The translations under genes and the position numbers were made by a program. The notes under the pieces were generated by a model. The model was not told the DNA's origin. It worked only from the letters and a program-made list of their open reading frames with translations, and did not search any database. Positions 1 through 64,000 of a stretch of DNA of 64,000 bases are shown here, one piece after another. Location: positions 248,001 through 312,000 of the forward strand of contig JAGNIU010000001.1 of assembly GCA_018000995.1 (NCBI GenBank). The letters run 5' to 3'. This stretch comes from Bacteroidia bacterium (GTDB lineage: Bacteria; Bacteroidota; Bacteroidia; B-17B0; Aurantibacillaceae). Positions within the stretch are counted from its first letter, which is position 1, and each line of letters opens with the position of its first letter.

Positions 1-1479
1 TTCTTTTCTATACCCAAAATCAACAAGTCTGTCTAATGTGTTTCTATTGGCTAAAACTTTTTTCACTTTCTTTTCTTCATCAAAAAAAACAAAAGGCGAA
101 TTGTCTTCTACCAAGTTAGTATACGGCTGAGTTCTTAAAGCAAAAATATATGGATCGGGAGAATACCATGTAGGATGATGATTAAGTATCCATTTTGCTA
201 ATGGAGTGTGTTGATTCTGGCTCCAATCATACTGATTAAATTTTTGGTGGTACAATATTGTTATCGCTTGTGTAAAAAAGAAATAATGAAACAAACTAAA
301 AGATTTTAAAATATTGAGCTTGTCTGCTAAATAGAAAACGTGAATCATGACAATACAACTTATCCATGAAACATAACGGTTAACAATGGCCATACCGTGA
401 TTCCAGTTGCCCATAGTAGATATGGTTATACTAATGGCGATAATGCACAACGGAAGAAGCAATGAAAAATCAAACGCCGACTTCTTCTGTCTTATATTTT
501 TCAGTTCAATAATTAATAAAGGCAAATAGATTAAAAGTATTAAAGGAATAGCTAAAATTAAGCCTTGATTGACATCAAAATAAAATCCTGTAACTCTGTT
601 CAAGGTAATATACTTGGTGTCTAAAAATCCTGCGTCTTTTATTAAATTGGTTGAATTGTAATTTATTAAATAGAATAAAGGTGGGATGAAAGCAATAGCA
701 CTCAAAGCAGCAATGATGAGAATGTTCTTTTTGTTAAACCCTTTTTCAATTAATGTTGCCAAACCAATAAATCCTACCAATAATACCAAAGGCTGAGTTT
801 GCAAACATACAAGCCCCATAACAAACAACGACCAATAATGTTTTTTATTAAAGAAAAGAACCAAGGCAATTGTTACCAATGAAGCCGAAAACACCTCGGT
901 ATGCTGCCAGCCTAAATACCAGTAGCAGGTGCCAAAACAAAAACAAAGTGCCGCTAAAATTTGTTTGTAAAAATGGAAAGGCGTGAAAAAAAGTAAAACA
1001 ATTGTTGTAAGTATGACCAGAATTGCATTTGTAAAATAAAATGAGCGCAGAGGGCCGTAATGCTGACTAATAGCATAAGACGGTAAATTAATAAGTGAAT
1101 AAAAAAAGAAGTGATAAGAATAGAAATTCTTATTCCTATTCACATAAAATCCTCCCTTACCCTCCCTGAAATCACGTTTCGAAGTTTCAAAATAAACAAT
1201 CAGGTTGTCTACAAATTCTTTTTTATAAAAAACATCCCAGTTGTGATGCTTAACAAATTTTTCTTTAAAGCTCTTAATGTCGCTCGCTTCAATTTTCGGA
1301 CTTAAATGATTGTAAAAAGCTTCAGTCATTAAAATGTACTCAAACCCGTCGCCGGTTACGTAAGGTGTTTTAAAACTGTTAAACGAACGGTACAGATACA
1401 GATAAGAAATCAAAAAGAGCACAAGAATCTTGAGCAAAAATTCTTTATTCGTTATCCGTGAAAAGAGCTCTTTTTTCAT
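1..1479 (-). CDS. Polytopic membrane protein, partial (paralogue of next gene)
   Basis: An open frame runs from the ATG at 1479 to the window edge with no stop (493 codons visible), so the C-terminus is missing. The translation follows the protein at 1543-3285 along its whole visible length. Shared stretches include STMGNWNHGMAI, FLDTKYIT and YLGWQHTE. It has an N-terminal membrane anchor (about residues 13-32) and about ten further hydrophobic helices. By alignment with the neighbour, about 70 residues are missing. The architecture (one long loop after helix 1, then many helices) resembles GT-C-type glycosyltransferases or lipid-linked sugar enzymes. That is an inference only, since no catalytic motif was recognised. 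The 63-bp gap to the upstream paralogue suggests co-transcription. Confidence 0.8.
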   Translation of the reverse strand, partial: MKKELFSRITNKEFLLKILVLFLISYLYLYRSFNSFKTPYVTGDGFEYILMTEAFYNHLSPKIEASDIKSFKEKFVKHHNWDVFYKKEFVDNLIVYFETSKRDFREGKGGFYVNRNKNFYSYHFFFYSLINLPSYAISQHYGPLRSFYFTNAILVILTTIVLLFFTPFHFYKQILAALCFCFGTCYWYLGWQHTEVFSASLVTIALVLFFNKKHYWSLFVMGLVCLQTQPLVLLVGFIGLATLIEKGFNKKNILIIAALSAIAFIPPLFYLINYNSTNLIKDAGFLDTKYITLNRVTGFYFDVNQGLILAIPLILLIYLPLLIIELKNIRQKKSAFDFSLLLPLCIIAISITISTMGNWNHGMAIVNRYVSWISCIVMIHVFYLADKLNILKSFSLFHYFFFTQAITILYHQKFNQYDWSQNQHTPLAKWILNHHPTWYSPDPYIFALRTQPYTNLVEDNSPFVFFDEEKKVKKVLANRNTLDRLVDFGYRKE

Positions 1480-1542
1480 AAAGGGTAAAAGTAATAAAAA
1501 AGCATGAATTTTCCCTTAAAATTAAGGTTAGAAAAGGGGGAC

Positions 1543-3285
1543 TTAGTCCTCATCTTCAGCCTTCTCCCCCAATGAAACAGCGTATTCAGCATCTTTCAGT
1601 AACACTTCTTCTACTGTTAAATTCCAACTTTTCGCTTTTTGATGAATTTGCTCCATCCAAGACGGTGATGTTTGTATTTTTTTAAGTACTGTTTGTATTT
1701 TACGTTCTCTTAACTTATAAAACACTTGTTCTCCGGTAAGTGTACTTTTATAATCACCATCATTTATATAGGCCCAATCAAAATTAAACTTTAATTTATT
1801 TTTCATGTCAGCAATATCATTTGACGAAAAACCATAATCCTTTAAATCATCGATTTTATTGCGATGCACCATTATCTTTTTTACCAGCTTATGATGAAAA
1901 TATATAATGGGAGAAGATTCAGGATTTAAAACACTTCCCGGAGGGACGCGTCCTGCAAAAATCATTGGATCCGGATTATATACTGCCGGATGATTTCTCA
2001 ATACCCATTTTGCCATAGGAGGAAAGCTACCCGAGCTCCAATCAAATTTATTGAATTGCTGATGATAGAACACAGTTATGAATTGCGTCATGAAAAAATA
2101 ATTAAACAAAATTGTTGTCCTTAAATGACTGAGTTTATGGGCCAAATAAAAAGTATGTACCATTACAACAATACCTAACCAAGAGGCATAACGGTTAATT
2201 ATGGCCATGCCGTGATTCCAATTGCCCATAGTGGAGACTGTAATGCTTATGCACAAAACAACCAAAGGAATTAAAATACTAAAATCAAATCCGATTTCTT
2301 TGCGCCACATTTTTCTCACTTCAATAAACACCAACGGCAAATAAGCCAGTAAAATAAATGGTATGGCGAGTATCATTCCTTGGCTGATATCCAGATAAAA
2401 TCCGGATACCCGGTTTGCGGTTATATATTTTGTGTCTAAAAAACCCGCATCAGCAATTAAATTAGTGGTTCCGAAATTTATCAGATAGTATAGCGGCGGG
2501 ATAAACGCAATAGCTGCTAATAAACCATATTTTAAAATTGTTTTAATAGTATAACCTTTCTGTTGCAGAGTTATAAGCACAAATAAACCAAGCAATAAAA
2601 CTAAAGGCTGATTTTGCAGACAAGCAAGAGCCAATATTAAAATGGCAAGGCCATTTTTTTTATTGAAAAGTACAATTAATGAAAGTGCAACTAAGCTCAT
2701 TGTAAAAATTTCAGTATGCTGCCAGCCCAAATACCAATAAGCTGCGCTAAAACAAAAACACAAAGCGGATAAGACTTGATTAAACAAAGTAAAAGGAGTA
2801 AAGAACAAAAAAGCAAAACAAGTAAGAATAACCAAAAGCGCATTTGTTATATAAAAACTTCTTAGTGGGCCACTTTTCTTTGCTAAACAATATGCAGGTA
2901 AATTTACAAGGGAGTAGAAAAAGAAATGTTGACAATGCCATTTCCCGTTCCTATTACAGAAAAAACCCATGTTGGTTGTTTCTTTGTATACGAGCTTTGA
3001 TTTAGGAAAATACTCTATTTGAATATCTAGATTTTTAGGAGCAAAGTCGTTCCAGCCGTGATATTTAGTATATCTCTCTTTGAAGGCAATTAAATCTGCA
3101 GTAGTAATATCCGGACTAAAATGATTTCTTAATGCTTCCGTCATTAAGAGGTATTCTAAGCCATCACCTTTAATGGATGGTTCTTTAAAATCATTAAAAC
3201 TACGGCCGAGGTATAAAACAGAAATGATAATTAATACCAGAATTTTCAGGAGCGTGTTTTTATTTTTCAGAAGATTTTTAATCAT
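1543..3285 (-). CDS. Polytopic membrane protein, GT-C-like, tandem paralogue
   Basis: This is a 580-residue protein with an N-terminal transmembrane helix (about 13-30). A soluble loop of about 100 residues contains GDGLEYLLMTEA, and about ten hydrophobic helices follow between residues 125 and 400. The C-terminal tail of about 170 residues is soluble. No signal peptide cleavage site or named domain was recognised. The acidic pair soon after helix 1 and the multi-helix layout are reminiscent of GT-C glycosyltransferases and mannosyltransferase-like proteins, but this is inference. It lies immediately upstream of its paralogue on the same strand. It is divergent from a GT2 glycosyltransferase at 3381, which would fit a role in glycan or lipid-linked sugar metabolism. 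Confidence 0.75.
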   Translation of the reverse strand: MIKNLLKNKNTLLKILVLIIISVLYLGRSFNDFKEPSIKGDGLEYLLMTEALRNHFSPDITTADLIAFKERYTKYHGWNDFAPKNLDIQIEYFPKSKLVYKETTNMGFFCNRNGKWHCQHFFFYSLVNLPAYCLAKKSGPLRSFYITNALLVILTCFAFLFFTPFTLFNQVLSALCFCFSAAYWYLGWQHTEIFTMSLVALSLIVLFNKKNGLAILILALACLQNQPLVLLLGLFVLITLQQKGYTIKTILKYGLLAAIAFIPPLYYLINFGTTNLIADAGFLDTKYITANRVSGFYLDISQGMILAIPFILLAYLPLVFIEVRKMWRKEIGFDFSILIPLVVLCISITVSTMGNWNHGMAIINRYASWLGIVVMVHTFYLAHKLSHLRTTILFNYFFMTQFITVFYHQQFNKFDWSSGSFPPMAKWVLRNHPAVYNPDPMIFAGRVPPGSVLNPESSPIIYFHHKLVKKIMVHRNKIDDLKDYGFSSNDIADMKNKLKFNFDWAYINDGDYKSTLTGEQVFYKLRERKIQTVLKKIQTSPSWMEQIHQKAKSWNLTVEEVLLKDAEYAVSLGEKAEDED

Positions 3286-3380
3286 ACTTTATCAGCTAAA
3301 AATAAGCAAAAAAAAGGTTCCATTTTCGTTTCAAAACTACTTTTCACTCAAATATAAAACCTTACCTTCGGTTAATTAAA

Positions 3381-4088
3381 TTGAATAAAACAACCAAAAT
3401 ACTCATCATTTTACCCTGCTATAACGAAGAGCAGAGCATTGGCAGTATCTTGCAACAATTAAAAAGCATTAACGTACCCAATTGCGAACTTATTGCCTTG
3501 CCGGTCAATGACGCTTCTACCGATAATACACTTTCAGAAATTAAAAAACACAGCAACCATTATTTAGATTTGCCAGTTAATCTTGGGATTGGTGGTGCCG
3601 TGCAAAGTGGTTTAAAATATGCGCACCAAAACAGTTTTGATGTGGCTGTGCAAATGGATGGCGACGGACAACATCCGCCGTTGGAATTAATAAAAATTAT
3701 TACACCTATTTTAAATAACGACACTGATGTTTGTATTGGTTCACGATTCATTGATAAAGAAGGATTTCAAAGTAGTTTTTTAAGAAGAGCTGGTATAAAA
3801 TTTTTAAGCGCATTAATAAAATTACGTTGTGGGCAAACCATTTCCGATTGCACATCAGGTTACCGTGCGTTTAATAAAAAAGCGATTGAAGAGTGTGTAA
3901 AATATTATCCAAAAAAATATCCAGAACCGGAATCAGCTTTGCATTTAATTAAAAAAGGAATTCGTGTAAAGGAAACACCAGTTATTATGGAAGCGCGAGA
4001 TGGCGGCACTTCATCCATTAGCGGATGGCGTGGCATTTATTACATGTTAAAAGTCTCGTGGGCGATCTTGTTTTTCAGAAAGAACTAA
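3381..4088 (+). CDS. Glycosyltransferase family 2, dolichyl-phosphate mannosyltransferase-like
   Basis: This 235-residue protein has the GT-A fold signature of GT2 enzymes. It has an N-terminal LIILPCYNEEQSI strand-loop, NDASTDNT for nucleotide binding, and QMDGDGQHPP carrying the DxD metal-binding motif. SRFIDKEGF and the later TSGYRAFNKKA are typical of DPM1/polyprenyl-phosphate sugar transferases. There is no C-terminal transmembrane pair, so it is probably peripheral at the inner membrane. The start is the TTG at 3381; no in-frame ATG precedes the conserved first strand. A TAccTTcG -7-like box lies at 3363-3370, so the leader is very short. It overlaps the convergent gene's stop by 4 bp. 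Sugar and lipid acceptor are unknown. Confidence 0.88.
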   Translation: MNKTTKILIILPCYNEEQSIGSILQQLKSINVPNCELIALPVNDASTDNTLSEIKKHSNHYLDLPVNLGIGGAVQSGLKYAHQNSFDVAVQMDGDGQHPPLELIKIITPILNNDTDVCIGSRFIDKEGFQSSFLRRAGIKFLSALIKLRCGQTISDCTSGYRAFNKKAIEECVKYYPKKYPEPESALHLIKKGIRVKETPVIMEARDGGTSSISGWRGIYYMLKVSWAILFFRKN

Positions 4089-5161
4089 TCCTTCACGAAT
4101 TTAGTTCTTGAAATTCCATGACTACTTTCTATTTCAACATAATAAACTCCGTTGGAGTAGTTAGAAATATCAAAAGCGAATTTATTTGAATTTGCCTTTT
4201 TGTCTTCTAAAATGATTTGCCCCAAACTATTAATTAGTCTTATGTTTATGTCCGAAACAGGTCTATTCAAAGTAAACTCAACCTGGCCATTTGTTGGGTT
4301 AGGTTTAACACCAATCGAAAAGTTTTGCTCGTACTCTTTAATCCCTATACAAGCGTCAACACTTTGAGTAATAACAGCACTAACCGGACAGCCAGCGGAA
4401 ACTCCATCAACGGTATAGCTTGTTGTAACAGTAGGGCTAACAATTATACTGTTTCCATTTGACATTGTACTCCAAGTATACGATGATGCACCACTTGCAC
4501 TAATTGTACTTGTTTCTCCGCTACAGATTAAAGTTGATGTAGTAGCAACAGTAATAGAAGGTGCAGCCTGACAACTTCTATTACATGCAAACTCATAGAG
4601 TGTAATAGCGGCATATCCGGAAGGAGCTGTAAATGCAACTTTTATCCAACCATACAAAGTGTCACTTCCATTAAACACGCGTACACCAATAAAATTATTA
4701 AGTGCAAAATATCCCACATTACAATAGTTGATCTCATAGAGATATTGGGTATTATTATACCATTTACCCCTATTTTTAATACTGTCTCCTAAGATTGTTG
4801 GTTTTGCCGCCATTACAGTAATAGTTCCGCAACATAGTGGTGATCCGTTAGTATAGGTACATACTGCTGTATCCTGCATTAAAATTTGATTATTGTTTTT
4901 GGGGGTAATATACGCGCTTCTTTGAGGATTTCCTGAACCTCCGCCTTTATAAGAAACTAAATCGAAGTCAATGATACCATCTCCATTAACGTCAAGTGGT
5001 TTAGTAACCATTGCAGGCAGAGAAGATCCAACAGCTTTATATACAGAATCCGGCACTACATCATGAAAATAATCATTAGTCGTATACTGCCCAGCGATAA
5101 TAAACTGCGCATCCATCTTTGCAAAAGCAATTACAAATAGTAATATGAAAAATTTCTTCAT
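4085..5161 (-). CDS. T9SS type A sorting domain-containing secreted protein
   Basis: This is a 358-residue protein with an N-terminal signal peptide (MKKFFILLFVIAFAKMDAQ). A middle region of about 180 residues is typical of Bacteroidota surface proteins; its DVNGDGIIDFDLV segment is acidic and may bind calcium. A short SprB-like/Ig-like segment follows (CSGETSTISASGASSYTW, then SPTVTTSYTV). The C-terminal domain of about 75 residues (VKPNPTNGQVEF, then GVYYVEI and a terminal KFVKD) is a type A T9SS sorting signal. The protein should be exported by Sec, then translocated and surface-attached or released by T9SS. Its function beyond that is unknown. It is convergent with the GT2 gene, sharing 4 bp. 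Confidence 0.85.
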   Translation of the reverse strand: MKKFFILLFVIAFAKMDAQFIIAGQYTTNDYFHDVVPDSVYKAVGSSLPAMVTKPLDVNGDGIIDFDLVSYKGGGSGNPQRSAYITPKNNNQILMQDTAVCTYTNGSPLCCGTITVMAAKPTILGDSIKNRGKWYNNTQYLYEINYCNVGYFALNNFIGVRVFNGSDTLYGWIKVAFTAPSGYAAITLYEFACNRSCQAAPSITVATTSTLICSGETSTISASGASSYTWSTMSNGNSIIVSPTVTTSYTVDGVSAGCPVSAVITQSVDACIGIKEYEQNFSIGVKPNPTNGQVEFTLNRPVSDINIRLINSLGQIILEDKKANSNKFAFDISNYSNGVYYVEIESSHGISRTKFVKD

Positions 5162-5205
5162 CTAATAAAGATACAAAACAATTTTGAGGGTTCAAATGAC
5201 AATAA

Positions 5206-6696
5206 TCACAACTCTTTCCTCAACCTCGCAACAGGAACATCTAATTGCTCTCGGTATTTTGCTATTGTTCTTCTTGCAATGTTATAGCCTTTTTCTTTTA
5301 AGATGTCGCAGAGGGCGTCATCGGTGAGGGGTTTCTTTTTGTCTTCGTTGTCAACGCAATCTTTTAAAATGCGTTTTACTTCGCGGGAGCTCACTTCTTC
5401 TCCGCTATCCATACTCATCGATTCTGAGAAAAATGTTTTTAATAAAAAGGTTCCGTAAGGCGTTTGCACATATTTACTGTTGGCGACGCGGGAAATTGTC
5501 GAAATATCCATCCCTACTTTTTCGGCAATGTCTTTTAAAATCATTGGCTTCAATTTCGATTCATCACCGGTAATAAAATATTCTTCCTGATATTCCATTA
5601 TCGAATGCATAGCCACCATCATGGTTTGGTGACGCTGCTGTAATGCATCAATAAACCACTGTGCATTTTCAATTTTTGATTTTATAAATCCGGTTGCTTC
5701 TTTGCTACTCTTGTCCTTCTGACGGGAATACTCTTTCAGCATCTCAATATAATCTTTGCTAATTTTTAATTCCGGCAAATTTCTTGAGTTAATACTTAAT
5801 TCAGGTTTTCCATCTACAACTGCAATAGTGAAATCCGGAACAACTTCAGAAGCGGTCATTGCATTTCCTGAACTACCGGGACGAGGATTTAAATGCGTGA
5901 TTTCATTGATGACATCTTTCAAATCTTCATCATCAATATTTAAACGGCGCGTAATTTTTTCGTAATGCTTTCTGGAAAAATCTTCCATCATGTTTTTTAC
6001 AACATCAATGGCTAATAATACTTCTTTAGTTTTATCTATTTTCCGCTCGAGTTGAATTAGTAAACATTCTTGCAAATTTCGCGCACCCACACCGGCAGGA
6101 TCTAATTCCTGAATATGCTTTAATACTTTTTCTATAGTAGGAATATCGGTTGAGATATTATAACTGAAAGCTAAATCATCAACAATTAATTCTATTTCCC
6201 TGCGAATGTATCCGTCTTCATCAATACAACCAATCAAATACAAACCAATAGTGTATTCGGTTTCATTTAAATCGCGTAAACCTAATTGCTGCTCGAGTAA
6301 ACTATGAAAATCCGGACCTTCAACTACAACAAACTCTCTCGAATCATCATCGGCGCCTTTGTTGCTGACATCGTATTTGTAAGAATCAATCTCCTCATCG
6401 CCCATGTAATCTTCCATCTCCACTTTATCATCAATCTTCTCAACTTCTTTTTCCTGAAAATCTTCTACCTCAGCTTCTCCCTCATCACCATTGTCTTCAA
6501 TATCTTCGTTGCTATATAATTCTTCCTCGTCGTTACTGATGTTATCATCTTCTTCGAGGGCTGGATTTAATTCTAATTCTTCCTTTATTTTTTCTTCGAG
6601 GGCAAGCGTAGGCAACTGCAACAATTTCATGAGCTGAATTTGCTGCGGAGAAAGTTTCTGTAATAATTTTAAACTTTGTGATTGCCTTAGTGCCAT
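5206..6696 (-). CDS. rpoN: RNA polymerase sigma-54 factor
   Basis: The 496-residue protein has all three RpoN regions. The Gln/Leu-rich region I (RQSQSLKLLQKLSPQQIQLM) interacts with AAA+ activators. A very acidic region II spans about 45-110. The core-binding domain follows (LDPAGVGARNLQECL), then a helix-turn-helix. The RpoN box ARRTIAKYRE is at about 474-483. Length is normal for Bacteroidota. The start ATG lies 9 bp after the tyrS stop, so the two are probably co-transcribed. Sigma-54 directs -24/-12 promoters that need enhancer-binding activators; no such activator is in this window. Confidence 0.97.
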   Translation of the reverse strand: MALRQSQSLKLLQKLSPQQIQLMKLLQLPTLALEEKIKEELELNPALEEDDNISNDEEELYSNEDIEDNGDEGEAEVEDFQEKEVEKIDDKVEMEDYMGDEEIDSYKYDVSNKGADDDSREFVVVEGPDFHSLLEQQLGLRDLNETEYTIGLYLIGCIDEDGYIRREIELIVDDLAFSYNISTDIPTIEKVLKHIQELDPAGVGARNLQECLLIQLERKIDKTKEVLLAIDVVKNMMEDFSRKHYEKITRRLNIDDEDLKDVINEITHLNPRPGSSGNAMTASEVVPDFTIAVVDGKPELSINSRNLPELKISKDYIEMLKEYSRQKDKSSKEATGFIKSKIENAQWFIDALQQRHQTMMVAMHSIMEYQEEYFITGDESKLKPMILKDIAEKVGMDISTISRVANSKYVQTPYGTFLLKTFFSESMSMDSGEEVSSREVKRILKDCVDNEDKKKPLTDDALCDILKEKGYNIARRTIAKYREQLDVPVARLRKEL

Positions 6697-6705
6697 ATCA
6701 TCCCG

Positions 6706-7980
6706 CTAATTAACCTTACACAAAAAATAATTCTTCTTTCCTTTTTGAACTAAAATATATTTGTTGTTTAATGTATTTCCCATTGTGAGATTCGATTTTT
6801 CATCTTCCCACTTTTGTTTGTTTACACTAACGCCTCCGGCCTGAACCATTTTACGAGCTTCACCTTTACTTGGGAATATTTTAGTTTTCTCTGCTAAAAA
6901 ATCCAAAACCCCAATGCCTGCATTTAATTCTGATTTAGAAATATCGAACATTGGTACGCCATCAAAGACATCTAAAAATGTCGCTTCATCTAACTTCGCT
7001 AAATCTTCTACGCTTCCTTTAAATAAAATTTCTGTTGCAGTTACAGCATCATTAAACTCGTGTTCGCCATGAACACGAACCGTAATATCCTTTGCTAATG
7101 CTTTTTGTAAATGACGCTCGTGAGGAGCAGCATTGTGTTTTGCCTCTAATGCATCAACTTCAGCTTTATCAAATAAAGTAAAATATTTAACATAAGTCGC
7201 GGCATCTGCATCACTCGCGTTTAACCAGAATTGGTAAAATTTATATGGAGATGTTTTTGTTTTATCTAACCAAATATTTCCGCTTTCGCTTTTTCCAAAT
7301 TTAGAACCGTCTGCTTTTTTTATTAATTGAGTTGTTAAAGCAAAAGCTTCTCCACCACTCTTTCTTCTGATTAATTCTGTTCCTGTAGTAATGTTTCCCC
7401 ACTGGTCGCTACCGCCCATTTGGAGTTTGCAGTTTTTGTGTTTGTATAAATGATAAAAATCGTAACCCTGTAATAGTTGGTAGCTAAACTCTGTGAAACT
7501 CATTCCGTTTTCCAAACGGTTTTTTACAGAGTCTTTTGCCATCATGTAATTCACAGAAATATATTTTCCTACCTCGCGAATGAATGTTAAGAATGAAAAT
7601 TCTTTCATCCAATCGTAGTTATTCACTAACTCCGCGCCATTCGCTCCTGAATTAAAATCTAAAAATTTCTCTAATTGTTTTTTGATCCCCGCGATATTTT
7701 TGTTCAGCGCTTCTTCATCTAACAAATTACGTTCTTCTGACTTTCCACTCGGATCGCCCACCATTCCGGTTGCACCACCAATTAAAGCAATAGGTTTATG
7801 TCCCGCTTTTTGAAAACGCAACAAAGTCATTATTTGTGCTAAGCTCCCAACATGCAATGAGTCGGCGGTTGGATCAAATCCAATATAAGCCGTAACTGTT
7901 TCTTTTTTTAACAGGTCTTCGGTACCGGGCATAATGTCGTGCAAAATGCCTCTCCACTTTAATTCTTCAACAAAATTCAT
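6706..7980 (-). CDS. tyrS: Tyrosine--tRNA ligase
   Basis: This is a class Ic aminoacyl-tRNA synthetase that charges tRNA-Tyr with tyrosine. The HIGH-equivalent HVGS is at about 43-46 and the KMSKS-equivalent KFGKS at about 230. Tyrosine-pocket residues lie in the YQLLQGYDF segment, with [10 protein letters not shown] downstream. A C-terminal S4-type RNA-binding domain covers about 355-424 ([15 protein letters not shown]). The ATG at 7980 (MNFVEEL) is preferred; a TTG two codons upstream (7986) is in frame but has no advantage. It is followed 9 bp later by rpoN. Confidence 0.97.
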
Positions 7981-8037
7981 AGTCAATTGTTACGGCTAAA
8001 ATTACGAAAAATGTCCTTACAAGCGCCCCGAAAATCG

Positions 8038-8070
8038 GCTTTGTTTTGGATGATGTTTTTTGTATCTTTG
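8038..8070 (+). promoter_or_regulatory. Bacteroidota-type promoter of the toxin-antitoxin pair
   Basis: A TTTG at 8040-8043 (-33 region) is separated by 19 bp from TATCTTTG at 8063-8070 (-7 box), matching the Bacteroidota consensus TTTG/TAnnTTTG. Transcription should begin around 8074-8078. This excludes the in-frame ATG at 8046 as the antitoxin start and supports the ATG at 8082. Confidence 0.7.
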
Positions 8071-8081
8071 GTTTAGAAATT

Positions 8082-8315
8082 ATGAATATTGCTTTAACAA
8101 AATTAGAATTAGCTAAGCAGCTTTTAAATACAAATGATAAAGACATTATCAATCATATTAAAGCCGTGTTTTCGACCCAAAACGAAAATTGGTGGGAAGA
8201 ACTTCCTTCTGAAATAAAGCTATCTATCGAAAAAGGCCTTAAAGAATCTGAGTCCGGGCAAACCATACCTCATGAGCAGGTAATGAAGCGCTACAAGAAA
8301 TGGCTAAAGAAGTAA
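8082..8315 (+). CDS. Antitoxin of a RelE/ParE-type module (predicted)
   Basis: This small protein of 77 residues, with start ATG at 8082 set by the promoter, is largely helical and charged. Its C-terminal segment (SGQTIPHEQVMKRYKKW) is typical of short antitoxins annotated with ParE/RelE partners in Bacteroidota, where the tail wraps the toxin. Its reading frame overlaps the toxin start by 16 bp, giving the antitoxin-first translational coupling usual for type II modules. No clear DNA-binding domain was recognised, so autoregulation is uncertain. Confidence 0.7.
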   Translation: MNIALTKLELAKQLLNTNDKDIINHIKAVFSTQNENWWEELPSEIKLSIEKGLKESESGQTIPHEQVMKRYKKWLKK

Positions 8316-8596
8316 GGTGGACGCCGGAGTCTATTAACACTTTTAATAAAATCATTGATTATATTGAGAGTAAATGGACTCCTCGTGAAGTTGAGAATTT
8401 CATTAATGCGACTGAGATAGTAGTTAGATTTATTTCCGCAAATCCAAAAATGTTTCGAAAAACCAACAAGAAAAACATTCGTGAAGCACTTGTTACCCCA
8501 CACAATTTAATGATCTATAAAATTAACTTGGAAACGATTGACATCCTCACGTTTTGGGATACACGACAACATCCAAAAAAGAAGAGACATAAATAA
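8300..8596 (+). CDS. Type II toxin, RelE/ParE family
   Basis: The 98-residue protein begins EVRWTPESINTFNKIIDYI, the strand-helix start of the RelE/ParE fold. It continues with a central helix (EVENFINATEIVVRFI) and ends in the beta-sheet LMIYKINLETIDILTFWDT, where family members have an R/Y-x-I-x-x-x-x-I-x-I-L-x-F-x-D pattern. RelE members cleave mRNA on the ribosome and ParE members poison gyrase; sequence reading cannot separate these. Its stop lies 1 bp from the convergent hydrolase stop. The upstream overlapping gene is the predicted antitoxin. Confidence 0.82.
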   Translation: MAKEVRWTPESINTFNKIIDYIESKWTPREVENFINATEIVVRFISANPKMFRKTNKKNIREALVTPHNLMIYKINLETIDILTFWDTRQHPKKKRHK

Positions 8597-8597
8597 A

Positions 8598-9398
8598 TCA
8601 TTTCTCAATAAAATCCTTTATCTCTTTGCTCATTTGGGAAATCGCCTCGAGGTTAAGGGTGTGACCGGCGCCCGGAATAATTTTTAGTTGAGAATCTTTG
8701 ATGTTTTTAGCAACCTCCGCTGCCATATGTATTGGAAACAATAAGTCTTTTTCACCCTGAATTACAATCGTTGGTGTTTTTATTTTTTGCAGCTCGTAAC
8801 GGTAATCTTCTCTTTCTTTTGTGGCTTGCATCAGTTTGAATAAAGCTTCTTTTTCACCATTTACTTCCTGACGAGCCTGTTTCATCATCTCAATTGGAAT
8901 CAACGGATTTTTAAAATAATCTTCGCTTAAAACTGAAGGCAACATAATGTCTAACATCAAAGGATAACCCCCTAATTCTAATGCGCGCCACCAGGCAAAT
9001 TCAATAGCATCGTAATACGGCGTTTTATGTGCGAATGTGGAAAGTAAAATTAATTTTTCTAAGCGTTGAGGAAATAAAACCGCAAAATGTTGGGCGACTA
9101 AACTTCCGTAAGATAATCCCGCCATAATAACTTTGTCTTCTTTTACTTCATCCAAAACGGATAACACATCTTTTGCGTGTTGATCAAACCCTCTGCTATT
9201 TCCTGTTTTATCACTTTGTCCCTGGAAAATAAAATCCAACAATACAATGCGGTAATTATCTTTAAAATACGGTGTTGTTAAAATCCAGGCGATTGTACTT
9301 TGCGATAGTCCATTTAAAAACACAATGGTTCTTGGTGCAGAAACATTTCCCTGCACTTCGTAATACAAATTTAAACCGTCGTTAGTTTTACAAAACAT
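8598..9398 (-). CDS. Alpha/beta-hydrolase family protein
   Basis: The 266-residue protein has the alpha/beta-hydrolase fold. The oxyanion region is FLNGLSQST, the nucleophile elbow GLSYGS places the catalytic Ser near residue 96, the acid is in IVIQGEKDLLFP, and the catalytic His is in GAGHTLNLE. A short cap domain lies at about 125-190. It has no signal peptide and is probably cytoplasmic. The substrate is unknown; related proteins include esterases, MenH-like and haloperoxidase-like enzymes. Its start is 4 bp after the LD-carboxypeptidase stop, so the two form an operon. Confidence 0.88.
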   Translation of the reverse strand: MFCKTNDGLNLYYEVQGNVSAPRTIVFLNGLSQSTIAWILTTPYFKDNYRIVLLDFIFQGQSDKTGNSRGFDQHAKDVLSVLDEVKEDKVIMAGLSYGSLVAQHFAVLFPQRLEKLILLSTFAHKTPYYDAIEFAWWRALELGGYPLMLDIMLPSVLSEDYFKNPLIPIEMMKQARQEVNGEKEALFKLMQATKEREDYRYELQKIKTPTIVIQGEKDLLFPIHMAAEVAKNIKDSQLKIIPGAGHTLNLEAISQMSKEIKDFIEK

Positions 9399-9401
9399 TT
9401 T

Positions 9402-10295
9402 CTAAATATAAAAAAGTTGAGTTCCTTTTTTCGTCACTTTCAAATTTGCTTTTTTACCAATGTAAAAGGCTAAGTTTTTTGCGATATGTCCTGCGGGAAA
9501 ATTAAAACAAACAGGATATTTATATTCTTTCACGGCGTCCCAAATAATTTCTTCGGCTGTTTTACCAAATGGAATGGTGTTATCTTTCATATCACTCATT
9601 CCGCCGACAATTAATCCTTTGAGATTTTTCAATTTACCTGAACGTTTTAATTGAAGCATCATTCTATCTACATGATACAAATATTCATCCAAATCTTCCA
9701 AAAATAAAATCTTTCCTTTTGTATCAATATCAGAATGGGAACCGCTTAATGCATATAACAGTGATAAATTCCCACCAACCACTTCTGCTTTTTCTTCTCC
9801 AATTCTATTTAATTTAAATGGTGCCGCTTCGTATTCTTGTTTTTCTCCGAATAAAACTTTTCTTAAACTCTCTGTGGCTTCTTCATGTTTTGTAAATTGA
9901 AAAGCCATTGTGCCATGAATAGAAGCAACACCTAAATTCGTTAAATGACTCTGAATAATTGTGGTATCGCTATACCCAACAATCCACTTCGGATTTTTTA
10001 CAAAGTTTTTGAAGTTCACACCATCAATAACACGCATGGTACCATATCCGCCGCAAGCCAAAATTATTGCTTTCACTTCTTTATTATCTAAAGCCCATTG
10101 AAAACCTGCCACACGTTCTTTATCAGAACCCGCAAATTGGTTTTCTTCTTTAAATAAATTTGGAGCAAAAACAACTTTCAATCCCCAGTTTTTTAAAATT
10201 TGAACTGAGGGTTCTATTACTTCTTTGCTTGTTTTTCGGGCAGTGGCTGCAATGGCAACCGTGTCTCCCTTTTTTAAAGTGGGAGGTATTTTCAC
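9402..10295 (-). CDS. LD-carboxypeptidase (peptidase family S66)
   Basis: The 297-residue protein matches murein tetrapeptide LD-carboxypeptidase LdcA, which removes the terminal D-Ala from recycled muropeptides in the cytoplasm. The nucleophile is in GYSDTT (Ser about 109). The Glu is in LEDLDEYLYHVDRM (about 199) and the His in FPAGH (about 272), completing the S66 Ser-His-Glu triad. ACGGYGTMR is the glycine-rich turn of the family. The start is a GTG at 10295. It is followed by the hydrolase gene and lies 2 bp after the stop of the HNH-type gene, so three minus-strand genes probably share a transcript. Confidence 0.92.
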   Translation of the reverse strand: MKIPPTLKKGDTVAIAATARKTSKEVIEPSVQILKNWGLKVVFAPNLFKEENQFAGSDKERVAGFQWALDNKEVKAIILACGGYGTMRVIDGVNFKNFVKNPKWIVGYSDTTIIQSHLTNLGVASIHGTMAFQFTKHEEATESLRKVLFGEKQEYEAAPFKLNRIGEEKAEVVGGNLSLLYALSGSHSDIDTKGKILFLEDLDEYLYHVDRMMLQLKRSGKLKNLKGLIVGGMSDMKDNTIPFGKTAEEIIWDAVKEYKYPVCFNFPAGHIAKNLAFYIGKKANLKVTKKGTQLFYI

Positions 10296-10297
10296 AA

Positions 10298-10924
10298 TTA
10301 TTTTTTCTTAGCGTTTTTCTTCATTTTCAAATACTCGAGGTATTTTTTGTTGTCCGGCTCGTTTTTCACTTTCACTTTATACCAGAATTCACCACTTTTT
10401 ATACGGTAAACGTTCATTTCTGAAACACCATAAGCAGCAGCAATTTTTTTCAAAGTGCGTTTGCGTTTTGGATCGAATAATTCCTCTTTCATTTTTCTCA
10501 CCTTTGCTTCAGTAAGCACTTTCGAGTAATTTCCATCCTGTAAAACGCGTTCTTTAATAGCTCTTTTTACAGCCGGACTAGTTTTACGGTGTTCTACCTG
10601 TTGTTCAAGGGTGGTCCACTTTAAATTAGAGGCATTATTGTTGCTTTTATTGTGATCTAAGTGAATTACAAATTTATGTTTTGGTGTTGGCTGACGTAAA
10701 AATGCCTCTGCCACCAAACGGTGTACGAAAAGTGATTTTTTCACCCCAAACATGCGAATACTGATGCAATGATAGTCTTCGATGCGTTTTGCTTTAAGTT
10801 TTTGCGCGTTTTTAGGAGAATCTGCATAACTAGCCAGTTTTCCGGTATTAGAAACCAGATATTTTTTCTGAAGTTTTACCTTTTTTGGGAAATCAATTGC
10901 TTTCCATTTTTCTGCGTTTGACAT
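10298..10924 (-). CDS. NUMOD4-HNH endonuclease-like protein
   Basis: The 208-residue protein begins with a NUMOD4-like segment (KWKAIDF, then YLVSNTGKLASY). An HNH_3-like core follows: VHRLVAEAFL, then VIHLDHNKSNNNASNLKW, with the His-Asp, Asn and Asn-Leu positions intact. A C-terminal helix-turn-helix of the homing-endonuclease type (IAAAYGVSEMNVYRIKSG) is followed by a Lys-rich tail. The family is best known from phage and intron homing nucleases. This copy is a free-standing chromosomal gene with no intron, intein or phage gene around it. It is divergent from metG. It may be a domesticated nuclease or a DNA-binding regulator. Confidence 0.82.
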   Translation of the reverse strand: MSNAEKWKAIDFPKKVKLQKKYLVSNTGKLASYADSPKNAQKLKAKRIEDYHCISIRMFGVKKSLFVHRLVAEAFLRQPTPKHKFVIHLDHNKSNNNASNLKWTTLEQQVEHRKTSPAVKRAIKERVLQDGNYSKVLTEAKVRKMKEELFDPKRKRTLKKIAAAYGVSEMNVYRIKSGEFWYKVKVKNEPDNKKYLEYLKMKKNAKKK

Positions 10925-10968
10925 GCTAATAATTTTTTGTTATTAATAAAACTTAAAAGGGCAATGTG

Positions 10969-10976
10969 TATCTTTG
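10969..10976 (+). promoter_or_regulatory. -7 box upstream of metG
   Basis: An exact TATCTTTG match to the Bacteroidota -7 consensus lies 41 bp before the metG ATG. No well-spaced TTG -33 element is obvious; the nearest is about 30 bp upstream. Confidence 0.55.
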
Positions 10977-11016
10977 TACGAATATTATAATTTTTTTTTA
11001 ATATTAAAAGCTTTTT

Positions 11017-13065
11017 ATGTCGAAACTCTTTAAACGCACCCTTGTAACTGCTGCCCTGCCTTACGCCAATGGCCCCGTGCATATTGGTCACCTCGCCGGC
11101 TGTTACTTACCTAGCGATATATACGTGCGCTACTTAAGGAGCAAGGGGGAAGACGTTAAGTTTATTTGCGGTAGCGATGAGCACGGCGTACCCATTACCA
11201 TAAAAGCTAAAAAAGAAGGGATTACCCCTCAGCAAGTGGTAGATAAATACCACAAAATAATGGGCGATGCCTTTAAAGAATTTGGCATTTCCTTTGATGT
11301 GTATTCTCGCACTTCAAGTAAAGTTCATCATCAAACTGCTTCCGATTTTTTTAAGAAATTATATGAGAAAGGTTCTTTTACTGAACAAGTAACTGAACAA
11401 TATTACGATGAAGAAGCTAAACAGTTTTTAGCTGACCGTTATATAACTGGTGAATGTCCTAAATGTGGAAACCCAAATGCTTATGGCGATCAGTGTGAAA
11501 AATGCGGCTCGACTTTAAGTCCAACTGAATTAATAAATCCTAAATCTGCTTTATCGGGAAATGTTCCTGTTTTAAAACAGACCAAGAATTGGTTTTTACC
11601 ATTAGATAAATTACAACCAAAGATTGCAGATTACTTATCAAAGCATACGGATTGGAAAACGAATGTTTACGGTCAGTGTAAAAGCTGGTTAGATAGTGGT
11701 GACGGTTTACAACCCCGCGCGATGACGCGTGATTTGGATTGGGGTGTTCCAGTTCCTGTTGAAGGAGCTGATGGAAAAGTATTGTACGTTTGGTTTGATG
11801 CGCCTATCGGTTATATTTCTGCAACCAAAGAATTATTACCAAACGATTGGGAGAAATATTGGAAAGATAAAGAAACACGTTTGTTACATTTCATTGGGAA
11901 AGACAATATTGTTTTTCATTGTATTATTTTCCCTGCCATGTTAATGGAGCATGGTGAATTTATTTTAGCGGATAATGTTCCTGCTAATGAATTTTTAAAT
12001 TTAGAAGGGGATAAAATTTCTACATCGCGTAATTGGGCGGTGTGGTTACACGAATATTTAATTGACTTCAAAGACAAACAGGATATTTTACGTTACACGT
12101 TGTGTGCGAATGCACCGGAGAGTAAAGACAATGATTTTACCTGGAAAGATTTCCAAACTAAAAACAATAGTGAATTAGGAGATATTTTAGGGAACTTTAT
12201 TAACCGTGTAATGGTTTTGACCAATAAAAATCATAACGGTTTAGTGCCAGAGGCGAGTGAATATACTAAAGGAGATTTATTGGTTTTAGAAGAAGTAGCA
12301 AAAGCTCCTGATAAAATTGCCGACGCTTTAGAGAAATTTAAATTCAGAGAAGCCTTAGCGGAAATGATGAATTTAGCGCGCATAGGAAATAAATATTTAG
12401 CAGAACAAGAACCCTGGAAATTAATTAAGAGTGATGAAAAGCGGGTTCGCACGATTATGAATATTTCATTGCAGATTTCTGCGAATTTGGCGATTGTTTG
12501 CGAACCTTTTATTCCGTTTACGAGTAAGAAATTATTTGGCTTATTAAATTTAAGTGAATTAAAATGGAGCGCGGCGCGTAACACTAATAATGTTGCGGCA
12601 GGACATAAAATTAGCAGTGAACCAGAAATTCTATTTGCAAAAGTGGAAGATGCAGATATTCAAACACAATTGGATAAATTGGAAAATGCGAAAAAACTAA
12701 ACGCGAGCGAGAACGCAAGTTTAGCACCCGCAAAAGCTGAAACATCATTTGATGATTTTAATAAAATGGATATCCGCAGCGGAACTATTTTAGAAGCAGA
12801 GCGCGTTCCGAAAACTGATAAACTTCTTAAATTAAAAATCGACACCGGTATTGATAAACGTACTGTTGTAAGTGGTATTGCTGAATGGTATAAGCCGGAA
12901 GATATCATCGGACAACAAGTAAGTATTCTAATAAATTTAGCTCCCCGCAAAATAAAAGGAATTGAAAGTCAGGGTATGATTTTAATGGCTGAGAATGCAC
13001 AAGGCGAATTAAGTTTTGTTCTTCCAAGTAAACCAAACATGAATAATGGGTCGATTATTAAGTAA
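11017..13065 (+). CDS. metG: Methionine--tRNA ligase with C-terminal tRNA-binding domain
   Basis: The 682-residue synthetase has [15 protein letters not shown] (HIGH, residues 22-25). Its zinc knuckle is [18 protein letters not shown], with two CxxC pairs at about 148-165. The KMSKS-equivalent is KISTSRNW (about 332-339). The anticodon-binding helical domain follows at about 390-550. A C-terminal EMAPII-like tRNA-binding domain covers about 575-682 ([14 protein letters not shown]), as in E. coli MetG. The enzyme charges both initiator and elongator tRNA-Met. The stop overlaps the start of the next gene by 20 bp. Confidence 0.98.
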
Positions 13066-13873
13066 GATAAGTTTCCTTTGTTTACTTTTCATTTCTGTAA
13101 TGGGAATTTCCCAAACCGGAAGTGAAGCTGATCAAGTTTTTCGTCCACAAGAATATAAAGACCAGGAACAATTCAGGAATTTTTATAAACGTAGAAATGC
13201 TATTGGTAAATGGCAAATTAATCAATTGAAAAACGGCGCGCTTTGCGTTAGATTGCACACCAACAAAACTTTAGTTGATGGTTTAAGAAAAATGGGTAAG
13301 GCTGATTTGGCGGCTCAAAAAGAGTATGAAATGTTGGCCATCAATAAAAACATTGTGATGGCATTTACTAAGTATTATACTTTTTCTAAAGTCTATTTCT
13401 TTTTCAGTAACCACAGTGATACCTTACTACAAGGCGCACGCAGTGGCATTTTTTTAGATACTAACTTGGTGGTGGATGCAAAAATTGAAATGAAAGAAAA
13501 TTTTTATCTGTTAGCCGAAAAAGACGATGCTTATAATTCATCCATTGGTTTTGTTAAAGAGGAAGATGCAAAATTGACAAAAGAAACAGGCAATGCTTCC
13601 AAAGAATGCGCCATGGTCATTAAAAATAAATACGGACATCAACTGAAAGATCCATTTCCGTTTTTCGTTTTAAATAAAAGCACAATTACAGGCACGCCTG
13701 TGGTTAATATCATGGTTGGTGGTGTTAAAGTACCGGTTACTGTTGAGAAGAAAAATCGTTTAGAAAAGCATTTCGCCTACGTCAACAACCTCAACAAAAA
13801 TTTCTTTAGCTTCTTTAATAAGTATAAAGATTATCAGGTAACTGAGCCTGAAATGACGCCATTTCTTTATTAG
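13046..13873 (+). CDS. Conserved-looking secreted protein, function unknown
   Basis: The 275-residue protein has a signal peptide ([20 protein letters not shown]). The mature part is mixed alpha/beta with many Lys and Phe residues and no T9SS sorting domain or lipobox, so a periplasmic location is likely. No family was recognised. The reading frame starts with the ATG inside the last codons of metG (20-bp overlap), suggesting translational coupling, although metG and this secreted protein have no obvious functional link. A segment [14 protein letters not shown] closes the protein. Confidence 0.7.
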
Positions 13874-13918
13874 GATTACGGTTTTTCCCTCTATTTGCGT
13901 TTCTTATATCCTTTTCCT

Positions 13919-13926
13919 ATCTTTAA
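13919..13926 (+). promoter_or_regulatory. -7-like box upstream of the metalloprotease gene
   Basis: TATCTTTA differs from the TAnnTTTG consensus only at the last base and lies 21 bp before the ATG at 13948. Confidence 0.45.
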
Positions 13927-13947
13927 TTTAGATAGAAATCTATTATC

Positions 13948-16191
13948 ATGAAAAAACTTTTTACTTTACTAACGGCTTGTGCTTTGTCAGCATTTTCAAT
14001 TGCACAAAGCAATCAAAAAATCTGGACAACTATTTCTGAAAATTCAATTCGTGTCATCGGAAAACGCCAGATTGTTCCGCAAAAATATTTAACCTTCAGT
14101 TTAAATTTAAATGAGATGGCTGGTAAATTAAAATCAGCGCCATTAGATTCTGAAGTTCCTATTAGCGAATCTAGTTGCGTTATATCTTTACCAATAGCCA
14201 ATGGGGAAATGCAATCTTTCCGTGTGGTTGAAGCTCCCATCATGGAAAAAGGTTTAGCAGATGCTTTCCCGCAAATTAAAACTTATTCTATAAAAGGAAT
14301 TGATGATGTTTATGCTAATGGTAAATTAGATATAAATGAGTTTGGATTTCATGGCATGATACGCAGCATTCATGGCGATGTATTTATTGACCCTTATGAA
14401 AACAGTAATTCAACTAATTACATAAGTTATTATACAAAAGATTTTAAGAAAGACCCTTCTCAGATGTTGCCCGAGGTTGGCGTTCTTGAAAATCCTGAAT
14501 ATCAAAACAAGCGTACTCAGGCACCACCTGCTACATGTGTTGGAGCTAATCTTCGCACTTACCGATTAGCAGTTGCTTGTACAGGTGAATATGCGGTTGC
14601 AGCAACCGGATTTGCATCACCAACCGTTGCGCAAACTTTATCAAGAATTGTTACAAGTGTAAACCGCGTGGATGGTGTGTATGAAACTGATGTGGCCGTA
14701 CGTATGGTTTTAGTAGCAACTGAAACTTTAGTTGTTTTTACTGCAGCGGCATCTGATCCCTTTACAGGAAATAATAACTCAGGCGTTTTAATTAACGAAA
14801 GTCAAACCGTTTGTAATGCAAACATTGGAAGTGCTAATTACGATATTGGTCATACATTTAGTACCGGCGGTGGCGGATTAGCAATGTTAGGTTGCGTGTG
14901 TGGTACAAGTAAAGCACGTGGAATTACAGGAAGCGGTAGTCCTGTTGGAGATCCTTATGATATTGATTATGTAGCTCACGAAATTGGACATCAGTTTGGC
15001 GGTAATCATACTTTTAACGCCATTTCAAGTTCTTGTAACGGAAATCGTAATGCATCTACATCTGTTGAGCCGGGAAGTGGAATTACTATTATGGCTTATG
15101 CAGGTATTTGCGGTACAACAAATAATTTAGCGCCAAACAGTATTGCTTATTTTCATGCTATCAGTTACGATGAAATTGTAAACTTCTCGAATTTAGGTAC
15201 AGGAAATTCTTGCGCTAATACTACAACTACAGGGAATAACCCTCCTGTTGTTACCGGTCCCGGCACATTCAACGTTCCAAAATCAACCCCGTTTTCATTA
15301 ACAGGAACAGGTGTAGATCCTGACGGAGACCCTTTAACTTATTCGTGGGAAGAAACAGATGCTGGTACAGCAGGTGGTAATTGGAATTCTGGTAACCGAC
15401 CTTATTTTATGAGTTACACACCTACTCCATCACCAACACGTTTGTTTCCAAAACTGAGTGTAATTTTATCAGGAAATTTAACAGGAACAAGAGGAGAATA
15501 TTGTCCGGCTACTGCACAAACTTTAAATTTCCGTTTAACAGCGCGCGATAATAAAATGGGTGGCGGCGGAGTTTGTTACGTTAATCAACCAGTAATTATT
15601 GCTAACTCAGGTCCGTTTAATGTAACGTATCCAAATGCTGCCGGTGTTATTTGGGCTGCGGGTTCAGCACAAACTATTACTTGGAATGTAAATGGTACAG
15701 ATTTAAGTCCTGTTTCTTGCGGAATAGTGGATGTGATGATTTCTTATGATGGCGGAAACACTTTCACTACATTAATGGCAGGCGTTGCTAACTCAGGAAC
15801 TTTAAACATAACGGTTCCAACACCTACTGCTACTATTAATACTTGTAGAATTAAGGTGCTTTGTCCGAGTAATATTTTCTTCGACATCAACGACAATAAC
15901 TTTACGATAACAACAGTTACAGGTCTTAACGAATTATCATCGAATAACGTTTTAGGTTTATCGGTTTCTCCGAATCCGTTTTCTGAAACATTTACCATCA
16001 ACGCCCGCAACTTAGGGGAAGATGCAACTTTAACTATTACAAACGTTCTCGGACAAATTCTCAAAAAAGAAAATGTAACCGGAGGCAATTTTAGTAAGGA
16101 GTATAATTTGAGTTCTTTTGATAGCGGGATTTACTTTGTTACTATTAAAACCAAAGAACATCAATCGGTAGCAAGGATAATTAAACAGTAA
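13948..16191 (+). CDS. T9SS-secreted reprolysin-like zinc metallopeptidase
   Basis: The 747-residue protein has a signal peptide (MKKLFTLLTACALSAFSIAQ) and a pro-region to about residue 195. A metzincin (M12-like) domain follows, with zinc motif HEIGHQFGGNH at about 344-354 and a downstream Met (TIMAYAGIC) fitting the Met-turn. An Ig/cadherin-like segment comes next (TGTGVDPDGDPLTYSW), then another beta-domain. The type A T9SS sorting domain covers about 670-747 (VSPNPFSETFTI, GIYFVTI). It is predicted to be a surface or released protease, possibly nutritional. It has its own promoter-like box and is followed by a terminator hairpin. Confidence 0.93.
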   Translation: MKKLFTLLTACALSAFSIAQSNQKIWTTISENSIRVIGKRQIVPQKYLTFSLNLNEMAGKLKSAPLDSEVPISESSCVISLPIANGEMQSFRVVEAPIMEKGLADAFPQIKTYSIKGIDDVYANGKLDINEFGFHGMIRSIHGDVFIDPYENSNSTNYISYYTKDFKKDPSQMLPEVGVLENPEYQNKRTQAPPATCVGANLRTYRLAVACTGEYAVAATGFASPTVAQTLSRIVTSVNRVDGVYETDVAVRMVLVATETLVVFTAAASDPFTGNNNSGVLINESQTVCNANIGSANYDIGHTFSTGGGGLAMLGCVCGTSKARGITGSGSPVGDPYDIDYVAHEIGHQFGGNHTFNAISSSCNGNRNASTSVEPGSGITIMAYAGICGTTNNLAPNSIAYFHAISYDEIVNFSNLGTGNSCANTTTTGNNPPVVTGPGTFNVPKSTPFSLTGTGVDPDGDPLTYSWEETDAGTAGGNWNSGNRPYFMSYTPTPSPTRLFPKLSVILSGNLTGTRGEYCPATAQTLNFRLTARDNKMGGGGVCYVNQPVIIANSGPFNVTYPNAAGVIWAAGSAQTITWNVNGTDLSPVSCGIVDVMISYDGGNTFTTLMAGVANSGTLNITVPTPTATINTCRIKVLCPSNIFFDINDNNFTITTVTGLNELSSNNVLGLSVSPNPFSETFTINARNLGEDATLTITNVLGQILKKENVTGGNFSKEYNLSSFDSGIYFVTIKTKEHQSVARIIKQ

Positions 16192-16192
16192 T

Positions 16193-16215
16193 CCTTCGGC
16201 AAGCTCAGGATGACA
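16193..16215. repeat. Dispersed trailer repeat (GCTCAGGATGACA type)
   Basis: CCTTCGGCAAGCTCAGGATG followed by ACA, located 2 bp after the metalloprotease stop. The same core recurs at 58472-58495 and, as CTTCGACAAGCTCAG, twice at 28043-28138. Confidence 0.7.
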
Positions 16216-16222
16216 ATTTATT

Positions 16223-16250
16223 AAAGCCTCGTATTTGCGGGGCTTTTTTT
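16223..16250 (+). terminator. Rho-independent terminator
   Basis: AAAGCCTCG, loop TATTTG, then CGGGGCTTT and a T-run; one T-G wobble in the stem. It ends the metalloprotease transcript. Confidence 0.8.
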
Positions 16251-16256
16251 ATTGTA

Positions 16257-16264
16257 TAACTTTG
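16257..16264 (+). promoter_or_regulatory. -7 box directly before the lipid kinase gene
   Basis: TAACTTTG matches TAnnTTTG and ends 7 bp before the ATG at 16272, so the mRNA would be leaderless or nearly so. Confidence 0.55.
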
Positions 16265-16271
16265 AGGTATT

Positions 16272-17162
16272 ATGTCGCGTAAACTTTTGTTCATCGTCAA
16301 TCCACGTTCCGGGAAAAGAAACTCCGGAAAAATAATTGACATCATACACAAAACGCTATCCGGAAAAATAAATTACGAAATTGGACTTTGGACCAACATC
16401 TCCGAATTTAATGTATTAGCTCAAAAATTAATTGCTGAACATTTTACAGAGGCTATTGCCGTTGGTGGTGATGGTTCTGTTAATTTGGTTGGAAAAACAA
16501 TTTTAAAAAGTAATCTTAGTTTAGGAATTGTGCCAACAGGTTCAGGTAATGGTTTGGCGCGTTCGCTTGGAATAGAAATTGATACTGAAAAAGCATTGTT
16601 ACAAATTTTAGAGGGAAAAACAACACTAATTGATTCGGGAGAAGTAAACGGTGAAGCGTTCTTTTGTACAAGCGGAGTTGGTTTTGATGCGCATATTGGG
16701 AATTTATTTGCTAACCTTCAAAAGCGTGGTTTAAAAACATACATTAAATTAATTTTTAAAGAACTATTTAGTTACAAACCTGAAACCTATTCTGTTTTTG
16801 CAAACGGGATTGAAATTAAGAGAGAGGCTTTTTTTATTACTGTCGCTAACGCCGGACAATTTGGCAATAATTTTTACATGGCCCCTGGAGCTAAAGTAAA
16901 CGATGGTTTATTTAATGTAGTTATTGTAAAACCATTTTCACTTATTCCTGGATTATTTATGCTGATAAAAATTTTAAGACGCAAAGCACATGAAAGTCGG
17001 TTTATTGAAACCCTCGCTTGTGCTGAATTAGTCATTAAGCGTTCGGATAAAGGAAGTGTTCACTTTGATGGCGAACCCTTTATAATGGAGAATGAATTAA
17101 AGTACAGTATTAAACCAAAAAGCCTTAAAGTTATTGTTGGCGCCGTTTACGACGGTCTGTAA
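16272..17162 (+). CDS. Diacylglycerol kinase family lipid kinase (YegS/DgkB-like)
   Basis: The 296-residue protein has the DAGK catalytic domain. The N-terminal NPRSGKRNSG is the phosphate loop, GGDGSVNLVG (about 65-74) is the conserved nucleotide-binding motif, and PTGSGNGLARSLGI follows at about 87. The C-terminal beta-sandwich contains APGAKVNDGLFNVVIV and VHFDGEPF. The enzyme should phosphorylate diacylglycerol or a related lipid at the inner face of the cytoplasmic membrane. It sits between a terminator and a -7 box, and its downstream neighbour has its own promoter. Confidence 0.92.
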   Translation: MSRKLLFIVNPRSGKRNSGKIIDIIHKTLSGKINYEIGLWTNISEFNVLAQKLIAEHFTEAIAVGGDGSVNLVGKTILKSNLSLGIVPTGSGNGLARSLGIEIDTEKALLQILEGKTTLIDSGEVNGEAFFCTSGVGFDAHIGNLFANLQKRGLKTYIKLIFKELFSYKPETYSVFANGIEIKREAFFITVANAGQFGNNFYMAPGAKVNDGLFNVVIVKPFSLIPGLFMLIKILRRKAHESRFIETLACAELVIKRSDKGSVHFDGEPFIMENELKYSIKPKSLKVIVGAVYDGL

Positions 17163-17173
17163 AAATTTATGCG

Positions 17174-17181
17174 TAAATTTG
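17174..17181 (+). promoter_or_regulatory. -7 box directly before the deacetylase-like gene
   Basis: TAAATTTG ends 4 bp before the ATG at 17185, supporting that ATG over the in-frame TTG at 17134 and predicting a leaderless mRNA. Confidence 0.5.
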
Positions 17182-17184
17182 TTT

Positions 17185-19281
17185 ATGCGCAAGCTTTCTC
17201 TCCTAGTTGTTTTTTTATCTCTCGTTGTATTTTGTTCAGCGCAAACAAGCAGCATTTGTGTTCTGGATCTCACTAAAAAAAATGCGGAAACTACAAGCGG
17301 AAATTTGTTCTCGTTAGAATTCTTACTTAAATCAGGGGGTTTTTCTTATACCATTACCGATTCTGTTAATCTTGCTATTAAAAATAATGTGGTATTAACT
17401 ACTTCCAATTTAGAAGCTACAACTTTTAATAACACAGAGCGGGATTCTATTAAAAATTTTGTGCGGCATGGCGGGATTCTTATTTCAACAAATAATAAAG
17501 ATGTTTTATTGGATAGTTGTTTCGGAATATCAGCAACATCTTTTAATTATACCCGCTTCTATATAAACTTTAAAACACAATACGACGCCACTATTTTCAA
17601 ATTGTTTGATGATAATTGGGAAAAGCAAATTCGTTTAGGCGATACCGCTGATTACACCACAACAATTGGAACACGCGCTTTTACTTGCAATACTGCCGAT
17701 ACTTTAGCACTTTATGAAAATAATGAAGTAGCTGCCACACATAACAAATTTTATTCCGGTCACACCTATATGCTGGGCACACAATACAAAGAAGTTATTT
17801 TACGTCCACAAGCAAAACAAGATTATGGCGCCAGTCGTGATTACTCCAACAATTTTGAGGCGGCACAAGATGTTTACGTTTTTTTCATTGCCGGTATTCT
17901 TAAAAAACATCAGCCTTATGTTGTAAATAAACATACCGCTCCTTGCAATTTTAAATCGGCGCTAATAATAACGCATGATGTGGATGCTACTACCTCGATC
18001 AAATTTTTTGATGATTATGCCAACTACGAAAAACAAAATAATATCCGATCCACTTATATGATTACCACTCATTATGTACACGATGAGCTTGCTAAAAATT
18101 TTTACGATGGGTATGAAGGTGATATTTTAAAAGTTTTTGAAATGGGTCACGATATTCAAAGTCATAGCGTATCACACGTGCCGGATTTTGATGCTGAAAC
18201 TATTGTGCCAATGGGTTCGCCGGGAAATAACAAAAGCAATTATCAGCCTTATTACAACGGTAGTTTATCCAGTGGTGTTACTGTTTTTGGTGAAGCTGAA
18301 GTAAGCGCCAATTTATTACAATCAGTAACCGGACATCCTGTCAAAATTTTCAGACCGGGTTATTTAGCCTTCAATAAAAAATTGATTAACGTATTAGACA
18401 GTTTAAATTATTTGTTTAGTAGTAGTCATAGTGCTAATGATGTAATGACAAACTTTCCGTTTTTCTCGCATACAGATTTAAGTATGAATGGTCGCTTAAC
18501 TGATGTGTTAGAGATTCCAAATACAATTTCTGATGTTTTTGCCTCCGACCAAATGAGTGAACAAAATTATGGTCAGAAAGTAATTGAATGGAAAAACGTT
18601 TTTACAAAGTGCTATAACAATAATTCCAATTGTGTTTTATTAATTCACCCTACCCGCTATTACAAATTGTTAGCGCAACAGCAATTAGTTTCTTCTCTTC
18701 CGCAAGATGCTGTTATTAGTAACTTAAATGAGTATGGTAATTATTGGTTAAGCAGAAATGATGTTGAGTTTAGCACAACTATTAATGTTGATACAATGAG
18801 TATTTATTTATCAAAACCAAAAAATCAAATCAATTCTCAATTGTCGTTTGTGGTAAATAACGGGCGCGATTTTTCTAAACTAAAAATTTATTCTTCCGAT
18901 TCACAACTTTTAAATTTTACAAAAAGCAATTGGGAAACAAATGATGTTATTTTACACAACGCTTGTGCCCGACCGAATTATAATTTTTACAACATCACAG
19001 AAGAGCCACAAATAAATAATGTTTACATCTATCCGAACCCATCCGACAAAGAACATGCTTGGTTGCATTTTGAAATAATGGAAGAAACTTTTATTAATGC
19101 AGAGATTTTTGATATGCGCGGAGCTTTAGTAAACAAACTACTAAACGTTCAGAAATTTTATATCGGCACTTACGATATCAGTCTTCCAACTACGCTTTTA
19201 GCTGAAGGCGCTTATACCATTCGATTAAAAATCGGGGAAAACCCTTATAAACTGAAGTGGCTCAACACAAAAAGCAAGTAA
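17185..19281 (+). CDS. T9SS-exported polysaccharide deacetylase-like protein
   Basis: The 698-residue protein starts with a signal peptide (MRKLSLLVVFLSLVVFCSAQ). The N-terminal region (about 30-230) resembles a ThuA/GATase-like or sensing domain, but this was not firmly recognised. A NodB-like deacetylase region follows: LIITHDVDATTS carries the HD pair, then GHDIQSHSVSH and KIFRPGYLAF. About 600-698 is a type A T9SS sorting domain (YIYPNPSDKEH). It probably removes acetyl groups from a cell-surface glycan. The exopolysaccharide operon 192 bp downstream on the same strand suggests the glycan made there as substrate. Confidence 0.8.
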   Translation: MRKLSLLVVFLSLVVFCSAQTSSICVLDLTKKNAETTSGNLFSLEFLLKSGGFSYTITDSVNLAIKNNVVLTTSNLEATTFNNTERDSIKNFVRHGGILISTNNKDVLLDSCFGISATSFNYTRFYINFKTQYDATIFKLFDDNWEKQIRLGDTADYTTTIGTRAFTCNTADTLALYENNEVAATHNKFYSGHTYMLGTQYKEVILRPQAKQDYGASRDYSNNFEAAQDVYVFFIAGILKKHQPYVVNKHTAPCNFKSALIITHDVDATTSIKFFDDYANYEKQNNIRSTYMITTHYVHDELAKNFYDGYEGDILKVFEMGHDIQSHSVSHVPDFDAETIVPMGSPGNNKSNYQPYYNGSLSSGVTVFGEAEVSANLLQSVTGHPVKIFRPGYLAFNKKLINVLDSLNYLFSSSHSANDVMTNFPFFSHTDLSMNGRLTDVLEIPNTISDVFASDQMSEQNYGQKVIEWKNVFTKCYNNNSNCVLLIHPTRYYKLLAQQQLVSSLPQDAVISNLNEYGNYWLSRNDVEFSTTINVDTMSIYLSKPKNQINSQLSFVVNNGRDFSKLKIYSSDSQLLNFTKSNWETNDVILHNACARPNYNFYNITEEPQINNVYIYPNPSDKEHAWLHFEIMEETFINAEIFDMRGALVNKLLNVQKFYIGTYDISLPTTLLAEGAYTIRLKIGENPYKLKWLNTKSK

Positions 19282-19473
19282 ATTAAAGGCGACTTTTCTA
19301 TCTCTTTAACTCCGTAAACTATTCATTATCTAACGTTTACATCATTTTTATAGTCGCGTCTAAAAAATCTAAATTATCAAATTATTATTTAGTTCGACCA
19401 ACGGGCTTTTGGCGCCGTTTAATTTCTCCTTCTCCCCTATTTTTAGTAATTTCAGTCCCCTTAATTTTTTGGA

Positions 19474-21579
19474 TTGTATACTCTTAAACGCATATTATTT
19501 TTCTGTCTGATTTTAATCCTAAAACCAACAACATTTCTTGCTCAAAACAATCCTCAAAAAGATGAAGCTGTTTCGCAATTAATAAAAGACCTTTCTGTTT
19601 TGTGGGATAATAATAAAGAAGAGACCTTTAATTATTTATTAGACAATAAGAATAAAAAATCAACGAATTTAAAAACAACTTTTCCAACGCTCATCACAAA
19701 CAATCGTGTTGATTTATTAGCGAAACGAAATGTATTGCAACAAAAAATTTACAAAAAAGATTTAGGCTTTAATTTTACAGCATCTTATCAACGCAATACA
19801 TCCACACCATTTCTTGATCCGGAAGATGTTGTTATTTTCAGACAGCGCGCTGTGGTTGGTTTAGATTGGGATTTATTACGTGGCGGATTTATAGATAACC
19901 GCATGAAAGCAAAAACACTCAGCAAAGAATTAGAGTGGATAAAAAATTCGAACTACGCACAAAAAACAAGTCGTCCGTTTTTATTAAGCTCACAACAAGT
20001 GGTTACTAATTTCAACAAACGCAAAATTGTTGTTTTACAAAAGCGACTTGAGTTAAACACAAAACAAATGGAAGTTATTGAAAAATTGTGGGCGCTGAAA
20101 CAAATCAGCATGGACAATTATTTAAAAGCCATTCAGAACAAAGCAGACATTAACGGACAACTGGAGTTATACAAATCGTTTTCAGAGAAAGCGCAACAAC
20201 TAAAATTAGCCGCTCAAGATTCGATAGAGCTTCCTTTATTGGATTTAGATTTTGACAAACTTATTTCGAAAGTTAATTATTCAACAATAGAAGGCGATTC
20301 TACTTTACCGGCTTACCTAATTGAAAATGCCAAACGGGAATCAAAATTCATTCGTGAAATTGGATTAAAAGCCTATGCACGTTATAGCTATTACGATGTT
20401 TACACACAAAACATTCCTAACCGTAAATTCATGTCGTACGGTATAAACTTAACCGTTCCTTTAGCATTTAACCAAAAAGAAAAACGCGAGCTGTACTTGG
20501 TGAATAAACAAATCGACAATCTTCAACAACCGCAAGTAGAGCCCGGGATAGAATATTTATTACTGAACTATTATTACGACTACCGTTACAAACTAAAAAA
20601 ATATTATAATCTTATAGAAAAACGTAATGTGTTTGCTGAATTAATCAGAACAGAAAGTGTGAAGCAAGAGTTTTATGATTTAGAATTTAATCCCAATACA
20701 GCACTTTTAATTTTAGATGATTACTGGAGCAACGCGGTTGAATTATTGGATCTACATCAGGACATGTTTAAAACATTGCTCTCTATAAAAGAAAAAGTGC
20801 CCGGTTCAGAAATTTCTGATTTTACTTTTCCGGTTACTGTAAGAGACAATTTAAAAGACTCTACTTTCACTCCACCTCCTGTAAAAGCCATTTACATTTG
20901 GAGCAAATCACTTTCTGTTGCAACACAAACTATGCTAACGGATTATATTACCTTAAATAATTTTAATCATATTGTGGTTTCTTACAAATACGACAAAGCC
21001 TATTTACAAACCTTAAATGCTTTCATCAATAAAAATTACACTTCAAAAATTTCGTTAATGATTGGCAATAACAAACTCATTAATGGCGGAATGCCCATTT
21101 ATTTAGACAGCCTTGCAAAAACTGTTCCTTTAACATTTATAAAAAGTATTCACTTAGACATTGAGCCTCACACTTTCGATGATTTCAAAACTAATCAAGC
21201 GGCTTACTTTGCAAAATACATTCAAGTGCTCGAAGACGCCTCCGCATTTTGTAAAAAACAAAATTTGCATTTAGAGGTTTCAATTCCCTTAAGTTATCCT
21301 GATGAGGTGTTGGATAAGATTTTTAGTCTTTGTAACAAGATTTATTTGATGGCTTATGAAAACGTAGATCCTGATTTTATTACACGTAAATGCGAAGAAG
21401 AGTTGAAGCGCGGAAAAAGCAAAATAGTTTTAGCATTGCGTACAAAAGATTTTGAAAACCGATCGCAAATGGACGAACACTTTAAAAAATTAGGAATCAA
21501 AAACATTGCTTATCACGATTACGAAACGCTTTTGGATTTAGATAAAAAAGCTGTAAATATTAATGAGACTGAAAAATAA
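19474..21579 (+). CDS. TolC-like outer-membrane protein fused to a GH18-like TIM-barrel domain
   Basis: The 701-residue protein starts at TTG 19474, which gives a proper signal peptide (LKRILFFCLILILKPTTFLAQ). Residues about 30-445 are long helices and beta segments of an outer-membrane efflux protein type, such as ASYQRNTSTPF and the coiled-coil region KRLELNTKQMEVIEKLW. Residues about 470-701 look like a TIM barrel. SIHLDIEPHTF resembles the DxDxE-type catalytic strand of GH18-like hydrolases, and KIYLMAYENV resembles their MxYD strand. It may form the export pore and trim the exported glycan. It leads a four-gene operon (2-bp gap to the next gene). No family name is claimed for the fusion. 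Confidence 0.7.
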   Translation: MYTLKRILFFCLILILKPTTFLAQNNPQKDEAVSQLIKDLSVLWDNNKEETFNYLLDNKNKKSTNLKTTFPTLITNNRVDLLAKRNVLQQKIYKKDLGFNFTASYQRNTSTPFLDPEDVVIFRQRAVVGLDWDLLRGGFIDNRMKAKTLSKELEWIKNSNYAQKTSRPFLLSSQQVVTNFNKRKIVVLQKRLELNTKQMEVIEKLWALKQISMDNYLKAIQNKADINGQLELYKSFSEKAQQLKLAAQDSIELPLLDLDFDKLISKVNYSTIEGDSTLPAYLIENAKRESKFIREIGLKAYARYSYYDVYTQNIPNRKFMSYGINLTVPLAFNQKEKRELYLVNKQIDNLQQPQVEPGIEYLLLNYYYDYRYKLKKYYNLIEKRNVFAELIRTESVKQEFYDLEFNPNTALLILDDYWSNAVELLDLHQDMFKTLLSIKEKVPGSEISDFTFPVTVRDNLKDSTFTPPPVKAIYIWSKSLSVATQTMLTDYITLNNFNHIVVSYKYDKAYLQTLNAFINKNYTSKISLMIGNNKLINGGMPIYLDSLAKTVPLTFIKSIHLDIEPHTFDDFKTNQAAYFAKYIQVLEDASAFCKKQNLHLEVSIPLSYPDEVLDKIFSLCNKIYLMAYENVDPDFITRKCEEELKRGKSKIVLALRTKDFENRSQMDEHFKKLGIKNIAYHDYETLLDLDKKAVNINETEK

Positions 21580-21581
21580 AA

Positions 21582-22730
21582 ATGAAGAGTTTAAATTTTC
21601 AAAGAAATAAATCACTGTTCCGCGTAACAAACGAGAAGGAAACAAAAAAGAAAACGAACTGGGATCGTATCGTTTATCTTATCCTACTCTTTTTATTCGT
21701 ATTATTTATACTTTACTACATTCTGAATAAATTATTAATGGTGCATGCTTATGGTCACGTTATAATTGAGAGCACCAAAATAAGATTAACCGATGATGCC
21801 CGCATTTCAGAAATGCGAGTACACGAAGGGGATAGCGTTGTGGTTGGCGATACTTTATTTACCTATTCGTTAGATTTAGATCAGGACATAAATGGGCCAA
21901 ACGCCGGCGGAACTGCGCTTTCTATTGCGGGTTTATCAGGTGGTAGTAGAGGAAATACGGATTACTGGTGGTTGAAAGAATTATACAACGTTAAAAAAAC
22001 AATAGCCATCAACACCATTAAAGTAAACGAGAATACAGAGCTAATTAAAAACTTTGAAGGTGAGCTTAAACGTATGACTAATGAAGTTATACTTGATGTG
22101 TTGCCAAAACAACGTTTAGATTATTTACAAACTGAGATTTTTAAACTTAAAGCTGAAAATTTAAAGCTCGTTGGTGAAAACAATCAGTTATACGGATTAA
22201 TGAAAACCTTAAAGCCATTTGATTCTCCTACAAATAAACCTGCTACAGTCGGTAATATTAATATCAGCAACTCAAATAAAAATTCCGGGCAGAAAAATTA
22301 CTATACAACCGATTTGCTTTTTAGTGGGGAATTACTTAGTGATTTACATTATTTTACTGCACCAATGGATGGTTTAGTAACCCGAATTTTTATTCAGCCA
22401 ACAGAAACCGCATTAAAAACTGAAGAAATATTAACCTTACATAAAAACAGGCCAGCTTACATTAAAGCTTATTTTGAGCAGGAAGACCTTGCAAATTTTA
22501 AAGAGGGAGACATATTTAAAGTTACATTTCCGGATGGCAGTACCAGCCACGGTATGTTGAAACGCTTTTATATTGCTACTTATGTTTTACCTGAGGAATT
22601 TCAGAAAAAATATGAGCCAACCACGCGTTCGGTAGCAGCGGATATTTATCCTTTAAATAATGAAGATCTGGCTAAATGGAAGGCGTTCTATAAAATGGGT
22701 GTCGATATTTCAAAATTCAAATTTCAATAA
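21582..22730 (+). CDS. HlyD-like membrane fusion protein
   Basis: The 382-residue protein has a short cytoplasmic N-terminus and one membrane anchor at about 30-50 (VYLILLFLFVLFILYYI). A lipoyl/biotinyl-like half-motif (ARISEMRVHEGDSVVVGDTL) precedes a coiled coil of about 60 residues (about 130-200). The second half-motif (APMDGLVTRIFIQPTE) leads into a beta-barrel domain. This is the periplasmic adaptor layout used to join inner-membrane synthases or ABC transporters to outer-membrane channels. It lies between the TolC-like gene and the glycosyltransferase, with no ABC ATPase, as in Alg44-like synthase-dependent systems. The next gene begins 9 bp downstream. Confidence 0.85.
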   Translation: MKSLNFQRNKSLFRVTNEKETKKKTNWDRIVYLILLFLFVLFILYYILNKLLMVHAYGHVIIESTKIRLTDDARISEMRVHEGDSVVVGDTLFTYSLDLDQDINGPNAGGTALSIAGLSGGSRGNTDYWWLKELYNVKKTIAINTIKVNENTELIKNFEGELKRMTNEVILDVLPKQRLDYLQTEIFKLKAENLKLVGENNQLYGLMKTLKPFDSPTNKPATVGNINISNSNKNSGQKNYYTTDLLFSGELLSDLHYFTAPMDGLVTRIFIQPTETALKTEEILTLHKNRPAYIKAYFEQEDLANFKEGDIFKVTFPDGSTSHGMLKRFYIATYVLPEEFQKKYEPTTRSVAADIYPLNNEDLAKWKAFYKMGVDISKFKFQ

Positions 22731-22739
22731 TTGGTTACA

Positions 22740-24185
22740 ATGAGCACAACAGCAAAACAAAATAGAATAGAATTTAAAAATAATGTACTGCAGTACAATA
22801 CTTTTTCATTTTATCTTTTCGAAAGTTTCGGTGGACTAAAAATTGAACACCTTAATGAATATAGTGCCATTGTATTAGAAGCAAACGATCCTGATTTTAC
22901 AAAATTAATTTTAAAACGTTTTCGCGCCCATAACAATCCCGAATTCTATTTAAAGCCAATATTCTTAATTAACTACAAAACTATTAACGACCCCGTTACC
23001 GAATCACTACACGATGGCGTTATTGCATCTTACGATCAAATACCGGAAAAAATAAACGACATTCAACAAATTCTTACACTTTCTACTCATATCGATCACA
23101 GCCCTTCCAGTAATTTTGAAGTCTTTTTAATGAAAAAGATTTTAAATTACATGTACACACGTGAGCTACGTTCTTTAAAACCATTTCCCGATGTAAATTC
23201 AGTTATTGGTTTTACATATCCTATTGTTAGCGTCAATTTTGAATCGCATGAAGAAATGAAGGTGCTCGATTTGTTTGATTGGGCGCAAAAAGAAAATTTA
23301 GTATGGCCCGATTTTTACGATAGAGTTTATTTATGTAACGGTTGTGGTTCCGGACATTTATCCTATCGCGAAATTTGTCCGTCGTGTGATTCAGCTAATA
23401 TGAAATCGGAAGATTTAATTCATCATTTTCCTTGTGGTTTCATTGGGCCGATTTCCGATTTTAAAAATCAAATTGATAGCGTACTAAATTGTCCGAAGTG
23501 CTCGAAATCGTTACGACACATTGGTGTGGATTATGATAAACCATCTATCATTAACCATTGTCAGAACTGTAACGAAGTGTTTCAGGATTACATGGTGAAG
23601 GCGCGTTGTGTTAATTGCGGAGTAGATGCTGATGTTCAGTATCTGGTTTCAAAAAATATAAACGTTTATAAGTTAACGAAGAAAGGCAGAAGCGCTTCCT
23701 CATCAGGCATTTTCACATCAGAATATATTGGTGCAGAAGAGGTGTTTGGTTCGGTAAACAACCGCACTTTCAATACTATGATGCATTACGAACAAGAGCG
23801 TCTTAAAAACAACACAACTCTTTCAACTAATATTGCACTTTTACATATTGAAAATATTTTTGATTTGTTAAGGAAATTAGGGAAGTCGAAAGAAAAAGTT
23901 TTCATTGCTGAATTAGTTCAACTCATTAGAGAAAACATTACGCCTGCCGATTTCATTAATATTTCGAATCCATCTTTAATTGTAATTTGCATTAACGATG
24001 CTACAACAACAAAAGCGCAAACTGCAATGATGAAGGTGTACGACAAGATTGAAGAGATGGTGTTTAACAATTTCAACAAGTTTCAATTAGAAATGCATTA
24101 TAAAGTTGTTCCCTTAAGCACCACTGTGCCTTTCGAAAAGCAATTATTAGACTTAACCAAAAGCTTAACAGAGCAGCATGACTGA
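22740..24185 (+). CDS. Cytoplasmic zinc-ribbon regulator with degenerate GGDEF-like domain
   Basis: The 481-residue protein starts at ATG 22740; a TTG at 22731 is also in frame. Residues about 1-120 look receiver-like (HLNEYSAIVLEANDPDF). Residues about 195-310 contain four CxxC knuckles (CNGCGSGH, CPSCDSANM, CPKCSKSLRH, CQNCNEVF) plus CVNCG, resembling the TackOD1 zinc-binding output domain. Residues about 350-480 have the pattern of a nucleotide cyclase fold (VFIAELVQLIRENI, then SNPSLIVICINDATT), but GGDEF is replaced by SNPSL. It is probably a catalytically dead signal sensor controlling the synthase encoded next, analogous to PelD. The family assignment is from memory. It overlaps the synthase gene by 8 bp. 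Confidence 0.7.
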   Translation: MSTTAKQNRIEFKNNVLQYNTFSFYLFESFGGLKIEHLNEYSAIVLEANDPDFTKLILKRFRAHNNPEFYLKPIFLINYKTINDPVTESLHDGVIASYDQIPEKINDIQQILTLSTHIDHSPSSNFEVFLMKKILNYMYTRELRSLKPFPDVNSVIGFTYPIVSVNFESHEEMKVLDLFDWAQKENLVWPDFYDRVYLCNGCGSGHLSYREICPSCDSANMKSEDLIHHFPCGFIGPISDFKNQIDSVLNCPKCSKSLRHIGVDYDKPSIINHCQNCNEVFQDYMVKARCVNCGVDADVQYLVSKNINVYKLTKKGRSASSSGIFTSEYIGAEEVFGSVNNRTFNTMMHYEQERLKNNTTLSTNIALLHIENIFDLLRKLGKSKEKVFIAELVQLIRENITPADFINISNPSLIVICINDATTTKAQTAMMKVYDKIEEMVFNNFNKFQLEMHYKVVPLSTTVPFEKQLLDLTKSLTEQHD

Positions 24186-25488
24186 AGCGTTTGATGACTT
24201 TTTCGGTTACATTAGTATTGTTGGTCCGGGTAAATTAATCCGGATATTTTGGTTTTTTGTCTTTTTTGAATTCCTTCGTTTCTTTCTTTTCGAATTAACA
24301 ACACTAATCATTTGGTATCTCGGCAATAAAACCCGTAAGCTAAAATATCAGGTAGCGCGCCGTAAATTATTTATCGACCGCCCTTTGGTTTCTATTATTG
24401 TTCCCGGTAAAAATGAAGGGGAACATATTTACAAATTAGTAATGTCGATGAAAGAACAAACCTATACCAATTACGAATTTATTGTAGTGGATGACGGTTC
24501 AGACGACGATACAGAAGCTATTTGTAAAAGTTTACAGAAAAATGGCTTCATTGATTTATTTTTAAGAAACGATGTTCGTGGCGGCAAAGCATCTGCAGCT
24601 AATTTAGGCCTTCGCTACTCTTCCGGAAAATTGGTTGTGCATTTAGATGCGGATTGTAGTTATGATAATGATGCTATTGAAAAAATTATTATTCCATTTT
24701 ATTTAGATGACAATATTGGTGCTGTAGGAGGAAACATTTTAGTACGGAATTATAAAGATAGTTTGTGTGCTACCCTACAGGCCATTGAATATGCTGATAC
24801 TATTTCGGTAGGACGAATTACCTCCAGCTATCTTGGAATTTACCGTGTGGTATCTGGAGCTTTTGGTGCTTTTAAGAAAGAAGCTTTAGACAGAGTTGGT
24901 GGTTGGGATATTGGTCCGGGATTAGACGGAGATATTACAGTAAAATTAAGAAAGCTCGATTATAAAATTGCCTTTGAACCGGAAGCTATTTGTCAAACCA
25001 ATGTGCCAAATACATTTAGAAAATTAATAAAGCAGCGTTTACGTTGGGATAAATCCATTATCCGTTTCAGGGTACGCAAACACAAAGATGTATTTTTACC
25101 GAATTCTACTTTCAAATTTTCGAATTTTATTTCTTCTTTCGAAAACATTACTTACAATTTAGTTCTAAATTTTAAGTGGTGGCTTTATGCGTTTGATATG
25201 GCATTAAATTACCCAAGCATTTTATTATTCATCATTCCTTTCAATATTTTACTCTATACAATAACTAATTTTTTAAAGTTTTTAATCTTCTCCTTATTTA
25301 GAGTACGGAAAAACGAACAAGTGTCTTATTTTTTAGTTTACCTGCCTTGCATGGTGTTTTATTTTGGATTGTATTTAAGAATTGTAAGAACCATCGCATA
25401 CATTGATGAATTCTTCTTTAAACGTTCGTATGAAGATAACTGGAACCCATCAAAATCTTCGGCTCACGCCAAGGAATTGGGTTTATAA
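24178..25488 (+). CDS. Processive GT2 polysaccharide synthase (PgaC/HasA-like)
   Basis: The 436-residue membrane enzyme has two N-terminal hydrophobic stretches (about 20-50). The GT2 domain has DDG at 105-107, DAD at 157-159, GLDGDITVKL (catalytic Asp about 250-252) and the QxxRW motif QRLRW at 286-290, the hallmark of processive synthases. C-terminal membrane helices lie at about 320-405. It should polymerise a nucleotide-sugar (UDP-GlcNAc in PgaC/IcaA) and extrude the chain across the inner membrane. It is the last gene of the operon at 19474-25488. Sugar identity is not determined. Its stop overlaps the convergent mqnA stop by 6 bp. Confidence 0.9.
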   Translation: MTEAFDDFFGYISIVGPGKLIRIFWFFVFFEFLRFFLFELTTLIIWYLGNKTRKLKYQVARRKLFIDRPLVSIIVPGKNEGEHIYKLVMSMKEQTYTNYEFIVVDDGSDDDTEAICKSLQKNGFIDLFLRNDVRGGKASAANLGLRYSSGKLVVHLDADCSYDNDAIEKIIIPFYLDDNIGAVGGNILVRNYKDSLCATLQAIEYADTISVGRITSSYLGIYRVVSGAFGAFKKEALDRVGGWDIGPGLDGDITVKLRKLDYKIAFEPEAICQTNVPNTFRKLIKQRLRWDKSIIRFRVRKHKDVFLPNSTFKFSNFISSFENITYNLVLNFKWWLYAFDMALNYPSILLFIIPFNILLYTITNFLKFLIFSLFRVRKNEQVSYFLVYLPCMVFYFGLYLRIVRTIAYIDEFFFKRSYEDNWNPSKSSAHAKELGL

Positions 25489-26238
25489 CTGCGACATGTA
25501 TTTTAAAAACAATTGCAAAGCTTCTTTCTTTTTATCATCTAACTTATAGCTGATTTTATTACTAAGATAATCGCTCGGATCAAAATTTTTAGGATGGGTT
25601 ATTTGTGATTCTTTAATGGCTTCACTAATGTGATTAATTCCATTCTCCAACACTTTATCAAATTCATTAACAAAATCCTTATTGATCTCTGAAGTAGTCA
25701 CCCAGGCCGCGAAAACAAAAGGGAGACCTGTCATTTTTTTCCACTCCTCTGCTAAATCAAACTCATATTTAAATGTTCCGTTTAAGGCAAAGGTGCGGTC
25801 GCCAATAACCACAGCAGCATTTGTGCCTGTAATGTTTTGCTCGTAGCCCGGTTTTGCATCTTTAAATTCAAAGTTTTGTTTCCAGTAAAACTTATTTAAA
25901 ACCTTAGTGAGTTTAATGGAAGATCTGGATTGATAATCAAGCGTAACCGATTTAATTTCGTTTAGTGGCACTTGGCTGTACAATTTTACGCTATCTACTT
26001 TTCCGTTTGCGCCGATGCAATAATTGGTGATGATTTTGTAATTATCTAATTCCGGCAACAAGGCCACAGGAACTAAACCAATATCAACTTGATTAAACTT
26101 TAATTTCTGAGCACAAATACTAGGAATGTCTTCTTGCAAATCCATCCTTGAAACCAATTCCGAATGCTTTATTCCATACCTAAAAGGCAGGGTATTAAAA
26201 TAGTTGACGATAGATATTTTTAATTTGCTTTGCGACAC
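25483..26238 (-). CDS. mqnA: Chorismate dehydratase, menaquinone (futalosine) pathway
   Basis: The 251-residue protein has the MqnA/MqnD substrate-binding-protein-like fold. The diagnostic N-terminal strand is ISIVNYFNTLPFRYGI. It is followed by VDIGLVPVALLPEL, the CIGANGKVDSV segment and LAEEWKKMTGLPFVFAAW. MqnA dehydrates chorismate to 3-[(1-carboxyvinyl)oxy]benzoate, the first step of futalosine-dependent menaquinone synthesis in the cytoplasm. The start is a GTG at 26238. No other mqn gene is in this window. It is followed convergently by the polysaccharide synthase and preceded 17 bp upstream by a small secreted protein. Confidence 0.88.
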   Translation of the reverse strand: MSQSKLKISIVNYFNTLPFRYGIKHSELVSRMDLQEDIPSICAQKLKFNQVDIGLVPVALLPELDNYKIITNYCIGANGKVDSVKLYSQVPLNEIKSVTLDYQSRSSIKLTKVLNKFYWKQNFEFKDAKPGYEQNITGTNAAVVIGDRTFALNGTFKYEFDLAEEWKKMTGLPFVFAAWVTTSEINKDFVNEFDKVLENGINHISEAIKESQITHPKNFDPSDYLSNKISYKLDDKKKEALQLFLKYMSQL

Positions 26239-26255
26239 GAATACAAGAAAATAAT

Positions 26256-26690
26256 TTAATCGGTGATATCAAGTTTTTTAAAAAACATGCCTTCACCTTT
26301 CATTACAATTAAAACGGCTGTTTTTGCCTCCTTCACTAAATCAAACGGCATATAAAATTTAACCTCGTCGTTTTCCATTAATTTTTTTTGAAAAATAATT
26401 TCACGTCCGCCTCGTTCCAAATCCTGAAACGTAATCCGCAAAATTTCGCCGTACTTTGATTTTCCTACTGCAACAAATTCCTTTTCCAGCAATTCTGCCC
26501 TTGTGCATTTAATACCCTCGTCGCTTGCCAATTGTGTTTGAACTGCGCTGGTTACTACAGCTGTTGAATCTGGCTTTTTTATTGTATCGGGAGGAAGGAC
26601 TACTAATTTACCATTGGGGAAACCCGCGCTTTTTACCTGAAACGTAAAAACGGAAAACAATATCAAAAACATATAATGTTTCAAGGGCAT
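26256..26690 (-). CDS. Small secreted protein, function unknown
   Basis: The 144-residue protein has an N-terminal hydrophobic signal (YMFLILFSVFTFQVKSAG) and a Thr/Val-rich linker (about 30-52). The C-terminal part of about 80 residues is predicted beta-rich (KYGEILRITFQDLERGGRE, MPFDLVKEA). It is likely periplasmic. No family was recognised. It is 17 bp upstream of mqnA on the same strand and may share its transcript. Confidence 0.65.
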   Translation of the reverse strand: MPLKHYMFLILFSVFTFQVKSAGFPNGKLVVLPPDTIKKPDSTAVVTSAVQTQLASDEGIKCTRAELLEKEFVAVGKSKYGEILRITFQDLERGGREIIFQKKLMENDEVKFYMPFDLVKEAKTAVLIVMKGEGMFFKKLDITD

Positions 26691-26828
26691 TAGGCCTAAC
26701 TTAGCTTATAAAAATGTTACCAAATATAATTAATAGCTGGTATTTCCGAAGTATTTAATTACTTTTGCTTTGAATAATTATAAACAAAAAGGCGTCTTTT
26801 TTCGAGCCTTCATCACGTATCACAAAAC

Positions 26829-28031
26829 ATGTCCGACTCCAAATATAATCAACGCGGTGTATCAGCTTCTAAAGAAGATGTACATGCTGCTATTGCTAAG
26901 TTAGATAAAGGTTTATTTCCGAAAGCGTTTTGTAAAGTGGTGCCTGACTTTTTAAGTAATAGCAAGGAGCATTGCGTTATAATGCACGCCGATGGCGCCG
27001 GAACCAAATCATCTTTAGCCTATGCTTATTGGAAAGAAACCGGAGACATTAGTGTTTGGAAAGGCATTGCGCAAGATGCAGTGATAATGAATGTAGACGA
27101 TTTAATTTGTTCGGGCGCTATAGATAATATTTTACTCTCTTCTACAATTGGTCGTAATAAAAATTTAATTCCTGGCGAAGTTATCTCGGCAATTATAAAC
27201 GGAACAGAAGAAGTTTTAGAAATGTTGCGCAACAATGGTATTAGCATTCATTCTACCGGTGGCGAAACCGCTGACGTTGGTGATTTAGTGAGAACGATTA
27301 TTGTGGATAGTACTGTTGTTTGTCGCTTGAAAAGAAGTGAAGTTATTTCTAACGACGGCATTAAAGAAGGAAATGTAATTGTTGGTTTATCATCGTACGG
27401 AAAAGCAACTTACGAAAATGAATACAATGGTGGTATGGGCAGCAATGGTTTAACCAGTGCACGCCATGATGTGTTCGGAAAATTTGTTGCCGATAAATAT
27501 CCTGAAACTTACGATAACGCTTTGCCAAAAGATGTTGTTTATACCGGAAATTTGAAATTGACTGACAAAGTTGAAGTTGAATACACCGACGAAAAACAAA
27601 AAAAACATACTGAGAAAATTGATGCGGCAAAATTAGTACTCTCTCCTACCCGTACTTATGCCCCAATTATAAAAAAGATTCTCGCTGAATTACCTGGACA
27701 AATTAACGGACTTGTTCATTGCAGCGGCGGCGCTCAAACTAAAGTATTACATTTTTTAAATGATGGCTTACATGTTGTGAAGGATAATTTGTTTCCTGTT
27801 CCTCCTTTATTTAAAACCATTCACGAACAAAGTCATACCGACTATAAAGAGATGTACAAAGTGTTTAACATGGGCCACCGTATGGAGGTGTATGTTCCGG
27901 AAAATTTAGCTGAGAAAATTATTTCTATTTCCAAATCATTTAATGTAGATGCTAAAATTATTGGCAGAGTTGAAAAAGGAAAAGGAAAATCAGTTACCGT
28001 GAAATCGGAATACGGGGTATTTGAATATTAG
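26829..28031 (+). CDS. purM: Phosphoribosylformylglycinamidine cyclo-ligase (AIR synthetase)
   Basis: The 400-residue protein matches the Bacteroidota form of PurM, which is longer than the 345-residue E. coli enzyme. Features are NQRGVSASKEDVHAAI at the N-terminus, HADGAGTKSSLAYAYW (substrate/ATP loop), QDAVIMNVDDLICSGA and the glycine-rich STGGETADVGDLVRTI. GLVHCSGGAQTKVLHF and VFNMGHRMEVYV lie in the C-terminal half. It closes the imidazole ring (FGAM to AIR) in purine synthesis in the cytoplasm. The gene stands alone. Its 3' flank carries an inverted pair of dispersed repeats shared with the convergent gene. Confidence 0.93.
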   Translation: MSDSKYNQRGVSASKEDVHAAIAKLDKGLFPKAFCKVVPDFLSNSKEHCVIMHADGAGTKSSLAYAYWKETGDISVWKGIAQDAVIMNVDDLICSGAIDNILLSSTIGRNKNLIPGEVISAIINGTEEVLEMLRNNGISIHSTGGETADVGDLVRTIIVDSTVVCRLKRSEVISNDGIKEGNVIVGLSSYGKATYENEYNGGMGSNGLTSARHDVFGKFVADKYPETYDNALPKDVVYTGNLKLTDKVEVEYTDEKQKKHTEKIDAAKLVLSPTRTYAPIIKKILAELPGQINGLVHCSGGAQTKVLHFLNDGLHVVKDNLFPVPPLFKTIHEQSHTDYKEMYKVFNMGHRMEVYVPENLAEKIISISKSFNVDAKIIGRVEKGKGKSVTVKSEYGVFEY

Positions 28032-28042
28032 TCGTTTCTAAT

Positions 28043-28138
28043 GGTGCCTTCGACAAGCTCAGGCACCGCGTATGTTAATTCAGGCAGCGTTTACAACAGA
28101 GTTTTTAATGTTACGGTGGCTGAGCTTGTCGAAGCCAC
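28043..28138. repeat. Inverted pair of CTTCGACAAGCTCAG repeats
   Basis: At 28043-28067 the core CTTCGACAAGCTCAG is framed by GGTGC/GCACC, forming a hairpin. At 28116-28138 the reverse complement CTGAGCTTGTCGAAG is framed by GTGG/CCAC. The two arms face each other across 48 bp between convergent genes, so the region could also act as a bidirectional transcription stop. Confidence 0.75.
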
Positions 28139-28147
28139 AAACGTGAA

Positions 28148-30757
28148 TTACTTCAACAAAACACACTTCAGCGTCTTATCCTCCGCCACCAGTAAATATT
28201 TCTTTCCATCCTTAAATAAATCGTAAATCAAAGGAATTCCTGTACCCTTAATCTTTTTAGCAATGGCTTTTGTTCCTGAAGGCACTAAATGAACTTCTCC
28301 TCCAATGGTACTTAACACAAAGTAAGCCCCATCGGTATCGTAAAAATAATTTACCGACTTATAGGTGTAATCTAAATTTTCATAGGAGAATATTTCATTG
28401 CCCGAAAAATCATAACATTTCAATTTCGATTTGTCTAATATCATGATGTCGGTTTTTTTATCGTCATCAATTTTTTCGAAACTGATAGAAGCTTCTTCAA
28501 ACTCTTCCGATAATTTAACCGCCGTTTTTTTGTCATCCAGACTGATACTTTCCAATAAACTATTTTTATCATCAAGGTAAATTATTTTGGAGTTTTGAAT
28601 ATTGTTCCCGGCATCTACAAAATAATTTCCGGATTGCTCCAATACGCTGTTGCTAAAATCAATTCTGCCTGCTCCTCTTCTGCTATAGACATAAATCTTT
28701 CCACCCGCATCACAAATCACCAAATAATCACTGGCTCCTACTTTTACATATTGTACAGGAAGACTAGTTTCGTTTTGCATTTTAATAGGCGCGAATTTTT
28801 CGTTTTTAGTACCATTACAATTGTAATTGTAAACGGTTTTATCAGCGCAAGCAATTAACAAACGGTATTCTTTTGTGTTCTCGTAATCAAACACTGATAA
28901 AGCATTTGTAGCTCGCGCAGGTAATTTTACCGGGAAGCCTTCGACGTAATTTCCATTTCTGTCAATCAAGTGCAAATAATTTGCCGTATTAAATAGTATT
29001 TGGAATTTATTATTTCGAAATGCGTCAACGGTATAAATATCAGAAGCAATTGCTTCGCTAATTTCTCTCTTCCACAAACTATTTCCTGTAGCATTAATTA
29101 AATACAAATTATTTTTTGTGTCCTGAACTAATAATTCGTTTTCGTTTGATTTATGATTGATGAATGTCCAGCTTCTGTCATTTAATACGGTGTCCGCTTC
29201 AAAAGTCCATAAGCCGGGAACATCTTTGTTGTTTGTTGCTTGCTGATATTTTAAATTGGTTCTGAACTGTAAAGTGCTTTTATAATTACTGAAAGTTATA
29301 CTTAAATCACTTAGCTTATCAAAAGATTTTAATTGTTCATCACTCACAAAATCAAAGGCGTTCTTTATCATTGGAAGATTTTTACCGGGAGCAGAATAAT
29401 ATTGATAGTTAAAATTGGCGTTCAAATTATCTTTCGCATATAGCATAAATGCCTCGTTTTGCGTAGCCATTGCGTTATTGACTACCGAATTAATATAGTA
29501 CTCGTTCAGCTCTTTACTTTCGCTAACAATAAAATAATTGCCAAAGACAAATGCATAGACAGAAGAAACAGAATAAACATTCCCACATAAAACGTCAGTT
29601 AGAGCCTTATTTTTTAATCGTCCGGTCTTAACATTCTGAAAAATAAAAACGCTGTCCGAAATATATTTCAACACCTCATTAACCTCAGCAGTATCTCTTA
29701 CTTCACACACAAATGCTTTTGAGATAACTGCATTATACTTAATTTCAATTTCTAATAATTTAGTTCCTATATTTTCGGTTAGTTGTCGCTCCACACTAAA
29801 CATCGCGCTATCATTAATACTTTTCCAATACTGACTGGTTTGCTCTTGAGATATATTTAATTGTTTCTTCCATAAAGCATAATCACTAATGCCAACAGCT
29901 TTGTAACTAATGGTGTTAAAAGGCAGAATACTTAAAAAATCACAAGCCTGGGTTTGTTGTCCCGTTAAAGTATTTAATACAGAGCTTGAATCCGGATTAT
30001 TAAATCCGTTAAAGGTTATTTCGTCGGGATTAAACTCCACATCGCAAATGGCTTGTCCGCTAAAAATTAATTCGTTTGGTTTAATTTTTGAATTGCTGGC
30101 TGACAAAAAATTGAAATTAATATAACTATGACAAACATTCTCTTTGTCCATTAATTTCCGTAGAGAAGAAAAGTCGTTGTTTGCTTTTTGTTTTTTATTT
30201 TTTTCGTTGAAAGCGTTTTCAATTAATTTTTTGTTGTTGGCAATTGCAACAACACCTCTGCTTGCTTTCAGATAATATTTAGTTTTCTCAAGATTAAATT
30301 CGAAATCGCCTGTTTCACTCGCAACTCCTTTTATTGTTGACGAAACCATTTTTAAAAACTCTTCTTGTTGGGCTTCATCATTTAAATTAAAAACCACTAA
30401 TGTTGAAGTGTTTTCTTTTTCGGGATACACCGCTAAGTGAATGCTTCTTTTATTAAAAAAATCTTTCAGGTTTTGATTTTCGCGGATTATAGAATCGAAA
30501 AAACATAAATGCTGATTGATTTTACCAAACTCCGATATATCTACCAACTTTTGCCAGATTAAGTTTTGGTTGGTTATTTTATTGGCGAGTTCATTAAAAT
30601 TATCGCTGCTAATAACACAAACAGCGCTATCAGGCAAAACATCAATAGCATTTAAAGCTGGTTTCTTCGTTTGTTTCAAATGAAAGTAAGCCCAAACCGC
30701 TAAAGCGAGCCCAATTACAACTACAATCCAAAATAATATGCTTTTTAACTTCGACAA
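28148..30757 (-). CDS. Membrane-anchored protein with DUF3352-like and beta-propeller parts
   Basis: The 869-residue protein is anchored by an N-terminal transmembrane helix (SILFWIVVVIGLALAVWAYF). Residues about 35-500 are an alpha/beta region of the DUF3352-like type (VLPDSAVCVISSDNF, STLVVFNLNDEAQQ). The C-terminal third has PQQ/WD-like blades (NNLYLINATGNSLWKREI, KTVYNYNCNGTKNEKF, GKIYVYSRRGAGRI) and probably forms a periplasmic beta-propeller. No enzymatic residues were seen. The start is a TTG at 30757, five codons before the helix. It is monocistronic between two convergent or divergent neighbours. Its function is unknown; scaffold or envelope monitoring is possible. Confidence 0.72.
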   Translation of the reverse strand: MSKLKSILFWIVVVIGLALAVWAYFHLKQTKKPALNAIDVLPDSAVCVISSDNFNELANKITNQNLIWQKLVDISEFGKINQHLCFFDSIIRENQNLKDFFNKRSIHLAVYPEKENTSTLVVFNLNDEAQQEEFLKMVSSTIKGVASETGDFEFNLEKTKYYLKASRGVVAIANNKKLIENAFNEKNKKQKANNDFSSLRKLMDKENVCHSYINFNFLSASNSKIKPNELIFSGQAICDVEFNPDEITFNGFNNPDSSSVLNTLTGQQTQACDFLSILPFNTISYKAVGISDYALWKKQLNISQEQTSQYWKSINDSAMFSVERQLTENIGTKLLEIEIKYNAVISKAFVCEVRDTAEVNEVLKYISDSVFIFQNVKTGRLKNKALTDVLCGNVYSVSSVYAFVFGNYFIVSESKELNEYYINSVVNNAMATQNEAFMLYAKDNLNANFNYQYYSAPGKNLPMIKNAFDFVSDEQLKSFDKLSDLSITFSNYKSTLQFRTNLKYQQATNNKDVPGLWTFEADTVLNDRSWTFINHKSNENELLVQDTKNNLYLINATGNSLWKREISEAIASDIYTVDAFRNNKFQILFNTANYLHLIDRNGNYVEGFPVKLPARATNALSVFDYENTKEYRLLIACADKTVYNYNCNGTKNEKFAPIKMQNETSLPVQYVKVGASDYLVICDAGGKIYVYSRRGAGRIDFSNSVLEQSGNYFVDAGNNIQNSKIIYLDDKNSLLESISLDDKKTAVKLSEEFEEASISFEKIDDDKKTDIMILDKSKLKCYDFSGNEIFSYENLDYTYKSVNYFYDTDGAYFVLSTIGGEVHLVPSGTKAIAKKIKGTGIPLIYDLFKDGKKYLLVAEDKTLKCVLLK

Positions 30758-30852
30758 TCCACTAAAATTAGGGGTTATATGGGTGCGCCATACCTTAAAG
30801 TGGGTTAATTATTAAACCGGGGGTGTGAATAGTCGTCCCTCCTTCCAAACGC

Positions 30853-30882
30853 TTGGATATTTTTATCAAAACAGTATCTTAG
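30853..30882 (+). promoter_or_regulatory. Promoter of the TPR gene
   Basis: TTG at 30853-30855 and TATCTTAG at 30875-30882 are 19 bp apart, close to the TTTG/TAnnTTTG consensus. The ATG at 30892 follows 10 bp later. Confidence 0.5.
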
Positions 30883-30891
30883 TGCTTCAAG

Positions 30892-32121
30892 ATGGACATA
30901 TTTACCATTATAGAAGAGAAAATTGATTCGGCTTTATCTAAAAAAGAGGATAGCATTACTTTTTACTCTGAGATCATTGCTAAAATGGTGCATCTTAGTC
31001 CGGCACAACGTATATCATTAATATCAAAGGCTGAAAAACTTAATGAACAGGATACTATTGGATTAGGCAATCTTGCCTTAATAAAAGGCATGCGTTCAAT
31101 ATTTGAGGCTGATTTTTACAAAGCGCTGGAAGAATTACTTTTAGCTAAGGACTATTTTGATGTTTCGGATGCATATGGAGGACGGATGTCGACTGAAAAT
31201 CTTTTATCGGTTTGTTTTCGTTCTATAGGTCAATTAGAAAAATCGCAAGTACACATGCAGAGTGCTATGAAGGCATTGGAAAAAGTAGAACGCGGAAATC
31301 CATACTGGTATTTTTTACCTGTTACATTTTATCAGGCTGGTGAATTAAGTGTACATACAAAAAATTACGATGCCGCTCGCGACTACTACGAAAAAGGCAT
31401 GCAGTTTGTAGATGATAATCCCGAACTGAAAGGAAGATTACTAAGTGGCACAGGAAATTTATTGATGCTTACTGAACATTGGGAGCAAGCTTTAGACTAT
31501 TTTACAAAAGCTGTTAGTATTATTGAAAAAAGCGATAACTACTTACTGCAATCAAAATTGTTTGCGGATATAGGAAATTTTTATTTAAAGAACGGGGATC
31601 ATCAAAAGGCGCTGGAAAATCAAAACAGGAGTCTGGAATTACGGCTTGCTAAAAATCTGATTAATCCTGCCGTTACAAATTACATTCAGCTTGCTGAAAT
31701 ACATTTGTTGTTGGATAATGTTGAAGAAGCGATTCGTTATGGTAATCTGGCTGTTGAGAATTCTATTAAATTAAAAACATTAATTAAATTATACGAAGCG
31801 CATTACATTCTTTCGCGCGCTTATGAAAAAGCCGGACAGCCTGAAAATGCATTTGAACATTTCAAGCAATATCATAAACACAAAGAAGAAGTTCATAATT
31901 CGGAAACGGTAAAAAAAATTGAGCAGTTACAAAACAACCACAAAGTAGAAATCGTAGCTCAAGAAAAAGAAATTTTCAGATTACGAAATGTGGAGTTGAA
32001 ATTTGCTTTGGATGAAATAACCGACAGCTTCCGTTACGCCAGAAGGATTCAAACTTCTTTACTACCAACAGAAATTTATATTGAGAAAACTCTCAAGCGA
32101 CTGAGAAACAACAAAAGTTAA
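30892..32121 (+). CDS. TPR protein, apparently lacking a C-terminal SpoIIE phosphatase domain
   Basis: The 409-residue cytoplasmic protein has at least six tetratricopeptide units between residues 55 and 325 (for example [20 protein letters not shown], then [15 protein letters not shown]). A coiled coil follows (about 335-370, [20 protein letters not shown]). The last 35 residues contain [19 protein letters not shown]. In Bacteroidota this sequence normally opens a SpoIIE/PP2C phosphatase domain after a TPR-coiled-coil sensor; here a stop follows 16 residues later. It is either a truncated regulator or a free sensor subunit. The stop overlaps the convergent rnhB stop by 4 bp. Confidence 0.8.
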
Positions 32122-32717
32122 AACTCCAACTCCATCTGACTAGGTAATAATTGAAAAGTCATTCGGTGTAAGGGTGTTGTGCCGTTTTGACGAATGCCTT
32201 CGCGGTGAAGTTTTGTAGGATAACCCATGTTTTTCTCCCAACCGTAATAAGGATATTTTTTTGCGGCTTCTATCATAAAATCATCACGGTAAGTTTTGGC
32301 TAAAATACTAGCGGCCGCAATGCTCAAAAATTTGGCATCACCTTTTACAATACATTGATGTGGAATTTTTTTGTAAGGTTTAAATCTGTTTCCATCAATC
32401 AATAATAATTCAGGAATAGTTTTTAATTGATCAACGGCACGATGCATTCCTAAAAACGATGCGTTCAAAATATTTATCTCGTCAATTTCAATATTTGAAA
32501 CTTGTGCGACTGCAAAAGCGAGCGCTTCCTTTTCTATTACTTCCCTTAATTCGTAACGGATTTTATCGGTGAGTTGTTTGCTGTCGTTTAAAATTTTGTT
32601 CTTATAATCTCTCGGTAAAATAACTGCTGCTGCAAAAACCGGACCGGCTAAACAACCTCTTCCCGCTTCATCACAACCGGCTTCTAACTTATTTTTATCG
32701 AAATAACTCTTTAACAT
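32118..32717 (-). CDS. rnhB: Ribonuclease HII
   Basis: The 199-residue enzyme cleaves RNA in RNA-DNA hybrids and removes single ribonucleotides from DNA. It has [13 protein letters not shown] (Asp16, Glu17), LLIDGNRF (Asp about 108) and [22 protein letters not shown], which carries the fourth acidic residue and the family helix. Length is normal. The 3' end overlaps the convergent TPR gene by 4 bp. The upstream 80 bp hold a bipartite hairpin repeat. Confidence 0.96.
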
Positions 32718-32732
32718 AATGTCTCTTCATAT

Positions 32733-32790
32733 AACCTCACCCGTCTGCCAAAGGCAGACACCCTCTCCTATGAGGAGAGGGGAAATAACG
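32733..32790. repeat. Bipartite hairpin repeat, copy 1
   Basis: AACCTCACCC leads into hairpin 1 (GTCTGCC-aaa-GGCAGAC, 32743-32759) and hairpin 2 (CCCTCTCCT-atg-AGGAGAGGG, 32761-32781), ending GGAAAT. Related copies are at 49362-49417, 49470-49529, 53428-53482 and 53505-53552. Confidence 0.8.
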
Positions 32791-32797
32791 TTTCCAA

Positions 32798-33268
32798 TTA
32801 ATTTAATTTTTCCAAACAAGCTTTTATTGCATCGAAGTTTGGAACTTTGCCGGCGTCTTCTAAAACTTCTGCGTATTTTATTTTTCCTTCTTTATCAATT
32901 ACAAATGCTGAACGTTTTGCAACACCTTTCATTCCCAAAATAAATTCAGTGTATAAAGAACCATAAGCTTCAGATGTTGTTTTATTCCAATCGGCCAACA
33001 ATTCAAAATTCAAATTCAAACTCTCTTTAAATTTTTTTAAAACAAAATTCGAATCGTTAGAGATGCCAAAAACAACTGCATTTATTTTATTATAAAATTC
33101 CAAATCATCACGTGTTGAGCAGAGTTCAGCTGTACACGTACTTGTGAATGCTAATGGGAAAAATAACAATAACACGTTTTTTCCTTTGTGTTCAGAAAGG
33201 GTAACGGTTTTCTTTTCTGTGTTAATCAGTTTAAAATCAGGGGCTTGGTCGTTTATTTGAAGGCTCAT
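32798..33268 (-). CDS. Peroxiredoxin (AhpE/BCP-like, redoxin family)
   Basis: The 156-residue thioredoxin-fold peroxidase has PLAFTSTCTAELC (peroxidatic Cys about 45, with the PxxxTxxC pattern) and a second Cys at about 50. It reduces hydrogen or organic peroxides in the cytoplasm using thioredoxin or a similar donor. The ATG at 33268 (MSLQINDQAPDF) is preferred over an in-frame ATG 17 codons upstream, because family members begin at QINDQAPDF. It is divergent from a second peroxiredoxin at 33372, so a shared 103-bp control region is likely. Confidence 0.9.
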   Translation of the reverse strand: MSLQINDQAPDFKLINTEKKTVTLSEHKGKNVLLLFFPLAFTSTCTAELCSTRDDLEFYNKINAVVFGISNDSNFVLKKFKESLNLNFELLADWNKTTSEAYGSLYTEFILGMKGVAKRSAFVIDKEGKIKYAEVLEDAGKVPNFDAIKACLEKLN

Positions 33269-33328
33269 ACTGGCTTTTATTTTATGTGAATTAAACTTAA
33301 AAAATTTCGCTTTCAACAAAGTAAGTAA

Positions 33329-33336
33329 TAATTTTG
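33329..33336 (+). promoter_or_regulatory. -7 box of the 2-Cys peroxiredoxin gene
   Basis: TAATTTTG matches TAnnTTTG and lies 36 bp before the ATG at 33372, in the shared region between two divergent peroxidase genes. Confidence 0.5.
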
Positions 33337-33371
33337 TACCCTATTATTTAAACTTAAAAACTCATAATAAA

Positions 33372-34004
33372 ATGTCAACATTAGTAGGAAAAAAAGCCCC
33401 TTTATTTAAAGCAAAAGCTGTTATTGGCGGCGGAGAAATTGTAAATGATTATTCATTAGAACAATTCATCGGAAAGAAACACGTTATATTTTTCTTTTAC
33501 CCAAAAGATTTTACGTTTGTTTGTCCAACGGAATTACACGCATTTCAGGAAAAATTAAAAGAATTTGAAAAACGTAACGTAGCAGTTGTTGCTTGTAGTA
33601 CCGACACAGAACAAAGTCACTGGGGCTGGTTACAAATGGAAAAAGCAGCAGGTGGTATTAAAGGCATCACTTACCCGATTGTTGCTGATACAACAAAAAT
33701 TATTTCATTAAACTTCGGTACTCTTGCGGGAGACTATGATGTGGATGATGCAGGTAATTTAATTGCAACAGGACCAATGATTGCATTCCGCGGATTATAT
33801 TTAATTGATAAGAATGGCGTTGTTCGTCACCAATTAATTAATGATTTCCCATTAGGCCGTAATGTTGATGAAGCTTTACGTATGGTAGATGCTTTACAAT
33901 TCTTTGAAGAAAACGGTGAAGTTTGCCCTGCAAATTGGGTAAAGGGCAGCGAAGGAATGAAAGAAAGTCATACCGGTGTTGCTGATTATTTAGCAAAACA
34001 CTAA
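33372..34004 (+). CDS. 2-Cys peroxiredoxin (AhpC/Prx1 subfamily)
   Basis: The 210-residue protein has the peroxidatic motif FTFVCPTEL (Cys about 51) and the resolving-cysteine motif GEVCPANW (Cys about 185). The C-terminal tail resembles that of hyperoxidation-sensitive typical 2-Cys enzymes. Length is normal. It should detoxify peroxides in the cytoplasm as a homodimer or decamer, with thioredoxin as reductant. It is followed 20 bp downstream by a strong terminator and is therefore monocistronic. Confidence 0.95.
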   Translation: MSTLVGKKAPLFKAKAVIGGGEIVNDYSLEQFIGKKHVIFFFYPKDFTFVCPTELHAFQEKLKEFEKRNVAVVACSTDTEQSHWGWLQMEKAAGGIKGITYPIVADTTKIISLNFGTLAGDYDVDDAGNLIATGPMIAFRGLYLIDKNGVVRHQLINDFPLGRNVDEALRMVDALQFFEENGEVCPANWVKGSEGMKESHTGVADYLAKH

Positions 34005-34023
34005 GAAAACACTCTTTTTAAGG

Positions 34024-34054
34024 AGCCGTCGCGATAAAATCGTGGCGGCTTTTT
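34024..34054 (+). terminator. Rho-independent terminator of the peroxiredoxin gene
   Basis: A 12-bp stem AGCCGTCGCGAT-aaa-ATCGTGGCGGCT with two G-T wobbles is followed by TTTTCATTTT. Confidence 0.9.
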
Positions 34055-34060
34055 CATTTT

Positions 34061-34309
34061 ATTTCATTTTTTGTCCAAAAAAAGGACATTTATATTTAAC
34101 TCAAAGCCGTTTCAGCCGAAGCTTTGTTTTGCGGGTATCCATAATGGGCAATTCCGCTTTTGCGTTTATCGCAAATTCATCTATTAAAATCTGTTAAACC
34201 CTCTCCGTTTTGCAATCGACATAAAGTTGATGATCTGATGCGCGCAAATCAGTTTCAGCAGGCCTTTTGCATGAGCTAGTTTTGCTTCATGAATTTTAAT
34301 ACACGCCAC
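34061..34309. other. Gene-free stretch with several hairpins, identity unknown
   Basis: This stretch holds TGTCC-(A)7-GGACA near 34072-34088, TTTGCG-tttat-CGCAAA at 34159-34175 and CTGAT-N8-ATCAG at 34235-34252. Its composition is richer in G+C than the flanks. On the minus strand one frame reads through about 40 codons (including AKGLLKLICAHQIINFMSIA) to a stop at about 34185, and another reads DEFAINAKAELPIMDTRKTK. Neither has a good start. It may be a degraded gene, a structured RNA or a dispersed repeat with no second copy in this window. Confidence 0.35.
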
Positions 34310-34996
34310 ATGAAAACAATTTTCATAATACTAATTACAGCAATGCTATATAATACTGCATCTGCACAAAGCAACAAGGTAGATTCTATTTTTTGGCATA
34401 ATGGCGACGTATCGCTTTTATCAGAACTTGGAACTGTTTGGATTATTCTTAAAAAAGGAAGCGATTTAAAAGATGTACGTATACGTGAAATAAAAAAAGA
34501 AAAAGGAATGATTGTTTATGAAAAAGAAAAAACCTTACATGATGTATATATCAGCAACATCAAAAAAATTCAAGCCGGAAAACATTCAATGAATAGTATG
34601 TACTTCCATACAGATAATACGCCTTATATAAAAGCTGATTACTTACAAATAGATCCCATGTTTGCCTATTCAGAGTTCAAATCTTTAAAAATTAATGTTC
34701 AAGCAAAAGAAGAAGAAGCAGAAGAACAACCTGAGACAGAAATGCAACCCGTAGCAGAAAAAAAGCCGGTGGTTACTCAAACTGTTGTTCAACCAATAAA
34801 CAGCAACTCTACAGTATGTGATACGATAATAGATTTAAACGGAAATGTAATCCAAGCTAAGATTACTGAAATCACTTCAACACTAGTTTCGTACAAAAAA
34901 ACAAATAATCTAAATGGACCTATTTATATCAAATCGCTTAGCGATGCAGAGGTGACACGTTATTCAAACCATACAACAATAAATTTCTCTAAATAA
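34310..34996 (+). CDS. Secreted two-module protein, function unknown
   Basis: The 228-residue protein starts at ATG 34310, which puts a signal peptide first (KTIFIILITAMLYNTASAQ). Two related beta-rich modules of about 60 residues (at about 25-90 and 170-225) are joined by a Glu/Pro linker. The C-terminal module has DTIIDLNGNVIQAKITEI followed by GPIYIKSLSDAEV, a pattern common in Bacteroidota exported proteins. The N-terminal module repeats the same layout (HNGDVSLLSELGTVWIIL, VYISNIKKI). It heads a three-gene cluster with a CsgG-like protein and another single-module protein. Confidence 0.65.
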   Translation: MKTIFIILITAMLYNTASAQSNKVDSIFWHNGDVSLLSELGTVWIILKKGSDLKDVRIREIKKEKGMIVYEKEKTLHDVYISNIKKIQAGKHSMNSMYFHTDNTPYIKADYLQIDPMFAYSEFKSLKINVQAKEEEAEEQPETEMQPVAEKKPVVTQTVVQPINSNSTVCDTIIDLNGNVIQAKITEITSTLVSYKKTNNLNGPIYIKSLSDAEVTRYSNHTTINFSK

Positions 34997-35073
34997 TAAT
35001 AAACAATAACCTAAAAACAACAAGCCAATGAAATGCGTAGCATTCTTGAATTCACTAACTAAAAATTAAAACT

Positions 35074-36210
35074 ATGAAAAAAACAAAAATCACAATTGCA
35101 GCCATCCTTTTAGTAACAGGACTATTTGCGCAAACAAAACCATCCATTGCCGTTTTAAATATCGACAGCAAAGGCGTAATCAATACATCCGAAGAGATGG
35201 GCTATCTTGTTCGCCTTGAACTTGAAAAAACAGAAGCTTATTCGGTAATGGATAAATACGAAGTAAGCGAAGTAGTGAAAATAAATAAAATCGATCTTAA
35301 TAATTGCTACTCAAAAACTTGCTTAGTAAATGCAGGTACATTATTAAAAGTTGAAAAAATGTTATCGGGTAGCATCGAACGTTTTGAAGAAAAAGTAATT
35401 GTGTCGTTGCGTATTATTGATGTAGCAACAGGTAACATCGAAAAAAACGAAACTACTGAATATCTTAATTTACCCGAAATACAAAAAATGGTTCGTGTAT
35501 CAGTGAAAAAAATTGTTGGACAAGAACCTGATCCGATGATGGTAAAATTATTAGTGGATTATGATGTGCCTGTTGAAAGCCCGAAAAACACTTTACGTTT
35601 AAATGGTCCGCGTATGGGCTTTGCGTCTACACTTGGTGAAGCCGGAAAAATTCTTAGTGAGTCTGATAAAACAAAAGGTGGTTTTGATATGTTTCCTGTA
35701 AACTTTCAATTTGGATGGCAACAAGAAGTACAATACATCAACTCCGGAAATTTTCAAGCTTTAATTGAAAACATATTTTTAGTTGGAGGTTTAGAAAGCG
35801 GGAAATTTATTCCATCATACACACCATTATTAGGTTTCCGTTTTGGAAAAGGCGCTTGGGAATTTGGATTTGGTCCAACTTTCAGATTAGTTAAAAAAGC
35901 AAATGGATTTTATGATAAAGACAATACACTTGGTGGTGGAAAAAATGAATGGTATTTAGAAAATCAATGGAATCCGAATGATTCTATTGGTGGACAAGCG
36001 CCAAGAGCTAACCCATATTCTATTGAAAGCCGTTTAGACAGCCGTGGTACAACTGAACTTTCAACCGGTTTAGTAATCGCAGTTGGAAAAACATTCCGAT
36101 CAGGTTATTTAAACATTCCAGTTAACATTTATTTTGCTCCTCGTAAAGATGGTAGCACAATTGGTGCGATGATTGGTTTTAATATTCAGAAGAAAAAGAA
36201 AGTTCAATAA
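35074..36210 (+). CDS. CsgG-like N-terminal domain protein, secreted
   Basis: The 378-residue protein has a signal peptide (ITIAAILLVTGLFAQ). A domain resembling CsgG/FlgO follows (about 22-145: PSIAVLNIDSKGVINTSEE, EVVKINKIDLNNCYS, MLSGSIERFEEKVIVSLRII). A C-terminal region of about 200 residues (about 175-375) has alternating aromatic and glycine strands and a terminal IGFNIQ, suggesting an outer-membrane or beta-sandwich domain. CsgG itself forms the curli secretion pore; FlgO-like proteins are non-pore relatives. The role here is unknown. It lies 77 bp after the two-module protein gene. Confidence 0.68.
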   Translation: MKKTKITIAAILLVTGLFAQTKPSIAVLNIDSKGVINTSEEMGYLVRLELEKTEAYSVMDKYEVSEVVKINKIDLNNCYSKTCLVNAGTLLKVEKMLSGSIERFEEKVIVSLRIIDVATGNIEKNETTEYLNLPEIQKMVRVSVKKIVGQEPDPMMVKLLVDYDVPVESPKNTLRLNGPRMGFASTLGEAGKILSESDKTKGGFDMFPVNFQFGWQQEVQYINSGNFQALIENIFLVGGLESGKFIPSYTPLLGFRFGKGAWEFGFGPTFRLVKKANGFYDKDNTLGGGKNEWYLENQWNPNDSIGGQAPRANPYSIESRLDSRGTTELSTGLVIAVGKTFRSGYLNIPVNIYFAPRKDGSTIGAMIGFNIQKKKKVQ

Positions 36211-36218
36211 TTTGAGCC

Positions 36219-36554
36219 ATGTATAAGTATATAATTATAGCCGGCATTTGTTTGGCTAACAGCGAAGCGCCCGCACAAACAACGGGCAGCGATTCCCTCG
36301 GCAACTCACTAAGCAGTTCCGGGGGAATTGCGTATAACCGAATGGGTGTTTGTACTATTAAATTGAAAGATGGTACACGACTTATTAATTGCGCCATAAA
36401 AGAAATTAAACCTCTGTATGTAGTTTTTATTAAGAATCGAGTGATGCATGATATAACAAAAGAAAGAGTAAAATGCATTGTTCCTGAAAACGAGAATTTT
36501 GTTATTTGGTTCGATGAAAAGAATAATGCGATAGCGGGTTCTGATTGTCCTTAG
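36219..36554 (+). CDS. Small secreted single-module protein
   Basis: The 111-residue protein has a short N-terminal hydrophobic segment (YIIIAGICLANSEAPAQ) that could be a weak signal peptide. One beta-rich module follows (VCTIKLKDGTRLINCAIKEI, then HDITKERVKCIV), similar in layout to the modules of the protein at 34310-34996. It lies 8 bp after the CsgG-like gene stop and is therefore co-transcribed. A strong terminator follows. Function unknown. Confidence 0.6.
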   Translation: MYKYIIIAGICLANSEAPAQTTGSDSLGNSLSSSGGIAYNRMGVCTIKLKDGTRLINCAIKEIKPLYVVFIKNRVMHDITKERVKCIVPENENFVIWFDEKNNAIAGSDCP

Positions 36555-36588
36555 TTTTTATTTGAATAATTGGCGTTACTAAAAACAA

Positions 36589-36616
36589 AAAGCCCCGCAA
36601 TGTATTGCGGGGCTTT
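36589..36616. terminator. Bidirectional terminator
   Basis: A perfect stem AAGCCCCGCAAT-gt-ATTGCGGGGCTT with A-run and T-run flanks serves both the upstream plus-strand cluster and the convergent minus-strand gene. Confidence 0.92.
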
Positions 36617-36636
36617 TAAATTAGATTTTCAAAACA

Positions 36637-37104
36637 TTAATTTACTTGTCCGTAATCTTTAGAGGCAAACAAATCTCCTTTTTCATCCCACTGATTCCAT
36701 ACACCTGATTTTTCGCCATCTTTATAAGTCATTTCAAAACGTTTTTTACCGCTATCATCCCAAACCATCCAAGTGCCATCTTTTTTTCCGGCTTTATATG
36801 CAGCTAAACCAATCATTAAACCCGATTCATTATAACGAATCCATTTTCCTGATTTCAATCCTTTTTCAAATGAACCTGTTTCCATTAATTTTCCTGAAGC
36901 ATAATAATATTTCGCTTCACCATTAATTTGTCCGTCTTTAACTTCGATTACAGATTTTTTTGTCCCGTTTTCTTCTGTTTCAAGAACTCCAGTATATAAC
37001 TTACCGTTTGCATCAGCATACAAACCTTTGTCGTTTTGTTTTACCTGCCCGATAGCGAATTGCGCTATAACGAAAAAAACCAGGATTAATTTTGTTGTTT
37101 TCAT
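36637..37104 (-). CDS. YwqK/MORN-repeat secreted protein
   Basis: The 155-residue protein has a signal peptide (KLILVFFVIAQFAIGQ). At least four units of about 22 residues follow, of the type YYASGKLMETGSFEKGLKSG, YNESGLMIGLAAYKAGKKDG, WDDSGKKRFEMTYKDGEKSG and WDEKGDLFASKDYG. These are MORN-like repeats, annotated in many Bacteroidota as the YwqK antitoxin family, a name that probably has no functional meaning here. They form a beta-sheet ladder. Likely periplasmic or surface. A TTAACAT-type 11-bp direct repeat lies 125 bp upstream. Confidence 0.78.
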   Translation of the reverse strand: MKTTKLILVFFVIAQFAIGQVKQNDKGLYADANGKLYTGVLETEENGTKKSVIEVKDGQINGEAKYYYASGKLMETGSFEKGLKSGKWIRYNESGLMIGLAAYKAGKKDGTWMVWDDSGKKRFEMTYKDGEKSGVWNQWDEKGDLFASKDYGQVN

Positions 37105-37228
37105 AGGACTAATTTTATATTGTTAAACGGCAAACAAATCAAATGGATTCGTTTTCTTATACAAAATTAGAGAATCTACAACGGATAACGTGGATATAAT
37201 ATAAAAATAACATCAAGTATACTTATAC

Positions 37229-37246
37229 TTAACATTAAGTTTACAT
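37229..37246. promoter_or_regulatory. Possible Pho-box-like direct repeat
   Basis: TTAACAT-TAAG-TTTACAT, two heptamers with an 11-bp period, as at the phosphate genes further downstream. It is 125 bp upstream of the YwqK-type gene; the link is tentative. Confidence 0.35.
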
Positions 37247-37259
37247 TCAGAACGACCCC

Positions 37260-37583
37260 TTATTGGATGGGGCTTAAATTAATATCTGTATTGAAGCCTA
37301 AGTCGTTGGTTTTGAGTTTAATTTGCTCGTATCCAATAATATTTGCTTCTACTTCTTGTTTTGAATCTGTACTAACTGATAAAACAAAACTTCCATTTAA
37401 ATCCGTGTAGCAATAAGTCCCTGTTCCTTTCACCTCAACCTTAACTCCGGTTAAAGCCTCACCGGTGGTTTTATCAATTACCTTACCACATAACACTCTC
37501 TTGTTCTTATCGCTATTATTAGAGGCTTTCACTGTAGTGAATCCTAAAAATAATGTGATTAATATGATAAGTGTGTGTTTCAT
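37260..37583 (-). CDS. Secreted carboxypeptidase-regulatory-like domain protein
   Basis: The 107-residue protein has a signal peptide (TLIILITLFLGFTTVKA). A single carboxypeptidase-D regulatory-like beta-sandwich follows (CGKVIDKTTGEALTGVKVEV, then YTDLNGSFVLSV and NIGYEQIKL). The same domain forms the N-terminal extension of TonB-dependent receptors (compare 40462-43350). As a stand-alone domain it may bind glycan or partner proteins in the periplasm; this is inference. No sorting domain is present. Confidence 0.75.
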   Translation of the reverse strand: MKHTLIILITLFLGFTTVKASNNSDKNKRVLCGKVIDKTTGEALTGVKVEVKGTGTYCYTDLNGSFVLSVSTDSKQEVEANIIGYEQIKLKTNDLGFNTDINLSPIQ

Positions 37584-37717
37584 TTTACATTACAAAAGAA
37601 CAAAGTTTACATATAGATACAATTAAGAGGGCTTTACTAAATTGTTAAGCATAGGCATAGTCGTATTAATATTGCCTTAACATTTAAGCTTTAGATTAAA
37701 AGCTTCGTTTTTAGGTG

Positions 37718-39544
37718 TTACCTAGACTTTTTGCTGCAAATAGCACCTTCGTTATACTTTCTAATGTCGTTAAAATGGAGGGACAAGTTATAGAAAATGT
37801 TAGGCGGATTCACTGTGGCTTTTTTTATGCCTTGGGCACTGTAGGCAAAACCCGCATCACTATAACCATATGTAAAACAAAACGTAGCCTTATTTTGTTC
37901 GTCAATAGGAAAGTATTGCTTTTGAAAAAAACTATTTAACACAGCTTTAGTCCTTGATGGTTTGTTTTCCTGAATCACTCTATAAATATCTTCCGTTTGA
38001 TTAACTTTTACGGCTTCAGTTGTTAACGCCGGAATGTTTTCGAAGGCTCCGTTCTTTATATAAATTGCAGCAAGACCATCAAAATAAACAGCCCGATAAT
38101 TTTTACTCTTAATTAAATAAGACCACCAGGCTACAGCTTTTGTAAACGGAAAAATTATAATCTCAGGATCGTATTCGGCTAATAAACTTTCCAGTCCGCC
38201 GGGATTTAAACCGTTAAAGTATTTTTTTATAAATTCTGGTTTTGGTAATTCCAGTCGTCCGTCAATAAAAACTTTTTCAGGATAATTGAACATCATATAC
38301 CCTCCAAAATCCAAATGATTTAATAATTTTCCATAAATCTTATTTTTGTTTAAGAATGCTGTTGCTTCCACCGGAACAGATTGTTCATCTATAGAAATTC
38401 CGAAACGATATGGTGATTGTCGTAATACTTTTAAACCATCAGTTATACAAAGCCATCCTATCACAATTGCTAAAACCATTGAAATAATATTTAAACGCGC
38501 TGTGAATTTAGTGTCGTTCCATTTTTTCTTTTTCTTGCGTTCGTCAAGCCACTCGTTAAGATAGATTACAACGAATGGTAAGGTGACCATTAAAAAGTAT
38601 CCATAGTTTTTAATGGCCATGTACAGGATGATGAAAAAAGCTAAAATCAAAAGCGCTTTAGTAAATTGCTTTTTGCGGATCAACTTCACCAAAGTTAAAA
38701 TAGCAAGTATGCTATATAATTGTAAGTAAAAAAGAGGGTTAACTAAATAATCCCAGCCTTGTTGTTTCAAAAAGGTTAACGTGAAGGGTGATTGTAATTC
38801 TGCTATGAATAATTTCTGACTGTTTTCTGTACTGATAAGATTAAATTGTTTAAATGGAAACAGGAAGCCTTCGAAAAAATAAGGATTGATCATGAAACAT
38901 AAAAATGAAATTGCAAAGATTTTTAGAAGCTGAATGTCCCATTTCTTTTCTTCCAGGTACGCTCCGAATAAATAAATTCCAATGATTACTAAACCCAGAA
39001 TAGATAAGCTGTGCGAATTAACCCAAAAGATAATAATTACAGGTATAAAATAAAGTTGCTTAATTTTTCCTGCCTTGTAATTGCTTAGAATTAAAAGTAC
39101 CAGCGACAAAAAAAGCCAGGAAAATACATGCGGTCTTATTTCCGACATTAAAGATTGGCTGCCGATAATTACTAATAATAAAAACAATGCAGGGCGAATA
39201 GTATTTAAAGTTTCCTTTCTGCATCTGAACCATGCAATCAGAACCGAGACACAAATAAGAATGGCATTTACAATTACCAAGAGTTCGTCTTTGCCCAATT
39301 TATACAAAGCATATAAAAACAACTGGTATAACCATTGTAAATCGTAATAATTATTTCCGAAAGACGTGTAGGTGAAGCAATCCTGAGAAATGATTTTTCC
39401 GTTTTCAAGTATCCATTTGGCCGACTGCAGATGAAAGCCTACATCGGGGCTATAGTTCTTTTGGATTGCAAGAATAAAAATTAGAATAACCCCAAGTGCA
39501 ATTGGTATATTTTTTATAGAGAGGGTATTCTTTAGCAGACTCAT
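37718..39544 (-). CDS. Polytopic membrane protein, function unknown (GT-C-like)
   Basis: The 608-residue protein has a first helix at about 14-26 and then a loop with SPDVGFHLQSAKWILENG, where GT-C enzymes carry an acidic residue. About 11 more hydrophobic helices follow to residue 370. A soluble C-terminal domain covers about 380-608 (FLNKNKIYGKLLNHLDFGG, then EKVFIDGRLELPKPEFIKKY). This layout resembles uncharacterised bacterial glycosyltransferase-like or O-antigen-related proteins. It follows the phoB-like gene on the same strand with a hairpin between them. No catalytic assignment is possible. Confidence 0.72.
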   Translation of the reverse strand: MSLLKNTLSIKNIPIALGVILIFILAIQKNYSPDVGFHLQSAKWILENGKIISQDCFTYTSFGNNYYDLQWLYQLFLYALYKLGKDELLVIVNAILICVSVLIAWFRCRKETLNTIRPALFLLLVIIGSQSLMSEIRPHVFSWLFLSLVLLILSNYKAGKIKQLYFIPVIIIFWVNSHSLSILGLVIIGIYLFGAYLEEKKWDIQLLKIFAISFLCFMINPYFFEGFLFPFKQFNLISTENSQKLFIAELQSPFTLTFLKQQGWDYLVNPLFYLQLYSILAILTLVKLIRKKQFTKALLILAFFIILYMAIKNYGYFLMVTLPFVVIYLNEWLDERKKKKKWNDTKFTARLNIISMVLAIVIGWLCITDGLKVLRQSPYRFGISIDEQSVPVEATAFLNKNKIYGKLLNHLDFGGYMMFNYPEKVFIDGRLELPKPEFIKKYFNGLNPGGLESLLAEYDPEIIIFPFTKAVAWWSYLIKSKNYRAVYFDGLAAIYIKNGAFENIPALTTEAVKVNQTEDIYRVIQENKPSRTKAVLNSFFQKQYFPIDEQNKATFCFTYGYSDAGFAYSAQGIKKATVNPPNIFYNLSLHFNDIRKYNEGAICSKKSR

Positions 39545-39556
39545 TATGTTTTAACG

Positions 39557-39599
39557 CTTATCCATTTCATCATCCCGGAAACGGGATGATGAGGATAAG
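39557..39599. other. Strong hairpin with GAAA tetraloop between genes
   Basis: CATCATCCCG-GAAA-CGGGATGATG (39568-39591) is a perfect 10-bp stem, extended by CTTATCC/GGATAAG (39557-39563 and 39593-39599). There is no T-run on either side, so it may be a processing or pausing element rather than a terminator. Confidence 0.7.
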
Positions 39600-39622
39600 A
39601 TTTACATAAAACTAAAGTACAA

Positions 39623-40306
39623 TTAAAATTCGAATTTATACCCTACGCCCTTAACCGTTCGGATATTATCTTCGCCAAGTTTTTCGCGAAGTTTGCGGAT
39701 GTGTACATCAATAGTTCTGTCGCCCACAACCACTTCATCACCCCAAATTTTTTCTAAAATAAACTCACGGGTAAATACTTTACCGGGTTTAGAAACTAAT
39801 AGTTCGATTAATTTAAATTCTTTCTTTGGTAACTGAATTTCAGCTCCTGATTTAAACACTAAGTATTTTTCAAGATCGATTTTTATTTCTCCAAACTCTA
39901 ATACCTTTTCAACTTTAGGAGTATTGTTTCCTAAGCGGCGCAACAAAGCTTTAATTCTGCTTATAAATACGCGCGGTTTAATTGGTTTTGTGATATAATC
40001 ATCGGCACCTGAATCAAAACCTGCAATTTGTGTATAATCTTCGCTTCTTGCACTTAAAAACACAATTAACAAGTTGGCCAGCTCCTTATTTTCGCGCATG
40101 ATGCGGCAAGTTTCAATACCATCCATCTCCGGCATCATTACATCTAACACTATTAAATGTGGCTTGTGTTTTTTTGCTAAGGCTATGCCATCGTGACCGT
40201 TAAGTGCTGTATAAACTTCGTAACCTTCTTTTTTTAAATTGTACGACAGAAAGTTCAGAATATCCTCCTCGTCATCTACCAATAATATTCTATAAGTATC
40301 GCTCAT
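39623..40306 (-). CDS. PhoB-like response regulator (OmpR family)
   Basis: The 227-residue regulator has a full receiver domain: acidic pocket Asp11/Asp12, phospho-acceptor Asp55 (IVLDVMMPEMDG), Ser85 and Lys107 (ADDYITKPIKP). An OmpR/PhoB winged-helix DNA-binding domain follows at about 130-226 (EFILEKIWGDE, RTIDVHIRKLREKLGE, VKGVGYKFE). No histidine kinase gene is adjacent. It is divergent from a TonB-receptor gene whose promoter carries 11-bp repeats, and the phosphate transport genes follow. It is therefore the probable phosphate-starvation regulator of this island, likely recognising those repeats. Confidence 0.88.
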   Translation of the reverse strand: MSDTYRILLVDDEEDILNFLSYNLKKEGYEVYTALNGHDGIALAKKHKPHLIVLDVMMPEMDGIETCRIMRENKELANLLIVFLSARSEDYTQIAGFDSGADDYITKPIKPRVFISRIKALLRRLGNNTPKVEKVLEFGEIKIDLEKYLVFKSGAEIQLPKKEFKLIELLVSKPGKVFTREFILEKIWGDEVVVGDRTIDVHIRKLREKLGEDNIRTVKGVGYKFEF

Positions 40307-40386
40307 AATTAGCCGTAAAATTATGGCAAAAATTAACCGCGCATGTTAAATTAACTTTAAATAAACGCAACTTAGGGTAGTGTACA

Positions 40387-40426
40387 TTTAACTTTCTGGT
40401 AACATTAAAATTAAGATATCCTTAAA
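40387..40426 (+). promoter_or_regulatory. Pho-box-like array upstream of the TonB receptor
   Basis: Four heptamers, TTTAACT, GGTAACA, AATTAAG and CCTTAAA, begin at 40387, 40398, 40409 and 40420, an exact 11-bp period. A GAATTTTG -7-like box follows at 40436-40443. The divergent phoB-like gene starts 80 bp away on the other side. Confidence 0.6.
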
Positions 40427-40461
40427 CTGATAAGCGAATTTTGTGCTTTAATATAATGCAC

Positions 40462-43350
40462 ATGACTAAGTTTTTATCTGCACTCTTTTTATTTATTTCA
40501 CTCTGTTCCCTTTCTCAAACCGGAAAAATTACAGGAAAAATTATTGATGCCAAAACCGGCGAAACCCTACCGGGCGCAACTGCTGTATTAGAAGGTACAA
40601 CAAAAGGAGCGAGTGCCGATTTTGACGGAAACTTTTCATTAAACAACGTGCCTGCAGGAAAAGTAAATTTAATTATGAGTTACATTTCATACGACTCTAA
40701 GAAATTTACGGATGTAGAAGTTAAAGCCAATGATGTTACCAACATAAATGTTCAGTTAGAGCCATCGTCTTCGACCACTTTTTCGGAAGTAGTTATTGTT
40801 GTTGAAATGATTAAAGAAAATAACGCTGCACTAACAATGATGCAAAAAAATAATGTTAGTGTTAGTGATGGCGTTTCGGCAGAAACCATTAAACGTACGC
40901 CTGATAGAAATACCGCCGATGTATTAAAGCGTGTTAGTGGCGTAACTATTATTGATGACAAATTTGTTATCATCCGCGGATTAAGTGATCGCTACAATGT
41001 TTCGTTTCTAAATAATTCCCCATTACCAAATACTGAAGCTGATAAAAAGGCTTTTTCGTTTGATATTTTTCCGGCGAACATGTTAGATAATATTATTGTC
41101 AACAAAACTGCCACACCCGATATGCCGGCCGATTTTGCAGGAGGTATTGTTCAAATAAATACTAAAAATATTCCAGACAAAAATTTTATTTCTTTATCTC
41201 TAAGTAGTGGTTATAATACTATTACAACCGGAAAAGACAAGCTTACTTATAAAGGCGGGAAATATGATTGGTTAGGTCTTGATGATGGGTCGAGAAGTAT
41301 GCCAAACAACATTCCGGAGGCGAATGACTTTCCACAACTAAATTCCGAAAGAGGAAATCTTGCCAAAAATTTTAAAAACGATTGGAGTTTAGGCAGCGAT
41401 AAATTTGACCCGAATCTTTCAGCGCAATTCGCCATTGGACAGAATTTTAAACGCAAAGAAAAAGATTTCTTCGGCGTTTTGTTTTCGTTAACCTACAACA
41501 ACTCAAAAAGTTTTTATAAACGCGAACGTTATGCTTATTCTAACAACTCAAGTGGAAGTTCCGAAAATCAATTAGATGATAAATACTTATTAGAAACATA
41601 TAGCAATCAAACTTTAGCAGCTTCTATTTTAAATTTCTCCTTTAAGTTAAATGAAAACCACTCCATCAGTTTCAAAAATATTGGTTCCATTAGTTCTGAT
41701 AATAAATTAATTCATTCGAATGGCTCAACAGGATTAAGTAATAACAATCCTGCAATTAATGACATTACAACGCGTTTCTTTAAAAGCAGCACCGTTTACT
41801 CCGGTCAATTAACGGGCGAACATTATATGCCTAAACTAAAACTTAAAGCGAATTGGGTTGGCTCTTATGGCAAAACAAGTCGTACTATTCCTAATTACAG
41901 AACAACGTCCTACTCTTATTTTGGAAAACCAAATGATCCGGATGATCCTTACTCAGTTTACTATGATGTTATGCCATCTGCTATTATTGCGAATGCAAGT
42001 AGTGGTCCGGATTATTCAGGTTACAGATTATACTCTAAATTAGATGAAAACATAAAAAGTTTCCGCGCTGATGTGTCTCGCAGTTTTAAAGTATCTGAAA
42101 ATTTTAAACAGGACGTAAAAGTTGGTGGTTACTACCAATTCAGAAATAGAACATTTTATAATCGCCAATTAGGGATAATAAAAAGTTCTTCGAAATTTAA
42201 ATCTTCCCTTCTCTACTTGCCGGCTGATCAAATTTTTGCTGAAGAAAATATGGGACAGGTTATTCCCAGTAATGTGGCGGGCTATCCAGACTCTTCAGGA
42301 TTTTTATTGTATGATATGACGAAGCCTAGTGATATTTACGATGCCAACTCTTCTTTATTTGCACATTACATCATGCTCACTTCAAAAGTGAAAGATTGGT
42401 TCACTGCTGTTTATGGTTTGAGAATTGAAAACTTTACACAAACTGTTAATGGCCACAAAAAGAAAAACGACACGCTTGCTTTTGTACAAGGACAAGTAGA
42501 TTATTTGCCATCAATAAATTTAATTTTCGGACTAAACTCGAAACAAAACATTCGAGCGAGTTATTCTAAAACTCTAAACCGTCCGGAGTTCAGAGAATTA
42601 GCGCCGTTTAATTTTTATGATCCTGAAACACGATTGTTGTTTAGCGGGAATGATACTTTAAAACAATGTTCGATAAATAATTACGATTTACGTTGGGAAA
42701 TTTATCCCGGTCGAGGACAATTACTTTCGGTTAGTGGTTTTTACAAAGATTTTAAAAATCCAATTGAAATGTCAGTTCAAGAATACGCGCCTGATGAAAT
42801 TACTTTTAAAAATTCGCCGAAAGCGGTTGTATATGGCGCTGAATTAGAATTCAGAGTTATTTTAGGTTCTTTATTTAAAACAGACTCGTGCAAGTTTTTA
42901 AACAATCTAAGTTTGTTTTCTAATCTATCTTATATTAAATCGGAAGTTGAAGTTTACAGTCCGGGTTCAACAACCGAAAAGTATAAACGTCCAATGCAAG
43001 GACAATCGCCTTATATTGTTAATGGCGGTATTTTGTATAATGACACAGAATTAGGATTTAGTGTTGGTGCTATGATAAATAGAATTGGTCCTCGAATTTT
43101 TAACATAGGAAGTAAAAATGAACCGGATCGTTGGGAAAACGGAAGAACAGTTTTAGATTTCCAAGCATCAAAACAATTTTTGAAAAACAGGTTAGATGTG
43201 CGCTTTAGTATAAAAGATGTGTTGCATCAGCAATTATACTTCTATCAAAATGGTGATAAGAATAGCGCTTTCAATAAACAGAAAGATTTTGTGAACTTCT
43301 CACAAACCTATGGTTCGGTTTATGCGTTACAAATTAGTTTCAAATTGTAA
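40462..43350 (+). CDS. TonB-dependent receptor with carboxypeptidase-like N-terminal domain
   Basis: The 962-residue outer-membrane protein starts at ATG 40462 with a signal peptide (TKFLSALFLFISLCSLSQ). A carboxypeptidase-D regulatory-like domain follows (about 20-105, GKIIDAKTGETLPGATAVL). The plug domain covers about 115-230 (RTPDRNTADVLKRVSGVTII, FVIIRGLSDRYN, ADFAGGIVQINTK). A 22-strand-type barrel follows, ending in the aromatic YALQISFKL. The promoter's 11-bp repeats and the neighbouring PhoB-like, porin and PiT genes suggest uptake of a phosphorus-containing compound. The ligand is inferred. The TTG at 40441 is a less likely start. Confidence 0.92.
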   Translation: MTKFLSALFLFISLCSLSQTGKITGKIIDAKTGETLPGATAVLEGTTKGASADFDGNFSLNNVPAGKVNLIMSYISYDSKKFTDVEVKANDVTNINVQLEPSSSTTFSEVVIVVEMIKENNAALTMMQKNNVSVSDGVSAETIKRTPDRNTADVLKRVSGVTIIDDKFVIIRGLSDRYNVSFLNNSPLPNTEADKKAFSFDIFPANMLDNIIVNKTATPDMPADFAGGIVQINTKNIPDKNFISLSLSSGYNTITTGKDKLTYKGGKYDWLGLDDGSRSMPNNIPEANDFPQLNSERGNLAKNFKNDWSLGSDKFDPNLSAQFAIGQNFKRKEKDFFGVLFSLTYNNSKSFYKRERYAYSNNSSGSSENQLDDKYLLETYSNQTLAASILNFSFKLNENHSISFKNIGSISSDNKLIHSNGSTGLSNNNPAINDITTRFFKSSTVYSGQLTGEHYMPKLKLKANWVGSYGKTSRTIPNYRTTSYSYFGKPNDPDDPYSVYYDVMPSAIIANASSGPDYSGYRLYSKLDENIKSFRADVSRSFKVSENFKQDVKVGGYYQFRNRTFYNRQLGIIKSSSKFKSSLLYLPADQIFAEENMGQVIPSNVAGYPDSSGFLLYDMTKPSDIYDANSSLFAHYIMLTSKVKDWFTAVYGLRIENFTQTVNGHKKKNDTLAFVQGQVDYLPSINLIFGLNSKQNIRASYSKTLNRPEFRELAPFNFYDPETRLLFSGNDTLKQCSINNYDLRWEIYPGRGQLLSVSGFYKDFKNPIEMSVQEYAPDEITFKNSPKAVVYGAELEFRVILGSLFKTDSCKFLNNLSLFSNLSYIKSEVEVYSPGSTTEKYKRPMQGQSPYIVNGGILYNDTELGFSVGAMINRIGPRIFNIGSKNEPDRWENGRTVLDFQASKQFLKNRLDVRFSIKDVLHQQLYFYQNGDKNSAFNKQKDFVNFSQTYGSVYALQISFKL

Positions 43351-43746
43351 TTAACGATTCGAGCGGAGTTTAATTAGAGTGGTGTTTAAATTCACCATAA
43401 TGTCGATGCCTCTTTTTGAAGTGTGCCTTAGTTTAACTTCAGGGTAATTGTATTTTAGCTCTTTATTTAAACTTTTATAATCTGTATTAAATTCACAAAT
43501 GTTTTTGTAAACCGCTTTTTTTAGCTTCATTTTAAATGTGGGTGATTTTACATAATGTTGCTTAAACACTTTTATACAATCACTCAGTTTTACTCTTGTA
43601 GTTGCAATCGGAATTTTTTCCTCTGTTATAATCTGCTTTAATGCTTTTGTAATTAATCCGTATGATAAGTTTACAGATTCAATGTAATACTGATGCTTAT
43701 ATGCACTTTTATTTTTCTCAACTAATTCTTTAATACTAAGAGCCAT
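43351..43746 (-). CDS. Small helical protein, function unknown
   Basis: The 131-residue protein is basic, rich in Lys and predicted all-helical (KSAYKHQYYIESVNLSYGLI, then LKKAVYKNICEFNTDYKSLN). It has no signal peptide or membrane segment. The YxxxEYxxxLxYG-like spacing of the first helices is faintly like HEPN-type proteins, but no motif confirms this. It lies inside the phosphate island on the opposite strand, touching the TonB receptor stop. Confidence 0.65.
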   Translation of the reverse strand: MALSIKELVEKNKSAYKHQYYIESVNLSYGLITKALKQIITEEKIPIATTRVKLSDCIKVFKQHYVKSPTFKMKLKKAVYKNICEFNTDYKSLNKELKYNYPEVKLRHTSKRGIDIMVNLNTTLIKLRSNR

Positions 43747-43871
43747 AATTCAAATTTGTACAAATATGTTAATTTATGTATTTACTAATTGTAAATATTT
43801 GGTTAATTAAACATTACCAATGTGGTTCTAAAATAAAATAAAGCTTGTTTATGCTACCGCATTTTATCTGC

Positions 43872-43933
43872 GGGTTAATATTAGGTTAATCTAACAATGA
43901 CGATTTGCTAACACCAAGTTAATCGTAGGGTAA
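43872..43933 (+). promoter_or_regulatory. Pho-box-like array of six heptamers
   Basis: Heptamers GGGTTAA, AGGTTAA, ACAATGA, TTGCTAA, AAGTTAA and AGGGTAA begin at 43872, 43883, 43894, 43905, 43916 and 43927, an unbroken 11-bp period. The two middle ones are degenerate. TTACTTTG at 43945-43952 is a -7-like box 12 bp downstream, and the ATG of the T9SS protein is at 43974. Confidence 0.65.
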
Positions 43934-43973
43934 GCTTGTCGCATTTACTTTGCATCATAAAATTTATAAAATC

Positions 43974-45629
43974 ATGAAAAGAATTTACCAAACATTATTA
44001 TTAGCCTTATCGCTAACGTCGGGAATAGCACAAACTGCATTCTGGACACCAACTACCTACAAAGGAGCTTTCGATTGTTCAACTGCAATGTGGACAGACA
44101 GCTGGACCGAGTGGGATCCACAAAACAAAGTTTATCCTGCTGCAACAATGACTGTGAACGCAAACATCACAACAAACACAACATGGGCAACCGGACAAAC
44201 TATTTTATTACAAGGTCCTATTTATGTAAAAAATAATGCAGTATTAACTATTCAGCCGGGTGTTGTTGTTTTAGGTGATAAAGGAACGCCTAGTTCTTGC
44301 TTATTAATTACAAAAGGTTCGCAAATACAAGCAGTAGGTACAGCAAGTAATCCAATTGTATTTACATCTAACCAACCTGTTGGTGCCTCTAATCGTTCAG
44401 TTGGTGATTGGGGTGGAATTATTTTATGTGGTAACGCTGCATTAAATGTTCCTGGTGGAATTGCAAACATTGAAGGCTTAACTGTTACTGCTGATACAGA
44501 ATATGGTTCAACTTCTCCAAATCCAAATGATAACTCCGGTACATTACAATATGTACGTATTGAATTTGGCGGATACGTTTTTGCTGCTAATAAAGAAATT
44601 AATGGTTTAACAATGGGCGGTGTTGGTAAAAACACAACCATTGATCACATTCAAACTTCATTTACAAATGATGATGGATTTGAGTGGTTTGGTGGAAATG
44701 TAAATGCTAAATACTTAGTATCGTTCAGAAATTTAGATGATGATTTTGATACTGACTTCGGTTATAGCGGAATGGTTCAATTTGGTTTAATTGTACGCGA
44801 CCCTGCTTTAGCTGACGTTCCTGCGGTTTCAACATCAGAAGGATTTGAATCAGATAACGACGCAACGGGAAGTTCAAATACACCTTTAACATCAGGTATA
44901 TTTTCAAACATCACTGCAATCGGGCCTTACCGTGGAAGTTCTTCAACAATTTTAGCTGCAGGTTACGAGCGCGCTTTACGTTTAAGAAGAAATACAAACT
45001 TAAAAGTATTCAACTCTATTTTTACTGATTTCAAAAAAGGATTACATGTTGACGGAACTGCTGCTGACGCAAATGCCGGAAGTGGTGCTCTTAAATTTAA
45101 ATATAATGTAATTGCAACAACATCTGGTCTTACTCCAAAAACAATTGTAACAACAACTGCTAATACTAATTTTAACACAACTTGGTTTGGAACTAATTCA
45201 AATGATTCATTAGTCAGCACTTCTGGTTTATTAGTAACTCCATATAATTACACAAGTCCTGATTACCGTCCTGTTTGCACAAATACTTTAGTATCAGGTG
45301 GTGCAAATTTTAGTGATCCTGCTTTTGTTTCAGGTGGAATTTTAGGTGTTAACGAATTTGACAATTCAACTAAACTAGTTGGTTTATATCCAAACCCTAG
45401 CACAGGCGAAACGAATCTTGTAATTAATACAACTTCTGCATTTACTATTTCAGCTGATGTGTATTCTGTTACAGGACAATTAGTGGCTAAGCCTTACACA
45501 AATTATAATGTTGAAACAGGAATGAACGTTTTACCAATTAATGCTACCGAATTAGCAAATGGCATTTATTTTATCACTGTACAATACGGTTCAAAAACTG
45601 AAACCATTAAATTAGTTGTAAATAAATAA
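43974..45629 (+). CDS. T9SS-exported beta-helix-like surface protein of the phosphate island
   Basis: The 551-residue protein starts at ATG 43974 (signal peptide RIYQTLLLALSLTSGIAQ). The middle (about 60-450) is rich in Gly/Thr/Asn with repeated strands, such as TILLQGPIYVKNNAVLTI and TLQYVRIEFGGYVF, and looks like a right-handed parallel beta-helix. The acidic run LDDDFDTDFGYSG may bind calcium. The type A T9SS sorting domain is at about 475-551 (LYPNPSTGETNLV). It is strongly linked to the array of 11-bp repeats upstream, so it is probably induced on phosphate limitation. The target is unknown. Confidence 0.86.
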   Translation: MKRIYQTLLLALSLTSGIAQTAFWTPTTYKGAFDCSTAMWTDSWTEWDPQNKVYPAATMTVNANITTNTTWATGQTILLQGPIYVKNNAVLTIQPGVVVLGDKGTPSSCLLITKGSQIQAVGTASNPIVFTSNQPVGASNRSVGDWGGIILCGNAALNVPGGIANIEGLTVTADTEYGSTSPNPNDNSGTLQYVRIEFGGYVFAANKEINGLTMGGVGKNTTIDHIQTSFTNDDGFEWFGGNVNAKYLVSFRNLDDDFDTDFGYSGMVQFGLIVRDPALADVPAVSTSEGFESDNDATGSSNTPLTSGIFSNITAIGPYRGSSSTILAAGYERALRLRRNTNLKVFNSIFTDFKKGLHVDGTAADANAGSGALKFKYNVIATTSGLTPKTIVTTTANTNFNTTWFGTNSNDSLVSTSGLLVTPYNYTSPDYRPVCTNTLVSGGANFSDPAFVSGGILGVNEFDNSTKLVGLYPNPSTGETNLVINTTSAFTISADVYSVTGQLVAKPYTNYNVETGMNVLPINATELANGIYFITVQYGSKTETIKLVVNK

Positions 45630-45644
45630 TTTATTCTTATTCCT

Positions 45645-45677
45645 AAAAGCCTGCTTTTAATGAAGCAGGCTTTTTTT
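45645..45677 (+). terminator. Rho-independent terminator
   Basis: AAAAGCCTGCTT-ttaatg-AAGCAGGCTTTT followed by a T-run, after the T9SS gene. Confidence 0.93.
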
Positions 45678-45699
45678 AATCCATTCAACAAAACATTCC

Positions 45700-46374
45700 T
45701 TGCATTCAGCTATTATATATTCAGTTAGCAACTCCAACTCAGAATTCTATAGAAAGAGTTTAACGAAGCTTAATTTAAAAGTGACGAATGTGTATGCTTA
45801 CGATGACTTTGAGCGTTTTTTGAAAACCGAAACCTTTGATATTTTAATAATTGATTTGGAATTAGATAATACAGATGCTATTACTGTTATTAAAGAAATC
45901 AAATTAATGTATGTTAAGCGGGCGCTTTATGTTGTTGTTTGCTCTAATAAAGCCGATGACTTTATTCAGATAAGTGCGTTTAATTCGGGTGCCGATGATT
46001 TTGTTGACTTGCCTGTTAATCCAACCGTTTTCGAATCTAAAATTAAAGCGCTTCTTAAAAGAATGGAGCCGGAAAAAAATATACCTGAAAATGGTTTTAT
46101 TTATATTGACCAGGAACAGTACAAAATTATTATTGGCAAAAATGCTTATTCATTACCGCGATTAGAATTCAGAATGGTGTCATTATTGTTTTCCAATCCC
46201 AATAAAATATTCTCGAAAGATGAGATTGCATCCGAGATTTGGCAGAACAAAGACATTTCCTCCAAACGAACTATTGATATTCATATCCGTAATATTCGTC
46301 GTGCCCTTGGTGATGATATAATTAAAACTTATCGGGGCATCGGTTACTGTTTAAAACAAGGGCCAAACGCCTAA
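45700..46374 (+). CDS. OmpR-family regulator with a degenerate receiver domain
   Basis: The 224-residue protein matches the PhoB-like regulator at 39623-40306 in layout and detail (GADDFVDLPVNPTVFESKIK against GADDYITKPIKPRVFISRIK). The acidic pair is replaced by SVSNSNSE, and the conserved Lys is replaced by Leu (about 104). The acceptor Asp (about 52, LIIDLELD) is kept. The winged-helix domain is intact (KRTIDIHIRNIRRALGDD, YRGIGYCL). It may act independently of phosphorylation. The start is a TTG at 45700, immediately after a terminator; no ATG is available nearby. It precedes the porin and PiT genes. Confidence 0.85.
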   Translation: MHSAIIYSVSNSNSEFYRKSLTKLNLKVTNVYAYDDFERFLKTETFDILIIDLELDNTDAITVIKEIKLMYVKRALYVVVCSNKADDFIQISAFNSGADDFVDLPVNPTVFESKIKALLKRMEPEKNIPENGFIYIDQEQYKIIIGKNAYSLPRLEFRMVSLLFSNPNKIFSKDEIASEIWQNKDISSKRTIDIHIRNIRRALGDDIIKTYRGIGYCLKQGPNA

Positions 46375-46402
46375 GTATTTGGTTTTTAATAGATTTTATC
46401 GC

Positions 46403-46420
46403 TTAACAATTCCTTAACAT
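46403..46420 (+). promoter_or_regulatory. Pho-box-like repeat upstream of the porin gene
   Basis: TTAACAA-TTCC-TTAACAT, two heptamers with an 11-bp period, lies 80 bp before the GTG at 46482. A TTTCTTTG box is at 46451-46458. Confidence 0.6.
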
Positions 46421-46481
46421 TAAATTGATGTAGCATTTACAATCTTACTATTTCTTTGCGCTTAATTAATATTTAGTTAAC

Positions 46482-47774
46482 GTGAAGAAAACTTTATTTT
46501 TACCTTTCTTTCTTGTAGCATTTACCCTTAACGCTCAAGATTCTCCAACAGTAACCACAACCGTATCAAACGACAGTTTATTGAAAAGCATTAATGCTTT
46601 AAAAAAAGAAGTTACTAATATCAAGAATTTGAAAGTCACCGGCTATGTTCAACCACAATATCAATACTGTGATTCAGCCGGCGCACCATCTGTAGCGGGC
46701 GGGGATTTTTCAAATGGAGGAAGTAATTACTTTAGTCGGTTTATGATGCGTCGAGGCCGCATTAAAACTACATACACCTACGAAAATGTAGTTTTGATGG
46801 TGAATGTTGATATCACTGAAAAAGGGTTAAACATGCGCGAAACGTATGCAAAAATAACTGACCCTTGGGTAAAAATGTTTAGTTTAACTGCTGGTTTACT
46901 ACAAACGCAATTTGGCTTTGAGCTTACACAATCCTCTAGTGAAAGAGAAACTCCAGAGCGTGCCAGATACAATCAAACCTTATTTCCAACTGAACGGGAC
47001 TTAGGTGCTTTTGGCTCGATGGTGTTCCCAAAATCTTCTAAACTTCATGGTTTAAAATTAGATGTTGCTGTAATGAATGGGGCAGCTGGTGTTGCTCCTG
47101 AATTTGATTCTCATAAAGATTTTACTGGTCGCTTACAATATTCTAAAACTACTAAAAGCAAAAAATTAAGTTTTGCAATAGGAGCTTCGTATTATCACGG
47201 TGGATACAGAACAGGTAAAGTAAAAGATTACTCGTATGCTAATCTAGCCAATGGCGATAAAGGTTTTGAATTTTCAAAGGACACTGCAAATTACAATCGG
47301 GTTGCAAAAAGAGAATATATGGGAGTGGATGCCCAAGCTTCTGTAAATTGGAAAATTGGTACTACAACTATTCGTGCCGAATATATTATGGGCGAAAATC
47401 CAGGAACAGCAAGCACAAATAGAAGCCCAAGTGTAGCTCCAACATCATCACTTTATCACCGAAATTTTGACGGGGCTTACTTTTATTTAATTCAAAATAT
47501 CGGAAAGTCAAAATTTCAAGTCGTTGCTAAATACGATTGGTTTGATCCGAATGTTAAAATTGCCGGGAAAGATATTGGAAAAGCAGGAACGAATACTAAT
47601 CTGGGAGACATTCGATTTGACACTTATGGATTTGGGATTAATTATCACGTGAATCATAATTTAAAAATCACAGCTTATTACGATCTGGTTCAAAACGAAA
47701 TAACAGAGGTAAATGCTTACAAAAAAGACATTATTGATAATGTGTTCACTTTAAGAATGCAAATAAAATATTAG
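46482..47774 (+). CDS. Phosphate-selective porin O/P-like outer-membrane protein
   Basis: The 430-residue protein starts at GTG 46482 with a signal peptide (KTLFLPFFLVAFTLNAQ). A short coiled segment (about 30-50) precedes a barrel matching the porin O/P family (KVTGYVQPQYQYC, FMMRRGRIKTTYTYEN, then YAKITDPWVKMFSLTAGLL). The barrel ends in LRMQIKY. The Pho-box-like repeat and the PiT transporter 122 bp downstream support phosphate uptake across the outer membrane. It is present as a single gene with no oprP-type regulator other than the two OmpR-family genes in the island. Confidence 0.9.
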   Translation: MKKTLFLPFFLVAFTLNAQDSPTVTTTVSNDSLLKSINALKKEVTNIKNLKVTGYVQPQYQYCDSAGAPSVAGGDFSNGGSNYFSRFMMRRGRIKTTYTYENVVLMVNVDITEKGLNMRETYAKITDPWVKMFSLTAGLLQTQFGFELTQSSSERETPERARYNQTLFPTERDLGAFGSMVFPKSSKLHGLKLDVAVMNGAAGVAPEFDSHKDFTGRLQYSKTTKSKKLSFAIGASYYHGGYRTGKVKDYSYANLANGDKGFEFSKDTANYNRVAKREYMGVDAQASVNWKIGTTTIRAEYIMGENPGTASTNRSPSVAPTSSLYHRNFDGAYFYLIQNIGKSKFQVVAKYDWFDPNVKIAGKDIGKAGTNTNLGDIRFDTYGFGINYHVNHNLKITAYYDLVQNEITEVNAYKKDIIDNVFTLRMQIKY

Positions 47775-47836
47775 ACTCTTTAAGTTTTTTAGCCCCTTGA
47801 GGATTTGGCACTATAAGTGAATTAAAACTTTAAAGC

Positions 47837-47854
47837 TTAACATTAATTTAACAT
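47837..47854 (+). promoter_or_regulatory. Pho-box-like repeat upstream of the PiT gene
   Basis: TTAACAT-TAAT-TTAACAT is a perfect heptamer repeat with an 11-bp period. A CATCTTTA box follows at 47861-47868, 29 bp before the ATG at 47897. Confidence 0.7.
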
Positions 47855-47896
47855 GCTTACCATCTTTAATAAATAATTTTAAAAAAAATAAATTCT

Positions 47897-49303
47897 ATGT
47901 TTGGATTAACTACCGGCCTCGCCATTTTACTTATTGCATGTTTATTGCTAGCATGCTTTTTCGAATTCATTAACGGTTTTCACGATACTGCAAATGCAGT
48001 TGCAACCGTAATTTATACTAATTCCATGAAACCAACTGTTGCGGTTGTGTATTCAGGAATCTTAAATTTTATTGGTGTATTAACAGGTGGTATAGCAGTT
48101 GCTATGGGAATTGTAAACTTACTCCCCATGGAAGTGCTTGTTGATTCAAATGTGGGACATGGCATCGCCATGATTCTCGCCTTATTACTTTCTGCTATCA
48201 TCTGGAATTTTGGTACTTGGTATTTTGGAATTCCCGCTTCAAGCTCTCACACATTAATTGGTTCAGTAATTGGAATCGGTTTAGCATTTAATTTTTTACC
48301 TGGTGACATGGGCTTTACTGCAGTAAACTGGGATAAAGCAAAAGATACAGGACTAGCATTATTACTTTCTCCTTTAGCTGGTTTTAGTTTAGCGATTATC
48401 ATGATGTTCGTTTTTAAACGTTTTATTAAAAACGAAACTATTTATAAAGAACCAATTCCCGGCAAAACTCCTCCTATCTGGATTCGCATGTTGCTTTGGA
48501 TGACTTGCGGAATGGTAAGTTTCTTCCACGGACAAAACGACGGACAAAAAGGAGTTGGAATTTTAATGATGATTTTAATTGCAATTTTACCCGGACAATT
48601 TTCATTGGATGAAAAAATAAATTTGCAAAGTGTAAACGGAAATGTTTTTGAAATTCAAAAAATCATTGCTGCAACTGATACAACACAATTCGGTAAAGAT
48701 GAATTTAAACATTACAATAGCATTAAAAAACATGCCGCTTCATATTTTGCAGCAGTAGGCGCAGATAAAACCCGCGCTTCTGAAATTGCTTTAACAGATC
48801 GTTTCGAATTGAGAAAAGATGTTGTTAAATTAACTAAGGGTGCAGAAAAATTATTAAAGAGTCCGAACTTTGCTATCTCAGCAAAAGATTCAAAAAAATT
48901 AAAAGCTGAAATTAAAGAAGCAAAATTATTAGTGGAGTTTGCACCAAGCTGGGTAATTATTTTAATTTCTATTTCATTAGGATTAGGAACCATGATTGGA
49001 TGGAAACGCATTGTAAAAACAATTGGAGAAAAAATCGGCAAACAACACATGAGTTATGCTCAAGGCGCAAGTGCTGAGATGGTTGCTTCAGTTGGTATTG
49101 GAATGGCTTCTGCTTACGGATTACCGGTTTCAACTACGCACATGTTAGCTTCCGGGGTTGCGGGTTCGATGGTGGCAAAAAAAGGATTAAAGAATTTACA
49201 AAAGAAAACCATTACATCTATCGCCTTAGCTTGGGTTTTAACTTTACCGGTAACAATGGTTTTATCAGGCGGATTATTTTTATTATTCAGAGCATTGTTT
49301 TAA
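47897..49303 (+). CDS. PiT-family inorganic phosphate transporter
   Basis: The 468-residue membrane protein has both PiT signature repeats: GFHDTANAVATVIYTNSMKP near the N-terminus and ASVGIGMASAYGLPVSTTHM near the C-terminus. About ten helices lie around them. A soluble insert of about 110 residues (about 235-350, charged and helical) sits between the halves, in the cytoplasm or periplasm. PiT proteins couple phosphate, alone or as metal phosphate, to protons or sodium. The Pho-box-like repeat suggests control by phosphate. It is the last gene of the phosphate island, followed by a terminator. Confidence 0.95.
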   Translation: MFGLTTGLAILLIACLLLACFFEFINGFHDTANAVATVIYTNSMKPTVAVVYSGILNFIGVLTGGIAVAMGIVNLLPMEVLVDSNVGHGIAMILALLLSAIIWNFGTWYFGIPASSSHTLIGSVIGIGLAFNFLPGDMGFTAVNWDKAKDTGLALLLSPLAGFSLAIIMMFVFKRFIKNETIYKEPIPGKTPPIWIRMLLWMTCGMVSFFHGQNDGQKGVGILMMILIAILPGQFSLDEKINLQSVNGNVFEIQKIIAATDTTQFGKDEFKHYNSIKKHAASYFAAVGADKTRASEIALTDRFELRKDVVKLTKGAEKLLKSPNFAISAKDSKKLKAEIKEAKLLVEFAPSWVIILISISLGLGTMIGWKRIVKTIGEKIGKQHMSYAQGASAEMVASVGIGMASAYGLPVSTTHMLASGVAGSMVAKKGLKNLQKKTITSIALAWVLTLPVTMVLSGGLFLLFRALF

Positions 49304-49323
49304 TAACATCCATTTTGTTTAGT

Positions 49324-49354
49324 AAAAAGCCCTTCGGAAACGGAGGGCTTTTTT
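49324..49354 (+). terminator. Rho-independent terminator of the PiT gene
   Basis: AAAAAGCCCTTCG-gaaa-CGGAGGGCTTTTTT with one wobble pair and a T-run. Confidence 0.85.
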
Positions 49355-49361
49355 GTTGTAC

Positions 49362-49417
49362 GGAATTTCCCTTCTCCTTATAGGAGAAGGTGGCCGCAAA
49401 GCGGACGGATGAGGTTC
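49362..49417. repeat. Bipartite hairpin repeat, copy 2 (reverse orientation)
   Basis: GGAATTTCC, then hairpin CCTTCTCC-ttata-GGAGAAGG, then hairpin CCGC-aaa-GCGG with flanking GG/GAC, then GGATGAGGTT. It is the reverse complement of the copy-1 layout. Confidence 0.75.
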
Positions 49418-49469
49418 CTGGATGAGGCAGTTCAATCGTAAACGTATTCCGTTTAAGAGCCGCAATCAT

Positions 49470-49529
49470 AAACCTCTCCCACCACGCAAGCGTGGTCCCC
49501 CCTCTCCCACAGGGAGAGGGAAAATTTCC
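49470..49529. repeat. Bipartite hairpin repeat, copy 3
   Basis: AACCTCTCCC, hairpin ACCACGC-aa-GCGTGGT, hairpin CCCTCTCCC-aca-GGGAGAGGG, then AAAATTTCC. It is opposite to copy 2, 52 bp away. Confidence 0.75.
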
Positions 49530-49572
49530 TCTTCAAAATAAATTTCTTACATTTAATTTAAAATCTCTTCAA

Positions 49573-49962
49573 ATGGAATCTCTTAAAACATCCATCACTC
49601 TTCCTGTTTCGGCAGAAAAATTATACAAAGCCTGGTTAAGCAGTAAAGAACATGCTTTATTTACAGGAGCTGAAGCAAAAGCAAGTGCAAAAATAAATTC
49701 TAAACATTCTTCGTGGGATGGCTACATCTGGGGAAAGAATTTAGAATTAAAAGCAGGAAAGAAAATTGTACAATCTTGGCGGACTTCCGAATTTCCTGAA
49801 GATGCGCCTGATTCTATTCTTGAAATTACCTTCGAAGAAAAAGCCGGAAAAACAAAATTGAATTTATACCATCACAATCTACAAAAAGGTGATGCCAAAA
49901 AATATAAAAAAGGTTGGGACGATTTTTATTTTGCGCCGATGAAGCAATATTTTACCAAGTAA
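49573..49962 (+). CDS. SRPBCC/AHSA1-like domain protein
   Basis: The 129-residue protein has an Aha1/START-like fold: TSITLPVSAEKLYKAWLSSK, then WDGYIWGKNLEL, KKIVQSWRTSEFPEDAPDS and the C-terminal helix WDDFYFAPMKQYF. The ATG at 49573 is preferred. The in-frame ATG at 49492 would add a low-complexity segment encoded by a dispersed repeat. It is cytoplasmic, perhaps a small-molecule binding or chaperone-cofactor-like protein; the ligand is unknown. Confidence 0.85.
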   Translation: MESLKTSITLPVSAEKLYKAWLSSKEHALFTGAEAKASAKINSKHSSWDGYIWGKNLELKAGKKIVQSWRTSEFPEDAPDSILEITFEEKAGKTKLNLYHHNLQKGDAKKYKKGWDDFYFAPMKQYFTK

Positions 49963-49978
49963 TACTTGGAAAAATATT

Positions 49979-50013
49979 GAGATGCTGAAAATCGCCTACG
50001 GCGGTCAGCATGA
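49979..50013. repeat. Dispersed trailer repeat (AGATGCTGAAA type)
   Basis: AGATGCTGAAA, a CGCC-tac-GGCG hairpin and TCAGCATGACA. The AGATGCTGAAA and ATGACA words recur at 56571-56637. Confidence 0.65.
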
Positions 50014-50020
50014 CAACTCT

Positions 50021-50818
50021 TTAGAATGGACTTTGTTTTCGAATAATTTTTCCAAACCATTTCGGGAAAAATCTTTTTAAGGTAACGGCTTTTATCTCTC
50101 TGCCGCCAATTAAAACTTCTTCTGAATTATTAGAAATGCCTGCAATAATTTGTTTCGCACATTCTTCCGCAGTCATTGCGGTTTCATGACTCTCATCCAT
50201 TTTTCCATGAGTAGCTCCTGAAACAGAAGTGGCGTTTAAAGAAATATTTGTTTTTACTTTACCAGGACAAACAATCAAAATCTTAATTCCTTTTTTTTCA
50301 GTTTCCAAACGCAAACTATCAAAGTAACCATGTAAAGCATGTTTAGCTGCTGAATAAGATGAACGTAAATAAAAACCAAATTTTCCGGCGACAGAACTCA
50401 GTACAACAATATGTCCGCCTTTTTGTTTAAGCATGTATGGCAACACCGCTTTACTTAAATTCACTGCACTGAAATAATTTATCTCAAATAAACTACGCTC
50501 TGTTTTTTCATCTGTCGACATCGCTTCTGCGCGCTGACTTTGTCCGCCGTTATTTATTAAGATATCAATTCGTCCGAATTTGTTCATCACCTGCGCGGCT
50601 AATCCGCTGGCCTTTGATGTGTCGGATAAATCAAAAGGTAAAATCATGATATCTAAATCAGGAAGTTTTGTAAGTGCTGCAACACGTTTTAATTCATCTT
50701 CTCTTCTTGCTGACAAAATTAAACGCGCTTCTTTTTTTGCAAACTCTAAAGCTAAAGCTTCGCCAATGCCTGAAGAAGCACCGGTAATCCAAATCACTTT
50801 ATCCTTGTAAGTATTCAC
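50021..50818 (-). CDS. Short-chain dehydrogenase/reductase (SDR family)
   Basis: The 265-residue protein has the classical SDR signature: cofactor motif TGASSGIGEALA, NNGGQSQ in the NNAG position, and catalytic Ser (VVLSSVAG) with YSAAKHAL (Tyr and Lys). The C-terminal part (KRFFPKWFGKIIRK) is basic and resembles DHRS7-like membrane-associated SDRs. The start is a GTG at 50818. It should use NAD(P)(H). The substrate is unknown. It is monocistronic and bounded by dispersed repeats on both sides. Confidence 0.92.
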   Translation of the reverse strand: MNTYKDKVIWITGASSGIGEALALEFAKKEARLILSARREDELKRVAALTKLPDLDIMILPFDLSDTSKASGLAAQVMNKFGRIDILINNGGQSQRAEAMSTDEKTERSLFEINYFSAVNLSKAVLPYMLKQKGGHIVVLSSVAGKFGFYLRSSYSAAKHALHGYFDSLRLETEKKGIKILIVCPGKVKTNISLNATSVSGATHGKMDESHETAMTAEECAKQIIAGISNNSEEVLIGGREIKAVTLKRFFPKWFGKIIRKQSPF

Positions 50819-50850
50819 TTCCTAAATATAATAATTTACCTTCAAAGAGA

Positions 50851-50935
50851 CTGTCATTCTGAGCCGATTTATCGACCACTCAGAATCTCGACAATTCGGG
50901 ACGAATTGATCGCCCTAATACAATGACAATCTTTT
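50851..50935. repeat. Dispersed repeat overlapping the end of the GT9 gene
   Basis: CTGTCATTCTGAGCC is the reverse complement style of the GCTCAGGATGACA trailers. It is followed by internal inverted words (GACCACTCAGAATC, ACAATTCGGGACGAATTGAT) and CAATGACAAT. The last codons of the GT9 gene lie inside it. Confidence 0.55.
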
Positions 50936-51849
50936 GATTTTCTGCAATCACTACAATCTTTATCTAATACCAAATGCTTTGCTTTCTCTCCTACAGGCAT
51001 CCATCTTCCAGGGTGAATCGGACGCATTGGTGCAAATAACCCAATCGCTTTTTTACCTAAAGCCGAAGCAATGTGCAGCGGACCAGTACTTGCCGCCACT
51101 AAAGCATCAGCATTATTAATAAAAGAAATAAATTGTTTTAATGTCAACTTACCGGTTAAGTCGGTTACGTTTTTATGTTTTTCGAAAAGCAATTTGGCTT
51201 GTTCACCTTCTTCTTTTGTTCCGCTAATGAAAACTTTGAATTTATCTTCAGGAAGAGAATTGATGAGCTCAGAAAAGTTTTCTAATCCCCACTCGCGCGC
51301 GCTTCCTTTTGATTTTGGATGAAGAATGACATTTGTTCTTGTTTTATCAATTAGCTTTAACCATTCTTCCGGAAGCGCTTGTGTCTTAGTAAAACCATAA
51401 TAATTTTTAATATCCTCTAATTTTACATCCGTAGGAATATTTAAAAATTTTAGAAGTTTAAAATTTAATTGCGATTCATGTAAGTCGGAATTCTTTCTTG
51501 ACAAACGGATTAACTTATTACAGGTCATCCAGTGAAATAATCGGTTGGTGGTTCCCACTCTCAAACCTATTTTAGATTTTTTTGCTGCATGCGCAATTTT
51601 CTTTACAGGAAAAACGTGAATGATGGCGTCCACTTTTGGCAGAGTGTGTGTTTCGTCCCAACTAATAAAATCATCAACGTGTTCCGATAAGGCGACAACA
51701 TCCCGAGTGTAATTTCTTCCAACAAAAGTAATTTTACATTTTGGAAAATGCTTTTTAATATACCCCGCCATTGGTAAAGTTAACACCACATCGCCAATAC
51801 TGTCGGTGCGACTAATAATAACAGAAAAATTATCCGGCAGTTTTTGCAT
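50869..51849 (-). CDS. Glycosyltransferase family 9 (heptosyltransferase-like)
   Basis: The 326-residue GT-B enzyme has SRTDSIGDVVLTLPM in the N-terminal domain and HPKSKGSAREWGLENFSELI. The donor-site segment is AASTGPLHIASALGKKAIGLF, with PIHPGRWMPVG. This is the family of LPS heptosyltransferases. A C-terminal Cys-rich tail (KDCSDCRKSKDCHC) is not typical and may bind metal. The last eight codons fall within a dispersed repeat. It overlaps the upstream GT2 gene by 20 bp, so both are co-transcribed for LPS core or other glycan assembly. Confidence 0.9.
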   Translation of the reverse strand: MQKLPDNFSVIISRTDSIGDVVLTLPMAGYIKKHFPKCKITFVGRNYTRDVVALSEHVDDFISWDETHTLPKVDAIIHVFPVKKIAHAAKKSKIGLRVGTTNRLFHWMTCNKLIRLSRKNSDLHESQLNFKLLKFLNIPTDVKLEDIKNYYGFTKTQALPEEWLKLIDKTRTNVILHPKSKGSAREWGLENFSELINSLPEDKFKVFISGTKEEGEQAKLLFEKHKNVTDLTGKLTLKQFISFINNADALVAASTGPLHIASALGKKAIGLFAPMRPIHPGRWMPVGEKAKHLVLDKDCSDCRKSKDCHCIRAINSSRIVEILSGR

Positions 51850-52597
51850 TATATAAATCGCGTAATTTTTTATACTTTAAATACGTTGCGTAAGCCGAAA
51901 TTTTAGAAATAGAATAACCCGCTTTGCCATCCAAAAATCCTAAATGCAAAATGTAATGGTCAATAAATTTAGCAATAGGATTCACAAACAATTTAAACAC
52001 ATTCGACTTTTTTCCTTTTTCGAAAAAAGCCTTCGAAGCAATGTTGGTGAAATATTCCACTTGCTTGTAATGATCTTCCACAGAGTAATAACTGTAATGT
52101 AGAATATCCCCTTTCAAATGACCGGTGTTTTTATCACCATCAAATAGGTCGTATTTATCATGCGGATTTGTTCCGCCCCATTTTCCTTTGCGGCTATCCC
52201 ACAAACGTAATTTTTTATCAGGATACCAATTGCAATGTCTTACCCAATGTCCACAATAATTAGTTAAGCGGTTCATGTAATAACCATCTTTGGTCCAATT
52301 ATTTTTTACTTCAAGAATAGATTTTTTCAAAGTTTCATCTAAAGCTTCATCAGAATCCAGAGATAAAATATGAGGGTATTTCGCAAACGTAATGGCTTTG
52401 TTTTTTTGTTCGAGATGACCTAAAAAATCTTGGTGATAAACATTAGCCCCATAACTCTTACAAATTTCTTTGGTCTTATCCGTGCTGCCTGAATCTAATA
52501 CCACAATTTCGTCGGCAATGTCTTTTACTGAATCGAGACAACGACCAATATTCTTCTCTTCGTTAAAAGCAATTATAACTACTGAAATTTGAGGCAT
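51830..52597 (-). CDS. Glycosyltransferase family 2 (LPS core WaaE/KdtX-like)
   Basis: The 255-residue protein has SVVIIAFNEEKNIGRCLDSV, VVLDSGSTDKTKEI and LSLDSDEALDETLK (DxD). NWYPDKKLRLWDSRKGKWGG is diagnostic of the WaaE/KdtX beta-glucosyl- or heptosyl-transferase branch. A short C-terminal hydrophobic segment suggests membrane association. It precedes the GT9 gene with a 20-bp overlap. The acceptor is probably inner-core LPS. Its ATG is 36 bp from the divergent omega-amidase start. Confidence 0.92.
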   Translation of the reverse strand: MPQISVVIIAFNEEKNIGRCLDSVKDIADEIVVLDSGSTDKTKEICKSYGANVYHQDFLGHLEQKNKAITFAKYPHILSLDSDEALDETLKKSILEVKNNWTKDGYYMNRLTNYCGHWVRHCNWYPDKKLRLWDSRKGKWGGTNPHDKYDLFDGDKNTGHLKGDILHYSYYSVEDHYKQVEYFTNIASKAFFEKGKKSNVFKLFVNPIAKFIDHYILHLGFLDGKAGYSISKISAYATYLKYKKLRDLYNAKTAG

Positions 52598-52618
52598 TGC
52601 GTAAAGTTAATAATATAT

Positions 52619-52626
52619 TACATTTG
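52619..52626 (+). promoter_or_regulatory. -7 box directly before the omega-amidase gene
   Basis: TACATTTG matches TAnnTTTG and ends 6 bp before the ATG at 52633, so the mRNA is probably leaderless. This also rules out the upstream in-frame ATG at 52597. Confidence 0.55.
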
Positions 52627-52632
52627 TATAGA

Positions 52633-53427
52633 ATGAAAGTTACCATAATTCAAACCGCCCTTCATTGGGAAGACCGCCAAAAAAACCTGGCGCATTTTGA
52701 TGCATTGGTAAATTCCATTACTGAAACCACCCATTTAATTGTGTTACCCGAGATGTTTACGACGGGTTTCACGATGAATCCCACAAAATTAGCAGAGCCC
52801 AGTAATGACGAAGCGCTTGCTACCATGAAAAAATGGGCGCAACAAAAAAATGCTGTGGTTACAGGAAGTGTGGCTGTTGAAGACGGCGGAAAATATTATA
52901 ACCGCTTATTTTGGGTTGAACCAAATGGTAATTTCAGTACTTACGATAAACGTCATTTGTTTAGTATGGCCGGCGAACACAAACATTACACCGCAGGCAC
53001 CAAAAAACTAATTACCAAACTAAACAACTGGCATATTTGTCCGCAAGTGTGTTACGATTTACGTTTCCCTGTTTGGAGCAGAAATACTTTCAAGAAAACT
53101 AACGGTGTGCCAACCGCGGAGTACGATGTTTTATTGTATGTTGCCAATTGGCCCGAAGTTCGTTCTTATCCCTGGAAACAATTATTAATCGCCCGTGCTA
53201 TCGAAAATCAATGTTACGTTATTGGTGTAAACCGCATCGGAAAAGACGGAAATGATTTCGCGCACTCGGGCGACAGCATGGTGATTAATCCAAGAGGTGA
53301 AATCATCAGTAAAACTATTCCCAATCAACAAAGCATTGAAACCATTCACCTCGATAAAACTTATCTGGAAGATTTTAGAATTACTTTTCCGGTGGGATTG
53401 GATTCGGATGAGTTTACGTTGCAATAG
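52633..53427 (+). CDS. Omega-amidase, carbon-nitrogen hydrolase family (YafV-like)
   Basis: The 264-residue nitrilase-superfamily enzyme has the Glu40 (IVLPEMF), Lys106 (YDKRHLF) and Cys140 (QVCYDLRFPVW) triad. The later IENQCYVIGVNRIGKDGN and HSGDSMVINPRGEI are characteristic of omega-amidases. These hydrolyse alpha-ketoglutaramate and related omega-amides, linking methionine salvage or glutamine transaminase products to central metabolism. It is cytoplasmic. It is monocistronic, followed by an inverted pair of hairpin repeats. Confidence 0.93.
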   Translation: MKVTIIQTALHWEDRQKNLAHFDALVNSITETTHLIVLPEMFTTGFTMNPTKLAEPSNDEALATMKKWAQQKNAVVTGSVAVEDGGKYYNRLFWVEPNGNFSTYDKRHLFSMAGEHKHYTAGTKKLITKLNNWHICPQVCYDLRFPVWSRNTFKKTNGVPTAEYDVLLYVANWPEVRSYPWKQLLIARAIENQCYVIGVNRIGKDGNDFAHSGDSMVINPRGEIISKTIPNQQSIETIHLDKTYLEDFRITFPVGLDSDEFTLQ

Positions 53428-53482
53428 GACATCCCCCCGTCAGCGCCTCCGGCGGACGTCCCCCTTCGAAGGGGGAATTTCC
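53428..53482. repeat. Bipartite hairpin repeat, copy 4
   Basis: GACATCCCCC, hairpin GTCAGCGCCTCCGGCGGAC (imperfect), hairpin CCCCCTTC-GAAGGGGG, then AATTTCC. It forms an inverted pair with the copy at 53505-53552. Confidence 0.75.
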
Positions 53483-53504
53483 ATGACGCCTAAAATAGCA
53501 CGAA

Positions 53505-53552
53505 TTATTTCCCCTTCGAAGGGGAGTTCTGCCCTGCAGAACGGGGGATGTC
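53505..53552. repeat. Bipartite hairpin repeat, copy 5 (reverse orientation)
   Basis: AATTATTTCC, hairpin CCCCTTCGAAGGGG, hairpin GTTCTGC-CCT-GCAGAAC, then GGGGGATGTC. It is inverted relative to copy 4. Confidence 0.75.
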
Positions 53553-53579
53553 ACCCTTAACGGATGTCCCAAAATCTGC

Positions 53580-53587
53580 TATCTTTG
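53580..53587 (+). promoter_or_regulatory. -7 box of leuS
   Basis: An exact TATCTTTG lies 12 bp before the ATG at 53600; it follows the inverted repeat pair directly. Confidence 0.6.
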
Positions 53588-53599
53588 TAAACGAAATTT

Positions 53600-56557
53600 A
53601 TGGAATACGATTTTAGAAAAATAGAAGAAAAATGGCAAGCAATTTGGAAGGATAAAAAACCCTTCAAAGCAGAAAACAATTCTTCAAAACCAAAATATTA
53701 TGTGTTAGATATGTTTCCATATCCATCAGGAGCGGGATTACATGTTGGTCACCCTTTAGGATATATTGCTTCTGATATTATGGCGCGTTACAAACGTCAT
53801 AAAGGATTTAATGTGTTGCACCCAATGGGTTGGGATAGTTTTGGTTTGCCGGCTGAGCAATATGCTATTCAAACCGGACAACATCCGAAAATTACGACTG
53901 AACAAAATATTGCGCGTTACAAAGACCAAATGAATAAAATTGGTTTCAGTTTCGATTGGGACCGTGAAATAAAAACATCGGAGCCGGAATATTATAAATG
54001 GACGCAGTGGGTTTTTATTCAGATTTTTAATTCGTGGTATAATAAAAATTCGAACAAAGCGGAAAAAATTGAAACACTAATTGCCGAGTTTGAAAAAAAC
54101 GGTAATGAAAAAGTAAATGCGGTTTGTGATGAAGACACAAAATCATTTACAGCAGCGCAATGGAAATCCTACTCAGAAAAAGAAAAATCGGATACATTGA
54201 TGCAATACCGTCTCGCTTATTTAGGTGAGGCGTATGTGAATTGGTGTCCCGCTTTAGGAACTGTACTCGCGAATGATGAAGTGAAAGATGGTGTGAGTGA
54301 ACGCGGTGGACATCCTGTAGAGAGAAAATTAATGAAACAATGGAGCATGCGCATTACGGCTTATGCACAACGTTTATTAGATGATTTAAATACTATCGAC
54401 TGGAGTGAAAGTTTAAAAGAGTCTCAGAGATATTGGATTGGAAGAAGTGAAGGAACAAGCTTGAAATTTTTAATTCATGGTTCTATGTTGACGGTGGAAG
54501 TTTTTACAACAAGACCTGATACAATTTTTGGTGTGTCGTTTGTAACGTTGGCGCCTGAACATGAATTAGTAAATAAAATTACAACGAAAGAACAAAAAGC
54601 GGCGGTTGATGATTACGTAACAAAATCGAAAAGCAGAAGTGAAAGAGAAAGACAAGCAGATGTAAATAAAGTGAGTGGTGTATTTACCGGTGCTTATGTG
54701 GAGCATCCATTCTTGAAAAAATTAATTCCTATTTGGGTTGGAGATTATGTGTTGGCAGGATATGGAACAGGTGCTGTTATGGCAGTTCCTGCACATGACG
54801 AACGTGATTTTAAATTCGCCACACATTTTGGTTTAGAAAAACCGCAAGTTATTACACCAACATCAGAACACGATTTTGAAAAAGCATCGTGGGATGAGAA
54901 AGAAGGAAAATTAATTAATTCTGATTTCTTAAATGGTTTGGAGGTAAAAGCTGCGATTAAAAAAGCAATTGAAAGTATTGAAAGTAAAAATTTAGGAAAA
55001 GGGAAAATTAATTACCGTTTGCGCGATGCTGTTTTTGGCAGACAACGTTATTGGGGAGAACCCATTCCAATTTTTTACAAGGATGGAATTCCAAACGCCA
55101 TGCCTGAAAATGAATTGCCTTTAGTTTTACCGGATGTAGATAAATATTTACCAACGGAAGACGGCGAACCACCTTTAGCGCGCGCTAAAGATTGGAAATA
55201 CAAAGGACAATACGATTACGAAATGACCACCATGCCGGGTTGGGCTGGAAGCTCTTGGTATTTTTTGCGTTATATGGATGCAAATAATACAACCGCTTTT
55301 GCTGATAGAAAATTAGCTGACTATTGGGGAAATGTTGATTTGTATATAGGAGGAAGCGAACACGCAACAGGACATTTATTATACGTTCGTTTCTGGACCA
55401 AATTTTTACATGATTTAAATTTTATTTCTGTTGATGAACCTGCAAAGAAGTTGATCAATCAGGGGATGATACAGGGTACAAGCGAGAAGATTTCAAAAAT
55501 CACCAAATTTCCATCCAGACAAGAGCTTTTAACTCGTCAAATTGTTAAAGAAACCGATGGAAGCGATAGGGGACAAATAGTTCAGATAATAAGAGGAAAT
55601 AATCCTGATTTAATTGAAGCGTATTATATTCCTGAAAATATTAAAAATATTTACTTAAGCGCTGATATTATTGATGAGAAAAATAATTTATGGCAATTTT
55701 CTACTGACAAACCAACTGATGTTAATAATACTTCCAATTCCACATTAGACATAAACAAACATACTTTTTGGTGGAAGGAAGATTCGTTCGCCGCCTTTGT
55801 TTGTGAGGGGGGATATTGGTACAAGGGTGTTTTTATAAGTTTTGAAAATGGTGGCTCTAGTGTTTTTAAAACTACACCAGAAGTGGAAAAAATGTCTAAG
55901 TCGAAATACAATGTGGTTTCTCCTGATGACATCTGTGCAAAATTCGGAGCTGACACTTTACGTTTGTATGAAATGTTTTTAGGTCCGCTGGAGCAAAGTA
56001 AACCTTGGAATACCAATGGAATTACAGGGGTTTCAGGATTCTTGAAAAAATTGTGGAAGTTGTACGTGAATGGAATTAGTGAAGATGCTCCAACAAAAGC
56101 AGAATTAAAAACATTACATAAAACCATAAAGAAAATTACTGAAGACATTGAACGTTTCTCTTTCAATACATCCGTAAGTAACTTTATGATTTGTGTAAAT
56201 GAATTAACGGAACAGAAATGTAACAAGCGCCAAATCTTAGAGCCGCTTTTAGTTTTAGTTTCTCCTTACGCACCGCATATTGCTGAAGAGTTATGGGAAC
56301 AATTGGGTCATAAAGAAAGCATAGCTTTAGCAACTTTCCCAATGTTTAACGAAGCGCACTTAGTAGAAGACAATTTTAACTATCCGATTTCTTTCAATGG
56401 TAAAACACGTTTCAATATTGAAATGCCTTTAACATTGAGTCCTGCCGAAATTGAGAAATTAGTAATGGAAGCTGAACAAACTCAAAAATATTTAGAAGGA
56501 AAACAACCTAAGAAAGTGATTGTTGTGCCGAAGAAGATTGTGAATATTGTTGTTTAA
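53600..56557 (+). CDS. leuS: Leucine--tRNA ligase
   Basis: The 985-residue class I synthetase has [16 protein letters not shown] (HIGH region) near residue 40. The CP1 editing domain is at about 290-500 ([33 protein letters not shown]). [14 protein letters not shown] is at about 764-777, with the anticodon-binding helical domain after it. A large insertion of about 110 residues (about 640-755) sits just before KMSKS, the leucine-specific region, and is longer than in E. coli; this is common in Bacteroidota. An internal segment (about 160-200) after the first Rossmann half is also extended. Function is tRNA-Leu charging with editing. Confidence 0.98.
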
Positions 56558-56570
56558 CTCAACACCCGGT

Positions 56571-56637
56571 CACCCTGAACTTGTTTCAGGGTCTATAGAT
56601 GCTGAAATAATCCCGATAGCTATCGGGACAGATGACA
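56571..56637. repeat. Dispersed trailer repeat between leuS and DUF922 gene
   Basis: ACCCTGAACTTGTTTCAGGGT hairpin, then AGATGCTGAAA, then TCCCGATAGCTATCGGGA (a perfect palindrome) and GATGACA. It shares words with the repeat at 49979-50013. Confidence 0.7.
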
Positions 56638-56644
56638 CTGACAC

Positions 56645-57205
56645 ATGAAAAAGATTTTTCTTTTAATATCGACTCTTCTTCTCATTTCGTCTTTCACAAA
56701 AGATGAAAAAGATGTTTTAGTTTGGGACGAAACCCGTTTACTAACCTGGGATGATTTTAGAGGAAAGCCCGCTAAGCGGATGAGTGCTGCCTCTACTTAT
56801 TACGATATTTTTAAAACCACAGAAGAAAAAAACGGGAAAGCAGAAATTAATATTGAAGCTGTTTTCTTCTGCAACAAATCCTGGAAAAAAGTTAGTTGGA
56901 TAAATCAACAAGTTTTAGAACACGAACAAAAACATTTCGATATTGTAGAATTGTACGCCCGTAAATTGCGGAAATTAATTTCTGAAACTAAGTATTCTTC
57001 TTATGCCAATTTTAAAATGGTTTCCGATTCTTTATATGCAGTTATCGATAAAGAAATGGATGTGTATCAGGATAAATATGATGATGAAACCGATGCCTCT
57101 ATGAATGGCGACAAACAACGCGAATGGAATAAGAAAATCCCAATAGAAATTAAGGCGCTTTCTCTCTATAAAAACAGCACTTTTACCGTGTCGTTTTCAC
57201 AATAA
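56645..57205 (+). CDS. Secreted DUF922-like putative zinc protease
   Basis: The 186-residue protein has a signal peptide (KKIFLLISTLLLISSF). LVWDETRLLTWDDFRGKP, a common opening of this Bacteroidota family, is followed by EHEQKHFDI with His93 and His97 in an HExxH-like arrangement (HEQKH). This matches DUF922, described as predicted secreted zinc-dependent proteases. The third ligand was not identified. No T9SS domain is present; a periplasmic location is likely. It lies 19 bp before a thioredoxin-fold gene on the same strand. Confidence 0.8.
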   Translation: MKKIFLLISTLLLISSFTKDEKDVLVWDETRLLTWDDFRGKPAKRMSAASTYYDIFKTTEEKNGKAEINIEAVFFCNKSWKKVSWINQQVLEHEQKHFDIVELYARKLRKLISETKYSSYANFKMVSDSLYAVIDKEMDVYQDKYDDETDASMNGDKQREWNKKIPIEIKALSLYKNSTFTVSFSQ

Positions 57206-57224
57206 AATTCATTACCTTTAGTGA

Positions 57225-58460
57225 GTGAAAAAACTTACTTTCTTATTTCTATTTTTATCGCTGTTTTGTTTTAGTCAAACTAAATTAAAGCCCGGCACTT
57301 GGCGCGGCGTTTTAGTATTAGGCGACAAACAAACCGATTTAATTCTTCCTTTTAATATGAACGTCCGTTACATGGGCGAGTTTCTTTCGATTGATATTAT
57401 TAATGCGGAAGAAAAAATTACTGTAACAGAGATTGCTATTTCAGGTGATTCTTTAAATTTTAAAATGCCAGTATTTGATTCGGAATTTAGAACAGTATTG
57501 AAAAAAGATACGCTTCGCGGATTTTGGATTAATAACTCGAAGAAAGAAAAAAACAAAATCGCATTTGAAGCCTATTATAATGATAAGCGCCGTTTCATCA
57601 CTACAAAAAAAGCTTTATGTGATTTTAGCGGACAATACGAAGTAACATTTAATCCTAAAACGACTGACGAATACAAAGCCATTGGTGTTTTTAAACAATC
57701 GGGAAATAGAGTAACAGGAACTTTTTTAACTGAGACCGGTGATTACAGATATCTAGAAGGTTCTGTTCAAAATAACAGTATGACGATGTCGTGCTTCGAT
57801 GGCTCGCATGCGTTTTTGTTTTTCGCTAATAGCGCGAAGAAAAAAGGGAAAGCCGATAGCTTGGAAGGAAAAGTATTTTACGGTATTTCAGGAAGTGAAG
57901 ATTGGATTGCGGTTCGTAATGAGAAATTTAAATTAAAAGATCCGGAAGGGATTACTACGTTAAAAAGTCCGGATGAAAAAGTAAGTTTCTCTTTCCCTAA
58001 CCTAGAAAAACAAACTGTGACTTTAAATGATGCGAAGTTCGATAACAAAGTAGTGGTCATTCAAATTATGGGAAGTTGGTGTCCGAATTGCATGGATGAG
58101 TCCGCTTACTTAGCGAAAGTTTATAAGCAATATAAAAACAAAGGTTTAGAAATTGTGGCTCTCGCTTACGAGCGAAGTGATGATTTTGAGAAGAACAAAA
58201 AAAATCTCTCAAGATTAAAAACTAAATACGGTATTGAATACGAAATGCTCATTACAGGTTTAACCGGAAAAGCAAAAGCTTCAGAAAGTTTGCCGTTTTT
58301 AAATTCAATTGCTGCATTTCCAACCACCATTATTTTAGATCGTAAGCATAACGTAAAAAGTATTTACACAGGCTTTAACGGTCCCGCTACAGGAAAAGAA
58401 TACGAATTGTATAAAAAGAAAACAGAAAGTTTATTGACAGAGTTGTTACTTAAGAAATAA
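57225..58460 (+). CDS. Exported thioredoxin-fold protein (TlpA-like C-terminal domain)
   Basis: The 411-residue protein starts at GTG 57225 with a signal peptide (KKLTFLFLFLSLFCFSQ). An N-terminal beta-rich domain of about 240 residues precedes a thioredoxin-like domain (about 265-410). That domain has the redox motif GSWCPNCMDE (WCPNC), KNKGLEIVALAYE and AFPTTIILDRKHNVKSIYTG with the cis-Pro loop. It is probably a periplasmic thiol-disulfide reductase, with a role in cytochrome maturation or oxidative repair. TACCTTTA just before the start suggests a leaderless promoter. It is followed by ribE with a repeat between. Confidence 0.88.
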   Translation: MKKLTFLFLFLSLFCFSQTKLKPGTWRGVLVLGDKQTDLILPFNMNVRYMGEFLSIDIINAEEKITVTEIAISGDSLNFKMPVFDSEFRTVLKKDTLRGFWINNSKKEKNKIAFEAYYNDKRRFITTKKALCDFSGQYEVTFNPKTTDEYKAIGVFKQSGNRVTGTFLTETGDYRYLEGSVQNNSMTMSCFDGSHAFLFFANSAKKKGKADSLEGKVFYGISGSEDWIAVRNEKFKLKDPEGITTLKSPDEKVSFSFPNLEKQTVTLNDAKFDNKVVVIQIMGSWCPNCMDESAYLAKVYKQYKNKGLEIVALAYERSDDFEKNKKNLSRLKTKYGIEYEMLITGLTGKAKASESLPFLNSIAAFPTTIILDRKHNVKSIYTGFNGPATGKEYELYKKKTESLLTELLLKK

Positions 58461-58471
58461 TATGTTCACGG

Positions 58472-58495
58472 CCCTTCGTCAGGCTCAGGATGACA
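58472..58495. repeat. Dispersed trailer repeat (GCTCAGGATGACA type)
   Basis: CCCTTCGTCAGGCTCAGGAT followed by GACA, between the TlpA-like gene and ribE. It shares the core of 16193-16215. Confidence 0.7.
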
Positions 58496-58512
58496 CACGT
58501 AATAAAAAAGAA

Positions 58513-59100
58513 ATGTTCACAGGTATAATAGAAACATTAGCAAAAGTTGAGAAGATAGAAAGAGAAGGAACGAATGTTCATTTCACTTTTTCGTCTTCCA
58601 TTACTTCTGAATTAAAAGTGGATCAAAGCGTAGCACATAATGGTGTTTGCTTAACTGTAGTTTCCGTTTCGGGAAATAATTATGTTGTTACAGCCATTGA
58701 TGAAACATTAAAACGCACTAATCTTGGTGAACTAAACGTTGGTGATGTTGTAAACTTAGAACGCTGTATGCCCGCTAATGGAAGATTTGACGGACATATT
58801 GTTCAAGGTCATGTTGACACAACGGCGACTTGCGCAAAAATTACAGACATAAACGGCAGCTGGGAATTTATATTTAAGCACGAAAAGAGTTCCAAAAATA
58901 TTACAGTTGAAAAAGGAAGTATCACAATTAATGGAGTAAGTTTAACTGTTGTAGATTCAAGAGATACAACTTTCTCTGTTCATATTATTCCTTACACATT
59001 TGAGAACACCAATTTCAAAACCTTGAAGGTTGGTGACAAAATAAATTTAGAATTTGACATCGTTGGGAAATACGTTGCTAAATTAATGGCGCGGCAATAA
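58513..59100 (+). CDS. ribE: Riboflavin synthase, alpha subunit
   Basis: The 195-residue protein begins MFTGIIETLAKVEKI, the invariant N-terminus of the family, which fixes the ATG at 58513. An in-frame ATG at 58462 would add residues encoded by a repeat. Two lumazine-binding domains lie at about 1-95 (HNGVCLTVVSVSG, with LERCMPANGRFDGHIVQGH) and about 98-190 (NGVSLTVVDSRDTTFSVHII). It converts two 6,7-dimethyl-8-ribityllumazine molecules to riboflavin in the cytoplasm. A hairpin repeat array starts 5 bp after the stop. Confidence 0.95.
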   Translation: MFTGIIETLAKVEKIEREGTNVHFTFSSSITSELKVDQSVAHNGVCLTVVSVSGNNYVVTAIDETLKRTNLGELNVGDVVNLERCMPANGRFDGHIVQGHVDTTATCAKITDINGSWEFIFKHEKSSKNITVEKGSITINGVSLTVVDSRDTTFSVHIIPYTFENTNFKTLKVGDKINLEFDIVGKYVAKLMARQ

Positions 59101-59105
59101 TGTTC

Positions 59106-59478
59106 GACCCCTCCGGGGTCGGAGAGTTAGAGGGCGAAGATCGTTTTACAAACATGTGACCCCTCTGGGGTCAAAGAAAGTAAAACGGAAATTTGTAATA
59201 TGATGTGACTGACCCTGGAAGAGTCTAATGTTTGTAGAAAAAAGATAATAAAGAGCGCATGACCCCGAAAGGAATCATGACTATAGGAAGAAATATTTTT
59301 ATATTCACCGGACCCCAGAGGGGTCTAATGTTTATAGAAAAATGTTAGGAAAGAATACATGAATCCGAAAGGAGTCATTTCGTTATAGAAAGAAATGATT
59401 TTTACATTCGCCCGACCCCAGAGGGGTCTAATGTTTGTAGAAAAAAGATAAAAAAGAACACATGACCCCAGAGGGGTC
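59106..59478. repeat. Array of eight GACCCC-N-GGGGTC palindromes, 50-53 bp apart
   Basis: Palindromes begin at 59106, 59158, 59211, 59261, 59311, 59361, 59414 and 59464 (steps 52, 53, 50, 50, 50, 53, 50). Units at 59211, 59311 and 59414 share a downstream word TCTAATGTTTGTAGAAAAA; units at 59261 and 59361 share GAAAGGAxTCAT and TATAGRAAGAAAT. The unit is thus about 100 bp, alternating two half-units. The array fills the 424-bp gap between ribE and nadD. No promoter or RNA gene is evident within it. Confidence 0.88.
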
Positions 59479-59524
59479 AAACATTAGTAGAAAGCAGAAT
59501 GCCCAACAAAAAAACGTAAACAAA

Positions 59525-60100
59525 ATGCACATCGGTTTATTCTTCGGTTCATTCAATCCCATCCACATCGGCCACATGGCCATTGCGAATTACATGGTGG
59601 AGTTTACCGATATGGAACAATTGTGGTTTGTGGTGTCTCCTCAAAATCCTTTGAAAGAGAAAAAGAATTTACTCGGACAAAATCAAAGATTGTATATGGT
59701 GAATGTTGCTGTTGAAGATTATCCGAAATTTAAAAGCAGTAATATTGAATTTGATTTGCCGCAGCCTTCGTACACTGTAAATACATTAGCGCATTTAAAA
59801 GAAAAATATCCTCAACACACTTTCAGTTTAATTATTGGTCAGGATAATTTAGTGACCTTTGATAAATGGAAGAATTACGAAGAAATTTTAAAGCAATTTA
59901 AATTATATGTTTATCCTCGTCCGAATTGCGGAGAAAGTAAATTTGATTCGCATCCAAATGTAATTTTTACAAAAGCGCCGATGATGGATATTTCTTCTAC
60001 GTTTATTCGTGATGCCATTAAAAACAAAAAAGATGTCAGTCTTTTTCTTCCCGCAAAAGCTTGGGAGTATGTGGATAGCATGAATTTTTATAAAAAATAA
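59525..60100 (+). CDS. nadD: Nicotinate-nucleotide adenylyltransferase
   Basis: The 191-residue enzyme has GLFFGSFNPIHIGHMAIANY (the HxGH motif, His14 and His17). SFNPIHIGH is the NMN/NaMN adenylyltransferase signature, and ISSTFIRDAI near 161-170 fits the C-terminal ISSTxIR motif. It makes deamido-NAD+ from NaMN and ATP in NAD synthesis. The ATG at 59525 is the real start; the in-frame ATG at 59462 falls inside the palindromic array. Its stop is followed by a hairpin-like repeat. Confidence 0.95.
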   Translation: MHIGLFFGSFNPIHIGHMAIANYMVEFTDMEQLWFVVSPQNPLKEKKNLLGQNQRLYMVNVAVEDYPKFKSSNIEFDLPQPSYTVNTLAHLKEKYPQHTFSLIIGQDNLVTFDKWKNYEEILKQFKLYVYPRPNCGESKFDSHPNVIFTKAPMMDISSTFIRDAIKNKKDVSLFLPAKAWEYVDSMNFYKK

Positions 60101-60115
60101 TTCCCTCACATTTTT

Positions 60116-60186
60116 GCCACGAAAGCACTAAAGCTCGAAATCGCACGAAAATTTAGTGGGATTTTGTGTTTTTGAGTTTTAGTGGC
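60116..60186. repeat. Imperfect inverted repeat downstream of nadD
   Basis: GCCAC at 60116-60120 with CACTAAA at 60126-60132 pairs with TTTTAGTGGC at 60177-60186. An internal TTTAGTGG repeats the arm. It could be a terminator-like or dispersed element. Confidence 0.6.
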
Positions 60187-60261
60187 TATAGCTTGATGGA
60201 GCCCCTCAAAATTTATTCTAATTGATTTTCAACATGTTAAGTATATTTTCAATACATTAGA

Positions 60262-60292
60262 TTCTTATGTATCCACTTCTTATGTATCTTTG
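60262..60292 (+). promoter_or_regulatory. Promoter with 12-bp direct repeat upstream of the PadR gene
   Basis: TTCTTATGTATC occurs at 60262-60273 and again at 60277-60288 (15-bp step). The second copy overlaps the exact -7 box TATCTTTG at 60285-60292. An upstream GTATATTTTCAATAC word (60241-60255) is an imperfect inverted repeat. These are candidate operators for autoregulation. Confidence 0.55.
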
Positions 60293-60316
60293 TCTCAACA
60301 TCAACATTATTACATC

Positions 60317-60649
60317 ATGTATTCATCAGAATTAATAAAAGGGACATTAAAGACAATAGTTTTAAAACTATTAGCCGATAACAAAAGAATGTACGGGTAC
60401 GAAATTACTCAGCGAGTAAAAGACCTTACCGGAAATAAAATTCAAATTACGGAAGGTGCACTCTATCCTACTCTTCATGCTTTAGAAGCTGACGGCATTT
60501 TAATTACCGAAACCGAATTCATCGGTAAGCGTGTACGAAAATATTATTCGTTAAGTAAAGAAGGTCAGGCTAAATCGAAAGAAAAAATTAATGAGTTTTC
60601 TGACTTCATGAACACAATGAAATTTTTACTGGAAATAAAACCGGCATAA
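60317..60649 (+). CDS. PadR-family transcriptional regulator
   Basis: The 110-residue protein is a winged-helix repressor: KGTLKTIVLKLLADNKRMYG, EITQRVKDLT, ITEGALYPTLHALEADG (recognition helix) and KRVRKYYSLSKEGQ (wing). A short C-terminal helix for dimerisation completes the small PadR-s2-like form. The start ATG at 60317 follows the -7 box; the TTG within that box is rejected. It lies 4 bp before the first GldL/GldM-like gene, so it probably controls its own operon in response to an unknown ligand or envelope signal. Confidence 0.93.
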   Translation: MYSSELIKGTLKTIVLKLLADNKRMYGYEITQRVKDLTGNKIQITEGALYPTLHALEADGILITETEFIGKRVRKYYSLSKEGQAKSKEKINEFSDFMNTMKFLLEIKPA

Positions 60650-60653
60650 ATAA

Positions 60654-62090
60654 ATGTACTCAATCAAAGATGAACAAATAGATTTTATTCTCAACGACAT
60701 TAGACGTCGTGGCGTTGAGATGGAGGACCTGCAGTATAACCTCCTGGATCATATTTGTTGTATCGTTGAGCAAAACCTCGAGAGCGGTGGCAACTTCGAG
60801 GACTTCTATAACAAAACCATTCCCAAATTCTTTAAACACGAACTCTGGGAGATAGAAGAAGAAACCATCCTATTACTAACCTATAAAAATTATTATACTA
60901 TGAAAAAAGCTATGATATATGGAGGCGTCATCTCCCTTTCGCTAATCGCGCTAGGAACTGTCTTCAAGATTTTCCATTGGCCCGGTTCTGCAATTTCCTT
61001 ATTACTCGGGTTTTTTATTCTCTGTTTTGTGTTCTTTCCTTCTGCACTCTATTTAAATTACAGCGCTACTAAAAAAGGTATAGGCGTAAACCTATCTGCT
61101 TTTCTTGGCGGTACCATTTTAATGATTGGTATTTTATTTAAAGTGATGCATTGGCCGGGCACAGCAATGTTATTAATGGTTGGCTGGGCCATTTTGCTTG
61201 GTGTGTTTGTTCCTTTATTGCTATTTTCTAAACTCAGAGAAAATATTCCCGCTAAGGAAAAACGTATATATGTTCTCGGTGCTTTCGCATTAATTATTTT
61301 TGAATCGGCTACACTATTCAAAATGATGCACTGGCCGGGTGCAGGACCTTTACTAGTTGTTGGTTCATTTGCTTTGATTGGAGCTTTTATTCCTCTCTAC
61401 ACCAACATGAAGATTAAAACAAACGCTATGAATGCAGGCCAATTTGTGTTTGTGATTACATTATCGATGTACGCTATTGTTTTAACAACTTTACTGACCA
61501 TGAATGTTTCCGGTCCTGTGCTTGAACGTTTTTCAAGAGATGAAGCAGACAATTCGAATATTGTAAAGTACTTTGAGAAGAAAAAAGAAAGATTGTTAAG
61601 TGAGTTATCAAACGATAGTACTCAAGCTTCAAGATTAGAAAACAACAAATTGGTTAGCGAGAGTGCAACAAAAACCAGGGCGTTAATTAACTCCATACGT
61701 ATAGACTTAGTTGAACATATAGAAAATGTCAACCAAGTTAGAGCACAGGAATTAATTCTACATCCGAATTCAATTTCAAGAAAAGATAATTATGATATAG
61801 TTAATCATTATTTGCTGTCATTGGAAGAACCTAATCCGGCATCAGCTTTAAAAACAGCACTTGATGATTATAAATCAATAGTTTTGAAAGTCGCTGGTAA
61901 TAACGAGAAATTAGTAACAAAAATTAATGGCTTGTTAAACACAAACTCCGTAGGCGAAGGCGAAACTTTAAAAACGTGGGAAGAGGCTAATTTCAGAAAC
62001 AATATGTTGATTAGCACACTTTCCCGCTTAAGCGACATTGAGAAAAATATTTGTTTGATAGAAACCGAAGTATTAACTCTAAAAAACTAA
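60654..62090 (+). CDS. GldL/GldM-like fused membrane protein with three HWPG hairpins
   Basis: The 478-residue protein starts with a soluble domain of about 80 residues (YNLLDHICCIVEQNLESG). Three helical hairpins follow, each with the FKxxHWPG turn (FKIFHWPGSA about 106-115, FKVMHWPGTA about 164, FKMMHWPGAG about 224). The turn matches the GldL signature FKIMHWPGA. A further helix (ITLSMYAIVLTTLLTMNVSG) resembles the GldM N-terminal helix. A soluble part of about 190 residues ends in TWEEANFRNNMLISTLSRLS and IETEVL, resembling the GldM D1 domain. No Glu lies in the second helix of the hairpins, where GldL has one. Family calls are from memory. Confidence 0.85.
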   Translation: MYSIKDEQIDFILNDIRRRGVEMEDLQYNLLDHICCIVEQNLESGGNFEDFYNKTIPKFFKHELWEIEEETILLLTYKNYYTMKKAMIYGGVISLSLIALGTVFKIFHWPGSAISLLLGFFILCFVFFPSALYLNYSATKKGIGVNLSAFLGGTILMIGILFKVMHWPGTAMLLMVGWAILLGVFVPLLLFSKLRENIPAKEKRIYVLGAFALIIFESATLFKMMHWPGAGPLLVVGSFALIGAFIPLYTNMKIKTNAMNAGQFVFVITLSMYAIVLTTLLTMNVSGPVLERFSRDEADNSNIVKYFEKKKERLLSELSNDSTQASRLENNKLVSESATKTRALINSIRIDLVEHIENVNQVRAQELILHPNSISRKDNYDIVNHYLLSLEEPNPASALKTALDDYKSIVLKVAGNNEKLVTKINGLLNTNSVGEGETLKTWEEANFRNNMLISTLSRLSDIEKNICLIETEVLTLKN

Positions 62091-62093
62091 ATC

Positions 62094-63059
62094 ATGAAAA
62101 AATCAGTTTATATCTCCGGAATTAGTTGCGCCATTTTAATGTTGTTTGGCTGCATCTTTAAAGTCATGCACTGGCCGGGAGCCAGCGTGATGATTATTTC
62201 TTCAGTGACTTTGTTTTGCTTTTGGTTTTTACCTTCAGGCTTAATGAACAGTTACGAGTCGTTGCCACTTAAAAAAATGAAAACACTTCACGTTGTTTCT
62301 TTTATTGTGTTCGCGGTTTGTATGATGAGCGTTTTGTTCAAAGTAATGCATTGGCCGGGAGCGTCTGTGTTTTTACTTTTAGGAATATTGTTGCCCTTTA
62401 TTGTTTTTCTTCCTGTGTATTTATACCACACCAGTGAAGAAGAAAAAACAGGTAACAAAAATTTCTTTGGTCTAACTATTGGGCTTACTTTTCTTGCTGT
62501 GTTTGGTGTGTTGTTAGCTTTAAGTGTAAGTAAGCAAGTGATTCAGAGCGCTGTGATGTCGGTAACCCAAAATGAAACAACAACACGTTTTTTTATTGGT
62601 GAGCCTAAAGATTCTGAAGTTGGCAAAACAGCAACGGAGCTTTTAAATTACACAGATGAACTAAAGTGTATGGTGCTAACGGCTGATGGTGAAAACATGT
62701 GCGACGGAAATAAAACAAATGCCAATTACAGTGCTGAAAATATTTCGGGTGCAGATAACAGAGAAGTAGTGAAAAGAGTATTTTTCTCGGGAGAAGGCGA
62801 ATCAAAAGCTAAACTTCTAAAAGAAAAAGTAAATGCTTTCCGCGAAACTGTTTTATCCACTAAAAATATTAGTCCTGAATTAGCCGAGTTAACTAAAACA
62901 CTTTTCGATACAAGTGATAATGACGTGAATGGTGTTTATCAAAATGACATGGCGTGGGAACATAGAGAGTTATATAATTACTCTTTAATTTTTACGCTTG
63001 ACTTCTTATCTAAACTACAAAGCAATGTTCGTTTGGTAGAGGGTGAGGCTCTGAAGTAG
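62094..63059 (+). CDS. GldL/GldM-like fused membrane protein with two HWPG hairpins
   Basis: The 321-residue protein is a shorter relative of the preceding one, starting 4 bp after its stop. It has two hairpins with FKVMHWPGAS (about 22-31 and 82-91, a step of 60 residues). A helix like that of GldM follows (LAVFGVLLALSVSKQVIQ, compare the GldM LLALNVSKEIL type). The soluble periplasmic domain (about 155-321) ends in WEHRELYNYSLIFTLDFLSK and NVRLVEGEAL, a pattern shared with GldM. The pair may form a hetero-oligomer. There is no acidic residue in the hairpins. Followed by a strong terminator. Confidence 0.85.
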   Translation: MKKSVYISGISCAILMLFGCIFKVMHWPGASVMIISSVTLFCFWFLPSGLMNSYESLPLKKMKTLHVVSFIVFAVCMMSVLFKVMHWPGASVFLLLGILLPFIVFLPVYLYHTSEEEKTGNKNFFGLTIGLTFLAVFGVLLALSVSKQVIQSAVMSVTQNETTTRFFIGEPKDSEVGKTATELLNYTDELKCMVLTADGENMCDGNKTNANYSAENISGADNREVVKRVFFSGEGESKAKLLKEKVNAFRETVLSTKNISPELAELTKTLFDTSDNDVNGVYQNDMAWEHRELYNYSLIFTLDFLSKLQSNVRLVEGEALK

Positions 63060-63085
63060 AAACAGAGCGTGTTATGGTTAAGAAA

Positions 63086-63112
63086 AAAGGCGGAAATTAA
63101 TTTCCGCCTTTT
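63086..63112. terminator. Bidirectional terminator
   Basis: AAAAGGCGGAAAT-TA-ATTTCCGCCTTTT, a perfect stem, serves the plus-strand PadR operon and the convergent metH-type gene. Confidence 0.93.
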
Positions 63113-63115
63113 GTT

Positions 63116-64000
63116 TTAGTAACCTAACACAGGACCGAGCCATCGCTCAACTATTTCGAAATTCATGTTCTTACGTTTCGAATAATCTTCCACTTGCTCT
63201 TTGGTGATTTTCCCTACTCCGAAGTATTGCGCTTCTTTATTAGCAAAATATAATCCACTAACAGCAGCCGTTGGCACCATTGCTAAACTCTCAGTTAAAA
63301 TTATTCCAGTCTCTTTTTCTACATTTAATAATTTCCAAATAGTAGTTTTCTCAGTATGGTCAGGTTGTGCGGGATAACCCGGAGCCGGACGAATACCCGC
63401 GTACTCTTCCTTAATTAAATCTTCGTTACTCAACGTTTCATTCTTAGCATAAGCCCAAATTTCGGTACGGACTTTCTTATGCATTAATTCTGCAAATGCT
63501 TCTGCTAATCTATCAGCTATTGCTTTTAACATAATCGCGCTATAATCGTCGTGGTCTTTTTCAAAACGTTTTACGTGCTCATCAATGCCAATTCCTGTTG
63601 TTAAAGCAAAAGCACCAACATAATCCGTTGCGTTATCTTTATTGGCAATTTCTTTTGGTTTAATAAAATCAGCTAAAGCAATGTTATGTTGTCCAGCCGG
63701 TTTTTTTGTTTGCTGACGAATAGTATGGAAAGTGCATTTTACATTTTTACCGTCTTCACTTAATACTTCCACATCATCATGATTCACAGTGTGCGCCGGA
63801 TAAATTCCAATTACTGCATTAGCTTGTAACCATTTTTCATCAATGATCTTCTTTAACATGGCCTGGGCATCAGCAAATAATTTTTTTGCTTCTGCACCAC
63901 GCTCTTTGTCATCAAATATTTTTGGGTAAGACCCTTTCATTTCCCAGCTATGGAAAAACGGTGTCCAATCAATAAACTCAGAAATTTCTTTTAAAGAATA
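63116..64000 (-). CDS. metH: Methionine synthase (B12-dependent) activation domain, partial
   Basis: The frame is open from the right edge (64000) to the stop at 63116, so only about 294 C-terminal codons are visible. The stretch matches the AdoMet-binding reactivation domain of MetH: EFIDWTPFFHSWEMKG, DYVGAFALTTGIGIDEH and the AdoMet-binding RPAPGYPAQPDHTEK, then ATGIILTESLAM-like text and SGLYFANKEAQYFGVGKI. The rest of the enzyme (homocysteine, folate and cobalamin domains) would lie beyond the window if the gene is full length. The enzyme transfers a methyl from methyl-THF to homocysteine. A stand-alone activation protein cannot be excluded. Confidence 0.85.
   Translation of the reverse strand, partial: YSLKEISEFIDWTPFFHSWEMKGSYPKIFDDKERGAEAKKLFADAQAMLKKIIDEKWLQANAVIGIYPAHTVNHDDVEVLSEDGKNVKCTFHTIRQQTKKPAGQHNIALADFIKPKEIANKDNATDYVGAFALTTGIGIDEHVKRFEKDHDDYSAIMLKAIADRLAEAFAELMHKKVRTEIWAYAKNETLSNEDLIKEEYAGIRPAPGYPAQPDHTEKTTIWKLLNVEKETGIILTESLAMVPTAAVSGLYFANKEAQYFGVGKITKEQVEDYSKRKNMNFEIVERWLGPVLGY

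Follow-up and report, generated by a model that had tools for sequence, protein, structure and literature searches.

Tandem TTAACA repeats lie in front of the genes of a phosphate island in the 64,000-nucleotide window (the whole stretch of DNA analysed), and on their sequence and context they are very probably docking sites of a regulator that would activate phosphate-uptake genes when phosphate is short. The arrays are interpreted with good confidence as the Pho boxes of Bacteroidia, with the response regulator RR1 as putative binder, predicted to activate the island genes under phosphate shortage; a genuine, class-wide Pho box is the probable reading. Bacteroidota contribute greatly to phosphorus recycling in soil, water and the gut. 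The open-access literature was searched for a definition of the repeat, its spacing and its phasing to the −7 box in this phylum and no such paper was found, the nearest prior art being a TTTAACA logo from Riemerella and a gel shift of a 512-bp fragment with Bacteroides fragilis PhoB. A usable matrix opens the way to regulon prediction across the class, and the system offers a direct test of activator action on the unusual −33/−7 promoters.

Genes and repeat arrays of the island

The island is a phosphate regulon composed of RR1, a TonB receptor, a T9SS-tailed protein, RR2, a phosphate porin and a PiT transporter. RR1 (39623–40306, minus strand), a PhoB-type response regulator and the proposed box binder, carries receiver and winged-helix domains (Pfam PF00072 and PF00486), has RegX3 as its best full-length PDB match, and matches at 62% a Flavobacterium orthologue that adjoins a PhoR-like kinase. 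The TonB-dependent receptor (40462–43350, plus strand) was assigned by Pfam from its CarboxypepD_reg and plug domains, and a homologue adjoins phoB in Flavobacterium and in other loci. It is followed by a 131-aa protein without a Pfam match (43351–43746, minus strand), also present in the same-genus islands L219 and L222, and by a T9SS-sorted secreted protein (43974–45629, plus strand; Pfam Por_Secre_tail), which by blastp is related to a protein encoded close to the TonB receptor in the phoB cluster of Flavobacterium. RR2 (45700–46374, plus strand) was identified from Pfam, translation and helix alignment as a second OmpR-type regulator, the receiver N-terminus of which is translated without the usual Asp-Asp pair. 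The last two genes, both on the plus strand, encode a member of the phosphate-selective porin O/P family (46482–47774; PF07396, E 1.4e-5) and a PHO4/PiT phosphate transporter (47897–49303; PF01384, E 2.8e-86). A PF07396 profile search of the genome returned no match, yet hmmscan detects the porin of the window. The gene set recurs, whole or in part, in the same genus (L219, L222, L225) and partly elsewhere (L220).

The preliminary description placed heptamers exactly 11 bp apart before four genes, which holds for the porin and PiT promoters and for the phasing of the T9SS promoter. The porin promoter (46403–46458, plus strand) has exact TTAAC, within TTAACA, at 46403 (−48) and 46414 (−37), a step of 11 bp, and a −7-like box TTTCTTTG at 46451. 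The PiT promoter (47837–47881, plus strand) has TTAACAT at 47837 (−37) and 47848 (−26), likewise 11 bp apart, and a weak −7 box TAATTTTA at 47874, the layout of the PiT promoters of the family. Before the T9SS gene, phased GTTAA-like units start at 43874, 43885, 43918 and 43929, with poor ones at 43896 and 43907. The exact spacing failed for the TonB-receptor promoter (40388–40443, plus strand), in which TTAAC at 40388, GTAAC at 40399, TTAAG at 40411 and TTAAA at 40422 are separated by steps of 11, 12 and 11 bp and a −7-like GAATTTTG lies at 40436. A fifth site, overlooked in that description, occurs in the promoter of RR1 itself (40316–40360, minus strand), with TTAAA from 40360, TTAAC from 40349 and a −7 box TAATTTTA from 40323.

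The T9SS units had been described as running in the opposite orientation, an assignment that was rejected. In the common orientation this promoter (43908–43952, plus strand) contains CTAAC at 43908, TTAAT at 43919 and GTAAG at 43930, followed by a −7 box TTACTTTG at 43945, 37 bp after CTAAC. The orthologous promoters of L219 and L222 have the same layout, with CTAAC/T at −37 and TTAAC at −26, and the GTTAA pair (43873–43889, minus strand) was not seen in either of them. That pair is regarded as an extra, non-conserved element of uncertain role.

The 64 kb contain two exact plus-strand TTAAC pairs with the 11-bp step, both in the island, and the only GTTAA pair at this distance (43874) is also in the island. 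Across the 3.6-Mb genome the bare word TTAACN6TTAAC is unenriched, with 24 exact pairs, three of them inside this 8-kb island, versus 31 for the reversed pattern; the corresponding counts in two Flavobacterium genomes were 31 versus 63 and 26 versus 66, the reversed control being the larger. Combination of the pair with a strict −7 box (TAnnTTTG) gave 5 versus 5, without excess. Specificity therefore rests on the matrix and comparative data. The frequency of the motif in the genome, named earlier as the ground on which it could be refuted, shows no enrichment of the bare word, and specificity appears only when the matrix is used.

Conservation in the family and register relative to the −7 box

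A PiT gene was detected in 75 of the 87 family genomes, and the exact pair was found in 23 of the 29 readable PiT upstreams among the first 30 loci returned. Forty regions were then analysed, 38 from the family and two from Flavobacterium, the latter being left out of the pair counts. Within 200 bp upstream in the family regions, exact TTAACN6TTAAC preceded 24/41 PiT genes and 4/5 blast-called porins. Other same-strand spacings before PiT gave no pairs (8–10, 12, 14 and 15 bp) or one (13 bp). The exact pair preceded 13 of 419 other genes, namely 11 PF07396 porins, one outer-membrane barrel protein beside PiT and one unrelated gene. The same PiT type was detected in 6/109 genomes of a phylum sample, the source genome included, a number too small to be useful.

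Promoters were anchored on the best TAnnTTTG and the offsets of NTAAC were counted upstream. NTAAC was located 26 bp upstream in 20/40 and 37 bp upstream in 17/40 PiT promoters, and at 37 and 48 bp in 13/19 porin promoters each, while the other genes had it at 26, 37 and 48 bp in 5, 5 and 7 of 368 cases (background 2.4 per offset). When promoters were aligned on the pair instead, TAnnTTT occurred at offset 37 in 17 of 36 promoter rows versus 0.33 expected per offset. Strict −7 boxes also cluster at 63–67 bp (12/37), which weighs against the Pho-box reading. Within the window, the TonB-receptor, T9SS, PiT and RR1 promoters fit the 26/37 register, variously degenerate, and the porin promoter fits 37/48; the fit of the T9SS promoter places its CTAAC (43908) and TTAAT (43919) in the common orientation. 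For pst promoters the five best offsets were 48, 37, 26, 15 and 59, all on the 11-bp lattice. The units thus fall on an 11-bp lattice that extends from 15 to 59 bp ahead of the Bacteroidota −7 box, in a position that is fixed relative to the promoter core.

pst loci of the class and matrix searches

A search of 119 genomes of the class detected PstC in 42; the source genome and four other family genomes among these 119 gave no match. Forty pst loci from 26 families (155 kb in total) were collected, of which 36 were usable for the upstream count, four being dropped (three with the operon start outside or near the edge, one without a gene reaching the end); a few of the called starts are internal to longer genes, and wrong starts may thus account for some of the pst 'misses' below. 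In the 300-bp upstreams of these 36, plus-strand TAAC pairs numbered 26 at 11 bp, 13 at 22 bp and 6 at 33 bp, with 0–3 at other spacings from 4 to 39 bp. A training-free count on both strands of all 40 loci gave 54, 31 and 22 pairs at 11, 22 and 33 bp; the mean at the other spacings was 5.8 (sd 1.9). These are tandem direct repeats with an 11-bp period, peaking at 11, 22 and 33 bp only.

For the matrix searches, 38 PiT/porin promoters from outside the same-genus regions and the window were used to train a 21-bp matrix. At a score of at least 12 it detected sites in 17 of the 36 pst upstreams, or 19 when either strand was allowed, and in 0/720 shuffles. In the 155 kb of pst loci, 52 sites versus 8 in the reversed control were obtained at threshold 12, and 21 versus 1 at threshold 18. 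Sites were present in 26/40 pst loci and 18/26 families, and in the pst loci of the remaining 8/26 families no site was found. Upstreams of other genes in the same loci contained a site in 19/119 cases; judged by eye from the sequence starts, many of these 19 genes resemble PstS, PstC, porins and one phoB. RR1 relatives were found beside pst in six loci at 54–63% (one of them a partial gene), together with two shorter fragments, and porin relatives matched strongly in eight loci and weakly in three.

Over the 55 genes of the window, the matrix ranked the porin first (26.0), PiT second (23.5), RR1 third (13.7) and the TonB receptor fourth (12.2), the next gene scoring 3.9; scores were low for the T9SS gene (−1.2) and RR2 (−14.5). 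Seven sites in the window scored above 11, whereas each of six windows generated by a third-order Markov model had 0 or 1. Promoter orthology explains part of the high ranks of the porin and PiT, but not those of RR1 and the receptor, because neither gene was in the training set. With a model derived from the same 38 promoters, the two best matches in the whole 3.6-Mb genome were the porin and PiT sites. The two best in genome G053 were those of PiT and a porin, and the three best in G003 preceded PiT, a porin-like gene (by eye) and a porin beside PiT. In Flavobacterium SLB02 the best site precedes a gene that is followed by a PiT-like transporter. Weaker matches of the derived model include sites within genes and before unrelated genes. 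The Flavobacterium phoB promoters score −3.3 and −3.8.

Flavobacterium SLB02 and Root186 were used to stand in for F. johnsoniae. In both genomes the RR1 orthologue, the TonB receptor and the T9SS-protein relative form a cluster that adjoins a PhoR-like kinase and a porin O/P, followed by a family-28 glycosyltransferase; Pfam assignments were made for one of the two genomes. This gene set matches the F. johnsoniae cluster Fjoh_0541–0546. Under phosphate depletion, the portion of the published dataset consulted gives log2 changes of 5.4 for the glycosyltransferase, 3.1 for PhoB, 8.0 for the receptor and 9.9 for the lipoprotein, with no significant change for OprP (−1.3) and PhoR (0.8) (PMC8115612).

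Regulator, alternatives and relation to known boxes

The location of the repeats is that of Pho boxes, before PiT and porins in the family and before pst in other families of the class. The Pho-box-like reading of the preliminary description was upheld by this conservation, by the RR1-type regulator beside pst in some of those genomes and by the −7 phasing. RR1 has the domains of a PhoB orthologue, relatives beside pst and a Flavobacterium orthologue beside a kinase; its own kinase relative, 44% identical to the Flavobacterium PhoR candidate, is unlinked, on another contig (C45). The recognition helix DRTIDVHIRKLREK is the same in all aligned RR1 relatives, except for one G in place of D.

Binding of the boxes by another OmpR-class regulator, either RR2 or a third type encoded on contig C17, with one element serving several two-component systems, is considered unlikely. 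RR2 is encoded within the island, but its recognition helix differs from that of RR1 in the alignment, its receiver does not have the acidic pair, and every regulator linked to pst matched it less well than RR1, the type that recurs beside pst. The C17-type regulator, putatively RprXY-like and also present in Flavobacterium, has its own TTAAC arrays: TTAAC/GTTAAA units in 11-bp steps adjoin the C17-type kinase/regulator locus in this genome and in G053, and in the two Flavobacterium genomes a similar locus is adjoined by an array of three units. The half-site is accordingly not exclusive to PhoB, as another two-component locus carries it; the recognition helix of this type (like RSMDVYIxKLRKY), however, differs from that of RR1.

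Much less probable still is a redox (ArcA-like) or other global regulator for which phosphate genes would be just some of the targets and whose own motif would be the one reported for Riemerella 'PhoP'. That DAP-seq motif, TTTAACA, was called ArcA-like and had 583 peaks in the part of the report seen (PMC9603813), one SLB02 site lies before a moxR-like gene, moxR being a PhoP EMSA target in Riemerella, and pstS was up 8-fold in the mutant of PMC5399024. Against such a regulator, where an exact pair lies before a gene in the family regions, that gene nearly always encodes a porin or PiT, and the sites in pst loci precede pst, porin-like genes and one phoB. An origin by chance or promoter composition in AT-rich DNA, with no regulator involved, would account for a bare word no commoner than its reversed control, but is already contradicted by the restriction of spacing peaks to 11, 22 and 33 bp, the reversed and shuffled controls, the conservation of orthologous promoters and the −7 phasing, and its probability is negligible.

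For RR1 as the regulator, the following sequence of events is proposed. Phosphate shortage would cause a PhoR-type kinase, encoded elsewhere in the genome, to phosphorylate RR1, which would bind as tandem head-to-tail subunits to TTAACA units 11 bp, or one helical turn, apart. The proximal units overlap the −33 region or immediately precede it, and from there RR1 may recruit RNA polymerase to the −7 box and so activate its own gene together with those encoding the TonB receptor, the secreted T9SS protein, the phosphate porin and PiT. PiT is ordinarily a constitutive low-affinity carrier. As PstC was not found in the genome, PiT and the porin are probably the induced uptake route here. More broadly, we lean towards a single Pho box for Bacteroidia, in which TTAACA recurs at 11-bp intervals. 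Its units would sit on a helical lattice anchored to the −7 box (15, 26, 37, 48 and 59 bp), with a register that depends on the promoter class (−26/−37 for PiT, −37/−48 for porins, several for pst); from there PhoB would activate the divergent −33/−7 polymerase of Bacteroidota at several one-turn steps and drive PiT as the induced route in a family where PstC was not found.

The PHO box of several phyla consists of two 11-nt direct repeats, and that of E. coli PhoB has 7 conserved and 4 less conserved positions per repeat near the promoter core (excerpt of PMC4415409). The 7+4 layout is shared, as had been stated at the outset, and the sequence differs, being TTAACA here and CTGTCAT in E. coli. 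The Bacillus subtilis PhoP box is also built of TTAACA-like direct repeats, in Gram-positive promoters. In E. coli, 10 bp separate the box from the downstream −10, according to the section of PMC1906773 consulted, whereas here the units start 26, 37 or 48 bp before the −7 box. In a gel shift, PhoB of B. fragilis retards a 512-bp fragment of the pstC promoter, in which the passages available define no site (PMC3547664), and putative Pho boxes are marked in plcP clusters of marine bacteria, with no sequence given in the excerpt (PMC4796936). The Riemerella anatipestifer PhoP motif, also of a Bacteroidota regulator, resembles the present box in its most conserved letters, but as described in the sections seen it comes without the 11-bp repeat, the −7 phasing or the phosphate target set (PMC9603813). 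In the E. coli ArcA box the direct repeats are likewise centred 11 bp apart, commonly as 3–5 units at 11 or 22 bp (PMC3798270, in part); its regulator and targets (carbon oxidation) are different. The cyanobacterial SphR Pho box comprises tandem CTTAACCT units with a 3-bp linker, 11 bp in all, before pst and phosphatase genes (PMC1906773, same section). Its half-site is nearly the same as that found here, the differences being the phylum, the −33/−7 promoter and the targets, which here are the porin, TonB receptor, T9SS protein and PiT. On the best reading of the sequences, the box appears closer to the SphR and ArcA boxes than to the E. coli PHO box.

Paralogues and regulators of the phosphate island

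A second paralogue of RR1, the PhoB-type regulator encoded at 39623..40306 (-) and proposed to bind the boxes (TTAACA-type units at 11-bp steps, a putative Pho box), was found in the same genome (G000:C7:57609-58286; loci L172 and L218; 72%), distant from the phosphate genes. Its recognition helix is that of RR1, no box was visible upstream of it, and its counterpart was also present in the compared genome G053. RR2, the second, OmpR-class regulator of the island (45700-46374), has an atypical receiver, with the Asp-Asp pair absent from the N-terminus, and was retained in the phosphate island of same-genus genomes and of genome G003. PiT genes were duplicated in tandem in several family genomes (L203, L204, L205, L207, L226 and others).

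Arrays beside other two-component loci

A conserved multi-unit GTTAAA/TTAAC array (G000:C17:40979-41015, L004 and L311; G053:C1:959064, L251) separates a histidine-kinase gene, followed by a response regulator gene, from a divergent secreted-protein gene. In two Flavobacterium genomes, a three-unit array, TTAACN6TTAACN6TTAAC (G087:C1:786513, L147; G088:C3:20782, L136), was flanked on one side by a kinase-like gene and on the other by a gene for an outer-membrane protein.

Further sites

Two more good sites on the + strand of the window, at 37229 (matrix score 20.6) and 37666 (13.8), were flanked by minus-strand genes and oriented away from them; neither gene nor RNA was recognised downstream. 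A box preceded a moxR-like gene in Flavobacterium SLB02 (G087:C1:5619275, L263), and an identical pair was present in Root186 (G088:C16:233516); moxR is described as an EMSA target of PhoP in Riemerella (PMC9603813). A secreted-protein gene carried a conserved upstream site (G000:C25:13241, L266; G053:C1:110880, L260), with another OmpR-class regulator 2.7 kb downstream, and a relative of this protein, judged by eye, was encoded in the G003 phosphate island (L220, 15009-15959).

Follow-up and report, generated by a model that had tools for sequence, protein, structure and literature searches.

A probable motor-dead derivative of the GldLM complex, encoded as two fused chains beside a PadR regulator

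To our knowledge, GldLM is known solely as the motor of secretion and gliding. What, then, is the role of two membrane proteins that each join GldL-type hairpins to a GldM-type helix and are encoded directly behind a PadR regulator, as we found in a 64,000-nucleotide stretch of a Bacteroidia genome (the window)? The original prediction regarded these proteins, here called A and B, as a distinct, apparently undescribed branch of the GldLM system under PadR control.

The PadR, A and B genes lie on one strand with gaps of 3–4 nt (Table 1), between a nadD-like gene on one side and an inverted metH-like gene on the other, names that we presume from inspecting the sequences by eye. The motif His residues fall at positions 108, 166 and 226 of A (steps of 58 and 60) and 26 and 86 of B (step of 60), in keeping with the three and two HWPG hairpins originally described. 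The GldM-like helices carry the motifs LLTMNVSG in A and LLALSVSK in B, and the WE...F...L.LS patterns were present in both proteins. The topology leaves the C-terminal end of A in the periplasm and the start of B in the cytoplasm. A also begins with a cytoplasmic domain of about 78–85 residues (N-domain), which the original prediction had not listed.

Table 1. Features of the PadR-A-B locus, in window coordinates.
Feature	Position	Strand	Basis
Palindromic putative PadR operator, ATACATTAGATTCTTATGTAT	60252..60272	+	Conserved type, single genome copy
Putative Bacteroidota-type -7 box, TATCTTTG (TAnnTTTG)	60285..60292	+	Sequence
PadR-family winged-helix regulator, 110 aa	60317..60649	+	PF03551, 64.6 bits (cut-off 27)
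Protein A, 478 aa: HAAS-like N-domain, three GldL hairpins, GldM helix, D1	60654..62090	+	
A N-domain, residues 1-78, cytoplasmic, three-helix, HAAS-like	60654..60887	+	Position, helices, PadR linkage
A GldL-type hairpin 1 (FKIFHWPG)	60903..61070	+	
A GldL-type hairpin 2 (FKVMHWPG)	61080..61238	+	
A GldL-type hairpin 3 (FKMMHWPG)	61251..61418	+	
A GldM-type transmembrane helix (QFVFVITLSMYAIVLTTLLTMNVS), Phe in place of GldM Arg	61434..61508	+	
A periplasmic GldM D1 domain	61509..62087	+	PF12081; Z 23.6 to 7sau_A
Protein B, 321 aa: two GldL hairpins, GldM helix, D1, no N-domain	62094..63059	+	
B GldL-type hairpin 1 (FKVMHWPG)	62100..62261	+	
B GldL-type hairpin 2 (FKVMHWPG)	62271..62432	+	
B GldM-type transmembrane helix, Gly in place of GldM Arg	62457..62525	+	
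B periplasmic GldM D1 domain	62526..63056	+	PF12081; Z 17.9 to 7sau_A

PadR passed its Pfam threshold (Table 1), as did A and B for both of their parts. GldL_N (PF22827, cut-off 24 bits) matched three stretches of A (44.8 bits) and two of B (39 bits), scores that led us to reject an unrelated hairpin family for the HWPG repeats; GldM_1st (PF12081, cut-off 25 bits) reached 46.2 bits in A and 56.1 bits in B. Neither protein attained the NCBI equivalog cut-offs for GldL (TIGR03513, 68.3; A 41.4 and B 27.5 bits) or GldM (TIGR03517, 180; A 45.9 and B 40.1 bits). Using phmmer, we obtained E-values of 1e-7 (A) and 2e-6 (B) against GldM 7sau_A, and a profile of B orthologs matched GldM-sized genes in other families of the class with E-values down to 1e-26, the matches covering the helix and D1 only.

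An AlphaFold2 model of A, built with 26 sequences, had a mean pLDDT of 80.7 (mostly above 80 across D1) and placed three N-domain helices, six hairpin helices and one transmembrane helix in front of D1. VIA-align superposed it on Schleiferia GldM 7sau_A with a Z-score of 23.6 and an rmsd of 1.9 over 183 residues, compared with Z-scores below 10 for unrelated helical bundles; the list of structural matches was taken up by D1, so that the fold of the N-domain is not visible there. The B model (pLDDT 76.5) gave a Z-score of 17.9 and an rmsd of 2.5 over 160 residues. Each model contains one chain only (pTM 0.49 and 0.55), and they are uninformative on assembly. The D1 identity of A and B is supported because sequence and fold agree, and a chance or compositional match was rejected on the Pfam scores, the phmmer E-values and the two D1 fold scores. 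The predicted fusion of GldL and GldM parts and the multiplication of hairpins thus hold, as does the GldM-like helix with its periplasmic domain; the D1 fold, whose absence would have spoken against this reading, was recovered in both models.

The proton-carrying Glu in TM2 of GldL (E49 in F. johnsoniae) is strictly conserved and essential (PMC8986121). It was present in 27 of 27 GldL proteins of the family, compared with none of the 95 A/B hairpins and none of 137 hairpins from single-gene relatives of the pair. Conversely, a Pro at His+21 occurred in 91 of the 95 A/B hairpins and in none of the 27 GldL proteins. The Arg of PRQKM (PRxxM) at the cytoplasmic start of the transmembrane helix was found in all 30 GldM proteins; at this position all 19 A proteins have Phe or Tyr and all 18 B proteins Gly or Ala. 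Both A and B stop after D1, without the D2–D4 domains, and the GldM of the same genome has all four. Because the motor Glu, the GldM-helix Arg and D2–D4 are absent, A/B does not, as judged from sequence, work as a motor in the way known for GldLM, and these features argue against ion-driven rotation. The proposed branch is apparently undescribed, as predicted, but functionally not one of ion-driven motors. A complete porP-gldKLMN cluster lies elsewhere in the genome, away from PadR-A-B, which led us to reject PadR-A-B as the true T9SS locus.

We next consider the conservation of the pair. A genome scan using an A alignment, together with a family search, yielded 20 distinct A proteins (N-domain plus three hairpins) with identities down to about 30%. 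A two-hairpin B without N-domain directly followed A in all 19 distinct A genes with downstream DNA (including L047, in which the B frame overlaps A; the A of L060, at a contig edge, is outside the 19), and among the loci read B orthologs occurred only behind A. PadR was immediately upstream in 17 of 22 A entries, and in four of the five others the stretch read extended less than 100 bp upstream. The pair is conserved as a unit. It is rare: among 396 genomes of the class, a B match of full strength was found in only one apart from the window's own. As three plus two hairpins and one plus one helices are encoded in 19 of 19 pairs, hairpins and GldM helices stand at 5:2. For 92 of 95 hairpins, the nearest hairpin in another genome was the one at the same position (A1 18/18, A2 20/20, A3 19/20, B1 17/18, B2 18/19); on this sequence comparison, each of the five positions forms a separate orthologous class. 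A tree of D1 domains placed A in one group (support 100/99), B in another (97/97) and the two together in a single larger group (96/89), and the A and B groups branched in parallel.

Upstream of PadR, and of a TAnnTTTG box that we take to be the −7 box, lies a palindromic putative operator that the original prediction had not listed. Its right half-site TTCTTATGTATC occurs twice, at 60262–60273 and 60277–60288, as a 15-bp tandem repeat; in relatives this half-site is mostly present once, abutting the −7 box. The pattern TACATAAG-N3-CTTATGTA was found, at 13 or more matching positions out of 16, in 76 of 89 PadR upstream regions compared with 1.1 expected in shuffles, a count that is optimistic because these sequences also supplied the consensus; the palindromy and the fixed spacing (a spacer of 3 in 75 of the 76 sites) are not forced by that origin. 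In the A clade, the site of most PadRs takes the form TATATAAG-N3-CTTATATA. The window's own genome contains one near-perfect site. Four further sites were recovered, each with 3 mismatches, against 2 sites for a reversed-pattern control, and a wider PadR regulon was rejected on these grounds; the same own-genome search found no shared operator near the gld genes. Since the palindrome is unique in the genome, regulation is probably private, and autorepression of PadR from the putative operator is likely. The conserved palindrome also lends support to the PadR control that had been predicted.

The adjacency of PadR and a membrane protein gene is reminiscent of HAAS-PadR pairs, which have been proposed as an alternative to two-component systems (PMC11237479). 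In Listeria, the operon of the PadR protein LltR is repressed by LltR itself, and the associated phenotype is caused by overproduction of a membrane protein of that operon (PMC6624303). Like these systems, of which LltR-Lmo0600 is an example, the locus has a stand-alone PadR gene adjoining the membrane protein gene, a cytoplasmic N-terminal domain with three predicted helices, and putative autoregulation. It differs in that the sensor part is GldLM-derived, in its second membrane subunit, B, and in an N-domain without detectable similarity to Pfam HAAS models: A, its relatives and the N-domain alone gave no Pfam HAAS match. A search with HAAS_TM returned no matches anywhere, controls included, and is hence uninformative. 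Compared with the HAAS fold, which has a kinked third helix with GxP, the N-domain shows no clear GxP. By analogy of position and its three helices, the N-domain may contact PadR. PadR-linked proteins with an A-type N-domain, a different C-terminal part and no hairpins were also observed (L006:3-860, L022:2794-3672 and L027:2727-3593), and in L036 a hairpin-less N-domain protein is encoded upstream of the A-B pair, beside PadR.

Fusions of this kind extend beyond the pair, with some GldL-GldM fusion in about 70 of the 396 class genomes (a hand count of matches to the B-ortholog profile). Single-gene relatives of about 380–410 aa combine an N-domain, two hairpins, a transmembrane helix and a D1-like end; PadR is upstream in 61 of 71, and 70 of the 71 have no partner hairpin gene. 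Longer proteins of about 714–732 aa (L161:1450-3591 and L159:1396-3591) carry two GldL hairpins, a GldM helix and D1, followed by a second transmembrane helix, a coiled coil and a C-terminal SpoIIE phosphatase; all three families exceeded their Pfam cut-offs in this fusion (domains scored in L161), in which the GldLM module would serve as the phosphatase's receptor. The variety of outputs, PadR or SpoIIE phosphatase, is the main reason why the GldL-GldM module suggests a signal input. A five-membered ring is not required for the module in general, because each GldM helix is accompanied by two hairpins in the single-gene relatives.

We consider it probable that A/B is a motor-dead derivative of T9SS GldLM, made of two fused chains and governed by a PadR feedback loop private to the operon. 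This suggests that a rotary motor has become a sensor in the membrane or a regulated device. In such a device, A and B would form a heteromer with five hairpins around two GldM helices, as in GldL5-GldM2, and the two D1 domains would pair in the periplasm. PadR would repress its own operon from the palindrome; a change in the state of the membrane or periplasm, sensed by the A:B complex, would make the A N-domain bind or release PadR, in the manner proposed for HAAS domains, so that the level of A:B would track the signal. A counterpoint is that, with a single operator copy, signalling leads only back to the operon; given one palindrome in the genome, the output would be the operon itself and A:B both sensor and effector. 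The fuller reading, which we hold tentatively and at somewhat less than even chance, is a single hetero-oligomeric 5:2 A:B complex whose five ring positions are covalently linked and differ from one another, a rotary motor frozen into a sensor or regulator, as one of a wider Bacteroidota class of GldL-GldM modules driving PadR or SpoIIE outputs.

The 5:2 count would be accidental if A and B worked apart as two homodimers (6:2 and 4:2). Side-by-side duplicated genes are common, and the two-hairpin single-gene relatives manage without a partner hairpin gene, but the strict pairing in fixed order, the parallel trees and the five distinct hairpin classes maintained across pairs down to about 30% identity make this doubtful, as does a B that lacks the N-domain and is restricted to positions behind A in the loci read. 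Alternatively, the true T9SS motor could be regulated by A and B, with the dead hairpins or D1 entering or contacting GldL/GldM and serving as a brake or decoy. Dead subunits make a natural brake, the window's own genome has the full gldKLMN set, and of 14 searched genome entries with the pair, 13 of them distinct (G217 and G493 being apparently the same), all contained the GldM D4 family and 11 had GldL above its cut-off. However, GldL-like matches occur in 82 of 87 family genomes anyway, so that co-occurrence says little; with no shared gld operator found, and a 3+2 count that would complete A:B's own ring, we regard this explanation as unlikely.

That A/B has remained an ion-driven motor, its charge having moved to another site, seems to us very improbable. 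Its overall fold is the motor fold, and an acidic residue in TM1 of A hairpin 3 (the Glu of FESATLF; A residue 217, window 61302–61304) occurs in 13 of 20 A proteins. The two closest relatives, L006 and L007, have Gly there instead, none of the 95 A/B hairpins is acidic at the motor position, nearly all central helices are without an acidic residue, and no D2–D4 is available for passing on force.

Compared with the proton-driven T9SS/gliding motor GldL/GldM (PorL/PorM), the non-motor A/B that we favour retains the PF22827 hairpins, the PF12081 helix with D1 and, summed over both chains, five hairpins for two GldM helices. It differs in its fused and multiplied chains, the Pro at His+21, its PadR operon outside the gldKLMN locus, and the loss of the long GldL tail in addition to the motor Glu, Arg and D2–D4. 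The stoichiometry of GldLM is 5:2, as in the ion-driven motors MotAB, ExbBD and TolQR (PMC9389320), with which A/B would share a five-to-two arrangement; its chains, by contrast, are covalent (3+2) and lack an ionisable residue at the conserved site. Each component is known, and it is the joining of GldLM parts with 3+2 encoding and with a PadR loop that is new, apparently an undescribed variant; a literature search found no paper relevantly linking GldL with PadR and none linking GldM with SpoIIE. If the favoured reading is true, a motor class has been recruited for signalling or regulation, keeping its parts list and 5:2 ratio and losing the proton site. Because the five positions are separately encoded, single ring positions of the 5:2 complex could be altered one by one, which is impossible with homopentameric GldL.

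Among further hairpin proteins, L160:1486-2580 (minus strand) encodes a stand-alone protein of 365 aa with two HWPG hairpins, a transmembrane helix and a GldM D1-like end, without N-domain and with no PadR adjoining in the stretch read. Other HWPG-hairpin proteins (L018:2647-3678, L025:2670-3593 and L031:2-976) have a SpoIIE-like C-terminal region, and their genes lie divergently next to operons of PadR and a single-gene hairpin protein.
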